Below are positions 1-43,031 of a DNA stretch of 43,031 nt, piece by piece (positions within the stretch are counted from its first letter, which is position 1; each line of letters opens with the position of its first letter). The DNA is from Phycisphaerales bacterium. Its GTDB lineage: Bacteria > Planctomycetota > Phycisphaerae > Phycisphaerales > SM1A02. The stretch spans positions 1 through 43,031 of the forward strand of contig SIAP01000016.1 of NCBI GenBank assembly GCA_009691725.1, read 5' to 3'. The notes below the pieces were generated by a model. The model ran no database searches, was not told the DNA's origin, and worked only from the letters and a program-made list of their open reading frames with translations. A program made the translations under genes and the position numbers.

Positions 1-38
1 GCTGCGAACAGGATGCCAGAGAGAGTGCGGTGTGTCAT
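1..38 (-). CDS. Possible start of a secreted protein (cut by window edge)
   Basis: An ATG on the minus strand at 38 opens a frame that runs off the left end. Only 12 residues are visible: M-T-H-R-T-L-S-G-I-L-F-A. A basic residue followed by a hydrophobic stretch looks like the beginning of a signal peptide. An AAGAGG lies about 11 bases upstream of the ATG. It would be divergent from smpB. The visible part is too short to name a product, and it could be a chance frame. Confidence 0.3.
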   Translation of the reverse strand, partial: MTHRTLSGILFA

Positions 39-269
39 GTTTGAAGTTGCCTCTTGGTTCGGATCGAATTTTGCCTATTGAGTAAACAAGCACTCGGGGA
101 GAACCACAGACCACCTGCCACGTTGGCTGGCGGAATTCGTGAACTGCATACGGCGAATCCTACGGATAGCCGCAAACAATATGCGCCATTATTGGCGGAC
201 TTCCAATGCAATCAAGGATCTGCCCAAGGTTTTGCGACCGCAAATGGGATGGCGGGTATGTTGGGATCT

Positions 270-755
270 ATGTCCAAGCGACGCGAGAAGCCCGCAGATC
301 AGTGCCCAACCATCGAAAACCGGAAGGCTTTTCATGATTTCACGATTGGGGAAACTGTCGAGTGCGGAATGGAACTCGTCGGAACAGAGGTCAAATCGGT
401 GCGAGGATCACAGGTCAGTCTTGCGGAGGGCTGGGTGATGGCGGAGTTCGCGCCTCTGCGGCTGAATCTCCACGGGGTTCATATCGCGGAGTACCCGCCT
501 GCAGGGCGGGATCATCAGCATGTGCCGCTGCGGATTCGGCGACTGCTGGCCAAGCGACGTGAGATCGAGAAACTTGCTGGTTTGATGCAGGCGAAGGGAG
601 TGTCACTCGTGCCGCTCAAGATCTACTTCAAGAATGGATTCGCGAAGTTGCTCGTGGGAGTTGGGACTGGTCGTACCAAGGGCGACAAGCGGCAGGTGAT
701 TGCAAAGCGTGAGAGCCAGCGCGAAATGGACCGTGCGCTCCATCGCCGTCGCTAG
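270..755 (+). CDS. smpB: SsrA-binding protein SmpB
   Basis: SmpB binds tmRNA and brings it to stalled ribosomes in trans-translation. The product has the expected order: an N-terminal N-R-K-A-F-H-D-F segment, then E-C-G-M-E-L-V-G-T-E-V-K-S-V-R, the central L-K-I-Y-F motif and a basic C-terminal tail containing G-T-G-R-T-K-G-D-K-R and ending H-R-R-R. From the ATG at 270 the protein has 161 residues, close to the usual 155-160. ATGs at 249 and 258 are also in frame, so the start is uncertain by a few residues. The frame stays open back to 54, but that part looks untranslated. No tmRNA gene is recognisable beside it. It converges on the dehydrogenase gene, with 21 bp between the stop codons. Confidence 0.93.
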   Translation: MSKRREKPADQCPTIENRKAFHDFTIGETVECGMELVGTEVKSVRGSQVSLAEGWVMAEFAPLRLNLHGVHIAEYPPAGRDHQHVPLRIRRLLAKRREIEKLAGLMQAKGVSLVPLKIYFKNGFAKLLVGVGTGRTKGDKRQVIAKRESQREMDRALHRRR

Positions 756-780
756 GGCGCCGTCGCGAGGGCGCCGTCAT
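741..780. repeat. Imperfect 14-bp tandem repeat between convergent genes
   Basis: Three imperfect 14-bp units run across the end of smpB into the end of the dehydrogenase gene. The core GGGCGCCGTC occurs exactly at 755-764 and 769-778, with a diverged copy just before. Each core contains the palindrome GGCGCC. It looks like a small local duplication at the junction of two convergent genes, and no function is evident. Confidence 0.5.
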
Positions 781-1484
781 TCTGGACCGGGGAGGGGGAT
801 GCATGATCCGCTCTCATGGTCGCGCGATCCGCTGAGCAGTTCAGCGATGATGATCGCAACGGATTCTGGTGAGAGTGCGCGAGATCGTGGAACAAGCGCC
901 TCGTCCGCGAATGATCGCAAGAGCGCAGTCTCAACGCATCCCAGATTGAGCGAGAAAACCTTGACGCCGATGTCGGCACCCTCCTTCGCAGCACTACGCG
1001 TGAAGGAGTCCAGCGCGCTCTTTGCAGCGGCGTACGCGAAAAATCCCGCATATGGATCAGTCGTTGCGAGCGATGAGACATTCACAATGCGCCCACCCCG
1101 CTGCGCCTCGAAGTATGACCATGCGTGCATGATGAGATAGGCAGGTCCAAATGTGTTGACGCCAAATGTCTCATGCAGGGTGGTCGAAGTCGTCTTCGAA
1201 ATCGGCAGGAATGGGGCAATCCCAGCGCAGTTCACGAGATTGTCGATGCGACCGCACTGGGACACAGTCGCCGAAATCAGCCCAGCCACAGCGGTCTCGT
1301 TGGTGATGTCTGCAGCGCAGCAGATCACGCGAGGTGAACCCGCGCATGCTCGCGCCGTGGTGTCAAGCGCATCTCGAGTCCGTCCCACAAGGGCGAGCAG
1401 ATGCCCATTCGCTGCGAGCAACGTTGCAAGCGCGCGACCCACTCCGCTTCCGGCTCCTGTGATGAGAGTGGTTGGCGCGCTCAC
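777..1484 (-). CDS. Short-chain dehydrogenase/reductase (SDR)
   Basis: A classical SDR of 235 residues, expected to oxidise or reduce a hydroxyl/carbonyl group with NAD(P)H in the cytoplasm. The Rossmann glycine motif T-G-A-G-S-G-V-G is at residues 9-16, N-C-A-G at 85-88, the catalytic serine near 137-138 and Y-A-A-A-K (Tyr151, Lys155) after it. The substrate cannot be told from sequence. The start is a GTG at 1484 without a clear ribosome binding site. It lies 14 bp downstream of rseP on the same strand, so it is probably the last gene of a rne-dxr-rseP-SDR transcription unit. Whether its activity relates to isoprenoid or envelope functions is unknown. Confidence 0.88.
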   Translation of the reverse strand: MSAPTTLITGAGSGVGRALATLLAANGHLLALVGRTRDALDTTARACAGSPRVICCAADITNETAVAGLISATVSQCGRIDNLVNCAGIAPFLPISKTTSTTLHETFGVNTFGPAYLIMHAWSYFEAQRGGRIVNVSSLATTDPYAGFFAYAAAKSALDSFTRSAAKEGADIGVKVFSLNLGCVETALLRSFADEALVPRSRALSPESVAIIIAELLSGSRDHESGSCIPLPGPE

Positions 1485-1498
1485 AGTTCGCTTTGTGA

Positions 1499-3652
1499 CT
1501 AGGTCACAAGCCGCATGACATCGTTATAGAAGGTGACCGCAAAGAGCAGACCAACGAGGACCAGTCCGGCGACCATCGCACCACTTTGGAAGGACGGGCT
1601 TGGCGGCTTGCCCCGGAGTTTTTCGTAGAGCAGAAAAACCATCAATCCGCCATCGGCGATCGGGATCGGCAGAAAATTGATCACAGCAAGATTGACGCTG
1701 ATCATGGCGAGAAAGAAGAGCAAGTAGGTCATGCCGCGATCGGCAACACGCGTCCCGATGTGGATGATCCCAACTGGTCCGCGGAGCTGCGCAACGCCGA
1801 CCGTTCCACGAAAGAGACGATCGAGCGTCAGATAGGTCAGCAGCACCATCTTCTTCGTCTCGTTGAAACCCATCGAAATCGCTCGCAGTGGATCCCCTCC
1901 AGCGGTGAGGACGACTTCGGCTGGTGCAAACCATTCGGATCCAAGCGCTGGCCTCCAGCGCAAGTTTGAAATCGCTCCGCGCGTGGAGGCGTCGAGCGCA
2001 ACTGTGATGGTCTCGCGTTGAGCGAACGGTGTGGGAGGCGTCACCGTGAAAGTGACATGAGTGTTCTGGGAATCCGCGTTGGCGATTCCTTTCGTGACGC
2101 GGAACAGATCGATCCAGTTTCCGATGGAGTGTCCATCAACGGACTCGATGCGAGTCAGCGGAAGAAGGTTGTGTGGCGAGATCGCTGTCGCCACACCCGG
2201 AGGCGGCCCCGTCACTGCAAATGGGCGGGCGATGAGGGGAGTCTCCCATGCGTATCCAACTTCGAGCCCCAGTTTCCCATCGCGTCCGACGGGCGCATTG
2301 CAAGCGACCTCATCCATTCCGCGAAGCACTCGCAGAGCAATCATCGATCCTGCGCGTGATTGCACGGCGAGTCGAAACTCCATCTGCCGAGGACCAGAAA
2401 CATCGCCGACCCGCAGCACGACATCACCCTCGTGCAGAATGCCGTTCGATGCGGAAGTCGTCGGAACGCGTCCGATGCGTACGAGTGGCGACATCCCCAA
2501 CAGACCGGGCTCGTAATCGATGGTGGCCGCCGCTGGTTTTTCGGTGTACTCCAACACCTGCCAAGTTGGCGCACATTCAACTGCGATGTCGACGACTCCG
2601 CCCGGCGTGAACTGCCAGCGGGTTGCGAGCGGTTTGCCATGACTCGACGCGGAGGCCTGGTCGAGCGCGTCATAGCTGTGCGCGTCTCGTCCTTGCACCG
2701 ACAGGAGTGTCGCCCCTCGAAAATGTTCGTCGAAGAGGGATTGGCTTGGAGTTCCCGATGCGGAAACAAGCAACGGATCCGAGATTCCCCATGCGCGGCT
2801 CGCCATTCCATCCGGCGCGTGATGCCAAAACCCAGCTCGGGTGAGTGCCCCAAAGAGGAATGGGCGCGCGCTCAGGTCGTTCGTCAAGTGCGTGCTCGCT
2901 GCGGGAGTGAGTCCGATGGACAGCACACCCATCGCCGCGTCATGACGAGGAGTTACATCCAGCGTGAGCAACTGCGGTGCTCCGGACTCGACGCGATCGA
3001 TCGTCAACTGAATGGGCTCGTCACCCCTTCCCATCGCAGCAGCGATCTGGAGATCTGCAAATGTTGAGATCGCTTCACCATTGATCGCCGTGACACGATC
3101 ACCTGCTCGAACGCCAGCGGCGGCGGCTGGAGAAGCTGGCAACACGGACCCGATGATCGGTGCTTCGAATTGAACGCCGATCATGAACGCAACAATGAAG
3201 AGCCCCAGAGCGAGGACGATATTAAGTGCCACTCCGCCCGAGACGATGATCATGCGCTTCCAGACAGGCACTCGGTTGTAGGAGCGCATGTGAGTGCTCA
3301 TGGCCTTGGGGTCAAGATCATCCTGACCGAGCATGCGCACGAATCCTCCCAGCGGCAGAAGGCGTAGTGAGTATTCCGTTTCGCCGATTCCAAGCGCAAC
3401 GACTTCCGCATCGGAGAGTTCGATCGCGCTCTTCCCGGCGCGCTTCCGGATAGTTAGATCGGTCGAGCCAAATCGCACGCCGACTCCTTTTCGGTATGCC
3501 AAGAATGTGGGTCCCATTCCCACTGCGAAACTCTCGACGCGGACACCAGCCCACTTTGCGGCGATGAAGTGACCGAACTCATGCACTGCGACCAGCAATC
3601 CAAAGCCAATCAGAACCAGGAGGAGGTTGGCACTATTTCCGAGGAGCGTCAT
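1499..3652 (-). CDS. rseP: RseP-like M50 site-2 zinc metalloprotease, enlarged
   Basis: An intramembrane zinc protease of the M50B family, which typically cleaves anti-sigma factors or signal-peptide remnants within the membrane. The zinc motif H-E-F-G-H is at residues 24-28 in the first membrane segment. The second catalytic region N-F-L-P-I-P-I-A-D-G-G is near residue 659, keeping the essential Asp but with IA where LD is usual before it. PDZ-like segments lie between, for example P-A-A-A-A-G-V-R-A-G-D-R-V around residues 170-195. At 717 residues it is far longer than the roughly 450 of E. coli RseP. The extra length is in the extracytoplasmic region, which may hold additional diverged PDZ domains. 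Its ATG overlaps the dxr stop as ATGA, so the two are translationally coupled. Confidence 0.92.
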   Translation of the reverse strand: MTLLGNSANLLLVLIGFGLLVAVHEFGHFIAAKWAGVRVESFAVGMGPTFLAYRKGVGVRFGSTDLTIRKRAGKSAIELSDAEVVALGIGETEYSLRLLPLGGFVRMLGQDDLDPKAMSTHMRSYNRVPVWKRMIIVSGGVALNIVLALGLFIVAFMIGVQFEAPIIGSVLPASPAAAAGVRAGDRVTAINGEAISTFADLQIAAAMGRGDEPIQLTIDRVESGAPQLLTLDVTPRHDAAMGVLSIGLTPAASTHLTNDLSARPFLFGALTRAGFWHHAPDGMASRAWGISDPLLVSASGTPSQSLFDEHFRGATLLSVQGRDAHSYDALDQASASSHGKPLATRWQFTPGGVVDIAVECAPTWQVLEYTEKPAAATIDYEPGLLGMSPLVRIGRVPTTSASNGILHEGDVVLRVGDVSGPRQMEFRLAVQSRAGSMIALRVLRGMDEVACNAPVGRDGKLGLEVGYAWETPLIARPFAVTGPPPGVATAISPHNLLPLTRIESVDGHSIGNWIDLFRVTKGIANADSQNTHVTFTVTPPTPFAQRETITVALDASTRGAISNLRWRPALGSEWFAPAEVVLTAGGDPLRAISMGFNETKKMVLLTYLTLDRLFRGTVGVAQLRGPVGIIHIGTRVADRGMTYLLFFLAMISVNLAVINFLPIPIADGGLMVFLLYEKLRGKPPSPSFQSGAMVAGLVLVGLLFAVTFYNDVMRLVT

Positions 3653-4863
3653 TGTTTCAAGGGTAGGCGATCAGTCACGACATTCGCTTGGACCCACGCG
3701 CGCGCGCGCGCGTCGGCACGAAGCACATTGTCCAGATTGTCCGCTGGGGTTGCTTCAATCGCCTCCAGCGCACCCGCCACGAGTGATGCAATCTCGACAA
3801 AGGAGATGCGACATTGGATGAATGCTTCGACCGCAGCCTCATTGGCGCCATTCAGAATCGCCCCGGATGTTCCACCGCGTTGGATGGCTCGCGATGCCAG
3901 CGCGATGGCTGGAAAGCGAGCGTGGTCGACTGCTTCAAACTCCAATCCGCGCAAAGTCTGCCAATTCAGCGGGGTTGCACATCGAATGGCGCGTTCTGGA
4001 AAAGTCATCGCAAACTGGATCGGCAGTTTCATGTCGGGAGGGGACATCTGGGCGAGCACACTCCCGTCAATGAACTCCACGAATGAATGAACGATCGACT
4101 GAGGGTGAACGATCACATCGATTTGATGCGCTGGGAGCTCGAAGAGCCAATGTGCTTCGATCATCTCGAGTGCCTTGTTCATCATCGACGCACTATCGAT
4201 GGTGACCTTCGATCCCATGGACCAGGTCGGATGATTCAACGCGTCGGCAAGCGTTGCAGCCTGCATCTGTCGCAGCGATGCGCGGCGGAACGGACCGCCG
4301 CTCGCCGTCAACACGATTCGTTCGATCTGTGATGTTGGACACATCGTGTCGCCAGTTTGCAAGCATTGGAAAATTGCACTGTGTTCACTATCGACTGGCA
4401 CGATCGAAACACCGACACGTTTGGCGGCGGCTATCACGAGTGCGCCTGCTGCAACGAGCGTCTCCTTGTTGGCAAGCGCGATGTCGCACCCCGCTTCGAT
4501 GGCAGCAAGAATCGGTGCGACTCCAGCAGAACCAACCATCGCGCCCAGCACGAGGTCTCCACGACGCGCGTGGCGTTGGATGAGTTGAAGTGCGGCGTCT
4601 GGACCGCAGAAGAGTTGCGTCGAGGGGGAGCATGCGGCACGGAGTGCAGCCTGCGCATCGGCATCTTCATCTGCGAGTGCGATGGCAATCGTGCCACTCT
4701 CCTTCGCCTGTTGAAGGAGGCGAGACCAGTTCTTTCCAGCAGCGAGCCCAACAATTTCAAATGTCGTCGATCCGGTTGCTGCGAGATGCTTCGCAACAAC
4801 GAGAGCGTTCTCGCCGATGGATCCAGTCGATCCGAGAATGAAGAGTCGTCGTCGAAGAGTCAT
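3649..4863 (-). CDS. dxr: 1-deoxy-D-xylulose 5-phosphate reductoisomerase
   Basis: This enzyme (also called IspC) converts 1-deoxyxylulose 5-phosphate to 2-C-methylerythritol 4-phosphate with NADPH, the committed step of the MEP isoprenoid pathway. The NADPH-binding G-S-T-G-S-I-G is at residues 11-17, A-N-K-E-T-L-V at 131-137, and the metal-binding V-P-V-D-S-E-H at 155-161 with Asp158 and Glu160. At 404 residues the length is normal. The gene begins 18 bp after the rne stop and overlaps rseP by 4 bp. A run of eight CG dinucleotides (3697-3712) lies in the last part of the coding sequence and encodes an Ala/Arg alternation. Slippage there would alter only the C-terminus. Confidence 0.97.
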   Translation of the reverse strand: MTLRRRLFILGSTGSIGENALVVAKHLAATGSTTFEIVGLAAGKNWSRLLQQAKESGTIAIALADEDADAQAALRAACSPSTQLFCGPDAALQLIQRHARRGDLVLGAMVGSAGVAPILAAIEAGCDIALANKETLVAAGALVIAAAKRVGVSIVPVDSEHSAIFQCLQTGDTMCPTSQIERIVLTASGGPFRRASLRQMQAATLADALNHPTWSMGSKVTIDSASMMNKALEMIEAHWLFELPAHQIDVIVHPQSIVHSFVEFIDGSVLAQMSPPDMKLPIQFAMTFPERAIRCATPLNWQTLRGLEFEAVDHARFPAIALASRAIQRGGTSGAILNGANEAAVEAFIQCRISFVEIASLVAGALEAIEATPADNLDNVLRADARARAWVQANVVTDRLPLKQ

Positions 4864-4881
4864 GCGCCTTCGCCCGGTGGA

Positions 4882-7800
4882 CTACTCGGGACGTCCCTTT
4901 GCCTTGGATCTCTCAAGTGAGGAGAGCAATCGGACGGCCGCTCCATACAACGAGCGCCGCTTTGGCTTTGCAGGTGTCTCGCTTGATGGAGGTGCTGATG
5001 GAGGTGCGCTCGATGAAGTCGGTGCGGATGGTGCGGGCTGTGGTGCTGCGGGAGGCGGCGAATCTGATCGCACAGAGGGTCGCTCGGGGCGGCGTTGTGG
5101 TGTTGGATTCACATCACGCGCAGGCGCGGCGCGCGCAGCTCCGCGCTGTGGTGCTCCACCAACCGCAGCGCGTGGGGTCTCATCCTGTCTGCCGCGATCA
5201 TTCCCATCGCGCCGACCGCGACCGCCACGACGGTTTCCGCGCCGGCTTCGCCCAGATGACTGACCCTGCCCAGATGATTGTCCCTGCCCAGATGATTGTC
5301 CCTGCCCAGACTGTCCGCGTCCTCCGCCGCTGGATCCGTGACGATCACCGCCATCGGAACTTTGGTTTTCGTCTTGGGCATCGCCAACCGATTCACTCTG
5401 GGGCGCGTGGTCCTGTTCGGCGGAATCTTCCGCATTGCTTTGCGTCGCCGCTGGATAAAGCACCTGCGCTCTCGCGATCAACTCGACGGGGAGCATGAAT
5501 GTCGTCGGCAACAGAAGCGCGGCCGTTTCGACATCTGCATCGGCACGGAGACGTGCAATCAATTCATCGACCGTCGTGTTGAGAATCCCAGCGACGCGAT
5601 TTGTCTCGAATGAGGCTTGTTCTTCAACCATATCGCCGATGGTTTCAATCATCCGTCGTCCGCGACCGCGCCGTCTTCGGCTCGATCGTCCGCCGCGATC
5701 GCCGCGATCTGCTTCACGTGTTGGTCGCGCGGGTTGTGCGGCGTTGATGCGCCCCTGTTGAGCCGCGGGTCCGTCACTGCCCTGCGGTTTGCGCGGTTCA
5801 TCTCGTCGACCCCGTCCGCGCCGTCGTCCCGAGGTCCTCGAAGACTCTGCCTGGTTCGTCGATTCCACGCGTTCGTCCTGCGATTGTCGCTGTGCCATCG
5901 AGTCTCGTACCGACACCTCATCCTCGAGGACATCCGGCAGATCATCAAATCCGCCAGCGAGCGCGATGGCAGTGGCATCCGCAGGAGCAGGGCGCCGCTT
6001 GCGTCGCCTTCGCCGTGCGAGTGCCTCCGCCGGAGTGAGCTCCGCCTCTTCTTCTTCGGGGAGTTCTTCATGGACGCTCCCTGCAATTGGACCACTCATC
6101 GATGGCAGTCGATCCAATTCCAAGTCCGAATTCTGATCGTCGTATGCGTACATCTCCACGCGATCTGCGGCGAATGCTTCGCTGATTCGAACATCGATGC
6201 GCTTGGACGATCGCTCTTCCAATTCGTGCATCGCTCGGCGACGATTGGAGAGCAATTCTGACGCAACACGAACCGAGCAGACCACTTCGACGCGCTGCAC
6301 ATTCTTATAGCTGAAGAGCAGTGCAACGCGGCGCATGGCATCTGCGGCGACCGCACCTGCAACTCGAATCTCGCCGCTGCCGGCGCAATGTTGGCAGTCG
6401 CTGTAATGCATCTTGCGCAGACTTGGTCGCATGCGCTGGCGTGTCATCTCGATGATGCCGAATTCGCTGATCGGCGCAAACGAACTCTTTGCTCGGTCCA
6501 ACTTGAGCAACTCCGTGAGCCGTTCTTCGATTTCGCGGCGATGCTTGACAAACCGCATGTCGATGCAATCCATCACAATCAATCCGCCAAGATCACGCAA
6601 TCGCAATTGGCGGCAGACTTCCTCGATCGCTTCACGATTCGTTTGGAATGCGTTGGTCTCGGAGTCACGCGCACTGCGACTGCGTCCGCTGTTGACATCG
6701 ATGGCGACGAGTGCTTCCGTTTGATCGAAGACGAGCGCACCACCCGATGGAAGTGACACCGTTCGGGAGTGGATCTCATCAATCTGTCGTTCGATGCCAT
6801 ACGCCTCGAAGATCGGTGCCTTCCCGTTGTAATAGAAGACCTTTCCAGAGGTCTTTGGCGCGATGACGTCAAGGAACATCTTGGCGCGTTCAAAGGCGCC
6901 TGGGCTATCCACCACAATCGATTCAACTGTGGAGTCAGTGTGATCACGCAGCGTGCGCACGAGCACATCGCTCTCCGTGTAGAGCTCGCACGGGGCGCCA
7001 GTCTTCTCGCTGCGTTTCTCCATCGCATCCCAGAGACGGTTCAAGTATGCGGCATCGCGCTGGAGCTCCGTCTTCGTGCTCTCAAATCCGGCAGTTCGCA
7101 GGATGAATCCGAATCCCTCCGGCAATTCAAGCGAGTCGAGAATCCGGCGCATCTCGCGGCGCTGATCCTCGTCTTCAACTCGACGCGAGACGCCGACACG
7201 ATCCATGTCTGGCATCATCACCAGCAATCGCCCTGGAAGACTGAGATAGCTCGTGAGCGTCGGTCCCTTGGAACCAAGCCCTTCTTTGATCACTTGAACG
7301 AGGATCTCTTGACCCTTCCGCAGTGCCTGCTGAATCAGTGGTCGCTCGCTCCGCGCGATTTTCCTGCCGACTTGCTCGGTGGTGCGGTCTTCACCGGGGA
7401 AGTACTTTGGGTGCAGATCGCTGATGTGGAGGAAGCCGTTCTGACCCGAGCCAAAGTCGATGAACGCAGCTTGGATCGCCGCTTCCACGTTCATGACTCG
7501 CCCCTTGTAAATGCTTCCGACATTCGTCGCCGATGCTTCACGCTCTGAAAAGTAAGAGTCCAATCGACCATCCGCGAGGATCGCGATGCGGCACTCATCG
7601 CCAGGCTCATCATTGATGATCAGTTGAATTTTTCGAGTCGGAAGTGCGCGGGTCGAACGGGCACGCGACTTTGGTTTCTTCGCGGGAACCTCGTCGGATT
7701 CCGGCGCACGCGGGGCATCGGAATCCGCTTCGCCGTCAGCGCCAGGGAGTGAAGGGTCGTTGGGATTCTCGGCTTCTGAAGCCTCGAGTTCTGCGCCGCC

Positions 7801-8079
7801 ACCAATCGATTCAACGACGGCACCCTCGTGCGACTCGCTCGTGGCAAGTTCTGATTCTTCCGAGTCGCTTTCCTGCGCATCACGATCAGCTCGTTCGTGC
7901 GCCTCTTCGGCGTAGTCGTCAATGTTGACCTCGGGTGGTGCGAAACCTCCAGATGTGGCATCTCTGCTCGCAGCCGGGTCTTGCGCGTTGTGATCTCGCG
8001 CTGGTGATTCTTCGTCGTGGTTTTCGGGGGCGGGGCGCTCGTCGGCGCTCGCGTCTAGTTCTTCGTCATTCTCTGGCAC
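4882..8079 (-). CDS. rne: Ribonuclease E/G with long acidic N-terminal and Arg-rich C-terminal regions
   Basis: An endoribonuclease of the RNase E/G family, acting in mRNA decay and rRNA/tRNA processing. I place the start at the GTG at 8079 because AGGA lies about seven bases upstream. The frame is open to an ATG at 8205, which has no ribosome binding site. From the GTG the product has 1065 residues. Residues 1 to about 150 are strongly acidic and low in complexity. The S1 domain follows (about 190-230). The catalytic metal ligands are Asp461 (D-V-N-S-G) and Asp504 (V-M-D-C-I-D-M), with the same 43-residue spacing as in E. coli RNase E. The zinc-link C-Q-H-C is at 562-565. The rest is Arg/Ser/Gly-rich, includes a G-Q-G-Q-S-S repeat, and probably binds RNA or partners. 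Confidence 0.93.
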   Translation of the reverse strand: MPENDEELDASADERPAPENHDEESPARDHNAQDPAASRDATSGGFAPPEVNIDDYAEEAHERADRDAQESDSEESELATSESHEGAVVESIGGGAELEASEAENPNDPSLPGADGEADSDAPRAPESDEVPAKKPKSRARSTRALPTRKIQLIINDEPGDECRIAILADGRLDSYFSEREASATNVGSIYKGRVMNVEAAIQAAFIDFGSGQNGFLHISDLHPKYFPGEDRTTEQVGRKIARSERPLIQQALRKGQEILVQVIKEGLGSKGPTLTSYLSLPGRLLVMMPDMDRVGVSRRVEDEDQRREMRRILDSLELPEGFGFILRTAGFESTKTELQRDAAYLNRLWDAMEKRSEKTGAPCELYTESDVLVRTLRDHTDSTVESIVVDSPGAFERAKMFLDVIAPKTSGKVFYYNGKAPIFEAYGIERQIDEIHSRTVSLPSGGALVFDQTEALVAIDVNSGRSRSARDSETNAFQTNREAIEEVCRQLRLRDLGGLIVMDCIDMRFVKHRREIEERLTELLKLDRAKSSFAPISEFGIIEMTRQRMRPSLRKMHYSDCQHCAGSGEIRVAGAVAADAMRRVALLFSYKNVQRVEVVCSVRVASELLSNRRRAMHELEERSSKRIDVRISEAFAADRVEMYAYDDQNSDLELDRLPSMSGPIAGSVHEELPEEEEAELTPAEALARRRRRKRRPAPADATAIALAGGFDDLPDVLEDEVSVRDSMAQRQSQDERVESTNQAESSRTSGRRRGRGRRDEPRKPQGSDGPAAQQGRINAAQPARPTREADRGDRGGRSSRRRRGRGRRMIETIGDMVEEQASFETNRVAGILNTTVDELIARLRADADVETAALLLPTTFMLPVELIARAQVLYPAATQSNAEDSAEQDHAPQSESVGDAQDENQSSDGGDRHGSSGGGRGQSGQGQSSGQGQSSGQGQSSGRSRRGNRRGGRGRRDGNDRGRQDETPRAAVGGAPQRGAARAAPARDVNPTPQRRPERPSVRSDSPPPAAPQPAPSAPTSSSAPPSAPPSSETPAKPKRRSLYGAAVRLLSSLERSKAKGRPE
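5251..5316 (-). repeat. 18-bp in-frame tandem repeat in rne
   Basis: Three full 18-bp units begin at 5251, 5269 and 5287, followed by a partial unit. The last two full units are identical, and the first differs at two or three positions. Read on the minus strand they encode repeated S-S-G-Q-G-Q. The repeat lies in the disordered C-terminal region of the RNase E homologue, and 18 bp is a multiple of three, so copy-number change would not break the frame. Confidence 0.9.
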
Positions 8080-8368
8080 TGTGTCATCCTGCCGCACGTG
8101 TGCGGCGAGCAATGACGGAACATGCGTCGACGGGCTTCGGCACCACCGAAAGCACAGCGGCTTCCGATCGTGTTCCAGTCGACCAACAAGGTCGAGTGAA
8201 GCCATGGTTGTTCAATTTGCATCGCGTCTGTTCCGTCCGCATGGTGAAGGGGGGTCCACAGTTCCGATTCGCGGCGTCGTGAGTCACGAGCGGCGATTCG
8301 CGGGTCCATCCAATTCAGCATGCCTCTTGTCTATCTGGTTCCTTGAAACTGGTGATCTGTGACTGGCG

Positions 8369-10126
8369 CTAGCTGCCTTCTGAACCTGCAAGCGCCTCCG
8401 GGTCTATCTTCCGCAACTCGTCGCGCAGGCACGAAAGCACCTGCCGATCTGAATCGAACGAGCCAACTCGCCTCGCGAGGGACTCACAGCGTTCGATTTC
8501 AAGCCCCCGAACCACCCGCTTCACTGCGGGGATCTGCCCAGGGGACATCGAGAGTGTACGCACTCCCATGCCAACGAGCAACGGAGTGAACAATGGCTGA
8601 CCGGCGATTTCCCCACAGACGCTGACATCAATCCCCACATGCCGAGCTGTGCGGGTGATGCTCTTGATGAGCCCCAGAACTGCTGGGTTTGCCGCGTTGT
8701 AGAGGCTTGCGACGCGCTCGTTGCCTCGGTCGACCGCAAGCGTGTACTGAATCAGGTCATTCGTACCGATGGAAAAGAATTGCGATTCAATTGCAAAGGT
8801 CCGCGCCATGAGTGCCGCGGCGGGGGTCTCCACCATGATGCCCACGGGGATGTTTCGATCAAATGGAATGCCAGCCTCCTCAAGTTCTTCGGCGAGGTCG
8901 TTCAGCAACATTCTGGTCTGCCGAAGCTCCATCACATGCGTCACAAGCGGCAACATGATCTTGATCTGACCGTACGCACTCGCACGCAAGAGTGCGCGCA
9001 GTTGCGTCTTGAACATCTCCTGATTGGCAAGACAGAATCGGATACTGCGAAGTCCAAGGAACGGATTTCGCTCTGCTTCGACCAGTGTTCCTTGCGTGTA
9101 CTTGTCTGCGCCAAGGTCGAGCGTTCTGATCACCAACGGGCGTCCATCCGAAAGCTCGAGCGCTCGACGGTAACTATCGAGGTGGTCATCCTCAGTCGGT
9201 GGAACGTCACTCATGAGATAGAGAAACTCGGTCCGATAGAGTCCCACGCCGGATCCGCCGTTGGCGAGCACAGTGCTAATTTCCTCGGGAAACTCGATGT
9301 TTCCTAGCAGCGCAACGGCCATCCCGTCGCGCGTGACAGAGGGTTGGGTCGCATCGCTTCGAAGGGCGTGCCTGCGATGTTCAGTCTCCCGCGCAAGCAG
9401 TTGATACCGCGCAAGCACTGCATCATCTGGACGGACAATCACCAGTCCGCCCTCCCCATCCACGATGATCATGTCGCCATCTTCGACATCTGTGGAGACC
9501 CGTGCACATCCAACGACCGCTGGCAATTCAAGTGCTCGTGCAAGAATGGATGTGTGACCGGTCAATCCTCCGCCATCGGTTGCGAAGCCAGCGATGTGTG
9601 CGCGGTGCAGTTCGACCGTTTGGCTCGGTGTGAGTTCGTGAGCGATCACGATGACTGGACCCTTGAGCGTGGCAATGCGATCTGCGGGACGCCCGCCGAG
9701 GCGCGAGAGCACGCGCCGTTCGAGGTCGATCACGTCGGCGGCTTTTTGCGCGAAGATGTCGCTTCCCATCCCACGAAAGCGATCTGCCAATTTGCGGAAG
9801 TTTTCTGAAACCGCATACTCGGCGACCACACCCTCTCGAGCGATGTCCTCTCGAATAGGACCGATAAGCGTTGGATCTCCAAGAAGTTCAAGGTGGAAAT
9901 CGAAAATTCTCGCCGCTTCCTTCCCTCCTCGGAGCGCCATTTTGTTCCGTATATGCAGTAATTGTTCGATCGAATCCGCTATGGCTCGCGCCATTCGTTG
10001 GATTTCGTTCTCAATCTCGAAGCTCCCGACTGTTCGAAACGACGCGCGCCGATCACTATGAACCAAAAGGAGCGCCCTTCCGATGGCAATTCCTGCGCTT
10101 ACGCCGATTCCTTTGATCGCTTCCAT
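8369..10126 (-). CDS. ptsI: PTS enzyme I (phosphoenolpyruvate-protein phosphotransferase)
   Basis: Enzyme I takes phosphate from phosphoenolpyruvate onto a histidine and passes it to HPr. The phosphorylated His191 sits in G-G-G-L-T-G-H-T-S-I, almost the same position as His189 in E. coli. The PEP-binding barrel shows R-T-L-D-L-G-A-D-K, the metal-binding M-V-E-T-P and the active-site Cys504 in V-C-G-E-I-A-G. At 585 residues it is full length, and no N-terminal GAF domain is present, which argues for PtsI rather than the nitrogen-type PtsP. No HPr or EII gene is present in the window. It is the most upstream gene of the leftward block, separated from rne by about 290 bp, so co-transcription with rne is uncertain. 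Confidence 0.94.
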   Translation of the reverse strand: MEAIKGIGVSAGIAIGRALLLVHSDRRASFRTVGSFEIENEIQRMARAIADSIEQLLHIRNKMALRGGKEAARIFDFHLELLGDPTLIGPIREDIAREGVVAEYAVSENFRKLADRFRGMGSDIFAQKAADVIDLERRVLSRLGGRPADRIATLKGPVIVIAHELTPSQTVELHRAHIAGFATDGGGLTGHTSILARALELPAVVGCARVSTDVEDGDMIIVDGEGGLVIVRPDDAVLARYQLLARETEHRRHALRSDATQPSVTRDGMAVALLGNIEFPEEISTVLANGGSGVGLYRTEFLYLMSDVPPTEDDHLDSYRRALELSDGRPLVIRTLDLGADKYTQGTLVEAERNPFLGLRSIRFCLANQEMFKTQLRALLRASAYGQIKIMLPLVTHVMELRQTRMLLNDLAEELEEAGIPFDRNIPVGIMVETPAAALMARTFAIESQFFSIGTNDLIQYTLAVDRGNERVASLYNAANPAVLGLIKSITRTARHVGIDVSVCGEIAGQPLFTPLLVGMGVRTLSMSPGQIPAVKRVVRGLEIERCESLARRVGSFDSDRQVLSCLRDELRKIDPEALAGSEGS

Positions 10127-10262
10127 GGCTTGGACGTGCCTCTGAACGCTTCCGAAGTAGAGTCAGTCACTGCGATCCCAGACCATCTGGAATCCGGAGT
10201 GTCGGTCGAATCGGGTGGAAGCAGGGGCGATAGTAGCGAATCAGCTGGCCTTCTTTGGCTGT

Positions 10263-10283
10263 GCATTCACAATAAATGAATGC
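10263..10283. promoter_or_regulatory. Perfect 7-7-7 dyad, operator candidate
   Basis: GCATTCA and TGAATGC flank the AT-rich spacer CAATAAA, giving a perfect 21-bp inverted repeat. It sits in the intergenic region between divergent ptsI (start 10126) and the PEP-CTERM-like gene (start 10399). The size and the AT-rich centre are typical of a dimeric repressor or activator site. No regulator is assigned. Confidence 0.45.
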
Positions 10284-10354
10284 GGAATAACTCGTCGTTG
10301 GTTTGCATCGGGACTTTGTTGGGTTACATTCCAAGCGGAAGGCGAGGCATTGGG

Positions 10355-10373
10355 CGATCAGTCGAACTGATCG
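10355..10373. promoter_or_regulatory. Second perfect dyad in the same intergenic region
   Basis: CGATCAGT and ACTGATCG flank CGA, an 8-3-8 perfect inverted repeat. It lies 25 bp upstream of the GTG start of the PEP-CTERM-like gene. It could act as a DNA operator or as a hairpin in the 5' leader of that mRNA close to its ribosome binding site. Confidence 0.4.
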
Positions 10374-10398
10374 ACGCACTCGGTTTTGGGAGTCTTCC

Positions 10399-11091
10399 GT
10401 GAACACATTCATCAAGTCAACAATCGTTGCGACGATCGCCGCGTCCGCGCTCTCCCTTTCTGCTTCAGGTGCGATCATCGCAAGTTGGTCGATGGCAACT
10501 ACGGTCGCCACAGGAACTGCTGGCACCGCATACAACTACGGGGCGGCCGATGGCGGGGAAGCCGCGGCTGGGTCAATGCTCTCGAGTTCCCACACCGCGG
10601 CCGTGACTGTGTACTCCAGCCCATCGGGCAACGGATCGACCTACTCGTTCAGCAGCAATAACTGGACCACCGGCAATTATTACCAAGTGAGTCTCTCGAC
10701 CACAGGGTACGAAGGCATCTCCATCTCGTGGGATCAGACCCGCAGTGGAACTGGACCATCATCGTTTGAGTTGGTGATGAGCACAAACGGCGGCGCGAAT
10801 TGGTCGACTCTGCTCACAAGTTATACAGTCATTCAGGCGGGGCTTGCTGGAACGAACACGCTGTCGTGGACCGCGACTGGCGCAGCCCAATCTGGGTTCA
10901 ACACGACGTCCGCTGCCGCGGCTGCCGCGAACCAAGGGAGTGTCCTCTTCCGAATGCGCTCGCTCGTGACAACATCCTCTGCGGGAACGAACCGCATCGA
11001 CAATGTGATCGTTTCTGGCAGCATGGTTCCTGCGCCTGGCGCAATCGCACTTCTTGGTCTCGCGGGTTTGCTGAGCCGTCGTCGCCGCTGA
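10399..11091 (+). CDS. Secreted PEP-CTERM-like protein
   Basis: A 230-residue exported protein of unknown function. The start is a GTG at 10399 with GGGAG six bases upstream. The frame is open further upstream, but that part has no signal-like character. The N-terminus is a signal peptide (V-N-T-F-I-K-S then a hydrophobic run, cleavage probable after A-S-G). The body is rich in Ser, Thr, Gly and Ala and probably folds as beta sheet. The C-terminus is V-P-A-P-G-A, a hydrophobic stretch and S-R-R-R-R, which is a PEP-CTERM-type sorting signal as seen in Phycisphaerae. Such proteins are thought to be processed by an exosortase and retained at or released from the surface. No exosortase is visible here. 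Confidence 0.8.
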   Translation: MNTFIKSTIVATIAASALSLSASGAIIASWSMATTVATGTAGTAYNYGAADGGEAAAGSMLSSSHTAAVTVYSSPSGNGSTYSFSSNNWTTGNYYQVSLSTTGYEGISISWDQTRSGTGPSSFELVMSTNGGANWSTLLTSYTVIQAGLAGTNTLSWTATGAAQSGFNTTSAAAAAANQGSVLFRMRSLVTTSSAGTNRIDNVIVSGSMVPAPGAIALLGLAGLLSRRRR

Positions 11092-11120
11092 ACGACTCGC
11101 CACTCAGCTCGTTGGCCTTT

Positions 11121-11166
11121 AAAAAACAAACGCCCCTGGCAATGCGCCGGGGGCGTTCTGTTTGTT
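11121..11166. terminator. Bidirectional rho-independent terminator
   Basis: AACGCCCC pairs with GGGGCGTT around a short loop. An A-run precedes the stem (A6 at 11121-11126) and a T-rich tract follows, so it can stop transcription in both directions. It lies between the convergent ends of the PEP-CTERM-like gene (11091) and dnaK (11210). Confidence 0.8.
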
Positions 11167-11209
11167 CTGAGTGCATCGACCCGAACCGTATGCCAAGCCT
11201 GGGAGAGTG

Positions 11210-13117
11210 CTAGTTGCCGTCCTTCACTTCGTACTCGGCATCGATGACATCGTCCTTCTGCTTTCCGCCGCCCGCTGGAGAATCGCCAGTTGGCGCACCT
11301 TCAGCCTTGGCATTCTTACTCGCCTCGTACGCAGCCTTTCCCAACTCCATCGACGCCTCGTTGAGCCCCTTGAGCGCGGCCTCGATCGCGGCGCGATCGT
11401 CTTCCTTGGTCTTGGATTCGACATTCGAGATCGCACTTTCGACCTTCGCACGCCCCTCGGGGGAGATCTTCGCCCCATGCTCTTCGAGTGACTTCTTCGT
11501 GGCGTAGATCGCCTGCTCTGCTTGATTTCGCACATCGACCAATTCACGGCGCTTCTTGTCGACACCCGCGTTCTCTTCCGCTTCACGACGCATCCGTTCG
11601 ACTTCGTCCTTACTCAAGCCACTCGACCCCGTGATCTGAATCTCCTGCTTCTTACCGCTGGCCTTGTCTGTCGCAGAGACATTCATGATGCCGTTGGCAT
11701 CGATGGAGAACTCCACCTCAACTTGTGGCACGCCACGAGGAGCCGCCGGAATGCCGGTGAGATCGAATCGGCCGAGACTTCGATTGTCAGTAGCGAACTC
11801 ACGGTCGCCTTGCAGAACATGAATCGTGACCGAGGTCTGATGATCCGCAGCAGTCGAAAAAACTTCCTTCTTGCTGGTGGGGATCGTGGTGTTCCGCTCG
11901 ATCAGGCGCGTCATGACACCGCCGAGCGTTTCAACGCCCAGCGAAAGAGGAGTGACATCAAGGAGCAAGACATCCTTGACTTCTCCCTGCAGGACTCCGC
12001 CTTGAATCGCAGCACCGATGGCAACGACTTCATCGGGGTTGATGCTGCGATCGAGTTCGGTTGTATTGAAAACCTCCTTTGCGATCTCTTGAACTTTGGG
12101 GATACGGATCGACCCGCCGACCATCACAACATCCTGAATGTCCTTGGCATTGAGTTTGGCATCCTTGATGCACGCAAGGCAGGGTCCACGGAGTCGATTG
12201 AAGAGATCCGCACAAAGTTCCTCGAACTTTGCGCGAGTCACAGTGATTTGCAAATGCTTGGGTCCATTCTGATCTGCGGTAATGAAGGGAAGATTGACTG
12301 ATGTCTCGAGCTGCGTCGAGAGTTCAATCTTTGCTTTCTCCGCTGCTTCCTTGAGGCGCTGGAGTGCCATCGGATCCTTGCGGACATCGATTCCCTCTCT
12401 CTTGCGGAACTCCTCGCCAACAAAGTCGATCAGGCGTTGATCGAAGTCATCGCCTCCGAGGTGCCCGTCGCCGTTGGAGGCGAGTACTTCGAAGACGCCA
12501 TCGCCAACATCGAGAATCGAAACATCGAAGGTTCCACCTCCCAGATCAAAGACAGCAATGCGCGAGTTCTTGCGCTTCTCTAATCCATAGGCGAGCGCCG
12601 CAGCGGTGGGTTCATTGATGATTCGCTCAACCTTGAGTCCAGCGATTTCGCCAGCGTCCTTGGTCGCCTGCCGCTGCGCATCATTGAAGTATGCAGGGAC
12701 AGTGATGACTGCGCGATCCACTTTTTCTCCCAGGTACTCCTCCGCCACGCGCTTGAGGTCCCTCAGGATCATCGCGGAGATTTCTGGGGGAGTAAAGATC
12801 TTGCCTCGGATGTCCACTTTCACCAGGTCGTCTGGGCCACCAGTCACCGCATACGGAACTCGCGTTTGCTCCTCTTTCACTTCAGAGCCGCGCCGTCCCA
12901 TGAACCGCTTGATGGAGAAGACGGTGTGCTTGGGATTGGTGATTTGCTGATGGCGTGCAGGTTGCCCGACGAGCTGTTCGCCCTTTTCAGTGAATCCAAC
13001 CACGGATGGCGTCGTTCGGTTCCCTTGCGAATTGATGAGCACTTTTGGGCTGCCGGCCTCCATGATGGAAACAACTGAGTTGGTTGTGCCGAGATCGATT
13101 CCAATAATTTTTGACAT
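11210..13117 (-). CDS. dnaK: Chaperone protein DnaK (Hsp70)
   Basis: The Hsp70 chaperone binds and releases unfolded segments under ATP control with DnaJ and GrpE, neither of which is in the window. From the ATG at 13117 the protein has 635 residues. The start matches the family: [14 protein letters not shown]. The ATPase domain shows [10 protein letters not shown] and G-G-D-D-F-D. The linker [13 protein letters not shown] leads to the substrate domain, and the end is [13 protein letters not shown], a variant of the usual acidic tail. A TTG 37 codons upstream is in frame but unlikely to be used. Upstream is a sequence matching the sigma-54 promoter consensus, and no CIRCE element is visible. 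Confidence 0.97.
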
Positions 13118-13154
13118 CGTGGTTCCGTTTCTGCCCCAAAGGGCGTCGACGAAG

Positions 13155-13171
13155 AGCAAAGCCCGTGCCAA
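13155..13171 (-). promoter_or_regulatory. Sigma-54-type (-24/-12) promoter upstream of dnaK
   Basis: On the minus strand the sequence reads TTGGCACGGGCTTTGCT, matching the published sigma-54 consensus YTGGCACG-N4-TTGCW at every defined position. The -12 element lies about 38 bp upstream of the dnaK ATG, which would give a leader of roughly 25-30 nt. It also lies in the gap to the divergent phosphatase gene. Activator sites, if any, would fall at about 13240-13300 inside that gene. The assignment rests on sequence match and position only. Confidence 0.6.
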
Positions 13172-13215
13172 GCGACTTGCTCGAATCAGTCGTGGGGAAT
13201 CGCTATTCTCGAAGA

Positions 13216-14244
13216 ATGCAGACTGCAACTCCCACAGATGAGCGCCTCAGCATCGCCACGGAGGCAATTCTGGCAGGATTGGCAGCGCTTCGGGTGACGA
13301 TGCGCCACCCGCGTGCGCGGGAACCGCACATCAAACCAGATGGCACTCCGGTGACGGCCGGCGATCTTGCGGTTCAGATGGCAGTCTGTTCTGTGTTGGC
13401 GCAGCGCACCCCATCCTTGTCGATTGTTGGCGAGGAGGGCGAGTCGAGTTTCTTGGGAACAGCAGGCGCGGAGTTGCTCGCTCGAGCACTGGTCGCAGTG
13501 CGCGAGTCGATGGGGTCTGCCGCCCCTGCGGACCCGGTTCAGTTTCTTCGAGGTGACAACCGACCCACCGGCGACAGTTGGTGGACAGTCGATCCGATTG
13601 ACGGCACAAAAGGATTCCGAAGCGCACGACACTACGCGCTCTGCTTGGCCCTCGTGGAGAATCGCCAACCAACTGTTGGGGTGTTGAGTTGCCCCACGCT
13701 GGTCATGGGCAGGGATCCGCTGGAGGTTGGAAATGACGAGCAATTCGGCACCGTCTACGCAGCGCTGCGCGGTTGCGGCGCATGGAAGTTTCAACCGTGC
13801 GATCAATCTCGAACGCTGCCGAGGACGGCGCTGCGGGTGCATCGCCCAAAGCACACTGGCGAATCGTGGCGCGTTTGCGATTCCATTGAAGGTGGATCAC
13901 GCGCGGAGCGAATGCGATCGGTGATGGCTTCGACGGATCTGAAATGGAGTTCGGTGTCGCTCGACAGCCAGTGCAAGTATGCGCTCGTTGCAGAGGGAGC
14001 GGCGGATTGTTTCATGCGTGTTCCCGCCGCACATGGAGCGGAAAAGGTGTGGGATCACGCACCTGGCGTGGTGGTCGCTGAAGAAGCAGGTGCAGTGATT
14101 AGCGATGTGCTCGGGAAACCGCTGATTTTTGCGGGAGAGTCGCTCAACTTGAATGCGGGCACGCTCGCATGTGACATCGCCATTGCGGCGCTCGTGCACG
14201 CCGCCGCTGCGAAGTCTCTTCCGCACGCTCCGGTCGCGCCGTGA
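13216..14244 (+). CDS. HAL2/CysQ-like 3'(2'),5'-bisphosphate nucleotidase (inositol monophosphatase superfamily)
   Basis: A 342-residue metal-dependent phosphatase of the lithium-sensitive inositol monophosphatase superfamily. Seen are G-E-E-G at residues 72-75, D-P-I-D-G-T-K-G-F at 126-134 and W-D-H at 279-281, the three metal-binding motifs in order. The K-G-F after the DPIDGT motif and the W-D-H-A context match HAL2-type enzymes, which hydrolyse 3'-phosphoadenosine 5'-phosphate in sulfate assimilation. Inositol phosphatase activity is possible. The ATG at 13216 is chosen because homology begins soon after it, although the frame is open back to 13111 across the dnaK promoter. It is divergent from dnaK and overlaps the next gene by four bases (GTGA). 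Confidence 0.85.
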
Positions 14245-15233
14245 ACCGATACAGCAGAGTCTGGCCGAGCGCCATCGCAGCGTGTGGAATGGGCGCAGCC
14301 GCTGCATGGGGATTGGGGCGAGTTGTCACTGATCGATTCGGTTCGATCCAGTTTCTGCACTGGATCCCAAACTCTGTCGCCCTCTCGATCTCGGTGCTCT
14401 GCGCTGTGGCGTTGATCCAGCCGAAGTGGATTCGGATGTGCAGGATGTTCTGGATGGTTGCACTCGTGCAATTGGCCATGACACTGACCCAGGACTATGG
14501 GTTTGTGCGACGCGGCATCGTGGACCCGTCAGGGGAGTCGCCGACGATTCGTATCGCCCACTTCAATGCAAACTGGCCAGGGAGAGACGCAGCGCTCTTC
14601 GCTCCCAAACTTCGTGCGTACTTTCAGCGCAACTATCGGGCTGGTGGTCCTGATGTTTTCATTCTTTCGGAATGTGGCGCGATGCTCGGGGACCAATTCG
14701 CAGGGGTCTTCGCGCCGAGTGATGCCATCGCAATCACGGTCGGTCGCTTTGGAGTCGTCTCTCGCGTGCCGATCGTCGAGGCGCGGGTCTTGTTTGATGA
14801 TTTGAAGTCGACCGCCGCAGTTCTGCGCTTCGCAGCGTGGGAGGGCAACCAATCGTTTGGCGTACTCCTGGTCGACTTTCCGTCAGACCCCGTGATCGCT
14901 CGGTGGGAGTCATTTTCTCGACTGCGTAACCAACTTGCAGCGATGCAGATCGACTCGCCGGATGTGATCGTGGGCGACTTCAATGCGGTGCGTGGAGGAG
15001 CGTCATTGACCGAGTTTGCGCCCACGATGAACCACGCCTTCGAGCAGGCTGGGGTCGGATTGGGTGCGACATTCCCACGCGGTTTCCCACTGTGGCATAT
15101 CGATCACATTCTCGTCGGTCCGTTACTCACGACGACCCACTACGAAACCGTCGATCTCGGCTTGGGCAAACACCGAATGCAGATTGCGACGCTACGAGCG
15201 CACGCCCCAACAACAGCAGGTGCTTCGCCGTAG
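14241..15233 (+). CDS. Membrane-anchored endonuclease/exonuclease/phosphatase (EEP) fold protein
   Basis: Residues 1 to about 90 hold three hydrophobic segments that anchor the protein. The remainder is an EEP domain facing the outside or periplasm. Visible EEP motifs are H-F-N-A-N-W, the metal-binding Glu in F-I-L-S-E, G-D-F-N-A-V (Asp246, Asn248) and H-I-D-H-I-L. The last EEP motif, normally S-D-H, reads G-K-H at residues 309-311, so the Asp that orients the catalytic His is replaced by Lys. The substrate is unknown; nucleic acid or phospholipid phosphodiesters are typical for the fold. It starts with GTG overlapping the stop of the phosphatase gene, implying translational coupling, and converges on the pseudopilin gene with a 20-bp gap. 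Confidence 0.75.
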   Translation: MNRYSRVWPSAIAACGMGAAAAWGLGRVVTDRFGSIQFLHWIPNSVALSISVLCAVALIQPKWIRMCRMFWMVALVQLAMTLTQDYGFVRRGIVDPSGESPTIRIAHFNANWPGRDAALFAPKLRAYFQRNYRAGGPDVFILSECGAMLGDQFAGVFAPSDAIAITVGRFGVVSRVPIVEARVLFDDLKSTAAVLRFAAWEGNQSFGVLLVDFPSDPVIARWESFSRLRNQLAAMQIDSPDVIVGDFNAVRGGASLTEFAPTMNHAFEQAGVGLGATFPRGFPLWHIDHILVGPLLTTTHYETVDLGLGKHRMQIATLRAHAPTTAGASP

Positions 15234-15253
15234 TTCAGAGTTCGACAACTGAA

Positions 15254-16039
15254 TCAGTGCGGATCAGCGGCGAACAGCGCCCACAACTGTTGATAGGTGA
15301 GCGGCGGCGGTGGACTATCCGTGGAACAATTGGCAAATGCATTGCGCAGGGCGAAGGAACGGTCGTACCAAAACCGAACAGAAACATCACCGCGCAGAAT
15401 GTTGGTGCCGGACACATGATTCACATCCGTGTCCGATCGCATTCCATCCACCACGAGAACCGTTTCAGAAGTCTGCTCGTAGAGGAGTCGACGCTTGCCT
15501 GTCGTTTGATCATCATCGCCGATGTAGTGGTAATTGCTGTAGATGCGCGTCGCAAAGTCTTTCGTCATCTGACCTGCGTACACGCTGAAATGATGTTCTC
15601 CGTGGTGGCAGGGGCAGTACATCACGCGAGGGTCATCAAGATAACGACCGGGATCTCCAATCAGCAGCCCAAGCCCATCCCACTGCCAGCTCTGCTCCGG
15701 TTGCGCCATCGCTCCCGTCGTCATGGCCATCAACTCCGCGGGCCGGTTGTTGTCGACATCATCAAAACGTGTCGCAGGCAAGCTTTCGTTGTTGAAGAGT
15801 CCGTAGACATGTGACGCGATACCGATTTGGCGAAGTTGAGAATTGCAAACGATTCCGTTCCCACTTGCGCGCACGGCGCGCAGCGCTGGCATGAGTAGTC
15901 CAGTCAGAATCGCCGCGATCGTTATCGTGACGATCAGTTCGACAATGGTGAACCCGCGACGAGACACCCATGCCGCACGCTTCGTCGAACTACATTGAAA
16001 GCCTCTTCGCCGAGGATGTTCTGGGGGAATCAAGAACAT
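15254..16039 (-). CDS. Prepilin-like protein with N-terminal methylation motif
   Basis: A 261-residue type II/IV pseudopilin-like protein. The prepilin peptidase site is R-R-G-F-T-I-V-E-L around residue 28, followed by the hydrophobic helix I-V-T-I-T-I-A-A-I-L. The leader of about 28 residues is long and basic. Near the C-terminus H-V-S-G-T-N-I-L-R-G-D-V fits the H-X9-DG signature of planctomycete prepilin-like proteins, but the Gly is Val. The start ATG at 16039 has GGAG five bases upstream. No secretion or pilus assembly genes are adjacent, so it is an orphan like many such genes in planctomycetes. It is divergent from the sigma factor gene, sharing a 358-bp intergenic region. Confidence 0.82.
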   Translation of the reverse strand: MFLIPPEHPRRRGFQCSSTKRAAWVSRRGFTIVELIVTITIAAILTGLLMPALRAVRASGNGIVCNSQLRQIGIASHVYGLFNNESLPATRFDDVDNNRPAELMAMTTGAMAQPEQSWQWDGLGLLIGDPGRYLDDPRVMYCPCHHGEHHFSVYAGQMTKDFATRIYSNYHYIGDDDQTTGKRRLLYEQTSETVLVVDGMRSDTDVNHVSGTNILRGDVSVRFWYDRSFALRNAFANCSTDSPPPPLTYQQLWALFAADPH

Positions 16040-16397
16040 GGAAACTCCAACCGCAATGCGTGAAACGCTCCCTGCCTAACATGTATATTGTGCCACGGGA
16101 ATTGAGGAAGAAAAGTCTGCAGAGGCACAATTGCGAAGTTTTTGCGTCTGAATTCTGCCGATTTGTCAAGGTGGAGAAAAGTCGAATCTTTGTTTGCATT
16201 TGGGTGGATTCGAGGCATCTTGAGAGTGCGAGAGGACGATGGACCTCTCGATGCTGATTCTTTGAAGAGAATCGAGCATCTGACCGAGTCTGCGTGCGCA
16301 GACTTTGGCGAGTGGAAGAGGAATTGAAGAAAGTCATCGAAAGTCAGGGTTCTTGAGGGTGGCATCGATCTGTGCACCGCAGTATTGACTTTCGCCG
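16040..16397. other. Divergent intergenic region with structured leader
   Basis: This 358-bp gap separates the divergent pseudopilin and ECF sigma genes. I see no convincing coding frame in it. It holds three consecutive inverted repeats (16229-16304, listed separately). It also holds two direct copies of GAAAGTCA (16329-16336 and 16339-16346) and one inverted copy TGACTTTC at 16386-16393, five bases before the sigma ATG. Pairing between these could mask the start region, where no normal ribosome binding site is seen. Confidence 0.5.
16229..16304 (+). ncRNA. Three consecutive hairpins, candidate structured RNA leader
   Basis: Hairpin 1: CGAGAGG (16229-16235) pairs with CCTCTCG (16244-16250). 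Hairpin 2: GATGCTGATTCT (16250-16261) pairs with 16268-16280, with one bulged G. Hairpin 3: AGTCTGCG (16287-16294) pairs perfectly with CGCAGACT (16297-16304) around a 2-base centre. They are packed end to end in non-coding sequence 94-169 bp upstream of the sigma gene. There is no U-run after the third stem, so it is not a standard terminator. Strand is uncertain; plus is chosen because of the downstream sigma gene. It could be a regulatory leader, a small RNA or merely a clustered set of operator dyads. Confidence 0.4.
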
Positions 16398-16964
16398 ATG
16401 TTGAAGGAGATGGACTTGGAGAACGAAGACTGGGTACTGATGCAGAGGATCTCGCAAGGCAACGAGGTTGCCGTGCGGACGCTGTACGACCGCTTTGGAT
16501 CGCTTGTTTTTCGCAACGCATGCCAAGTTCTTGGTTCGGTCGCAGAGGCCGAGGACGCCACACAAGACGTGTTCGTGCAGATTTGGCGCACAGCCAATCG
16601 GTACGACCCAACCCGCGCAAAGCTGGTTACTTGGGTGATGCTCATTTCCCGTCGAATGTTGATTGACCGCCTTCGTCGGCGGATGGTCCGACCAACAGCG
16701 ATTTCGATTGACGAAGGGAAGCACGATGTTGCAGATACAGCAGATTTGATGCAGGACATCAAAGAGGGCAGCGCTGCCGTTCGCCGCCGAATGGCAGAAC
16801 TTCCAGACTTGCAACGCGAAGTCATTGAACGGGTTTACTTGCAGGGTTATTCGCTCCGAGATGTGGCGGATCAGCGCAATATGCCTGTTGGAACGATCAA
16901 GAGCGCATTGAGCCGAGGTTTGAATCGCCTTCGCGAAAAGTTTGGGATCGAGCAGACTGGATAA
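16398..16964 (+). CDS. ECF-type RNA polymerase sigma-70 factor
   Basis: A 188-residue sigma factor with only regions 2 and 4, the ECF layout. Region 2 covers about residues 20-95 with R-T-L-Y-D-R-F-G and A-E-D-A-T-Q-D-V-F-V-Q-I-W. Region 4 covers about 130-180 with L-P-D-L-Q-R-E-V-I-E-R-V-Y-L-Q-G-Y-S and the helix-turn-helix V-G-T-I-K-S-A-L-S-R-G-L. The sequence suits the RpoE/SigK-like groups paired with RskA-type anti-sigma factors. The start may be the ATG at 16398 or at 16410. Neither has a well-placed ribosome binding site, since the AAGGAG at 16404 abuts the second ATG. The next gene, 226 bp downstream, encodes a probable membrane anti-sigma factor. Confidence 0.92.
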   Translation: MLKEMDLENEDWVLMQRISQGNEVAVRTLYDRFGSLVFRNACQVLGSVAEAEDATQDVFVQIWRTANRYDPTRAKLVTWVMLISRRMLIDRLRRRMVRPTAISIDEGKHDVADTADLMQDIKEGSAAVRRRMAELPDLQREVIERVYLQGYSLRDVADQRNMPVGTIKSALSRGLNRLREKFGIEQTG

Positions 16965-17055
16965 GAGGGCTCGGGATCCCGCCGGCCATGGTCGGATTCT
17001 GCAGATTGGTGCATCGAATGAGCACCGTGTTGCGTATCGGTTGGCTAGAAGGAAC

Positions 17056-17073
17056 GGCTGACGTGTGTCAGCC
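17056..17073 (+). other. Hairpin between sigma and anti-sigma genes
   Basis: GGCTGAC and GTCAGCC flank GTGT, a perfect 7-bp stem in the 226-bp gap between the two genes. There is no T-run after it. It may be an RNA processing or stability element, or an operator. Confidence 0.4.
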
Positions 17074-17146
17074 TCTTCAGGAGGACTGCGTAGCCCAGTG
17101 GCTCGTAGTGGGAAAAGGGATTGGTGGTGACTGCGCCTCTCCCGGA

Positions 17147-17170
17147 CTGAGGGTAATAAGGGACCCCCAG
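17147..17170 (+). other. Second hairpin just upstream of the anti-sigma start
   Basis: CTGAGGGT pairs with ACCCCCAG with one mismatch around an 8-base loop. It ends 20 bp before the ATG at 17191, close to the AGAGG ribosome binding site. It could tune translation or partially terminate transcription between sigma and anti-sigma genes. Confidence 0.35.
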
Positions 17171-17190
17171 TTGTTGCGTCAGAGGTGTGT

Positions 17191-18066
17191 ATGTCTAGTT
17201 TTTCGTCCAACCGTGATGAAATCATTGAGCTTGCTCAACTCGAAGCACTTGGCGTGCTTGAAGGTGTCGATTGTTCGAGACTAGAGCGGCTCTTTCGAGA
17301 TACCACGCTGCAGGTGCAGCGAGAAGTTCTCGATCTGCAGGCTGCGGTCGTCACTCAAACACTCTTGCTTCCAACAATTGAACCAGAGGGTTCGCTTCGA
17401 CTTCGTGTGCTCGCGACGGTTGCGCAGGCGGTCGAGGCAAGCGATGCAGAACTCGCACCGATTGCAACCATCGGTCGACCGACTGCTGGCGCGGAAGTGA
17501 GCAGCATGTCGTCAGATTCCGAGTCGTCACTTTCGTCTGCGCGCACCTCGAAACCACTCGCGGTTGATCTGCGTTGGCGTCGCTCATCGATGATGTGGAG
17601 GGCCGCATGCGTGACTGCGATCGGCGGCCTGGTCGTTTCTCTTCTCTTCCAGATTTCTACATCGCGGCAGTCAGTGCGAATTAGTGAGCTGGCACTGCAG
17701 AATGAAACGTCCGTCGAACTCTCGTCCATGATCGGATTGGGGTTTCGGGAGTTTCTCAATCAGCAGTGTGTGGTGAAGGGACTTTCGGGCGCGACCATCC
17801 GCGACAATGGATCTGCCACGGTGATATTGACTCCCACATTCGACGCCGTGATGGTGGTGTGGATTGAACTCGCGCGCGATCAGACACTGACGCTGCGATC
17901 AGTCGATCGCCAATCAGGGATTGCAACCACGGTGGGCGATTTCAAGGTGGGGAGTCCTGTCGGCGGTGCTCGCCTCGCGGTTCCAACCGGTGGGGCGAAT
18001 GCGAATTCGGATTGGCAAGTCGTGGACTCCCGTGGGTCGATGCTCTTCTCAACGCGACCGCAATAA
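17191..18066 (+). CDS. Probable membrane anti-sigma factor (RskA-like)
   Basis: A 291-residue protein following the ECF sigma gene. Residues 1 to about 75 are helical and acidic, with E-I-I-E-L-A-Q-L-E-A-L-G-V-L-E-G resembling the anti-sigma domain of RskA-type proteins. No zinc-binding HxxxCxxC motif is present. A single membrane segment lies at about 135-155 (A-C-V-T-A-I-G-G-L-V-V-S-L-L-F). The outer part ends with short beta-like motifs typical of the RskA C-terminal domain. The start ATG at 17191 has AGAGG five bases upstream. It probably holds the sigma factor at the membrane until released by proteolysis. RseP-like proteases do this elsewhere, but a link to the rseP in this window is not shown. 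Confidence 0.72.
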   Translation: MSSFSSNRDEIIELAQLEALGVLEGVDCSRLERLFRDTTLQVQREVLDLQAAVVTQTLLLPTIEPEGSLRLRVLATVAQAVEASDAELAPIATIGRPTAGAEVSSMSSDSESSLSSARTSKPLAVDLRWRRSSMMWRAACVTAIGGLVVSLLFQISTSRQSVRISELALQNETSVELSSMIGLGFREFLNQQCVVKGLSGATIRDNGSATVILTPTFDAVMVVWIELARDQTLTLRSVDRQSGIATTVGDFKVGSPVGGARLAVPTGGANANSDWQVVDSRGSMLFSTRPQ

Positions 18067-18073
18067 CTGGGTT

Positions 18074-18105
18074 GGGCGCATCTGCGCCCGTCCAAACTGT
18101 TTTTA
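18074..18105 (+). terminator. Probable terminator after the sigma/anti-sigma operon
   Basis: GGGCGCA and TGCGCCC form a 7-bp stem with a 2-base centre at 18074-18089, and a T5 tract follows at 18100-18104. The distance from stem to T-run is about ten bases, longer than ideal. It lies between the anti-sigma stop and the convergent end of the ABC-F gene. Confidence 0.45.
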
Positions 18106-20175
18106 GCTGGTTCTGCGCAGCCACTCTTCTTCAAGTGTCAGTCGCTCTCGCTCCGCCTCGGCTCGAGCATCGAGGAGCGCGGTGGTTTGCTTTCGATCCG
18201 AGTAGACATCTGGATTCGAGAGTTTTTCGTCAATCTCTGCGAGGCGCGAATTCACCAACTGAATGCGCGACTCCAACTCTTCGAGTTGCAGGTTCGAGAG
18301 TGGATTGCGTGGATCCTTGATGGTCGCCGAATCTCGCGTACGCACTTGCTTGCGAGGGCGTGAGTTCTGGGGAGAAACTTTCGCAGCGCTCGAGGGTGAC
18401 CCGTGCGCGACCTTTGGCGCGTGTTTCGGAATGTGCTTGGGAACTGGTTTCTGCGCAGTGTTCCCCGAAGAGGCCTGCGTACTTTGGCTCGAGGTTGTGG
18501 CGATCTCACTTGATGACTCTGACTCGAGTTTCATGCGTAGCGCGTCGAACTCAGCGTAGGTTCCTTGAAAGAGTCTCCACCGACCATCACCATCGAGCGA
18601 GAGAATCTGATCGCACGTTGCGGTGAGAAGTGCGCGATCATGGCTCACCAAGATGAGCGTGCCGTCGTATCCGCCCTCGTCGGGTGGCAGCGAGAGCGCC
18701 TGCTCCAGCCGCTCTGCGCTTGGGATGTCCAAGTGATTCGATGGTTCGTCCAAGATGAGCAAATTGTGCGCTCCTGCGACGAGCCCCGCAAGGACGGCGC
18801 GCGCGCGCTCGCCACCAGAGAGTGAGCCAAGGAGTGACTCCTGCGCACGACCCGAAAAGAGAAAGGCGCCAGCGAGATCGCGTGCTTCTTGTTCGGAGAG
18901 GCGCACACCGTTGGCGCGTGGGGGAACAGTCAACTGGAGGTACTCCCAGACGGGATGGGTCTTGTCGATGTGGTCGTGCGTCTGACGAAACCAACCAACA
19001 GAGAGTCGCGGACTTCTCTTGAGTGTGCCCTTGTCTGGTTTCTCGTCCCCCATCAAGATGCGAAGGAGCGTGGTCTTCCCAGTTCCGTTTGCACCGACAA
19101 CTCCAAGGCGATCGCCGGGCTTGAGCGTCAACTCAAGGTCGCGCAAGAGCACCCGAGGACCAAATGCTTTGTCCACCTCGTGTGCGGAGACCACGATGTC
19201 GCCCACGCGTTCGGCGCGAGGAAGTTCCAATCGCATGACATCGAAATCGACTGGTCGCTCGACCAAATTATCGCGCTGAAACCTTTCAAGTCGAGTGGCG
19301 CGACCCTTCGCTTGCCGTGCGCGTTGACCCGCCTTGTAGCGAGCGATATAGGACTCCTCGCGCGAGATCTTGTCTTGCTGCTTGTCGTGGATGCGCTTCT
19401 GCGTGAGCGCACGTTCGCGTCGGAGAATCGTGAAGTCGGCGTAGTTGCCCGGATACTCGCGGATACTCGCATCGTGGATCTCGATGATTCGAGAAACGAC
19501 TCGATCGAGAAGCCAGCGATCATGGCTCACCACCACGACCGCACCAGGAAACTCATCCGCGAGGAAGTCCTCGAGCCAGCGTCGCCCTTCGATATCCAAG
19601 TGATTTGTCGGTTCATCCAAGAGCAAGAGGTCGGGTTCCTCGAGCAACAACTTTGCAAGCCCTGCGCGCGCGCGCTGTCCGCCGGAGAGTTTGCTGACGA
19701 GCGTTGAGAATTGCGCATCGATGAATCCAAGTCCGTGCAAGACCGCGTCAATCTTGTGATCGATTGCGTATCCGCCTGCACGCTCAAATTCGGCATCCAG
19801 GGTGGCCTGTCGAGAGAGCAGTCGCTCCAAGTCATCCGCTGTTGCGTGCGACAGTCCTTCGTACACGACGTCGAGCTCATGGCGGATTTCGTGGAGGCGC
19901 GCGAAGGCGCGCGCGGCGGCTTCGCGAAGTGTGTCGGAGGGTTCTATGGATGGATCCTGCGTGAGGAATCCAACGCGACAGCCGCGTTGCAGTCCGACCG
20001 AGCCAGCGTCCGGCTTGGATTGACCGGCAAGTAAACGCATCAGCGTGCTCTTGCCGCAACCATTGCGACCCACAAGTCCGATCCTTTCACTCGGCTCAAT
20101 CGAAAGCACCGCCCCATCGAGGAGGAGGCGGGTTCCATGTCCGAATCGGACATTGTTGAGCGTGGCAATCGGCAT
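18103..20175 (-). CDS. ABC-F family ATPase (Uup-like)
   Basis: A soluble protein with two ABC ATPase domains and no membrane segments, 690 residues. ABC-F proteins act on the ribosome, resolving stalls or modulating its function. Domain 1 has Walker A G-R-N-G-C-G-K-S-T at 36-44, signature L-S-G-G-Q at 163-167 and Walker B L-L-L-L-D-E-P-T-N-H-L-D. A charged linker (about 245-300, rich in Arg/Lys/Gln) matches the P-site tRNA interaction motif region. Domain 2 has Walker A G-A-N-G-T-G-K-T-T at 361-369, L-S-G-G-E and L-L-I-L-D-E-P-S-N-H-L-D. The C-terminal roughly 80 residues after a Ser/Lys-rich linker look like a Uup-type coiled coil. The gene is divergent from the next one with only about 30 bp between starts. 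Confidence 0.92.
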   Translation of the reverse strand: MPIATLNNVRFGHGTRLLLDGAVLSIEPSERIGLVGRNGCGKSTLMRLLAGQSKPDAGSVGLQRGCRVGFLTQDPSIEPSDTLREAAARAFARLHEIRHELDVVYEGLSHATADDLERLLSRQATLDAEFERAGGYAIDHKIDAVLHGLGFIDAQFSTLVSKLSGGQRARAGLAKLLLEEPDLLLLDEPTNHLDIEGRRWLEDFLADEFPGAVVVVSHDRWLLDRVVSRIIEIHDASIREYPGNYADFTILRRERALTQKRIHDKQQDKISREESYIARYKAGQRARQAKGRATRLERFQRDNLVERPVDFDVMRLELPRAERVGDIVVSAHEVDKAFGPRVLLRDLELTLKPGDRLGVVGANGTGKTTLLRILMGDEKPDKGTLKRSPRLSVGWFRQTHDHIDKTHPVWEYLQLTVPPRANGVRLSEQEARDLAGAFLFSGRAQESLLGSLSGGERARAVLAGLVAGAHNLLILDEPSNHLDIPSAERLEQALSLPPDEGGYDGTLILVSHDRALLTATCDQILSLDGDGRWRLFQGTYAEFDALRMKLESESSSEIATTSSQSTQASSGNTAQKPVPKHIPKHAPKVAHGSPSSAAKVSPQNSRPRKQVRTRDSATIKDPRNPLSNLQLEELESRIQLVNSRLAEIDEKLSNPDVYSDRKQTTALLDARAEAERERLTLEEEWLRRTS

Positions 20176-20206
20176 TCTCCGATAGTAACGCCGCTACCCT
20201 TTCGTG

Positions 20207-20707
20207 ATGAGCACGTTGCTGAATCCGCCCAACAGCATGATCGCGCGATGGCGCTCGATGCGATTGATCGTGATGCCGCTGATTATTGTGGGAGTCGCGC
20301 TCTGGCTCCCCATGATGCATGGGCGGGACTCCGATGCGCAGTCGGATCGCGTGAGGTTGTTCCTGACGCAGGTCCTTGAGGAGATTGCGCGAGATCCCGC
20401 AAGTACTTCGAATGCGTTCAAGGGGAGCGAGCCAATACTGGTGGAGGCATTTCGCACGCGACTGGGCAATTCTGTCGGGAAACTGCTCACTCCGGTGCCG
20501 CGCATTGATGTGCGCGTTGGTGACTTCGGTACGGGATCCCTGGGAGACGCGACACACACTGCGCTGGCGTACTACGAGGGCGGAGAACAGATTGCGGTGC
20601 GCGTGATCGCACGGTCGAACGAACCAAATGTGCTCCTCGTCGGAGTATTCGCGCCAACAGTTGGGGAGTTCGCTCCCAGTGTGACCGACTCGGCGGGTGT
20701 GCGATGA
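20207..20707 (+). CDS. Small membrane-anchored protein of unknown function
   Basis: I do not recognise this protein. It has 166 residues from the ATG at 20207 (a GTG one codon earlier is equally possible). Residues 19-38 form one hydrophobic segment (L-I-V-M-P-L-I-I-V-G-V-A-L-W-L), preceded by Arg residues, so it is an anchored or exported protein with the rest outside. The outer part is of mixed alpha/beta character with no Cys and no obvious catalytic motif. Its stop overlaps the start of the aminotransferase gene by four bases (ATGA), implying translational coupling, but the functional relation is unknown. Confidence 0.6.
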   Translation: MSTLLNPPNSMIARWRSMRLIVMPLIIVGVALWLPMMHGRDSDAQSDRVRLFLTQVLEEIARDPASTSNAFKGSEPILVEAFRTRLGNSVGKLLTPVPRIDVRVGDFGTGSLGDATHTALAYYEGGEQIAVRVIARSNEPNVLLVGVFAPTVGEFAPSVTDSAGVR

Positions 20708-21633
20708 AAGTGTGGCTGGACGGCAAGATCGTGGCGATCGCAGATGCCAAGGTGTCGCTCTTCGATGCAGGATTTCAGCATGGAGTTGGGCTCTTCTCGA
20801 CGATGTGTGCCCGACATGGGCGAGTCTTTCGAGTGATGGCGCATCTCGAACGGTTGAAGTCATCTGCGATGCAACTGGGGATGGTCAAGACACTGCGGTT
20901 GGAACCGCTTGCCGAAGCAATCGAACTGGTGCTCGCAGCGAACAGGATGGAGTCTGCGCGGATTCGCTTGACAGTGACGGCGGGGGACCTCCGAATGCTC
21001 AGCGCGCCCGGAGTTGACGGTCCAGCATCGCACAGCGATCCGACGATCGCGATTGTTGTTCAGCCTCCGACGCGCTATCCCGCGGAGATCTTTGAGCGTG
21101 GGGTGCGTGTTCGGATCGCAGAGGCGCGATTGAATCCGATGGATCAGTTCGCTGGGCACAAGACCATCTGGTACTGGCCACGGCTCGCGGAATTGCAGCG
21201 CGCCGCAGCGAGTGCGTGCTCTGAGTCCTTGTTTTTTACGGTCCACAATCGGCTCGCTGCTGGCAGTGTGAGCAATGTGTTTGTCGTTCGCGATGGCGTG
21301 GTGAAAACTCCCTTTGCGCGCGGCGAAGGCGCAGTGGGGAGTGATCCGCCGGTCCTGGTGGGGGTGACACGAGGCGCGATCATCGCGTGCGCGCAGGCGC
21401 GTGGTATTGCGGTTGTGCGCGAGGACATCACCATCGACGATCTCCTCGCCAGCGACGAAGTGTTCCTGACCAACTCAAGTTGGGGCGTGTTGCCTGTCGT
21501 GGGAATCGAACAACGCACCATTGGGCAGGGGGCTCCGGGTTCGATGACCCAGGCGTTCCGCAGCGACTACGAGGAATTGTTGGAAGACGAGACGCTGCTC
21601 AATCGAGTCGACTCGGTCAGCGACGCTCAATGA
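20704..21633 (+). CDS. Class IV aminotransferase / aminodeoxychorismate lyase fold protein, missing the PLP glutamate
   Basis: A PLP fold-type IV protein of 309 residues, a family including branched-chain and D-amino acid transaminases and aminodeoxychorismate lyase. Seen are D-A-G-F-Q-H-G-V-G-L-F-S-T-M, H-L-E-R-L, the Schiff-base Lys153 in A-G-H-K-T-I-W-Y, G-V-T-R-G-A-I-I and T-N-S-S-W-G-V-L-P-V. The glutamate that normally contacts the pyridine nitrogen (E-G-x-x-S-N in relatives, 32-34 residues after the Lys) is Ala186 in A-G-S-V-S-N. That residue is needed for normal transaminase chemistry, so the protein may be a lyase, have altered activity or be degenerate. Substrate cannot be assigned. 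It follows the small anchored protein with a 4-bp overlap and overlaps the convergent small membrane protein by 17 bp. Confidence 0.82.
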   Translation: MKVWLDGKIVAIADAKVSLFDAGFQHGVGLFSTMCARHGRVFRVMAHLERLKSSAMQLGMVKTLRLEPLAEAIELVLAANRMESARIRLTVTAGDLRMLSAPGVDGPASHSDPTIAIVVQPPTRYPAEIFERGVRVRIAEARLNPMDQFAGHKTIWYWPRLAELQRAAASACSESLFFTVHNRLAAGSVSNVFVVRDGVVKTPFARGEGAVGSDPPVLVGVTRGAIIACAQARGIAVVREDITIDDLLASDEVFLTNSSWGVLPVVGIEQRTIGQGAPGSMTQAFRSDYEELLEDETLLNRVDSVSDAQ

Positions 21634-21877
21634 CTCGCACATTTTCCCGTCCATCGGCGGGTCGCACCACCGCGCCGGCGAGCCCTCGCAGGATGCGCTT
21701 CACTCCCCACAGGATGAGCGCGATGGCGATGACGACCGCGATGAGGGTGAGGCTGGCAACGAGGAAGAGTGCGACGATCGGAATGACGATGACGAGGAGC
21801 AGGATGATCTTCACCATTGTGGGAATGGTGAATCGACCAGGGGTCGATTGAGTGTCGGATGGGAGTTGCACGGTCAC
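21617..21877 (-). CDS. Small membrane protein of unknown function
   Basis: An 86-residue protein with a long hydrophobic region, residues 21-58 (K-I-I-L-L-L-V-I-V-I-P then A-S-L-T-L-I-A-V-V-I-A-I), enough for two membrane segments with a tight turn. The tail is basic (R-P-A-D-G-R-E-N-V-R-V-I-E-R-R). The start is a GTG at 21877, or the ATG at 21817. It overlaps the end of the aminotransferase gene by 17 bp on the opposite strand and is divergent from dnaE. No family is recognised. It is kept because it fills the only gap here and has a coherent membrane-protein profile. Confidence 0.55.
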   Translation of the reverse strand: MTVQLPSDTQSTPGRFTIPTMVKIILLLVIVIPIVALFLVASLTLIAVVIAIALILWGVKRILRGLAGAVVRPADGRENVRVIERR

Positions 21878-21951
21878 TTTCAGAATAGTCCAAGAGGATC
21901 TGGAATTCTCGGGGCATTCGCAGGGAGAGGAAGGGTGGTCGACGCTCTACT

Positions 21952-24900
21952 ATGAGTCGCATGGCAGGCGAGTTCGTTCATCTTCACCTGCACTCCGAGT
22001 ACTCGTTGCTCGACGGCGGCAACCGGATCGAAAAACTGGTGAAGCGCGTGAAGCAGTTGGGGATGACTGCCGTCGCCGTCACAGATCACGGCAATCTCTT
22101 TGGTGCGATGGAGTTCTACGACATTGCGAAGAAGCATGGGATCAAACCGATCTTGGGGATCGAGGCGTATGTCGCTCCAGATCATGATGGCAAAGAGGGC
22201 GATCGTCGCAACCGTGTCGCCACGAAGACCCTCGATGGCAAGTCGCAGGATGGCGGGTTCCATCTGGTCTTGCTGGCGCAGAATCTGATTGGGTGGCGGA
22301 ATCTCATGAAGCTCTCGAGCGATGCGTTCTTGCAGGGTTTTTATCACCGACCACGCATGGATAAGTCGACGCTGACGCAGTGGAGTGAGGGGCTCATCGC
22401 GATCAACGGTCATCTCGGGTCGAGCATCGCCCATCACTTGACGCGCTTTGCGGAAACTGGACAGCCCAGCCACTGGGCGCTTGCACTTGAAGAGGCGCGC
22501 TGGCATGCCCGCACATTTGGCAAGGACGAGCACGGAGAACCGCGGTTCTATGTCGAGTTGCAGAGGCACGTCCCAGAGCAGGAGCGCATCAATCCACTGC
22601 TGAAGCGACTCGCGAGCGAATTGGACTTGCGGCTCGTGGTGGACAACGATGCACACTTCTTGCTTGAGAGCGACCACGACATTCATGACACGCTCTGTTG
22701 CATCTCGATGGGGAAGAACAAGGATGACCCGCAGCGGATGCGTTATCCAACCCAACTCTTTGTCAAGAGTCCGGCAGAGATGGCCGCAACTTTTACGGCG
22801 GATGACGAGCAAGAGGCGCTTGCCAACTCGGCTCGGATCGCAGCGCGGTGCTTTGTCGAACTTCCTCGCGGGGAGAACCACGCACCAATGGTTCGGGTCC
22901 GAACGCCCCCCGATGGTCCAGGCGCGCCCACTGGCGACCTGACCGAGTGGTACGAGCGGTACTGCAGCAAGTTTGAATTGAGTCCATTTGATGGCGCAAC
23001 GGATGATGCACACGCTCACTCGGCGGCGCAGTTGCAGTCAAAGGCAGAGTGCGATCAGGCACTCGTAATGCTGTGCGAAGCTGGAGTGGTCTGGCGATAT
23101 GGACCCCACGGCGTCACGCCGCTCATCCGCTCGCGACTTGACCGCGAATTGCAGATCTTGGCGAACAAGTCGATCAGCGCGTACTTCTTGATCGTGTGGG
23201 ACTTCGTGAATTGGGCGCATCAGCAGGGGATTCCGGCGCTCGCCCGTGGTTCTGGGGTCGGAACAATGGTTGGCTATGTGCTTGGACTCTCCAATGCCTG
23301 TCCAGAAAAATTTGGATTGCTCTTCGAGCGATTCACCGATCCAGATCGCAGCGAGTATCCCGACATCGACATCGACATCTGCCAGCATGGGCGTGCTGCG
23401 GTGTTGGAGTACGTGCGCAAGAAGTATGGACATGTCGCGCAGATCATTACCTTTGGGCGACTGAAGGCGAAGGCTGCAATCAAAGATGTCGCGCGAACGA
23501 TGGGGCTTACCCCCACGGAGAGTCAGCGGCTCTCCGATCTCATCCCAGCCGAGTTGAACATCACGATTGAGAGGGCACTCGAGCGAGAACCAGCACTTCG
23601 TGAGGCACGGGACGCGAATCCTGTGATCCGAAAGTTGCTTGAGCATGCGCAGGGATTGGAAGATCATGCGCGCAACTCCAGCATTCATGCGGCAGGGGTG
23701 GTGATATCGACGCAACCGCTTGAGAACATTGTGCCGCTCTGCCGTGCGACGAGTGGGAGCGACGAGGTCATTACACAGTGGGATGGTCCGACCTGCGAAA
23801 AAATCGGCCTGCTCAAGATGGACTTTCTAGGACTGCGCACGCTCTCGACCATCGAGTGCGCCAAACGATTGATTCGAGAGTCGCTGACGCCAGAGGCGCA
23901 GTGGTGCGCTGTCGGACGGTCGACGGAGCTTGGCAAGGGCATTGGTCAGCGCGGCGCCGATCCCCTGGACTTGGATCGCATCGACTTCGCAGATCAACGG
24001 GTGCTTGGGCTCTTTCAACGTGCGGAAACAGCGGGCGTGTTTCAGTTTGAGTCCGGTGGTATGCGCAAGACACTGCTCGAGATGCAACCGGATCGTTTGG
24101 AAGATCTGATCGCAGCCAACGCGCTCTTTCGTCCCGGTCCAATGGAACTCATCCCGCAGTATTGCCAGCGCAAGGCGGGTCGTCTACCCGTGCCGCGCAT
24201 CCATGAAGTGGTTGATCGATTGACCGCCGAGACATACGGGGTGATGGTCTATCAAGAGCAGATCATGCAAGTGCTGCATCAGCTTGGTGACATTCCTCTT
24301 CGGACTGCCTACACAATCATCAAGGCAATCTCGAAGAAGAAGCAGGATGTCATCAATGCCGCACGAGCGGACTTCATTCAAGGAGCGCTCGCGCGAGGAC
24401 TCGCAGAGGCGCGGTCGAATGAGCTCTTCGATCTCATTCTGAAGTTTGCGGGGTATGGATTCAACAAGAGCCACTCCACTGGGTACGCAATCATTGCATT
24501 TCAGACCGCGTATCTCAAGACCTACTTCCCGGCGCATTACATGTCCGCCGTGCTGACCTTTGAAAGTCAGGCGCAGAAGGTGGAGGATTGGGCGGTCTAT
24601 TTGGAAGAGTGCAAACGCACGCACTGGGCGGACTCGACGCGCGAACATCGTCATGTTGGAGTCGAGGTGAAGGCGCCAGATATCAACCTGTCCACCACGG
24701 ATTTCGCTGTGGTCTTCGGACCAGAGGAGCCCAGAGATCACCTTCACGGACACGTGCGCTTTGGGTTGCGCGCGATGAAGGGGGTCAGTGATAATGCGAT
24801 TGCGGCGATCTTGGAAGCGCGTACGAGTGGTGGTCACTTTCGAGACATCTTTGACCTGTGCGCTCGCGTGAATCTTCGCAGCGTGAATCGAGCTTCGCTT

Positions 24901-25884
24901 GAAACGCTCATCAAGGCTGGGGTGCTTGACTCGCTGCACGGAACCACCGAGCGTGCGTCCGTGCTTGCCTCGCTCGATGATGGCTTGCGCGCAGGACAGA
25001 ACATGGCGCGGGATCGTGCAGCTGGACAGATGTCGATGTTTGGATTGCCCGTGGGAGATGCCACGGTCGACGCCCCAGCAGCGAGCACCTCTGCGCTTCG
25101 CCGCGCAGCGCCATGGGACCGTATGACGACTCTGAACTACGAGCGCGAGGCGCTGGGATTCCATGTGTCCGGTCATCCTCTGGATGATTGGAAGGAGGAA
25201 ATCGCCTCCTTCTGCAATTGTGATAGCACGCGACTCGTCGATCGCGCGAGCGGTGGAACCATCGTGCTCGCAGGGTTGATTACGCGCGTTCGGCAAATCA
25301 TCACGCAGCGTGGAGCTCATGCCAATCAGCGCATGGCGATTGCAACGCTCGCTGATCGGTTCGGCTCATTCGATGCGGTATTGTTTGCGGAGACCTTTGC
25401 AGAGTGCGGAGAGTTCATGCAAGATGGCAAAGTTGTTGCGCTCGTCGGATCAGTCGATCGTTCGCGAACCGAACCAGGAGTCATCGTGGATCGAGTCTTT
25501 GCAATCGAAGATGCCACCGCGAACCTTGCCAGTCGCATCGAGGTTCGACTGACCGATCCTGCACTCGGTGAGCCGCCGACTGAGCCGCTTGCAGGAACGA
25601 TTCGCATGCTTGCCGGGGCGCTGCGTCAGGCTGCTGGAAGCGTGTTGAGTTTGAAGGGTCGTCCAGTTGAGGTTGCTGTCTTAATCGAAGTAGATGAGGG
25701 ATGCGCCACGCTGATTCCACGCGGCGTTCGGGTGGTGGCGGAGCCTGGAATCCTGCGCAAACTGAACGAAATTGTTGGTCCAGGTCGAGTCACCGTCTGC
25801 GGTGGATGGGTTCCCCCCAAACGCGAACGCGAGAGCCGCTTCAATTCATGGAAAAAGTCGAGTGATGTTCCAGCGGCTCTCTGA
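21952..25884 (+). CDS. dnaE: DNA polymerase III subunit alpha (DnaE)
   Basis: The replicative C-family polymerase, 1310 residues. The N-terminal PHP domain shows H-L-H-L-H-S-E-Y-S at 10-18 and D-H-G-N. The polymerase core shows the catalytic Asp pair in Y-P-D-I-D-I-D (Asp471 and Asp473), where relatives usually have F between them, and S-I-H-A-A-G-V-V-I-S. The fingers and tau-binding parts follow, with F-N-K-S-H-S-T-G-Y and Y-F-P-A-H-Y-M-S-A-V-L. A tandem helix-hairpin-helix and an OB-fold region fill about 950-1200. It is longer than E. coli DnaE (1160) and of type 1 organisation. The start could be the ATG at 21952 or at 21961. The last 39 bp overlap pdxH on the other strand. Confidence 0.97.
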   Translation: MSRMAGEFVHLHLHSEYSLLDGGNRIEKLVKRVKQLGMTAVAVTDHGNLFGAMEFYDIAKKHGIKPILGIEAYVAPDHDGKEGDRRNRVATKTLDGKSQDGGFHLVLLAQNLIGWRNLMKLSSDAFLQGFYHRPRMDKSTLTQWSEGLIAINGHLGSSIAHHLTRFAETGQPSHWALALEEARWHARTFGKDEHGEPRFYVELQRHVPEQERINPLLKRLASELDLRLVVDNDAHFLLESDHDIHDTLCCISMGKNKDDPQRMRYPTQLFVKSPAEMAATFTADDEQEALANSARIAARCFVELPRGENHAPMVRVRTPPDGPGAPTGDLTEWYERYCSKFELSPFDGATDDAHAHSAAQLQSKAECDQALVMLCEAGVVWRYGPHGVTPLIRSRLDRELQILANKSISAYFLIVWDFVNWAHQQGIPALARGSGVGTMVGYVLGLSNACPEKFGLLFERFTDPDRSEYPDIDIDICQHGRAAVLEYVRKKYGHVAQIITFGRLKAKAAIKDVARTMGLTPTESQRLSDLIPAELNITIERALEREPALREARDANPVIRKLLEHAQGLEDHARNSSIHAAGVVISTQPLENIVPLCRATSGSDEVITQWDGPTCEKIGLLKMDFLGLRTLSTIECAKRLIRESLTPEAQWCAVGRSTELGKGIGQRGADPLDLDRIDFADQRVLGLFQRAETAGVFQFESGGMRKTLLEMQPDRLEDLIAANALFRPGPMELIPQYCQRKAGRLPVPRIHEVVDRLTAETYGVMVYQEQIMQVLHQLGDIPLRTAYTIIKAISKKKQDVINAARADFIQGALARGLAEARSNELFDLILKFAGYGFNKSHSTGYAIIAFQTAYLKTYFPAHYMSAVLTFESQAQKVEDWAVYLEECKRTHWADSTREHRHVGVEVKAPDINLSTTDFAVVFGPEEPRDHLHGHVRFGLRAMKGVSDNAIAAILEARTSGGHFRDIFDLCARVNLRSVNRASLETLIKAGVLDSLHGTTERASVLASLDDGLRAGQNMARDRAAGQMSMFGLPVGDATVDAPAASTSALRRAAPWDRMTTLNYEREALGFHVSGHPLDDWKEEIASFCNCDSTRLVDRASGGTIVLAGLITRVRQIITQRGAHANQRMAIATLADRFGSFDAVLFAETFAECGEFMQDGKVVALVGSVDRSRTEPGVIVDRVFAIEDATANLASRIEVRLTDPALGEPPTEPLAGTIRMLAGALRQAAGSVLSLKGRPVEVAVLIEVDEGCATLIPRGVRVVAEPGILRKLNEIVGPGRVTVCGGWVPPKRERESRFNSWKKSSDVPAAL

Positions 25885-26541
25885 TGGATTGACCGCGAGT
25901 GAAGGCGTGTAGACGATTCGATCGTGCAATCGAAAGGGATCTCCCTGCCAGAACTCGATGGAGTCGAGTGCGACTCGGTATCCACCCCAGTGTGGAGGTC
26001 GCGGAACATCCTTGCCAGCAAAGCGTGCTTCGGCGTGGGTGATGCATGTGTCAAGTGCGGCGCGATTAGCAACGGGTTGACTCTGGTCGCTCGCCCATGC
26101 GCCGATGCGACTCTGGTGCGGTCGCGTTGCGAAATAGGAGTCGCTGAGCGCATCGCTGACGAGTGTCACCCGTCCTTCGATATGCACTTGACGGGCGAGA
26201 TTGTCCCAGTGAAATGAGATCGCCGCACGCGGATGGCGGGCGAGCGCCTGTCCCTTGCGACTCATGCGATTCGTAAAGAAGACAGCGCCCTGTGCGTCGA
26301 AGGCCTTGAGCAGCACGGTACGAATGGATGGAGTTCCATCCGCATCGACCGTCGCGAGCGCCATCGCATTTGGATTGACGAGCGCGAGATGATTCGCCTC
26401 TGCGAGCCAACGACGAAACTCAATGACGGGATCGCTCGGGGGCGAGTCGAAATCCATCGCAATGGGTTCAAAGTGAAGCGTCGGAAATGGGCCCTGTCCC
26501 ACTTCGATGAAGTCGGGGGAGTCGTCAGCTGCGTCGCTCAT
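25846..26541 (-). CDS. pdxH: Pyridoxamine/pyridoxine 5'-phosphate oxidase
   Basis: PdxH oxidises pyridoxamine or pyridoxine 5'-phosphate to pyridoxal 5'-phosphate with FMN and oxygen. The 231-residue product shows R-T-V-L-L-K, N-R-M-S-R-K-G-Q-A, R-Q-V-H-I-E-G, S-R-I-G-A-W-A-S-D-Q-S and F-W-Q-G-D-P-F-R-L-H-D-R, which together form the FMN and substrate site. The C-terminal R-L-F-P corresponds to the R-L-x-P ending of the family, so the stop is authentic and the 39-bp overlap with dnaE is real. The ATG at 26541 is where family similarity begins; the open frame continues upstream without similarity. The NYN-domain gene lies 76 bp upstream on the same strand. Confidence 0.95.
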   Translation of the reverse strand: MSDAADDSPDFIEVGQGPFPTLHFEPIAMDFDSPPSDPVIEFRRWLAEANHLALVNPNAMALATVDADGTPSIRTVLLKAFDAQGAVFFTNRMSRKGQALARHPRAAISFHWDNLARQVHIEGRVTLVSDALSDSYFATRPHQSRIGAWASDQSQPVANRAALDTCITHAEARFAGKDVPRPPHWGGYRVALDSIEFWQGDPFRLHDRIVYTPSLAVNPSESRWNITRLFP

Positions 26542-26617
26542 GGAGCAGAGAGTAGAGGGAGGGGTGGTTGCGGGCAGATCCTTTGGTGCGCACCTTGATA
26601 TGTGCCCGCAGACAGGG

Positions 26618-27196
26618 CTAGTCCAGCCGACGAGGCGTGCGCCGATCGTGTGGTTTCTTGTGCGCCGGTCCATCGCGTGCGGCGCGCGAGAGCGACTCGA
26701 GCTTTGTTGCATCATCGAGTCCGAAATACTTTTTCCACGCATCGATCTGACTCTGGGTGAGTGGATCGATCGTCGACCGGTCCGCGTGCGAGTTGCTTTT
26801 CCGCTTCGATCGCGTGCGCTTGGCGTAGTCACGCGAGAGCAGTTCCAGAAACTCCTCGCAGGAAATTGTCGGACATCGCCTCCGTTTGGCATGTTTGAGA
26901 ATCGCACGATCTCCTGAGACAACGGTCATTCGCCTGGGCGCTGTGCAATCTTCGACCATCTGTGCGATCACCGAATCAGCAGTGACCCCCGTGCCCGCGT
27001 AGTGAAAGACAATCGATCCAATGTCGGCTCGCTGCCTGCCGCGAGCGGGCCCATCACAGACGAAGCAGATCGCCTCGTCGCGGAATCGGCTTTGCAAGAT
27101 GAGGTCTGCCATCTCCTGCTCGTTTGGACCAGCAATCTCCGCGGGGAGAACGCCAGTGACATGCAGGAGGTTGTTGACATCGATGATGAGGGGCAT
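26618..27196 (-). CDS. NYN (PIN-like) domain protein, YacP-type
   Basis: A 192-residue protein with a PIN-like nuclease fold of the NYN family, related to YacP/Rae1-type ribonucleases. Seen are I-I-D-V-N-N-L-L at 4-11, F-V-C-D-G-P around 46-51, V-T-A-D-S-V-I-A-Q and V-V-S-G-D-R-A-I-L, giving the acidic residues expected for metal binding. Residues after about 120 form a strongly basic tail rich in Arg and Lys that probably binds RNA. The ATG at 27196 is used because the motif starts at once. It is divergent from rpsU with a 113-bp gap. A role in RNA cleavage fits the ribosome- and RNA-related surroundings, but that is inference. Confidence 0.78.
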   Translation of the reverse strand: MPLIIDVNNLLHVTGVLPAEIAGPNEQEMADLILQSRFRDEAICFVCDGPARGRQRADIGSIVFHYAGTGVTADSVIAQMVEDCTAPRRMTVVSGDRAILKHAKRRRCPTISCEEFLELLSRDYAKRTRSKRKSNSHADRSTIDPLTQSQIDAWKKYFGLDDATKLESLSRAARDGPAHKKPHDRRTPRRLD

Positions 27197-27248
27197 TGTG
27201 GTAGTCGTTGGGCGGGGGTAGGGGCATTTTGCCAACTTCTCGACCCGC

Positions 27249-27277
27249 TTGCCTAGAGGCTGCAAAGATGGTCTAAT
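27249..27277 (+). promoter_or_regulatory. Probable sigma-70 promoter of the rpsU operon
   Basis: TTGCCT (-35) and TCTAAT (-10, five of six consensus bases) are separated by 17 bp. The -10 box ends 32 bp before the rpsU ATG, and AAGGA at 27296-27300 supplies the ribosome binding site. No terminator or other start is seen between. Confidence 0.5.
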
Positions 27278-27309
27278 TCGGGACTCACCCCATACAAGGA
27301 TCCACACGC

Positions 27310-27696
27310 ATGCCCATTCGAGTCAAGAGCAGAGGAAACGAAACCGCCGAGCAGATGTTGCGCCGCTTCAAGAAGATGTGCGAACGCGAGGGGATCACCA
27401 AGGATCTCAAGAAGCGGCAGTACTACGAGAAGCCCTCTGAGATCAAGCGCCGCGAATCGATGCGCGCACCACAACGAGCGTTTGCGATCAAGGCCGAACT
27501 GGCAGCGGGTGGCAGCGGATCAAGTGGCGGATCTTCTTCATCTGGTGCGCGAGGTCGTCCGCTGGCAGGTCGCACTGGTGGCGGACGGACTGGTGGCGGT
27601 CGGACTGGTGGCGGTCGCACGGGCGGTGGTCGCACGGGTGGCGGTCGGCCAAGTGCCGGTCGATCAGGCGGCGGTCGCCCAAGTGGCGGACGCTAA
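27310..27696 (+). CDS. rpsU: Ribosomal protein bS21 with Gly/Arg-rich repeat tail
   Basis: bS21 is a small subunit protein near the anti-Shine-Dalgarno end of 16S rRNA and helps initiation. Residues 1 to about 60 are a standard bS21 (M-P-I-R-V-K, then L-R-R-F-K-K-M-C-E-R-E-G, and R-R-Q-Y-Y-E-K-P-like K-K-R-Q-Y-Y-E-K-P-S). Typical bS21 stops there at about 60-70 residues. This one has 128. After a Gly/Ser linker, residues 83-128 consist of nine pentapeptides, mostly R-T-G-G-G and then R-P-S-x-G variants. Such RGG-like tails bind RNA in other proteins. AAGGA lies nine bases before the ATG. rsfS follows after 22 bp. Confidence 0.92.
   Translation: MPIRVKSRGNETAEQMLRRFKKMCEREGITKDLKKRQYYEKPSEIKRRESMRAPQRAFAIKAELAAGGSGSSGGSSSSGARGRPLAGRTGGGRTGGGRTGGGRTGGGRTGGGRPSAGRSGGGRPSGGR
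27556..27693 (+). repeat. 15-bp in-frame tandem repeat in rpsU
   Basis: Nine 15-bp units start at 27556 and each encodes Arg plus four small residues. Units two to six encode R-T-G-G-G, with units three and four nearly identical in DNA and the others differing at wobble positions. The final three encode R-P-S-A-G, R-S-G-G-G and R-P-S-G-G. Synonymous differences show that the repeat is not brand new and that the protein sequence has been kept. Confidence 0.9.
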
Positions 27697-27718
27697 TCTC
27701 GATTTCTGATTTGGTGCG

Positions 27719-28105
27719 ATGAGACGATCGAGCGCGAAGTCGGATGCAGCGCGGGCGAAAGCGTTTGCTGTTCAGTCCGCGTCACTCATGACTGACTTGA
27801 AGTGTTCCGAAGTGGTGATACTGGATCTCGTGGGGCGTTCGCAAATCTGTGATTACATGCTGATCGCAACTGGAACGAGCCAGCGGCAAATGCGATCGGT
27901 GGGAGATGAGATCGACAAGGTGGCAAAGGCGCAGGGTTCGGGAGCGTGGCGCACATCAGCTGATGCTGGGTCGAGTTGGATCGTGCTGGATTTCGTTGAT
28001 GTCGTCGTGCACTTGTTCGAGCCCAGTCAGCGCGCCTTCTATGACATTGAAGGCATGTGGGCCGAGGCGCCCCGTGTCAACTGGCGTGCGACTGCGCTGA
28101 AATGA
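27719..28105 (+). CDS. rsfS: Ribosomal silencing factor RsfS
   Basis: RsfS binds uL14 on the large subunit and blocks joining of subunits when nutrients run low. The 128-residue product has the DUF143/Iojap fold: S-E-V-V-I-L-D-L-V-G-R-S-Q-I-C-D-Y, then I-A-T-G-T-S-Q-R-Q-M-R-S-V and the W-I-V-L-D-F-V-D-V-V-V-H-L-F region, ending at Y-D-I-E-G-M-W. It sits between rpsU and a hydrolase gene, overlapping the latter by ATGA, so the three form an operon. In many bacteria rsfS lies near nadD; here it is with a small-subunit protein gene instead. Confidence 0.93.
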   Translation: MRRSSAKSDAARAKAFAVQSASLMTDLKCSEVVILDLVGRSQICDYMLIATGTSQRQMRSVGDEIDKVAKAQGSGAWRTSADAGSSWIVLDFVDVVVHLFEPSQRAFYDIEGMWAEAPRVNWRATALK

Positions 28106-29274
28106 TGTCGCTGCTCTTGGTCGTGGGGTCAACTCTTGCGCAAGCAGAGGTGACTGCCCCGCCTGCAACACAGACTCGTCCAGCCGTGATTTCGCATGCT
28201 TCGAGTTTTGGAGGCGGCATCGAAGTGATGGTTGCTGGCCCCGATGGCAGCACACTGACCGGGACTTTTGTCCTTCCCCAATCTGCATCTGGTCAAGGAG
28301 CGATTCCTGCGGTGGTCTTCATCACCGGCAGCGGACTGCAAGATCGTGACGAGACCATTTTCGGGCACAAGCCATTTCGATTGCTCGCTGGGGTGCTTGC
28401 GGATCACGGGATCGCATCGCTGCGATGCGATGATCGTGGTGTCGGCGGATCGACGGGAAATCCATCGATCGCGACGACGCTCGACTTTCTCGAAGATGCA
28501 AAGTCGCAGATCGCATGGTTGCGCACACGATCCGAGATCGATCCGGCGCGTGTTGGCATCATCGGTCACAGCGAGGGTGGACTGATTGGCGTGCTGATGG
28601 CGCAGGCTCCAGATCCAGCGATGAACTTTGCGGTTCTGCTTGCGCCGCCTGGTCTGACTGGCGCAGAGCTCATGGTGACTCAGTCAGGAGATATCTATGC
28701 GCAGATGGGTGTTGCGCCTGGGGATGCTGCGTATGCCCTTGAGTGCCATCGTGAGATGCTCGATGCAGTCATGAGCAGCGCAGATGACGCAGCCCTGACG
28801 ACGATCATGACGAAGCTGGTTGAGGCGCAGTTCGCGGCGCTGATGAAAACGAAACCATCCGACGCGATGATCGAGTCAACGGTAAAGCAGGGGATGGCAC
28901 AAGTCCGTTCTCAGTGGATCAAGACTTTCCTTCCGCTCGACCCTGCGCCGGCGATTCGCCGCATTGGTGTGCCAACCCTCGTGCTCTTTGGTGAGCGAGA
29001 TGTGCAAGTGTCTCCGCGGCACAATCTGCAGGCGTTTGAGAGTGGCGCACTCGTCAGTCCAGTCAAGCCCGAGATTGAAATCGTGGCGGGTGTCAATCAT
29101 CTCTTTCAACGAGCACGAACGGGGATGCCCGATGAGTACGCCACCATCAAGGAGACGATGGACCCCGCGGTGCCGGCGCGGATCGTCCAGTGGATCGTCC
29201 AGCGGATTGTCCGCACGACTGCACAGGTTCCCGCGCTGCCGACTGCCCCTGCTTCACCAGAGTCATCGCCATGA
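28102..29274 (+). CDS. Secreted alpha/beta hydrolase
   Basis: A 390-residue alpha/beta hydrolase with an N-terminal hydrophobic signal (M-M-S-L-L-L-V-V-G-S-T-L-A-Q-A), so it is probably exported. The nucleophile elbow is G-H-S-E-G-G with Ser157. The acid is probably the Asp in F-G-E-R-D-V-Q-V, and the base His is in G-V-N-H-L-F. An oxyanion region F-I-T-G-S-G and the motif R-C-D-D-R-G-V-G-G-S-T-G match esterase/peptidase-like members of this fold. The substrate is unknown. The start at 28102 overlaps the rsfS stop (ATGA). The C-terminal roughly 30 residues are Pro/Ala/Ser-rich. The last 128 bp overlap trmB on the opposite strand. Confidence 0.82.
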   Translation: MMSLLLVVGSTLAQAEVTAPPATQTRPAVISHASSFGGGIEVMVAGPDGSTLTGTFVLPQSASGQGAIPAVVFITGSGLQDRDETIFGHKPFRLLAGVLADHGIASLRCDDRGVGGSTGNPSIATTLDFLEDAKSQIAWLRTRSEIDPARVGIIGHSEGGLIGVLMAQAPDPAMNFAVLLAPPGLTGAELMVTQSGDIYAQMGVAPGDAAYALECHREMLDAVMSSADDAALTTIMTKLVEAQFAALMKTKPSDAMIESTVKQGMAQVRSQWIKTFLPLDPAPAIRRIGVPTLVLFGERDVQVSPRHNLQAFESGALVSPVKPEIEIVAGVNHLFQRARTGMPDEYATIKETMDPAVPARIVQWIVQRIVRTTAQVPALPTAPASPESSP

Positions 29275-29893
29275 ACGGTCGCCCCTCGCGCGCGAATTTG
29301 CGCTCAAAGTTGGTGCCCACGACCTCTCCAACGCCTGCAGAATCTGGCGCGACAAATGGCGTGACCGAGAAGAGATGTGCGTTGCGCGCGGCGTGATCTT
29401 CACACCACGCCCACAACTCGACATGATCTGTGACGATCCGAAGTTCTCCGGCTGACGACAGCACACGATGAAAGTGCGCAAGCGTTTCATCTTGGATAAC
29501 CCGCCGCTTGTGATGGCGCGTCTTGGGCCAGGGATCGCTGAAGTACAAGTGGATCACACTCGCGATGCCACTTGGCAACCAGAAGCGAAAGAATTCGGAG
29601 GCGTCGATCTGCAGGAGCCGCACATTGGCGAGCTCCCGTCGGCGTACACGGTCCGCTGCGTAGCGCCAGAACTCGGCGGTCCATTCGATTCCCAGAAAGT
29701 TGGTCCCTGGTTGTCGCGCCGCTTGCTGCACAAGAAAGGTTCCCTTGCCGGAACCGATTTCGATCTCCAATGGATTGGAGGCTGACGGAAAGAGCACACG
29801 CGGATCAAATGCGCCTGCAGCATGGGAGGGAATCTGCGACTGTTTGAGCCCGACCGCACCGACATCAAGAGTTTTTCCGCGTGCAGCATCCAT
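29147..29893 (-). CDS. trmB: tRNA (guanine-N7-)-methyltransferase TrmB
   Basis: TrmB methylates G46 of tRNA with S-adenosylmethionine. The 248-residue product has the SAM motif E-I-G-S-G-K-G at 45-51, F-S-D-P-W-P-K at 118-124 and H-H-K-R-R at 127-131, followed by T-N-F-E-R-K-F. The family fold ends near residue 216 (M-A-M-T-L-V-K-Q). The last 30 or so residues form a Ser/Gly/Arg/Pro-rich tail encoded opposite the end of the hydrolase gene, a 128-bp antisense overlap. The double zinc-ribbon gene ends 10 bp upstream, so the two are probably co-transcribed. Confidence 0.94.
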   Translation of the reverse strand: MDAARGKTLDVGAVGLKQSQIPSHAAGAFDPRVLFPSASNPLEIEIGSGKGTFLVQQAARQPGTNFLGIEWTAEFWRYAADRVRRRELANVRLLQIDASEFFRFWLPSGIASVIHLYFSDPWPKTRHHKRRVIQDETLAHFHRVLSSAGELRIVTDHVELWAWCEDHAARNAHLFSVTPFVAPDSAGVGEVVGTNFERKFAREGRPFMAMTLVKQGQSAAREPVQSCGQSAGRSTGRSAPAPRGPSSP

Positions 29894-29903
29894 GAGTTCG
29901 AGC

Positions 29904-30227
29904 CTAGTTCGCAGACTCGTCGGTGGGAGATTTCCAGTTGGAGTCAGGATCGCGCGAGAGGGCCTTCGCCCCCATCTTGATGCAGCGCAAGCAGATCAGC
30001 GCATCCGGATAGGCGGGACTGCGGAAGCAGGCATCGGTGCGTTCTTCGAGACACATGGTGCATTTCACGACCTCTCCCACGGCGACATCATTGCACCCAT
30101 TCAAGTGCACCGACCTGTACGCCATCGACAGGCAATTGCCGCAAATGCACGACCCGTGATGCCCCTCGATCATCGGTCGATCCAGCGTCCACGATGTACG
30201 GCAATAGTCGCAGAGCACATCGGACAT
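29904..30227 (-). CDS. Small protein with two tandem four-cysteine zinc ribbons
   Basis: A 107-residue protein from the ATG at 30227, or 134 residues if the ATG at 30308 is used. Cysteines form C6-X2-C9-X19-C29-X2-C32 and again C56-X2-C59-X19-C79-X2-C82, two modules with identical spacing. The spacing is close to the zinc-binding domain of ClpX, and the first module starts M-S-D-V-L-C-D-Y-C in a similar way. No other domain is present. It may bind zinc and a protein or RNA partner. It is 10 bp upstream of trmB on the same strand and divergent from the histidine kinase. I do not know a named family for it. Confidence 0.7.
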   Translation of the reverse strand: MSDVLCDYCRTSWTLDRPMIEGHHGSCICGNCLSMAYRSVHLNGCNDVAVGEVVKCTMCLEERTDACFRSPAYPDALICLRCIKMGAKALSRDPDSNWKSPTDESAN

Positions 30228-30306
30228 TTCAACACTGGCTTCATTTGTTCCATCACGGCGCACACGCACAGAGTAGACGCGACAACCGAACCGATAGGCT
30301 GTGCAC

Positions 30307-31968
30307 ATGGCACGCGGACCATCCCTCGCCAACAAATGCCAGCTGCTCTTTGGCGGTGCGGTGCTGTTGATCTTGGCGGGGGCACTCGCGGCACCGTGGA
30401 TTCGGTTGGAGTCTGTGGTGGAGGAGAGCCAACGCGAGATGTCGCGGCAACTCGCAGAGACCTGGGTTGGAAATGGATTCGCACTCAATCGCACTGAGGG
30501 GATCCCAATTCCTATTCGTGTGGTCCCCATCGAACAGATTGAAGATGGCAGCTCCGCTGATCCCTTCGTCGATGCGGCGTACCGAGAGTTCATTGTTGGT
30601 CCGGGAGTCGTGGAGTACTTCACGAGCGTGCGGGGTTCGAAGGGGATCGTCTATCGCTACGCCCGAGCGCTGCGCGAGGGAGAGTGGCGGGCGATTCAAG
30701 ACCGTCAGTTCGTCGATTTCTCTGCGCGCGCATCCGAGACAGCACTCGGCGATCCGCTTCGGGCGATCCTCGTGATCGAGCGCACGAGCACCTTCGCGGC
30801 AGATCAGATTCTCTCGAGCCGTTGGTACATCCTCGCTGGGGGAGTGCTCGCAGTTGTCCTGGCGGTCATCGTGTTCTCGCTGATCTTGACGAAGCTCATC
30901 TTCTCACCCGTCCGGCGATTGCGCGCGAGCGCCGAGCGAGTGCGCCGTGGCGACTTGACGGTGCGAAGTGCACTGCGCACGGGCGACGAACTCGAAGAGC
31001 TCTCGCGCGCGTTTGACGAGATGCTCGACGAGATGAATCGAGGCCACCAGTCGCTGCGTGCGATGAACGAATCGCTCGACCTGAAGGTGGTGGAGTTGTC
31101 CGAGGTCAACGTGGGGCTCTTCGAATCCAATCGTTTGAAGAGCGAGTTTCTGGCAAATGTGTCGCATGAACTTCGTACGCCGCTGAACTCCATCATTGGG
31201 TTTGCGGAATTGCTTTTCGAGATTGCCAGCAGTGATGCCACTGCGGATCCCAAGCGTGTTCGGTACATCTCGAACATCTTGACCAGTGCTCGCATGTTGC
31301 TCGACATGATCAACGAGTTGCTCGACATGGCCAAGATCGAGGCGGGACGGATGTCACTCGCTGTCGTTCCCTCGAATGCCACAGACATCGTTGAGGGTCT
31401 GCAGACCATCATGCGACCACAGGCGATGGCGAGGCAACTGACATTGACTGCGCAGGTCGAGAGCGATCTTCCAACGGTGGAAACCGATCCCGGAAAGCTG
31501 CAACAGGTTCTCTACAACTTTCTCTCCAACGCAGTCAAGTTTTCGAGGGCTGGGGGAGAGATCCGGATCTCTGCAGAGTCGACCAGCATGGACGGGCGTG
31601 AGGCAGTTCGCATTTCGGTTTCGGATGATGGCGATGGTGTCCCGTTCGACCTCCAAGAGACGATCTTCGAGAAGTTTCGGCAGGTGGACGCGAGTCACAC
31701 CAAGTCGCATGGTGGCACTGGTCTTGGGTTGGCAATCTGTCGCGAGCTCGCAACGATGCTCGGTGCCACGATTGGGATCATTTCGCAGCCCGGTCATGGG
31801 GCGACGTTCTTTGTGGAGGTGCCGCTGTTTTTTCGCGTTGTAGAGCGCAAGCCGTTGATGCCAGTGGGAGCGCATCTAGCCACTCCTGTTCAGCCAACTC
31901 CACTGAGTCCATCGGGTCGAGCCGAATCCACATCGTCGTCGTTTACACGCGGCTCAGAATCTCAGTAA
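30307..31968 (+). CDS. Membrane sensor histidine kinase
   Basis: A 553-residue kinase. A membrane segment lies at about 12-30, and an extracytoplasmic sensor region follows to about 165. A second membrane segment is at about 177-197, followed by HAMP (R-L-R-A-S-A-E-R-V-R-R-G-D-L). The phospho-acceptor is His287 in V-S-H-E-L-R-T-P-L-N-S. The ATPase domain shows N-F-L-S-N-A-V-K-F-S (N box), D-D-G-D-G-V-P (G1) and G-G-T-G-L-G-L-A-I (G2). The input signal is unknown. There is no response regulator nearby, so its partner is elsewhere. The start is the ATG at 30307; an in-frame GTG is two codons upstream. The Ser/Thr/Pro-rich tail overlaps the next, opposite gene by 26 bp. Confidence 0.93.
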   Translation: MARGPSLANKCQLLFGGAVLLILAGALAAPWIRLESVVEESQREMSRQLAETWVGNGFALNRTEGIPIPIRVVPIEQIEDGSSADPFVDAAYREFIVGPGVVEYFTSVRGSKGIVYRYARALREGEWRAIQDRQFVDFSARASETALGDPLRAILVIERTSTFAADQILSSRWYILAGGVLAVVLAVIVFSLILTKLIFSPVRRLRASAERVRRGDLTVRSALRTGDELEELSRAFDEMLDEMNRGHQSLRAMNESLDLKVVELSEVNVGLFESNRLKSEFLANVSHELRTPLNSIIGFAELLFEIASSDATADPKRVRYISNILTSARMLLDMINELLDMAKIEAGRMSLAVVPSNATDIVEGLQTIMRPQAMARQLTLTAQVESDLPTVETDPGKLQQVLYNFLSNAVKFSRAGGEIRISAESTSMDGREAVRISVSDDGDGVPFDLQETIFEKFRQVDASHTKSHGGTGLGLAICRELATMLGATIGIISQPGHGATFFVEVPLFFRVVERKPLMPVGAHLATPVQPTPLSPSGRAESTSSSFTRGSESQ

Positions 31969-32251
31969 CCAGCGCATCTGCATCAGAGATGCGCCTGCGA
32001 ATCGAGCTTGCGTCAAACCGGATGGGAACACCGCGGATGACGCCATTGTCAAGCGGATGCGATGATGCCACCTGTGCAACCGCGAGTGCAACCTGCGATG
32101 GAGCATGGGAACCGCTCGGTGACCACCAGTCGTAGTCAGACCATGAGAGAGTGATTTCGCAGTGCGTCGCTGTTTCGCCGCACCGTCGAATCATGAAAAT
32201 CCAGCTGGACTTTCCCTCTCTCTCTGTTGCAACCTCAAGTGACGCGCTCAT
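31943..32251 (-). CDS. Hypothetical protein between kinase and permease genes
   Basis: A 102-residue frame from the ATG at 32251 (GTG at 32272 and ATG at 32266 are alternatives). It reads like a compact cytoplasmic protein, with T-L-S-W-S-D-Y-D-W-W-S-P-S-G in the middle and a charged helical end (S-I-R-R-R-I-S-D-A-D-A-L-V-T-E-I-L). No family is recognised. It is kept because it otherwise fills a gap of more than 300 bp and has a natural amino acid make-up. No ribosome binding site is clear. It overlaps the kinase end by 26 bp and is divergent from the permease gene with a gap of about 50 bp. Confidence 0.5.
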   Translation of the reverse strand: MSASLEVATEREGKSSWIFMIRRCGETATHCEITLSWSDYDWWSPSGSHAPSQVALAVAQVASSHPLDNGVIRGVPIRFDASSIRRRISDADALVTEILSRV

Positions 32252-32304
32252 CGAATTGAAAAGCATAGCCACGACACGGGCTGAATCTTCTACGCTTGGG
32301 GGCG

Positions 32305-33630
32305 ATGTTCATTTTGGAAACGATCCGCCTCGGGCTTGGCAATCTGCGCCGTCACGCGCTGCGTTCGGTGCTCACATGCCTCGGTGTGATCCTTGGGGTT
32401 GCAGCGGTCATTGTGGTGGTCGCGATTGGCGAGGGAAACAAGCAGTCTGCGCTGCGAGACATTGCGGCACTCGGTGCCACCAACATCATCGTGCGCAGCT
32501 CGAAACCCCCCGATGCGGCGAGTTCGGCGCAGGCGCGCACCTTCTTGTCGCGGTACGGAATCACCTACGAAGATGCCCGCCGCTTGGAAGCTGCGTTGCC
32601 AGATGCGATGGCGGTCGTACCGCTGAAGGCTGTTGGAAGCGAGATTAGTCGTGGTGCATTTCGCACCAACAGTCAGTGCTTTGGCACGATGCCAGCACTC
32701 GCATCAGTCGCCAACCTGCGTGTGGCCACAGGCGGGCGGTACTTGAGCGATCACGACATTGAATCGCGCGCGTCAGTGGCGGTGCTCGGCGCGGAGACGG
32801 CGCGTCAGCTCTTTCCCGCACGCGACGCGCTCGGGCAGGATTTCCGAGTTGATCAACAGGTGCTCCGCGTGATCGGCGTGCTCGAAGAGCAGGGATTGGC
32901 GGGCGGCGCGGGCGGTGCGCTGGTTGGGCGAGATCTCAATCGCGATGTTCACATGCCAGTCACGACTGCGGAAAGACAGTTTGGTGATGTCATTCAGCGG
33001 CGCACATCGGGAACATCGACCAATGAAGAGATCCAGTTGAGCGAGGTCTATGTCACTGCGCCGTCGACCGCAGCCGTCAGCCAGGTTGCGCATCGCGTGG
33101 AGCGGCTGATGGAGGTCGGTCATCCGGGACTCGAGGATGTGCAGATCGTGGTGCCATGGGAACTCCTCGAGAATGCGCGCCGAGCGATGCTCGTCTGGAA
33201 TGTGATGCTCGTCGCGATCGCCGCCATCAGTTTGCTGGTTGGCGGAATCGGCATCATGAACATCATGTTGGCAAGTGTCACCGAACGAACACGTGAGATC
33301 GGCATTCGACGCGCGCTTGGAGCCACTCGCAAACACATCATCCTGCAATTTCTCGTCGAGACAGGATCACTTTCCGCTGTGGGCGGATTGATGGGAATCC
33401 TCCTCGGCGTTGGCGCATCGCTCGGTGTCGGGGTGATCGTGCCAATGATCCAGAAGTGGCCGATGTTCAAAGGAGCATTTGGCGGCGGGTTCACGCTCGA
33501 GCCGATCATCACGACATGGTCCATCGTGGTGAGTTTCGCTGTCGCTGCAGCAGTGGGTCTGATCTTTGGCATGTATCCCGCGATTGTTGCGAGCCGCAAA
33601 GACCCAGTCGTCGCGCTGCGACATGACTAG
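32305..33630 (+). CDS. MacB/FtsX-type ABC transporter permease
   Basis: A 441-residue permease of the MacB-like type VII ABC family. The first membrane segment is at about 22-45 (V-L-T-C-L-G-V-I-L-G-V-A-A-V-I-V-V). A large periplasmic MacB_PCD domain follows, then three C-terminal membrane segments. The FtsX motif T-R-E-I-G-I-R-R-A-L-G-A-T lies near residue 327. Such permeases move lipoproteins, peptides or drugs or transmit mechanical force, using a separate ATPase. No ATPase gene or membrane fusion protein lies next to it. The start is the ATG at 32305; a TTG at 32296 is less likely. Its TAG stop shares the palindrome CTAG with the convergent glycosyltransferase stop. Confidence 0.88.
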   Translation: MFILETIRLGLGNLRRHALRSVLTCLGVILGVAAVIVVVAIGEGNKQSALRDIAALGATNIIVRSSKPPDAASSAQARTFLSRYGITYEDARRLEAALPDAMAVVPLKAVGSEISRGAFRTNSQCFGTMPALASVANLRVATGGRYLSDHDIESRASVAVLGAETARQLFPARDALGQDFRVDQQVLRVIGVLEEQGLAGGAGGALVGRDLNRDVHMPVTTAERQFGDVIQRRTSGTSTNEEIQLSEVYVTAPSTAAVSQVAHRVERLMEVGHPGLEDVQIVVPWELLENARRAMLVWNVMLVAIAAISLLVGGIGIMNIMLASVTERTREIGIRRALGATRKHIILQFLVETGSLSAVGGLMGILLGVGASLGVGVIVPMIQKWPMFKGAFGGGFTLEPIITTWSIVVSFAVAAAVGLIFGMYPAIVASRKDPVVALRHD

Positions 33631-35393
33631 TGCACCGCCGTCACAGTGCGTCGGTAGACCGACACGTCTCCGTTGTTCCAGTCAACCCATCCTGGAAATG
33701 TCACAACGAGTTGCCAATCCTGTGCGATGCCCAGCCGCGTGTGGCTGGTGAGTGAACGCGGGTAGAGCAGCACCAGCCAATTCGTCTCGGCCGTGATGGA
33801 GTCGAAACTCTCATCACTCGATCCAGCATTCGACACATCAAGACCTGCCAGAACTCCGTAGTAGATCACCACATTGTCTTCGAGCCCGACCGATGCAATG
33901 GTGGTGAGTGCAGGATCCTGCGCTCGAATGAAGTCCACCGCATCGCGGATTGGCTGTTTGGGTGGAAGAGTTTTCAGCGAGATGATCCACAGAGCAGCGG
34001 TGGCGAATGCTCCACACGCCAACGCGCTGCGTTTCATCCACGAAAGGTCCCATGCGCCAAACGTCATGGCGCAAATCAGGCCGGGGAGTGCAAAGAGGGC
34101 AAAGCGTGCATACATCCAACTTCCGGCGAGTTCAGTTCCAACCACAATCATCGGGAGCCCCACGAGCGTGACCGCCAGAGGAATGCGTCGATGAATATCC
34201 CGTCGGCATCCGGCGATCCCGATGATGACGAGCGCGACGCCAGGCAGTGCCGCCCACACTGTCCACGCGCCGCCGATGCCGAGCAGGATGTGGAATCCTT
34301 CGAGCGAAAGCATCGACGGCTCGTTGCCATCAAGTGCCTGGAACTCACGGCGAATCCGCAGCAAATCGGGTAGGAGCGGCGACAACACCGTGATCGTCGT
34401 GATCGCAGCAAGCACAAGCGCGGAGAGTGCAGCGACGCCATCTCGCCGATCTGCCGCACCTTGTCGCGGACACACGATCAGCCAGAGTGCGATGACGCCG
34501 TGACTCAGCGGGAGCGCAACACACGCGAGATGCGACCAGACTCCCAACACGCAGACGAGTGCGTAGCAAAGCCATCGAACTGGGCTGTGCATCCGCCACG
34601 CGCTGAGGAATTGCCATGATGCGAGCGCCGAGAAGAGAATCATCATCGAGTAGCCCCGCGCCTCAACCGATTCCAAGACCAGGATCGGCAAGAGCGATGC
34701 GATGCCCGCTGCAATGCCTCCGGCGATGCCCACTGACATGATGTTCAGTGGCTGTGTCGAAACCCTGCGCCATCGCGCGCATTCACGCATCAGCATTGCG
34801 ATGGCAACGATTGATGCAAGACCGGCACCAAACGCGGGTGCGCGCAAGAGTGGTTCACTGACGCCGCCAGCAATCTTCATCACCACCCAACAGGCCAGCG
34901 TGTGCAAGACATGATTTGACTGCACGAAGTAGGTCCCCATGATGGCGCCAGGTCCGTACTGCCCGTAATCAACGAGCGCGCAGATTTCGTCAAACCAGAA
35001 ACTCTCGGCAATTCGATCGACACGCAGCGCGACCCCAAGAACCACAACGGACACCAGTGCAAAGACCGCGCGGAGTGCGACTCTTCCATCGCGGGTGTCG
35101 GTGGGACCGTGTGCTCTGGGCAGAGGGCGCGTCTGTCGAACAAGGAATATCCCACACGTCACCCACGCAACCGCAGACAACACGCAGTTCACTCGAAACC
35201 ACTGCGCTCCCTCGATGGTGACGGCGCGCACTGCAACTCCAGCGTGCTTCGCAAGGACTTCGTGCGTAAAAAATCTCGCAAGAAAGGCGGTGTCGAGGAG
35301 GGCAAGCCCTGCGAAGAGCAGCGCAATCACACCTGCCATCACACCTGCAATCACACCTGCAGTCAGGATCGTTGATCGAGTGGACTTCTGCAT
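33627..35393 (-). CDS. GT-C fold membrane glycosyltransferase (PMT/ArnT-like)
   Basis: A 588-residue polytopic membrane protein with about 11-13 hydrophobic segments. Near the N-terminus R-I-A-E-S-F-W-F-D-E-I-C-A-L places the acidic pair expected in the first outer loop of GT-C glycosyltransferases, and S-N-H-V-L-H-T-L follows in the second. These enzymes move a sugar from a polyprenyl phosphate donor to a protein or lipid outside the membrane. The soluble C-terminal part contains D-F-I-R-A-Q-D-P-A-L. The ATG at 35393 is chosen because the frame upstream of it overlaps the neighbouring gene and looks random. Three 12-bp repeats encode G-V-I-A/G-V-M-A in the first membrane segment. Confidence 0.8.
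   Translation of the reverse strand: MQKSTRSTILTAGVIAGVMAGVIALLFAGLALLDTAFLARFFTHEVLAKHAGVAVRAVTIEGAQWFRVNCVLSAVAWVTCGIFLVRQTRPLPRAHGPTDTRDGRVALRAVFALVSVVVLGVALRVDRIAESFWFDEICALVDYGQYGPGAIMGTYFVQSNHVLHTLACWVVMKIAGGVSEPLLRAPAFGAGLASIVAIAMLMRECARWRRVSTQPLNIMSVGIAGGIAAGIASLLPILVLESVEARGYSMMILFSALASWQFLSAWRMHSPVRWLCYALVCVLGVWSHLACVALPLSHGVIALWLIVCPRQGAADRRDGVAALSALVLAAITTITVLSPLLPDLLRIRREFQALDGNEPSMLSLEGFHILLGIGGAWTVWAALPGVALVIIGIAGCRRDIHRRIPLAVTLVGLPMIVVGTELAGSWMYARFALFALPGLICAMTFGAWDLSWMKRSALACGAFATAALWIISLKTLPPKQPIRDAVDFIRAQDPALTTIASVGLEDNVVIYYGVLAGLDVSNAGSSDESFDSITAETNWLVLLYPRSLTSHTRLGIAQDWQLVVTFPGWVDWNNGDVSVYRRTVTAVH
35326..35361 (-). repeat. 12-bp in-frame tandem repeat in the glycosyltransferase gene
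   Basis: Three units of ATCACACCTGCA or ATCACACCTGCC (plus strand) start at 35326, 35338 and 35350. They encode tandem Ala-Gly-Val-Ile/Met tetrapeptides in the first membrane segment of the glycosyltransferase. Confidence 0.85.
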
Positions 35394-35478
35394 TTCCGCT
35401 GCTCTAGAAAGAACATTCCTGCATGAGGTCCTACCTGAAGTCTTGCCAGAAGTTATTGCTGCGGACGCTGCCCGACGA

Positions 35479-36588
35479 TCACGGTCTCGTGCCGCCTCCA
35501 CCCGCAGATCCACCGACTGGAACTGGCGTGAATCCATTGAGGTGCGAGAAGGTCATCGGAGCGTTGAAGGAAACATATCGACCACCACCATGAACTCGCC
35601 GCTCGAGTCGCGATGGTGGAAGGAATGCGTAGCCACCGAGCGCGCGATGGACATAGTCGGGTGCGCGGACGATCAAGCAGTTCTGGTGATACTCGATGAA
35701 GGCCCAGTCGTTGTCCCATGCTTCTGGTTCGACGAGTGATTTGATCAGACCAATGAGGCGCGCCGACTTGACTGCGTCAGTCTCCCGTTGTGGGCTCTCG
35801 CCGCCATTCCCGAAGAGGCTCCCGCCGCCACCTCCGCTTCCGCCGCCGCTGCCACCACCACCGCCTCCACCCATTCCTCCAAATCCTCCGCCACCGCCAC
35901 CGCCACTCCCGCCGCCTCCGCCACCACCACCACCGCCTTGGTTGAGTGCTGCGTCAATGTTGAAGTCAGGGGCATTGTCGAAGTAGGGGGTCTCGTAAAG
36001 CAGGTCCTTGATTGGATACAACTTTGTTTCACGCGCGCTCTGCCTCGACAAGATGCTCTTGGGACCGATCTCCGTAAACCCCGTCCGGAGTTGCCACGTG
36101 CTTCCCGTCTCGGTCGAGAGTTGTTCGAGCACCGCTTCGAGGGCATCGACCGCACTGATGCGGTCGAGTTTCAGTGTGATCAATTCATCTGGATCCATCC
36201 CAGATGGGCTCTTCTCTGTCATCCACCGACAGATCATTTGCACGCCGACGATGTTCTGGATGTACTCAATGGCTTCCTTCGCGGGGGTCTCGAAAAAGTT
36301 GATGGAGACCTCTGTGTTCAGCAATGCGAAGAGCATGTCAGGCTGTTCCGAAAACCACTCTTGAGGGGATCTCGGTATCGACTGCGTCACAGCCGACTGG
36401 CTGGGTGTTGGGTTGGGTGTTGGGTTGGGTGTTGGGTTGGGAGCAGGCGCAGGTGTCGGTGCTGCTGCGGCTTTGGGAGCGGTCTTTGTCGCAGGCGCTG
36501 GCGGTGCGGAAGACTGCGCGAGCGTCGACTGCACAGCACAAGCACAGCACACAAGGGTGAGGACTCTGACTGAATTGGTCACGACCAT
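35479..36588 (-). CDS. Secreted STN-like protein with polyglycine region
   Basis: A 369-residue exported protein. The ATG at 36588 has a perfect AAGGAG six bases upstream. A signal peptide is followed by a Pro/Ala/Asn/Thr linker with P-N-P-T repeats (about 45-65). Residues 70-190 resemble the short N-terminal (STN) domains of secretins and TonB receptors: V-S-I-N-F-F-E-T-P-A-K-E-A-I-E-Y-I, then L-I-T-L-K-L-D-R-I-S-A-V-D-A-L-E-A-V-L, and L-Y-P-I-K-D-L-L. Residues 215-257 are almost all Gly with a few Ser, Phe and Met. The C-terminal part is mixed alpha/beta and ends in Gly-rich sequence. Proteins of this layout occur in planctomycetes, but their function is not known to me. It lies between the repeat protein and the glycosyltransferase. 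Confidence 0.72.
   Translation of the reverse strand: MVVTNSVRVLTLVCCACAVQSTLAQSSAPPAPATKTAPKAAAAPTPAPAPNPTPNPTPNPTPSQSAVTQSIPRSPQEWFSEQPDMLFALLNTEVSINFFETPAKEAIEYIQNIVGVQMICRWMTEKSPSGMDPDELITLKLDRISAVDALEAVLEQLSTETGSTWQLRTGFTEIGPKSILSRQSARETKLYPIKDLLYETPYFDNAPDFNIDAALNQGGGGGGGGGGSGGGGGGGFGGMGGGGGGGSGGGSGGGGGSLFGNGGESPQRETDAVKSARLIGLIKSLVEPEAWDNDWAFIEYHQNCLIVRAPDYVHRALGGYAFLPPSRLERRVHGGGRYVSFNAPMTFSHLNGFTPVPVGGSAGGGGTRP
36399..36441 (-). repeat. 12-bp in-frame tandem repeat in the STN-like gene
   Basis: About three and a half units of GGTTGGGTGTTG (plus strand), two of them identical at 36411-36434. They encode the Pro-Asn-Pro-Thr repeats of the linker after the signal peptide. Confidence 0.88.
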
Positions 36589-36613
36589 GGTGAGCTCCTT
36601 CAATTGCGATCCG

Positions 36614-38491
36614 CTACTTCGACAACTCTAGCACCGAATTGAGCGATTTGATGGAAAAAGCCGACTCTTCTAGACACAAGAGCGCCATCGCATTTCCGGC
36701 AACGGAGACGCGGCTTTCCCACGGAGCAGTTCGGATCCCACCAAGAACACGGTTCGGATCAGGTGCGAGATAGACGGAGACATCGTCAAAGGCCAACTGA
36801 CGAAGGAATCGAGCGATCCCAATCTGCATTGCACGGGCTCGATACTGTTCTCCAACGAGTGTGAGGGTTGGGTCAGTCATCATGAGCGCGAGCGCGTGGC
36901 CGGGGCGCGCGGTTTGCGCAGTTGCACCCTTGCTTCCGATTCCCGAGAGTGCGATCGCTCCAACAAGATCTGGCGCAACCGCGGCAGGCGCGTGTGATCC
37001 AGCATCGTCTGGCAGCATGACGCCAAGCTGCGCACGTGAGAGCGCCGCCCGTGCCGCACGCGCAATGGTGCAGTGTGTTGGCGGAACACTTCCAAGGTAT
37101 CGATCAGCCCACAGGAGCCATCCAAGAATTCCAACGAGCGCACCGCGCGATTCGTTCGTCCACAATTGATCGAGTGCTTCAATCAGAATGGAACGATCGA
37201 CCAGTGGGTGACCGGCTCGATCGAGTGATGCGAGTGCCGCAGCGGCAAGCGATTTTTCGAGCGGATCCCCGAGGAGTATTCCAGCGGGATTCCCAGCGTG
37301 ATTTCCAGCGTGATTTCCAGCGTGATTTCCAGCGGGATTCCCAGCACCGTCGGACGCACCTGAATTGATTGTCTTCCCAAGCAGGGCAGTCGCGTTGGCA
37401 ACGATCGCCGATGCGGCAGGCGATGTGTCAAGCGCGGGTCCAAGTTCGCAACCGGTCATGATGATCCACGAGACCGCCTTGGAATTGGCAAGTGGGTCGG
37501 ATTCGATTTCCGCCACCGCGTGCAAACCGCCCAAAATCTCCAAGGAAAGCCCTCTCGCCCGCGCAGAAAGTTCGGCATCCGACGCATTGAGTGCGGCAAA
37601 TCGGGCGATCGAAAACGCCGCGAGCGCTTGCTCTGCTGGTGGTGCGTTGAGCGTTTCGTCCCTGCCGACCGCCGTGAGATGGTCGCCTCGCAAGCCAAGC
37701 ATCTCGAGTGCGCGTTGCGCTCCCTCCGCCTGCGCCGCGTTGTCGGCGGCGAATCGAATAAATGACCGCTCGAACCACTCGAATGTTTTCATCGCAGCGT
37801 CATGTGCGTACTGCGCAGCGCGTGTGGGATCCGGAGTGATTTGGATACGAGCTCCCCGATGAACAATCGTTGGGGTCGATTGTGAAGTCGGCTGGACAAT
37901 TCGCGTGGTCGAGAATCGATAGAGCCCAACCCGCTCCGTCGTGGGGAGATCAACGATTTCGCGCGCCGGAAGTCCCAATTGCATGATGAGCGAGAGGAGC
38001 GTTTGATCTGGAGCCGCAGCAGCATTCAATGCTTGGAGAACTGCAGGGTGCGCGACCGCCCACTCGCTGCCTCTTCGAGCTGCGATGCCATCGAGGGCGG
38101 CCTCAATCTCTCGCGATGCTTCTGCGTACGAGCCACCAACCAGCGGCTCTGGCTTCGATCCCACTTCGAGTTCAAGCGTGAATTGATCCCAGCGAATCGT
38201 GTTTGGATCGCCTCCACCCTGCATATTCCGCACCCGCGTATCCGCCATCGCCATGCCAAGCGCATCCCGGACCGCCTGGCCGCCGCGCGAATCTCCGACT
38301 CCGACCACCTTGCCGTCCTTTCGCAGGATGACAACCGCGCTCCAAGCCCCTTCCAGCGCAGGGATTGCCTGTTTTCCACCGCTTTCGCCCTCCTGGAGCA
38401 CAGCCCGGCAGCCACTCCATGCCGCCGTGATAGCGTCAATTTGAGGGGGTGGCGCCAGCCCTAAAAGTGGCGCGATGCACAAAAAACGCAT
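36614..38491 (-). CDS. Large secreted protein of unknown function with NHAG repeats
   Basis: I do not recognise this 625-residue protein. From the ATG at 38491 it begins M-R-F-L-C-I-A-P-L-L-G-L-A-P-P-P, a short signal-like segment; ATGs at 38524 and 38548 are possible starts too. Residues 20-130 contain W-S-A-V-V-I-L-R-K-D-G-K-V-V-G-V-G, resembling an AMMECR1-like or beta-sheet domain only vaguely. Much of the rest is Ala-rich and helical, perhaps repeat-like. Residues 382-404 consist of six tetrapeptides Gly-Asn-His/Pro-Ala. No catalytic motif is visible. The STN-like gene begins 25 bp after its stop, and the glycosyltransferase follows, so the three probably form one transcription unit. Confidence 0.68.
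   Translation of the reverse strand: MRFLCIAPLLGLAPPPQIDAITAAWSGCRAVLQEGESGGKQAIPALEGAWSAVVILRKDGKVVGVGDSRGGQAVRDALGMAMADTRVRNMQGGGDPNTIRWDQFTLELEVGSKPEPLVGGSYAEASREIEAALDGIAARRGSEWAVAHPAVLQALNAAAAPDQTLLSLIMQLGLPAREIVDLPTTERVGLYRFSTTRIVQPTSQSTPTIVHRGARIQITPDPTRAAQYAHDAAMKTFEWFERSFIRFAADNAAQAEGAQRALEMLGLRGDHLTAVGRDETLNAPPAEQALAAFSIARFAALNASDAELSARARGLSLEILGGLHAVAEIESDPLANSKAVSWIIMTGCELGPALDTSPAASAIVANATALLGKTINSGASDGAGNPAGNHAGNHAGNHAGNPAGILLGDPLEKSLAAAALASLDRAGHPLVDRSILIEALDQLWTNESRGALVGILGWLLWADRYLGSVPPTHCTIARAARAALSRAQLGVMLPDDAGSHAPAAVAPDLVGAIALSGIGSKGATAQTARPGHALALMMTDPTLTLVGEQYRARAMQIGIARFLRQLAFDDVSVYLAPDPNRVLGGIRTAPWESRVSVAGNAMALLCLEESAFSIKSLNSVLELSK
37277..37348 (-). repeat. 12-bp in-frame tandem repeat in the large secreted protein gene
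   Basis: Six 12-bp units run from 37277 to 37348. The consensus on the plus strand is ATTTCCAGCGTG, with two central units identical. They encode the Gly-Asn-His-Ala and Gly-Asn-Pro-Ala tetrapeptides. Confidence 0.9.
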
Positions 38492-38776
38492 AGTTGGATT
38501 GGCAATCCACTGAAGTCGGAACATATTCAAAGTGTATGGGTCGATCATGCGTGTGATCGCGAGATGAAGAGTTGAATACGAGTGTTGTGATGTTCTTGCA
38601 CCGAATTATTCCATTCGAGGTCACACGACAGCGCCTTGCGCTGCTGACGATACTGTCATTCCTAGCAATCCTCTGATACGAACGCCATTTTCGGCACCAC
38701 CACCCCCCTGAGGGGGGCGGATGGGCGGATGGGGAGACACGTCCAAGCACCTGTGTGCAGGATGTGCCGAAAAGCG
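38492..38776. other. Intergenic region upstream of the secreted-protein operon
   Basis: This stretch separates the leftward secreted-protein gene from the end of rpsA and must hold the promoter of the three-gene operon. I see no clear -35/-10 pair and no convincing coding frame. It contains the perfect inverted repeat C6-TGA-G6 at 38703-38717, which could be an operator or a short GC-rich hairpin. Confidence 0.4.
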
Positions 38777-38814
38777 CGACGGCCTGCGAAAATTCGCAGG
38801 CCGTCGTTGCTTTT
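38771..38814. terminator. Strong rho-independent terminator of rpsA
   Basis: CGACGGCCTGCGAA (38777-38790) pairs perfectly with 38793-38806 around a 2-base centre, a 14-bp stem. AAAA precedes and TTTT follows the stem, so it is symmetric and could work in both directions. The rpsA stop at 38880 lies 70-100 bp upstream in the leftward direction, making this the rpsA terminator. Confidence 0.85.
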
Positions 38815-38879
38815 GGAGTGTCCGATTGGCGTGACGGATGCACGCATCACTCACACCAATCGAGTCGAGTTCAAACAAA

Positions 38880-40676
38880 TCAGTGGAGTTTGATCTTGTC
38901 AGTTCCGAGCGCTCCGTGGTCGTCCATACCGCCCTTGGTTGGCTTGGACTTCTTTGGAAGAATGAACGCATCATCCTCAGTGCTGGCTGCGCTCTCATCG
39001 CGACCACTCGAACCGCCTGTGCCGGCAGTCCACTGCGCTCGCTTGAGACTCAAACCGATTTTGCGATCTTCGGTGTCAACACGCAGAATCTTGACATCCA
39101 CTTCTTGACCCTGCTTGACGACATCCATCGGATTCTCAACCTTTTGATCGCTGAGTTCGGAGATGTGCAAGAGACCCTCAAGTCCATCTTCGAGTTCGAC
39201 GAAGACGCCGAAGTTCGTGATCTTGGTGACGGTTCCCTTCACGATCATTCCGGGTCGATATGCGCCGGGGATGGCTTCCACCCATGGATCTTCGGTCAAT
39301 TGCTTGACGCCCAGTCCAACGCGTTGCTTCTCTTGGTCGACTTCAATGACCACACACTTGACATCGTCGCCCTTCTTAAAGGCCTCATTTGGATGTGCAA
39401 TTTTCTTCGTCCATGACATATCAGAGATGTGAAGAAGTCCGTCGATTCCCGCCTCGATCTCGATGAATGCTCCGTAGTTGGCGAGATTGCGAACCTTGCC
39501 AGTGATGACGGTGCCAAGTGGGTAATGCTCTGCCACAAGGTCCCATGGGTTGACTTCACACTGCTTCATCCCCAACGAGATTTCGAGCTTGTCCTTGTTG
39601 AAATCGAGGACAACCACATCGATCTCCTGTGCCACCTGCACGATCTCGCTTGGATGATTGACGCGGCGCGTCCATGACATCTCACTGACGTGCACGAGAC
39701 CCTCGATGCCATCTTCGAGGCGAACGAACGCACCGTACGACATCAAACTCACCACGGCACCACGCACACGCGCTCCGACTGGGTACTTCTTTTCGATCTC
39801 TTCCCACGGGCTTGGCTCGCGCTGCTTGAGTCCGAGCGCAATCTTCTCGCGCTCGCGATCGATGTTGAGAACCTTGACTTCGACTTCCTGTCCGACGCGC
39901 ACAACTTCCGTCGGGTGCGTCACGCGACCCCACGACATGTCCGTGATGTGAAGGAGTCCGTCGATGCCGCCGAGGTCCACAAATGCACCGAAATCAGCGA
40001 TGTTTGTGACTGTTCCCTTGACGATGTCGCCTTCCTTGACTTGCGTCAATAGATGACGGCGCGCTTCCTCGCGTTCAACTTCGATCAACTTGCGGCGGCT
40101 GATGACGATGTTGCGTCGTTCGAGATCGATCTTCAACACAGCGGCACGAATTGTGCGACCAACGAAATCGCCGACATCACCGGGACGTCGGACATCGACC
40201 TGCGATGCCGGCAAGAAGACTGGGACGCCGATGTCAACCAGCAGTCCGCCCTTGATCTTGCGAAGCACTTTTCCTTCGACGACATCGCCTTCCTTCTTGG
40301 ACTGCAGCAACTGCTCCCAGCCGCGAATGCGATCTGCCTTGCGCTTGGAAAGGACGATGTTTCCCTCGCCATCTTCGATTTCTTCCAGAAGCACATCCAC
40401 GAGGTCGCCAGGAGAAACTCCACCTGCGTCATCGAACTCTTCTTTGAGTATCTGTCCTTCGCTCTTCAGTCCAACATCGACGATGACATAGTCGCCGCTG
40501 ACGGAAACGACCGTGCCTTTGATGACGCTATTGGGCGAGCCAATCGAGGCTCCAGCCTTGGTCAGGATGTCGGTGAGATCTTCTGCGATGGGTCGATCGC
40601 CGAATGCCTCGCGCAACAGGATTGCGGTGGCGTCGTGATCGAGTCCGATGTCTTCAATTAAGTTGTAATCAACCAT
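38880..40676 (-). CDS. rpsA: Ribosomal protein bS1, six S1 domains
   Basis: bS1 binds mRNA on the small subunit and helps initiation. The 598-residue product has six S1 OB-fold repeats at about 50-112, 130-195, 217-285, 302-372, 388-458 and 477-546. The last four are canonical, each with a K-G-T-V/G-A-F-V motif and L-L-H-I-S/T-D/E-M. The first two are diverged ribosome-binding repeats, as in proteobacterial S1. The tail is Ser/Asp/Lys-rich. The ATG at 40676 is preceded by a C-rich tract (CACCCCCTCCC) with no Shine-Dalgarno sequence. This is reminiscent of E. coli rpsA, which also lacks one and is autoregulated. A dyad lies in the leader (40706-40720). MFS, HIT and ABC genes lie upstream on the same strand. 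Confidence 0.95.
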   Translation of the reverse strand: MVDYNLIEDIGLDHDATAILLREAFGDRPIAEDLTDILTKAGASIGSPNSVIKGTVVSVSGDYVIVDVGLKSEGQILKEEFDDAGGVSPGDLVDVLLEEIEDGEGNIVLSKRKADRIRGWEQLLQSKKEGDVVEGKVLRKIKGGLLVDIGVPVFLPASQVDVRRPGDVGDFVGRTIRAAVLKIDLERRNIVISRRKLIEVEREEARRHLLTQVKEGDIVKGTVTNIADFGAFVDLGGIDGLLHITDMSWGRVTHPTEVVRVGQEVEVKVLNIDREREKIALGLKQREPSPWEEIEKKYPVGARVRGAVVSLMSYGAFVRLEDGIEGLVHVSEMSWTRRVNHPSEIVQVAQEIDVVVLDFNKDKLEISLGMKQCEVNPWDLVAEHYPLGTVITGKVRNLANYGAFIEIEAGIDGLLHISDMSWTKKIAHPNEAFKKGDDVKCVVIEVDQEKQRVGLGVKQLTEDPWVEAIPGAYRPGMIVKGTVTKITNFGVFVELEDGLEGLLHISELSDQKVENPMDVVKQGQEVDVKILRVDTEDRKIGLSLKRAQWTAGTGGSSGRDESAASTEDDAFILPKKSKPTKGGMDDHGALGTDKIKLH

Positions 40677-40705
40677 GGGAGGGGGTGCGTTCCAAAATGC
40701 GCGGA

Positions 40706-40720
40706 CGAGCACTGTGCTCG
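40706..40720 (-). promoter_or_regulatory. Dyad in the rpsA leader
   Basis: CGAGCAC and GTGCTCG flank a single T, 30 bp upstream of the rpsA ATG. As RNA it could form a short hairpin near the initiation region; as DNA it could be an operator. An AT-rich TATATT lies at 40767-40772 on the minus strand and may be a -10 element. Confidence 0.4.
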
Positions 40721-40772
40721 ACCGCAAGGCGAATGCCCCTGAGACCATCTCAGTGGCGGGTCGTCGAATATA

Positions 40773-42128
40773 TCAAACTTCTGCGGCGATTCGAGGGGGA
40801 ATGTCTCGTCTCATGGACATGAAACCCATCAGTCCAATCAGGTTGATGACAAAGCACACGAAGAAAAACCACCCGCCGATTCCGGCGCGAGCCATCGGAA
40901 AATACAGGGCGACCGCCAGAAAGGGGGCGATCGCGCCGCGAATGCCGTTGAGGGTCACATGGAGCGCCATGTATTCGCTGTCGCGGTGGGCGGGGGCGAA
41001 ATCGTGGTGGCCGAGATTCCACGCGAGCGATCCTCCAGCGAATCCCAGACCAAGCAGCACGCTTGCGAGATACATGATTTCGAGCGAGTGCACGAGCGTT
41101 GCGATCCACATGGCCGCAGAGGCGAGCACGAATGTCCAACCGTGGATTGACCGAAAGCGAATCACATGAACACGCGAGAGGAGTCGAGACCATGCGGGGA
41201 TGGCGATGGGCATCACAAGCAGGGGAATGACCGTCGTGGCGAGAATCCCCTGCAAGTACGAGGTCTTGAATTGATCGTTGAGCACGATGACCTGCGGCGG
41301 TCCCATCATGAGATTGCCGAGCCCAAAGACCGACATCCACCACATGAACCGCGCATAGAAGCGATCTTCGCGAAGCAGCGCCCAGAGTCTGCGGGGATTG
41401 ATGCGCCCCTCGCCGCTCGCGCGGCCATCATGCTCGGCGCGTTGGAGTCGCCGTTGTCCACGCAGCCGCACCTTGCGATAGATCGCATTCCCTGCGAATC
41501 CTGCCAGCGCAAGAGCGGGGAAGAGGTATCGAAATGATGTCGGTGCGATGTCCATCGCCTCACCAACGACGAAGCCAGTGATCGCCAGCATGACCGCCTG
41601 CACCATCGCCATTTTTCCAGCGATGAGCGCGCGATTGGCTCTTGGATAGTTGTTGCGCCAGACGGCAGTCCGAATTGTGATCACGCCTGTCCACAGAATG
41701 CGTGCGAGGAAGATGATGATCGTCAGTGCGAGCAGTCCGTTCGCGGTGACTGGAACGACTGCAATCATCGCGACGCATGCGCAGGTTGCGAGCTGAAGTC
41801 GGCTGATGAATGGCACCTTGGTGCGTCCGTGTGCCAGACTGGCCCACAGAAAGCTCGAGAGATTCGCGATGTTTGGCGCTGCGCTGACGGCAGCAACGGC
41901 AAAGTCCAGCGCAGCGGGGTTGACTCCAGGTGCGCCATCGAACATCTTCTTGACGATGATCGCCATCGTCCCGCCCTCGATCGCTCCGAGCATGAAAGGC
42001 AAGAGGAACCAGGAAAAGAGTTCCCGCGCATAGTTGGCGCGCAGCATCGGTGGCAGCGATCGCGGATGAAATCCTGCGACGAGTTCGTTGAGCGAAGAGA
42101 AAAAGAATTGCGTTCCGGGCAGTCTCAC
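40773..42128 (-). CDS. Major facilitator superfamily transporter
   Basis: A 451-residue membrane protein with about 12 hydrophobic segments in two halves joined by a basic loop (residues about 205-235, R-K-V-R-L-R-G-Q-R-R-L-Q-R). The layout fits the MFS, but the substrate cannot be told; no family-specific motif stands out. The GTG at 42128 is chosen as the start because AAAGG lies five bases upstream and 22 bp separate it from the HIT gene stop. The open frame upstream of it overlaps that gene and has no membrane character. rpsA lies 96 bp downstream. Confidence 0.75.
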   Translation of the reverse strand: MRLPGTQFFFSSLNELVAGFHPRSLPPMLRANYARELFSWFLLPFMLGAIEGGTMAIIVKKMFDGAPGVNPAALDFAVAAVSAAPNIANLSSFLWASLAHGRTKVPFISRLQLATCACVAMIAVVPVTANGLLALTIIIFLARILWTGVITIRTAVWRNNYPRANRALIAGKMAMVQAVMLAITGFVVGEAMDIAPTSFRYLFPALALAGFAGNAIYRKVRLRGQRRLQRAEHDGRASGEGRINPRRLWALLREDRFYARFMWWMSVFGLGNLMMGPPQVIVLNDQFKTSYLQGILATTVIPLLVMPIAIPAWSRLLSRVHVIRFRSIHGWTFVLASAAMWIATLVHSLEIMYLASVLLGLGFAGGSLAWNLGHHDFAPAHRDSEYMALHVTLNGIRGAIAPFLAVALYFPMARAGIGGWFFFVCFVINLIGLMGFMSMRRDIPPRIAAEV

Positions 42129-42150
42129 GCGAGCCTTTGCATGGATGCAG

Positions 42151-42672
42151 TCAGCGCACTGCGCTGCACAGGATCCGCCAACTTTGCTCGAGCGAATCTG
42201 GCACAACACGAATCGCGCCGATCGTCGCCATGAAATTCGTGTCACCGCCCCATCGTGGAACGACATGCACATGCAGATGCTCTGGCAGTCCAGCACCCGC
42301 AGACCGTCCCTGATTGAGCCCAACATTCACACCTTGTGGGTGCAATGCGCGTTCGACCAATTCGACCGCGGTATCGACGAGCGTCCACAATTGTGCGCGC
42401 TGCGATGGCTGATAGTCCATCAGCGAAGGACGCGGATCTGCGAGCGCAATGAGCAAATGACCGTTGGCATAGGGATATCGATTCAGCATGATGAGTCCGT
42501 GATCATTCCGATAGACGAGATAGTGCGCCTGTGGGTGGTCAATGTCATCCCATGCAGCGCGCAGGAAATTGCGCTCGACGCGTGTTCCAGAGACGCGCAG
42601 ATCGGTCTGCGCGGCTTCGAGTTCGCGCAAGTAGGCCATTCGCCAAGGAGCCCAAAGATTCTGATGCGTCAT
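42151..42672 (-). CDS. HIT family protein (Ap4A phosphorylase-like)
   Basis: A 173-residue nucleotide-binding protein of the histidine triad superfamily, which hydrolyse or phosphorolyse nucleotide phosphates such as Ap4A. The triad H-L-H-V-H-V-V-P is at residues 132-139, preceded by G-A-G-L-P-E and followed by R-W-G-G-D-T-N-F-M, as in the Ap4A phosphorylase subgroup. The N-terminus L-W-A-P-W-R-M-A-Y also fits that group. The ATG at 42672 is where similarity begins. It is 29 bp downstream of the ABC-2 permease stop and 22 bp upstream of the transporter start, so the genes are probably co-transcribed. Confidence 0.88.
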   Translation of the reverse strand: MTHQNLWAPWRMAYLRELEAAQTDLRVSGTRVERNFLRAAWDDIDHPQAHYLVYRNDHGLIMLNRYPYANGHLLIALADPRPSLMDYQPSQRAQLWTLVDTAVELVERALHPQGVNVGLNQGRSAGAGLPEHLHVHVVPRWGGDTNFMATIGAIRVVPDSLEQSWRILCSAVR

Positions 42673-42701
42673 GGTCGCGATCGTAGAAGGGGTGCGGGCA
42701 T

Positions 42702-43031
42702 TCAGCGCGCCCTTGCCCATCGCAGCAGTTCCATCGGAGTCGGGGGCTTTCCCTGCATGAGCACTCCGATGCGAAAGACCCGTCCCGCCAACCACACGAG
42801 TACGCAAGTTCCAGCCGCATTGACGAGCAGCGCGGTGACGATTTGCCATCCAGGAATCTGCTCGACTGCGCCCGTTGTTCGCAGAACCATAATGAATGGA
42901 CCAATCGGCGGGATGAAACTTGCTACCGTCGCGAGCCATCCCGTGGGGTTCTCCGAGATTGGCAGCCAGAGGATCAGTGGGATGAACATGATCGTCATCG
43001 CAGGACCGATGAGTGATTGTGCCTCGCGCAG
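42702..43031 (-). CDS. ABC-2 type transporter permease, C-terminal part (cut by window end)
   Basis: The visible 109 residues are the end of an ABC-2 permease. They start L-R-E-A-Q-S-L-I-G-P-A-M, the hallmark of the NatB/YhaP-like subgroup, followed by membrane segments I-L-W-L-P, I-P-P-I-G-P-F-I-M-V-L-R and V-T-A-L-L-V-N-A-A-G. The tail is basic. Proteins of this subgroup export sodium or other small solutes with a separate ATPase, which is expected upstream beyond the window. The gene continues past 43031. Confidence 0.85.
   Translation of the reverse strand: MREAQSLIGPAMTIMFIPLILWLPISENPTGWLATVASFIPPIGPFIMVLRTTGAVEQIPGWQIVTALLVNAAGTCVLVWLAGRVFRIGVLMQGKPPTPMELLRWARAR

Follow-up and report, generated by a model that had tools for sequence, protein, structure and literature searches.

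A sigma-54 promoter before dnaK in a Phycisphaerales genome and its probable place in a chaperone regulon with a helically phased upstream repeat

Heat-shock control in bacteria is usually described in terms of sigma-32, HrcA/CIRCE, CtsR or HspR. The dnaK gene considered here was predicted to stand under sigma-54, and the question raised by the locus is whether this promoter is an oddity of one gene or belongs to a wider system. The gene lies in the window, i.e., the whole stretch of 43,031 nucleotides that was analysed, which is contig 24 of a Phycisphaerales assembly (2.07 Mb, 51 contigs, 92.6 percent complete). The features of the locus are given below.

11121..11157, minus strand: terminator-like hairpin followed by a T run, 3' of dnaK (seen by eye; the scan lists the hairpin on the plus strand only)
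11210..13117, minus strand: dnaK, 635 aa, ATG at 13117-13115 (TIGR02350, 931 bits against a cut-off of 822.6)
13144, minus strand: predicted transcription start, 12 bases past the C of the -12 GC, placed by sigma-54 geometry
13170-13155, minus strand: sigma-54 -24/-12 promoter site TGGCACGGGCTTTGCT, 37 bases 5' of the dnaK ATG
13216..14244, plus strand: divergent gene of the inositol monophosphatase family (closest NCBIfam model 3'(2'),5'-bisphosphate nucleotidase, below its cut-off)
13263..13275, minus strand: degenerate enhancer-like repeat TGCCAGAATTGCC, two mismatches to TGCCA-N3-TGGCA

The dnaK gene looks monocistronic, given the terminator-like hairpin and T run after it, and a gap of 98 bases separates its ATG from that of the divergent gene (13216). 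Elsewhere in the window, an open frame of 293 codons (16347-17225, minus strand) had no Pfam family and may not be a gene. Together with the T at 13171, TGGCACGGGCTTTGCT fits YTGGCACG-N4-TTGCW at all specified bases, as the original prediction had stated and the window scan confirmed; the GG and GC elements stand at their fixed spacing (TGGCAY-N5-TTGCW). Besides the dnaK site, the window had no exact match. When as many as two mismatches were allowed, 7 matches were observed and 9.8 expected, so the site is distinguished solely by its exactness and position. When the 98-base intergenic gap was shuffled, an exact site on either strand appeared in 19 of 200,000 shuffles. At sigma-54 promoters, transcription starts 12 bases past the C of the -12 GC, and a start near 13144 would give the dnaK mRNA a leader of about 27 bases, in agreement with the short leader proposed at the outset. 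The claim that no CIRCE element is visible also held: its consensus was absent from the window at up to three mismatches. Moreover, a simple scan found no sigma-70-like promoter.

The conservation of the site was evaluated across the order, in which 142 of 151 genomes had a DnaK match. The dnaK upstream regions examined numbered 110 (30 loci from the DnaK search and 80 fetched) and covered 75 genera. The 32 genomes omitted from the 142 were 29 mostly low-scoring, more distant ones and three without the DnaK N-terminus; three of the 29 (G007, G012 and G061) had both the promoter and the repeat described below before dnaK in a search of 13 genomes. The relaxed form YGGCRY-N5-YTGC was present on the coding strand within 250 bases 5' of the dnaK start in 110 of the 110 regions. 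It occurred in none of them in the antisense direction and in one at -500 to -251, and the shuffle control (200 sets) had a mean of 0.8 and a maximum of 4. The strict form TGGCAY-N5-TTGC preceded dnaK in 100 regions. The motif is therefore kept by every relative examined, which, with the gap shuffles, bears out the earlier judgement that a chance match was unlikely. In addition, 19 loci were hand-picked from 80 named DnaK loci for planctomycete-like titles and high identity; 14 carried the relaxed form and 12 the strict form. Neither form was present in L043, L044, L046, L048 and L050; going by their unchecked titles, L048 belongs to Planctomycetia and the remaining four to other phyla. The DnaK of L038, titled Singulisphaera sp. 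GP187, is 92 percent identical to that of the window, a likeness as high as that among members of the window's own genus, and the title may be wrong.

An element that the original prediction had missed, the inverted repeat TGCCA-N3-TGGCA, recurs upstream of the dnaK promoter. Between 40 and 180 bases upstream, 96 of the 110 regions had it with no more than one mismatch (shuffle mean 0.4) and 35 had it exactly (shuffle mean 0); the 14 regions that lack it at this stringency count against the regulon reading described below. The spacer was specific, with 96 regions at a spacer of 3 and between 0 and 5 regions at spacers of 0-2 and 4-8. The distances from the repeat to the -24 element were mostly 64-130 bases and clustered near 64, 75, 84, 95, 106, 117 and 128. 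According to a phasing analysis with one median per genus (66 genera; two distances above 135, namely 160 and 167, were excluded), the best period was 10.7 bases, with a vector length of 0.69. None of 20,000 jittered sets equalled this vector length, although the relatedness of the genera keeps the figure from being a strict probability. Steps of about 10.7 bases indicate that most of the tolerated insertions and deletions spanned full turns of the helix, as activation by looping requires. In several genomes of the phylum outside the class (e.g., G337:C1, G282:C1, G196:C1 and G217:C1), a second conserved stretch, of the type GTAAG ... CTTAC, was seen by eye, seemingly between the repeat and the promoter.

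The repeat before dnaK in the window itself is located within the 5' part of the divergent gene's coding sequence, at an upstream distance of 105 bases from the -24 T, and scored 2.3 bits (shuffle P 0.052). Four further members of the genus were examined, and each had a similarly degenerate repeat before dnaK, at 96-116 bases. The preservation of the window's repeat is ambiguous, because coding constraint could also explain it. The weak repeat at its own dnaK is the main weakness of the regulon reading for the window itself.

The other chaperone promoters of the same genome were explored. The whole genome has three exact matches to TGGCACN5TTGCW: two precede genes, namely dnaK and a clpB-like gene, and the third falls within an open frame of 518 codons. 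With one mismatch allowed, the promoter pattern alone had 110 matches, and the pattern read backward had 57; hence, it is too weak genome-wide, and specificity needs its pairing with the repeat. Among 100 of the 110 places, 11 more promoter-like sites were drawn, of which 10 lay inside open frames with no downstream gene start and the 11th was the groESL promoter. This sigma-54 promoter (contig 34, position 53112; groES identified by eye) had a repeat of 20.0 bits at 83 bases, and that of a second groEL gene (contig 50) had one of 10.2 bits at 73 bases. Each of the two repeats had one mismatch to the consensus, and neither score was reached in 500 shuffles. The clpB-like gene, with Clp_N and AAA domains, had its promoter site 14 bases before the ATG and a weak repeat at 55 bases (6.2 bits, shuffle P 0.012). 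Two promoter-like sites without a chaperone gene had repeat scores of -6.5 and -12.7. In six loci of the genus with the second groEL gene, the promoter was present in all six and a repeat of at least 8 bits in four (L310, L311, L312 and L315); L313, which could not be oriented, is not among the six. The remaining two, L309 and L314, had no repeat, and the full repeat-plus-promoter pattern had no match in the window's own genome (row G000); both results count against the regulon reading.

The full pattern, i.e., the repeat, a distance of 50-110 bases and the promoter, was learned from the dnaK regions only and was searched for in 13 genomes of the order, selected for few contigs. It gave 18 matches in 12 genomes, and the reversed pattern gave none. 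For each match, the downstream gene was taken to be the longest of the open frames that begin within 400 bases, with its family called by a Pfam scan. All 18 were chaperone genes, encoding HSP70 (6), DnaJ (4), Cpn60 (4) and HSP20 (4). The matches before dnaK were expected, since the pattern was derived from it, and the 12 others are the independent ones. Across the phylum, 70 of 294 genomes had a total of 90 matches, and the reversed pattern matched 11 times; two pairs among the 90 have one promoter in common. The loci examined from this set were 28 new ones and two known from the 13-genome search. Among the 28, 24 preceded genes of the HSP70 (12), Cpn60 (8), HSP20 (3) and Cpn10 (1) families. 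The other four, which count against the reading, stood before HEAT repeats, a Band 7 protein, an oxidoreductase and a gene without a family. No family was found in L288, where one frame was scanned. The absence of the pattern from 224 of the 294 genomes also counts against the regulon reading. The original prediction of sigma-54 control of dnaK was thus supported by the computable tests and was too narrow: beyond dnaK, the sequences point to a regulon of chaperone genes that has its own enhancer, specific and in phase with the helix, and a likely activator.

Sigma-54 cannot open a promoter without an activator. The two genes whose presence the original prediction had left to be checked, rpoN and an activator gene, are both encoded in the genome. 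There is one rpoN (173.4 bits), and when all 34 candidates were scored against Sigma54_activat, one match was strong (L002, 221.5 bits). Five weaker matches of 20-33 bits are probably other AAA+ ATPases. The L002 protein has a receiver domain (PF00072), an AAA+ sigma-54 interaction domain (PF00158) and a Fis-type helix-turn-helix (PF02954). Its loop reads GAYTGA in place of GAFTGA, and the F to Y change in this loop is tolerated. Across 27 distinct activator sequences (26 from the family and one from another), the receiver keeps its Asp, Thr and Lys, and the helix LGIGERTLYRK is likewise retained. None of the 25 NCBIfam equivalogs listed for the protein reached its cut-off, the best being AtoC with 399 against 714 bits, and the closest solved chain by sequence was 4l4u, of the NtrC family.

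An activator match at E <= 1e-80 was present in 151 of the 151 genomes of the order. Exactly one strong activator was found among the candidates scored in each of 23 family genomes, including the window's own; in the 22 others, about the best 21 candidates per genome were scored, and true counts could be higher. Genomes outside the family had 2-13 among the candidates scored. The region upstream of dnaK was available for 20 of the 23 genomes. The repeat was exact in six (G028, G066, G078, G093, G144 and G087, the last at 167 bases, the furthest), had one mismatch in six and had two in five, which belong to the window's own genus. It was not recognisable in three (G037, G072 and G129), which counts against a link between the activator and the repeat. 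Given a single activator and the need of sigma-54 for one, activation of the chaperone promoters would by default fall to the L002 protein, and the genomes with one counted activator suggest that it may bind TGCCA-N3-TGGCA. Autoregulation of the activator gene was considered and rejected, as the promoter and the repeat were absent upstream in the 19 readable of 37 activator loci (the own genome being counted twice). In the own genome, the activator gene stands, as judged by eye, between murC-, murB- and ddl-like genes and a pair of membrane permease-like genes. The activator also adjoins murC/murB/ddl-like genes in G093 and G144, as it does on contig 11 of the own genome (L329, 637-5747 minus and 5826-7205 plus), and this stable neighbourhood might hint at a link to the envelope.

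The classical heat-shock regulators were searched for in the same genomes. HrcA was found in none of the 151 genomes of the order, the own included. The RpoH model reached its cut-off in none of the 151, and all had weaker matches (138.5 bits against 323.1 for the best in the own genome), as is expected of general sigma-70-family proteins. The RpoH model describes proteobacterial proteins and could miss a divergent heat-shock sigma-70. A study of heat shock in Rhodopirellula baltica (PMC2754498) describes the induction of dnaK, groEL, dnaJ, grpE, hsp20, clpB and cpn10. It also describes rpoH, rpoE and rpoN as present, with none regulated in heat shock, and the authors considered that their data suggest a significantly different response cascade. 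The lack of heat regulation of rpoN counts against sigma-54 control, yet such control acts through the activator.

At the level of sequence, the regulon reading is supported by the promoter, the enhancer and its helical phasing, the specificity for chaperone genes, the presence of rpoN and one strong activator, and the finding of neither HrcA nor a true RpoH. On these grounds, we consider it quite probable that the sigma-54 promoter of dnaK works within a chaperone regulon run by an NtrC-type activator, which would replace sigma-32 or HrcA control in this lineage. The promoter set would comprise dnaK, dnaJ, groES/groEL, hsp20 and clpB, where RNA polymerase with sigma-54 would wait at -24/-12 as a closed complex. 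The NtrC-type regulator (receiver, AAA+, Fis-type helix-turn-helix) would bind copies of TGCCA-N3-TGGCA that lie for the most part 64-130 bases upstream. Heat or protein-folding stress would lead to phosphorylation of its receiver, and an activator hexamer would assemble, loop the DNA and open the promoter by ATP hydrolysis. Phosphorylation would thus be the switch, with heat or misfolded protein as the presumed signal.

The signal is the point at which the strongest alternative departs. The promoter and the enhancer may be real and the signal not heat; sigma-54 would then adjust the amount of chaperones to the state of nutrients, envelope or growth, with heat acting at a different level. The activator is a canonical response regulator, and no kinase was seen beside it in its own neighbourhood or in four relatives (L345-L348), by eye and with a crude motif. 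Moreover, the murC/murB/ddl-like neighbours in the own genome and two relatives, assigned by eye, could hint at an envelope link. However, the pattern stands before the classic set of heat-shock genes, R. baltica is reported to induce such genes by heat (PMC2754498), and neither HrcA nor a true RpoH was found as a substitute; we regard this alternative as unlikely. It is distinctly improbable that a different activator drives dnaK, for example one encoded in the missing 7 percent of the genome. In favour of such an activator are the state of the assembly (51 contigs, 92.6 percent complete) and the weak repeat at its dnaK, but 22 further family genomes, at least 93 percent complete, also had one activator each among the candidates scored, and six of those have the exact repeat before dnaK. 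A chance consensus match, with dnaK read from an unrecognised sigma-70-type promoter, fits the lack of excess sites in the window at two mismatches and was rejected as scarcely credible, given the complete and strand-specific conservation in the 110 regions and the phased enhancer in relatives.

The regulon run by an NtrC-type activator, which remains the preferred reading, has counterparts among known systems. It resembles the NtrC, NifA and ZraR systems in the receiver, AAA+ and Fis-type domains and in the helix-phased upstream repeat, and it differs from them in that a chaperone regulon is concerned. The groESL operon of Bradyrhizobium is under NifA and sigma-54, and E. coli ibpB has a sigma-54 promoter; both are chaperone operons under sigma-54, as proposed here. 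However, they are single operons beside classical heat-shock regulators, whereas several chaperone operons are involved here and neither HrcA nor a true RpoH was found. Compared with HrcA/CIRCE and sigma-32 control, the target genes are identical, but HrcA and RpoH above its cut-off were each found in 0 of 151 genomes and CIRCE was not found in the window. Sigma-54 promoters at dnaK have a precedent in this phylum, as a 2025 study (PMC12316311) already predicted them at the GroEL, GroES, IbpA, GrpE, DnaJ and DnaK COGs of Planctomycetota and Bacteroidota. The promoter class and the gene set are in common with that study. It differs in reporting enrichment at the level of COGs; its main text uses neither 'UAS' nor 'upstream activating', and its passages on the chaperone genes name no activator for them. 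No report in print of an enhancer or activator for these chaperone genes was found, within a coverage that did not extend to the in silico work on Pirellula activators by Studholme and Dixon (2004). A sigma-54 regulon would place the chaperone set under ATP-driven, response-regulator gating, and the specified enhancer and candidate activator make the question of the R. baltica cascade directly testable.

A wider reading is offered tentatively, being about as easily wrong as right. In much of Planctomycetota, an orphan NtrC-type response regulator acting with sigma-54 may serve as master switch for the heat-shock response, each chaperone operon being preceded by a phased TGCCA-N3-TGGCA enhancer, and in the small genomes of the family this regulator would be the only activator left. 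If this is true, the heat-shock response would be the main reason for the retention of rpoN in those small genomes.

The 2 Mb genome has three GroEL genes, of which two are tandem (G000:C50, 76491-80134), the first with its own sigma-54 promoter and repeat. On contig 34, an open frame of 169 aa (L330, 664-1170, minus strand) lies between the sigma-54 promoter of groESL and groES. It had no Pfam or NCBIfam match, appeared by eye to be receiver-like without the acidic pocket, and is a possible feedback regulator.
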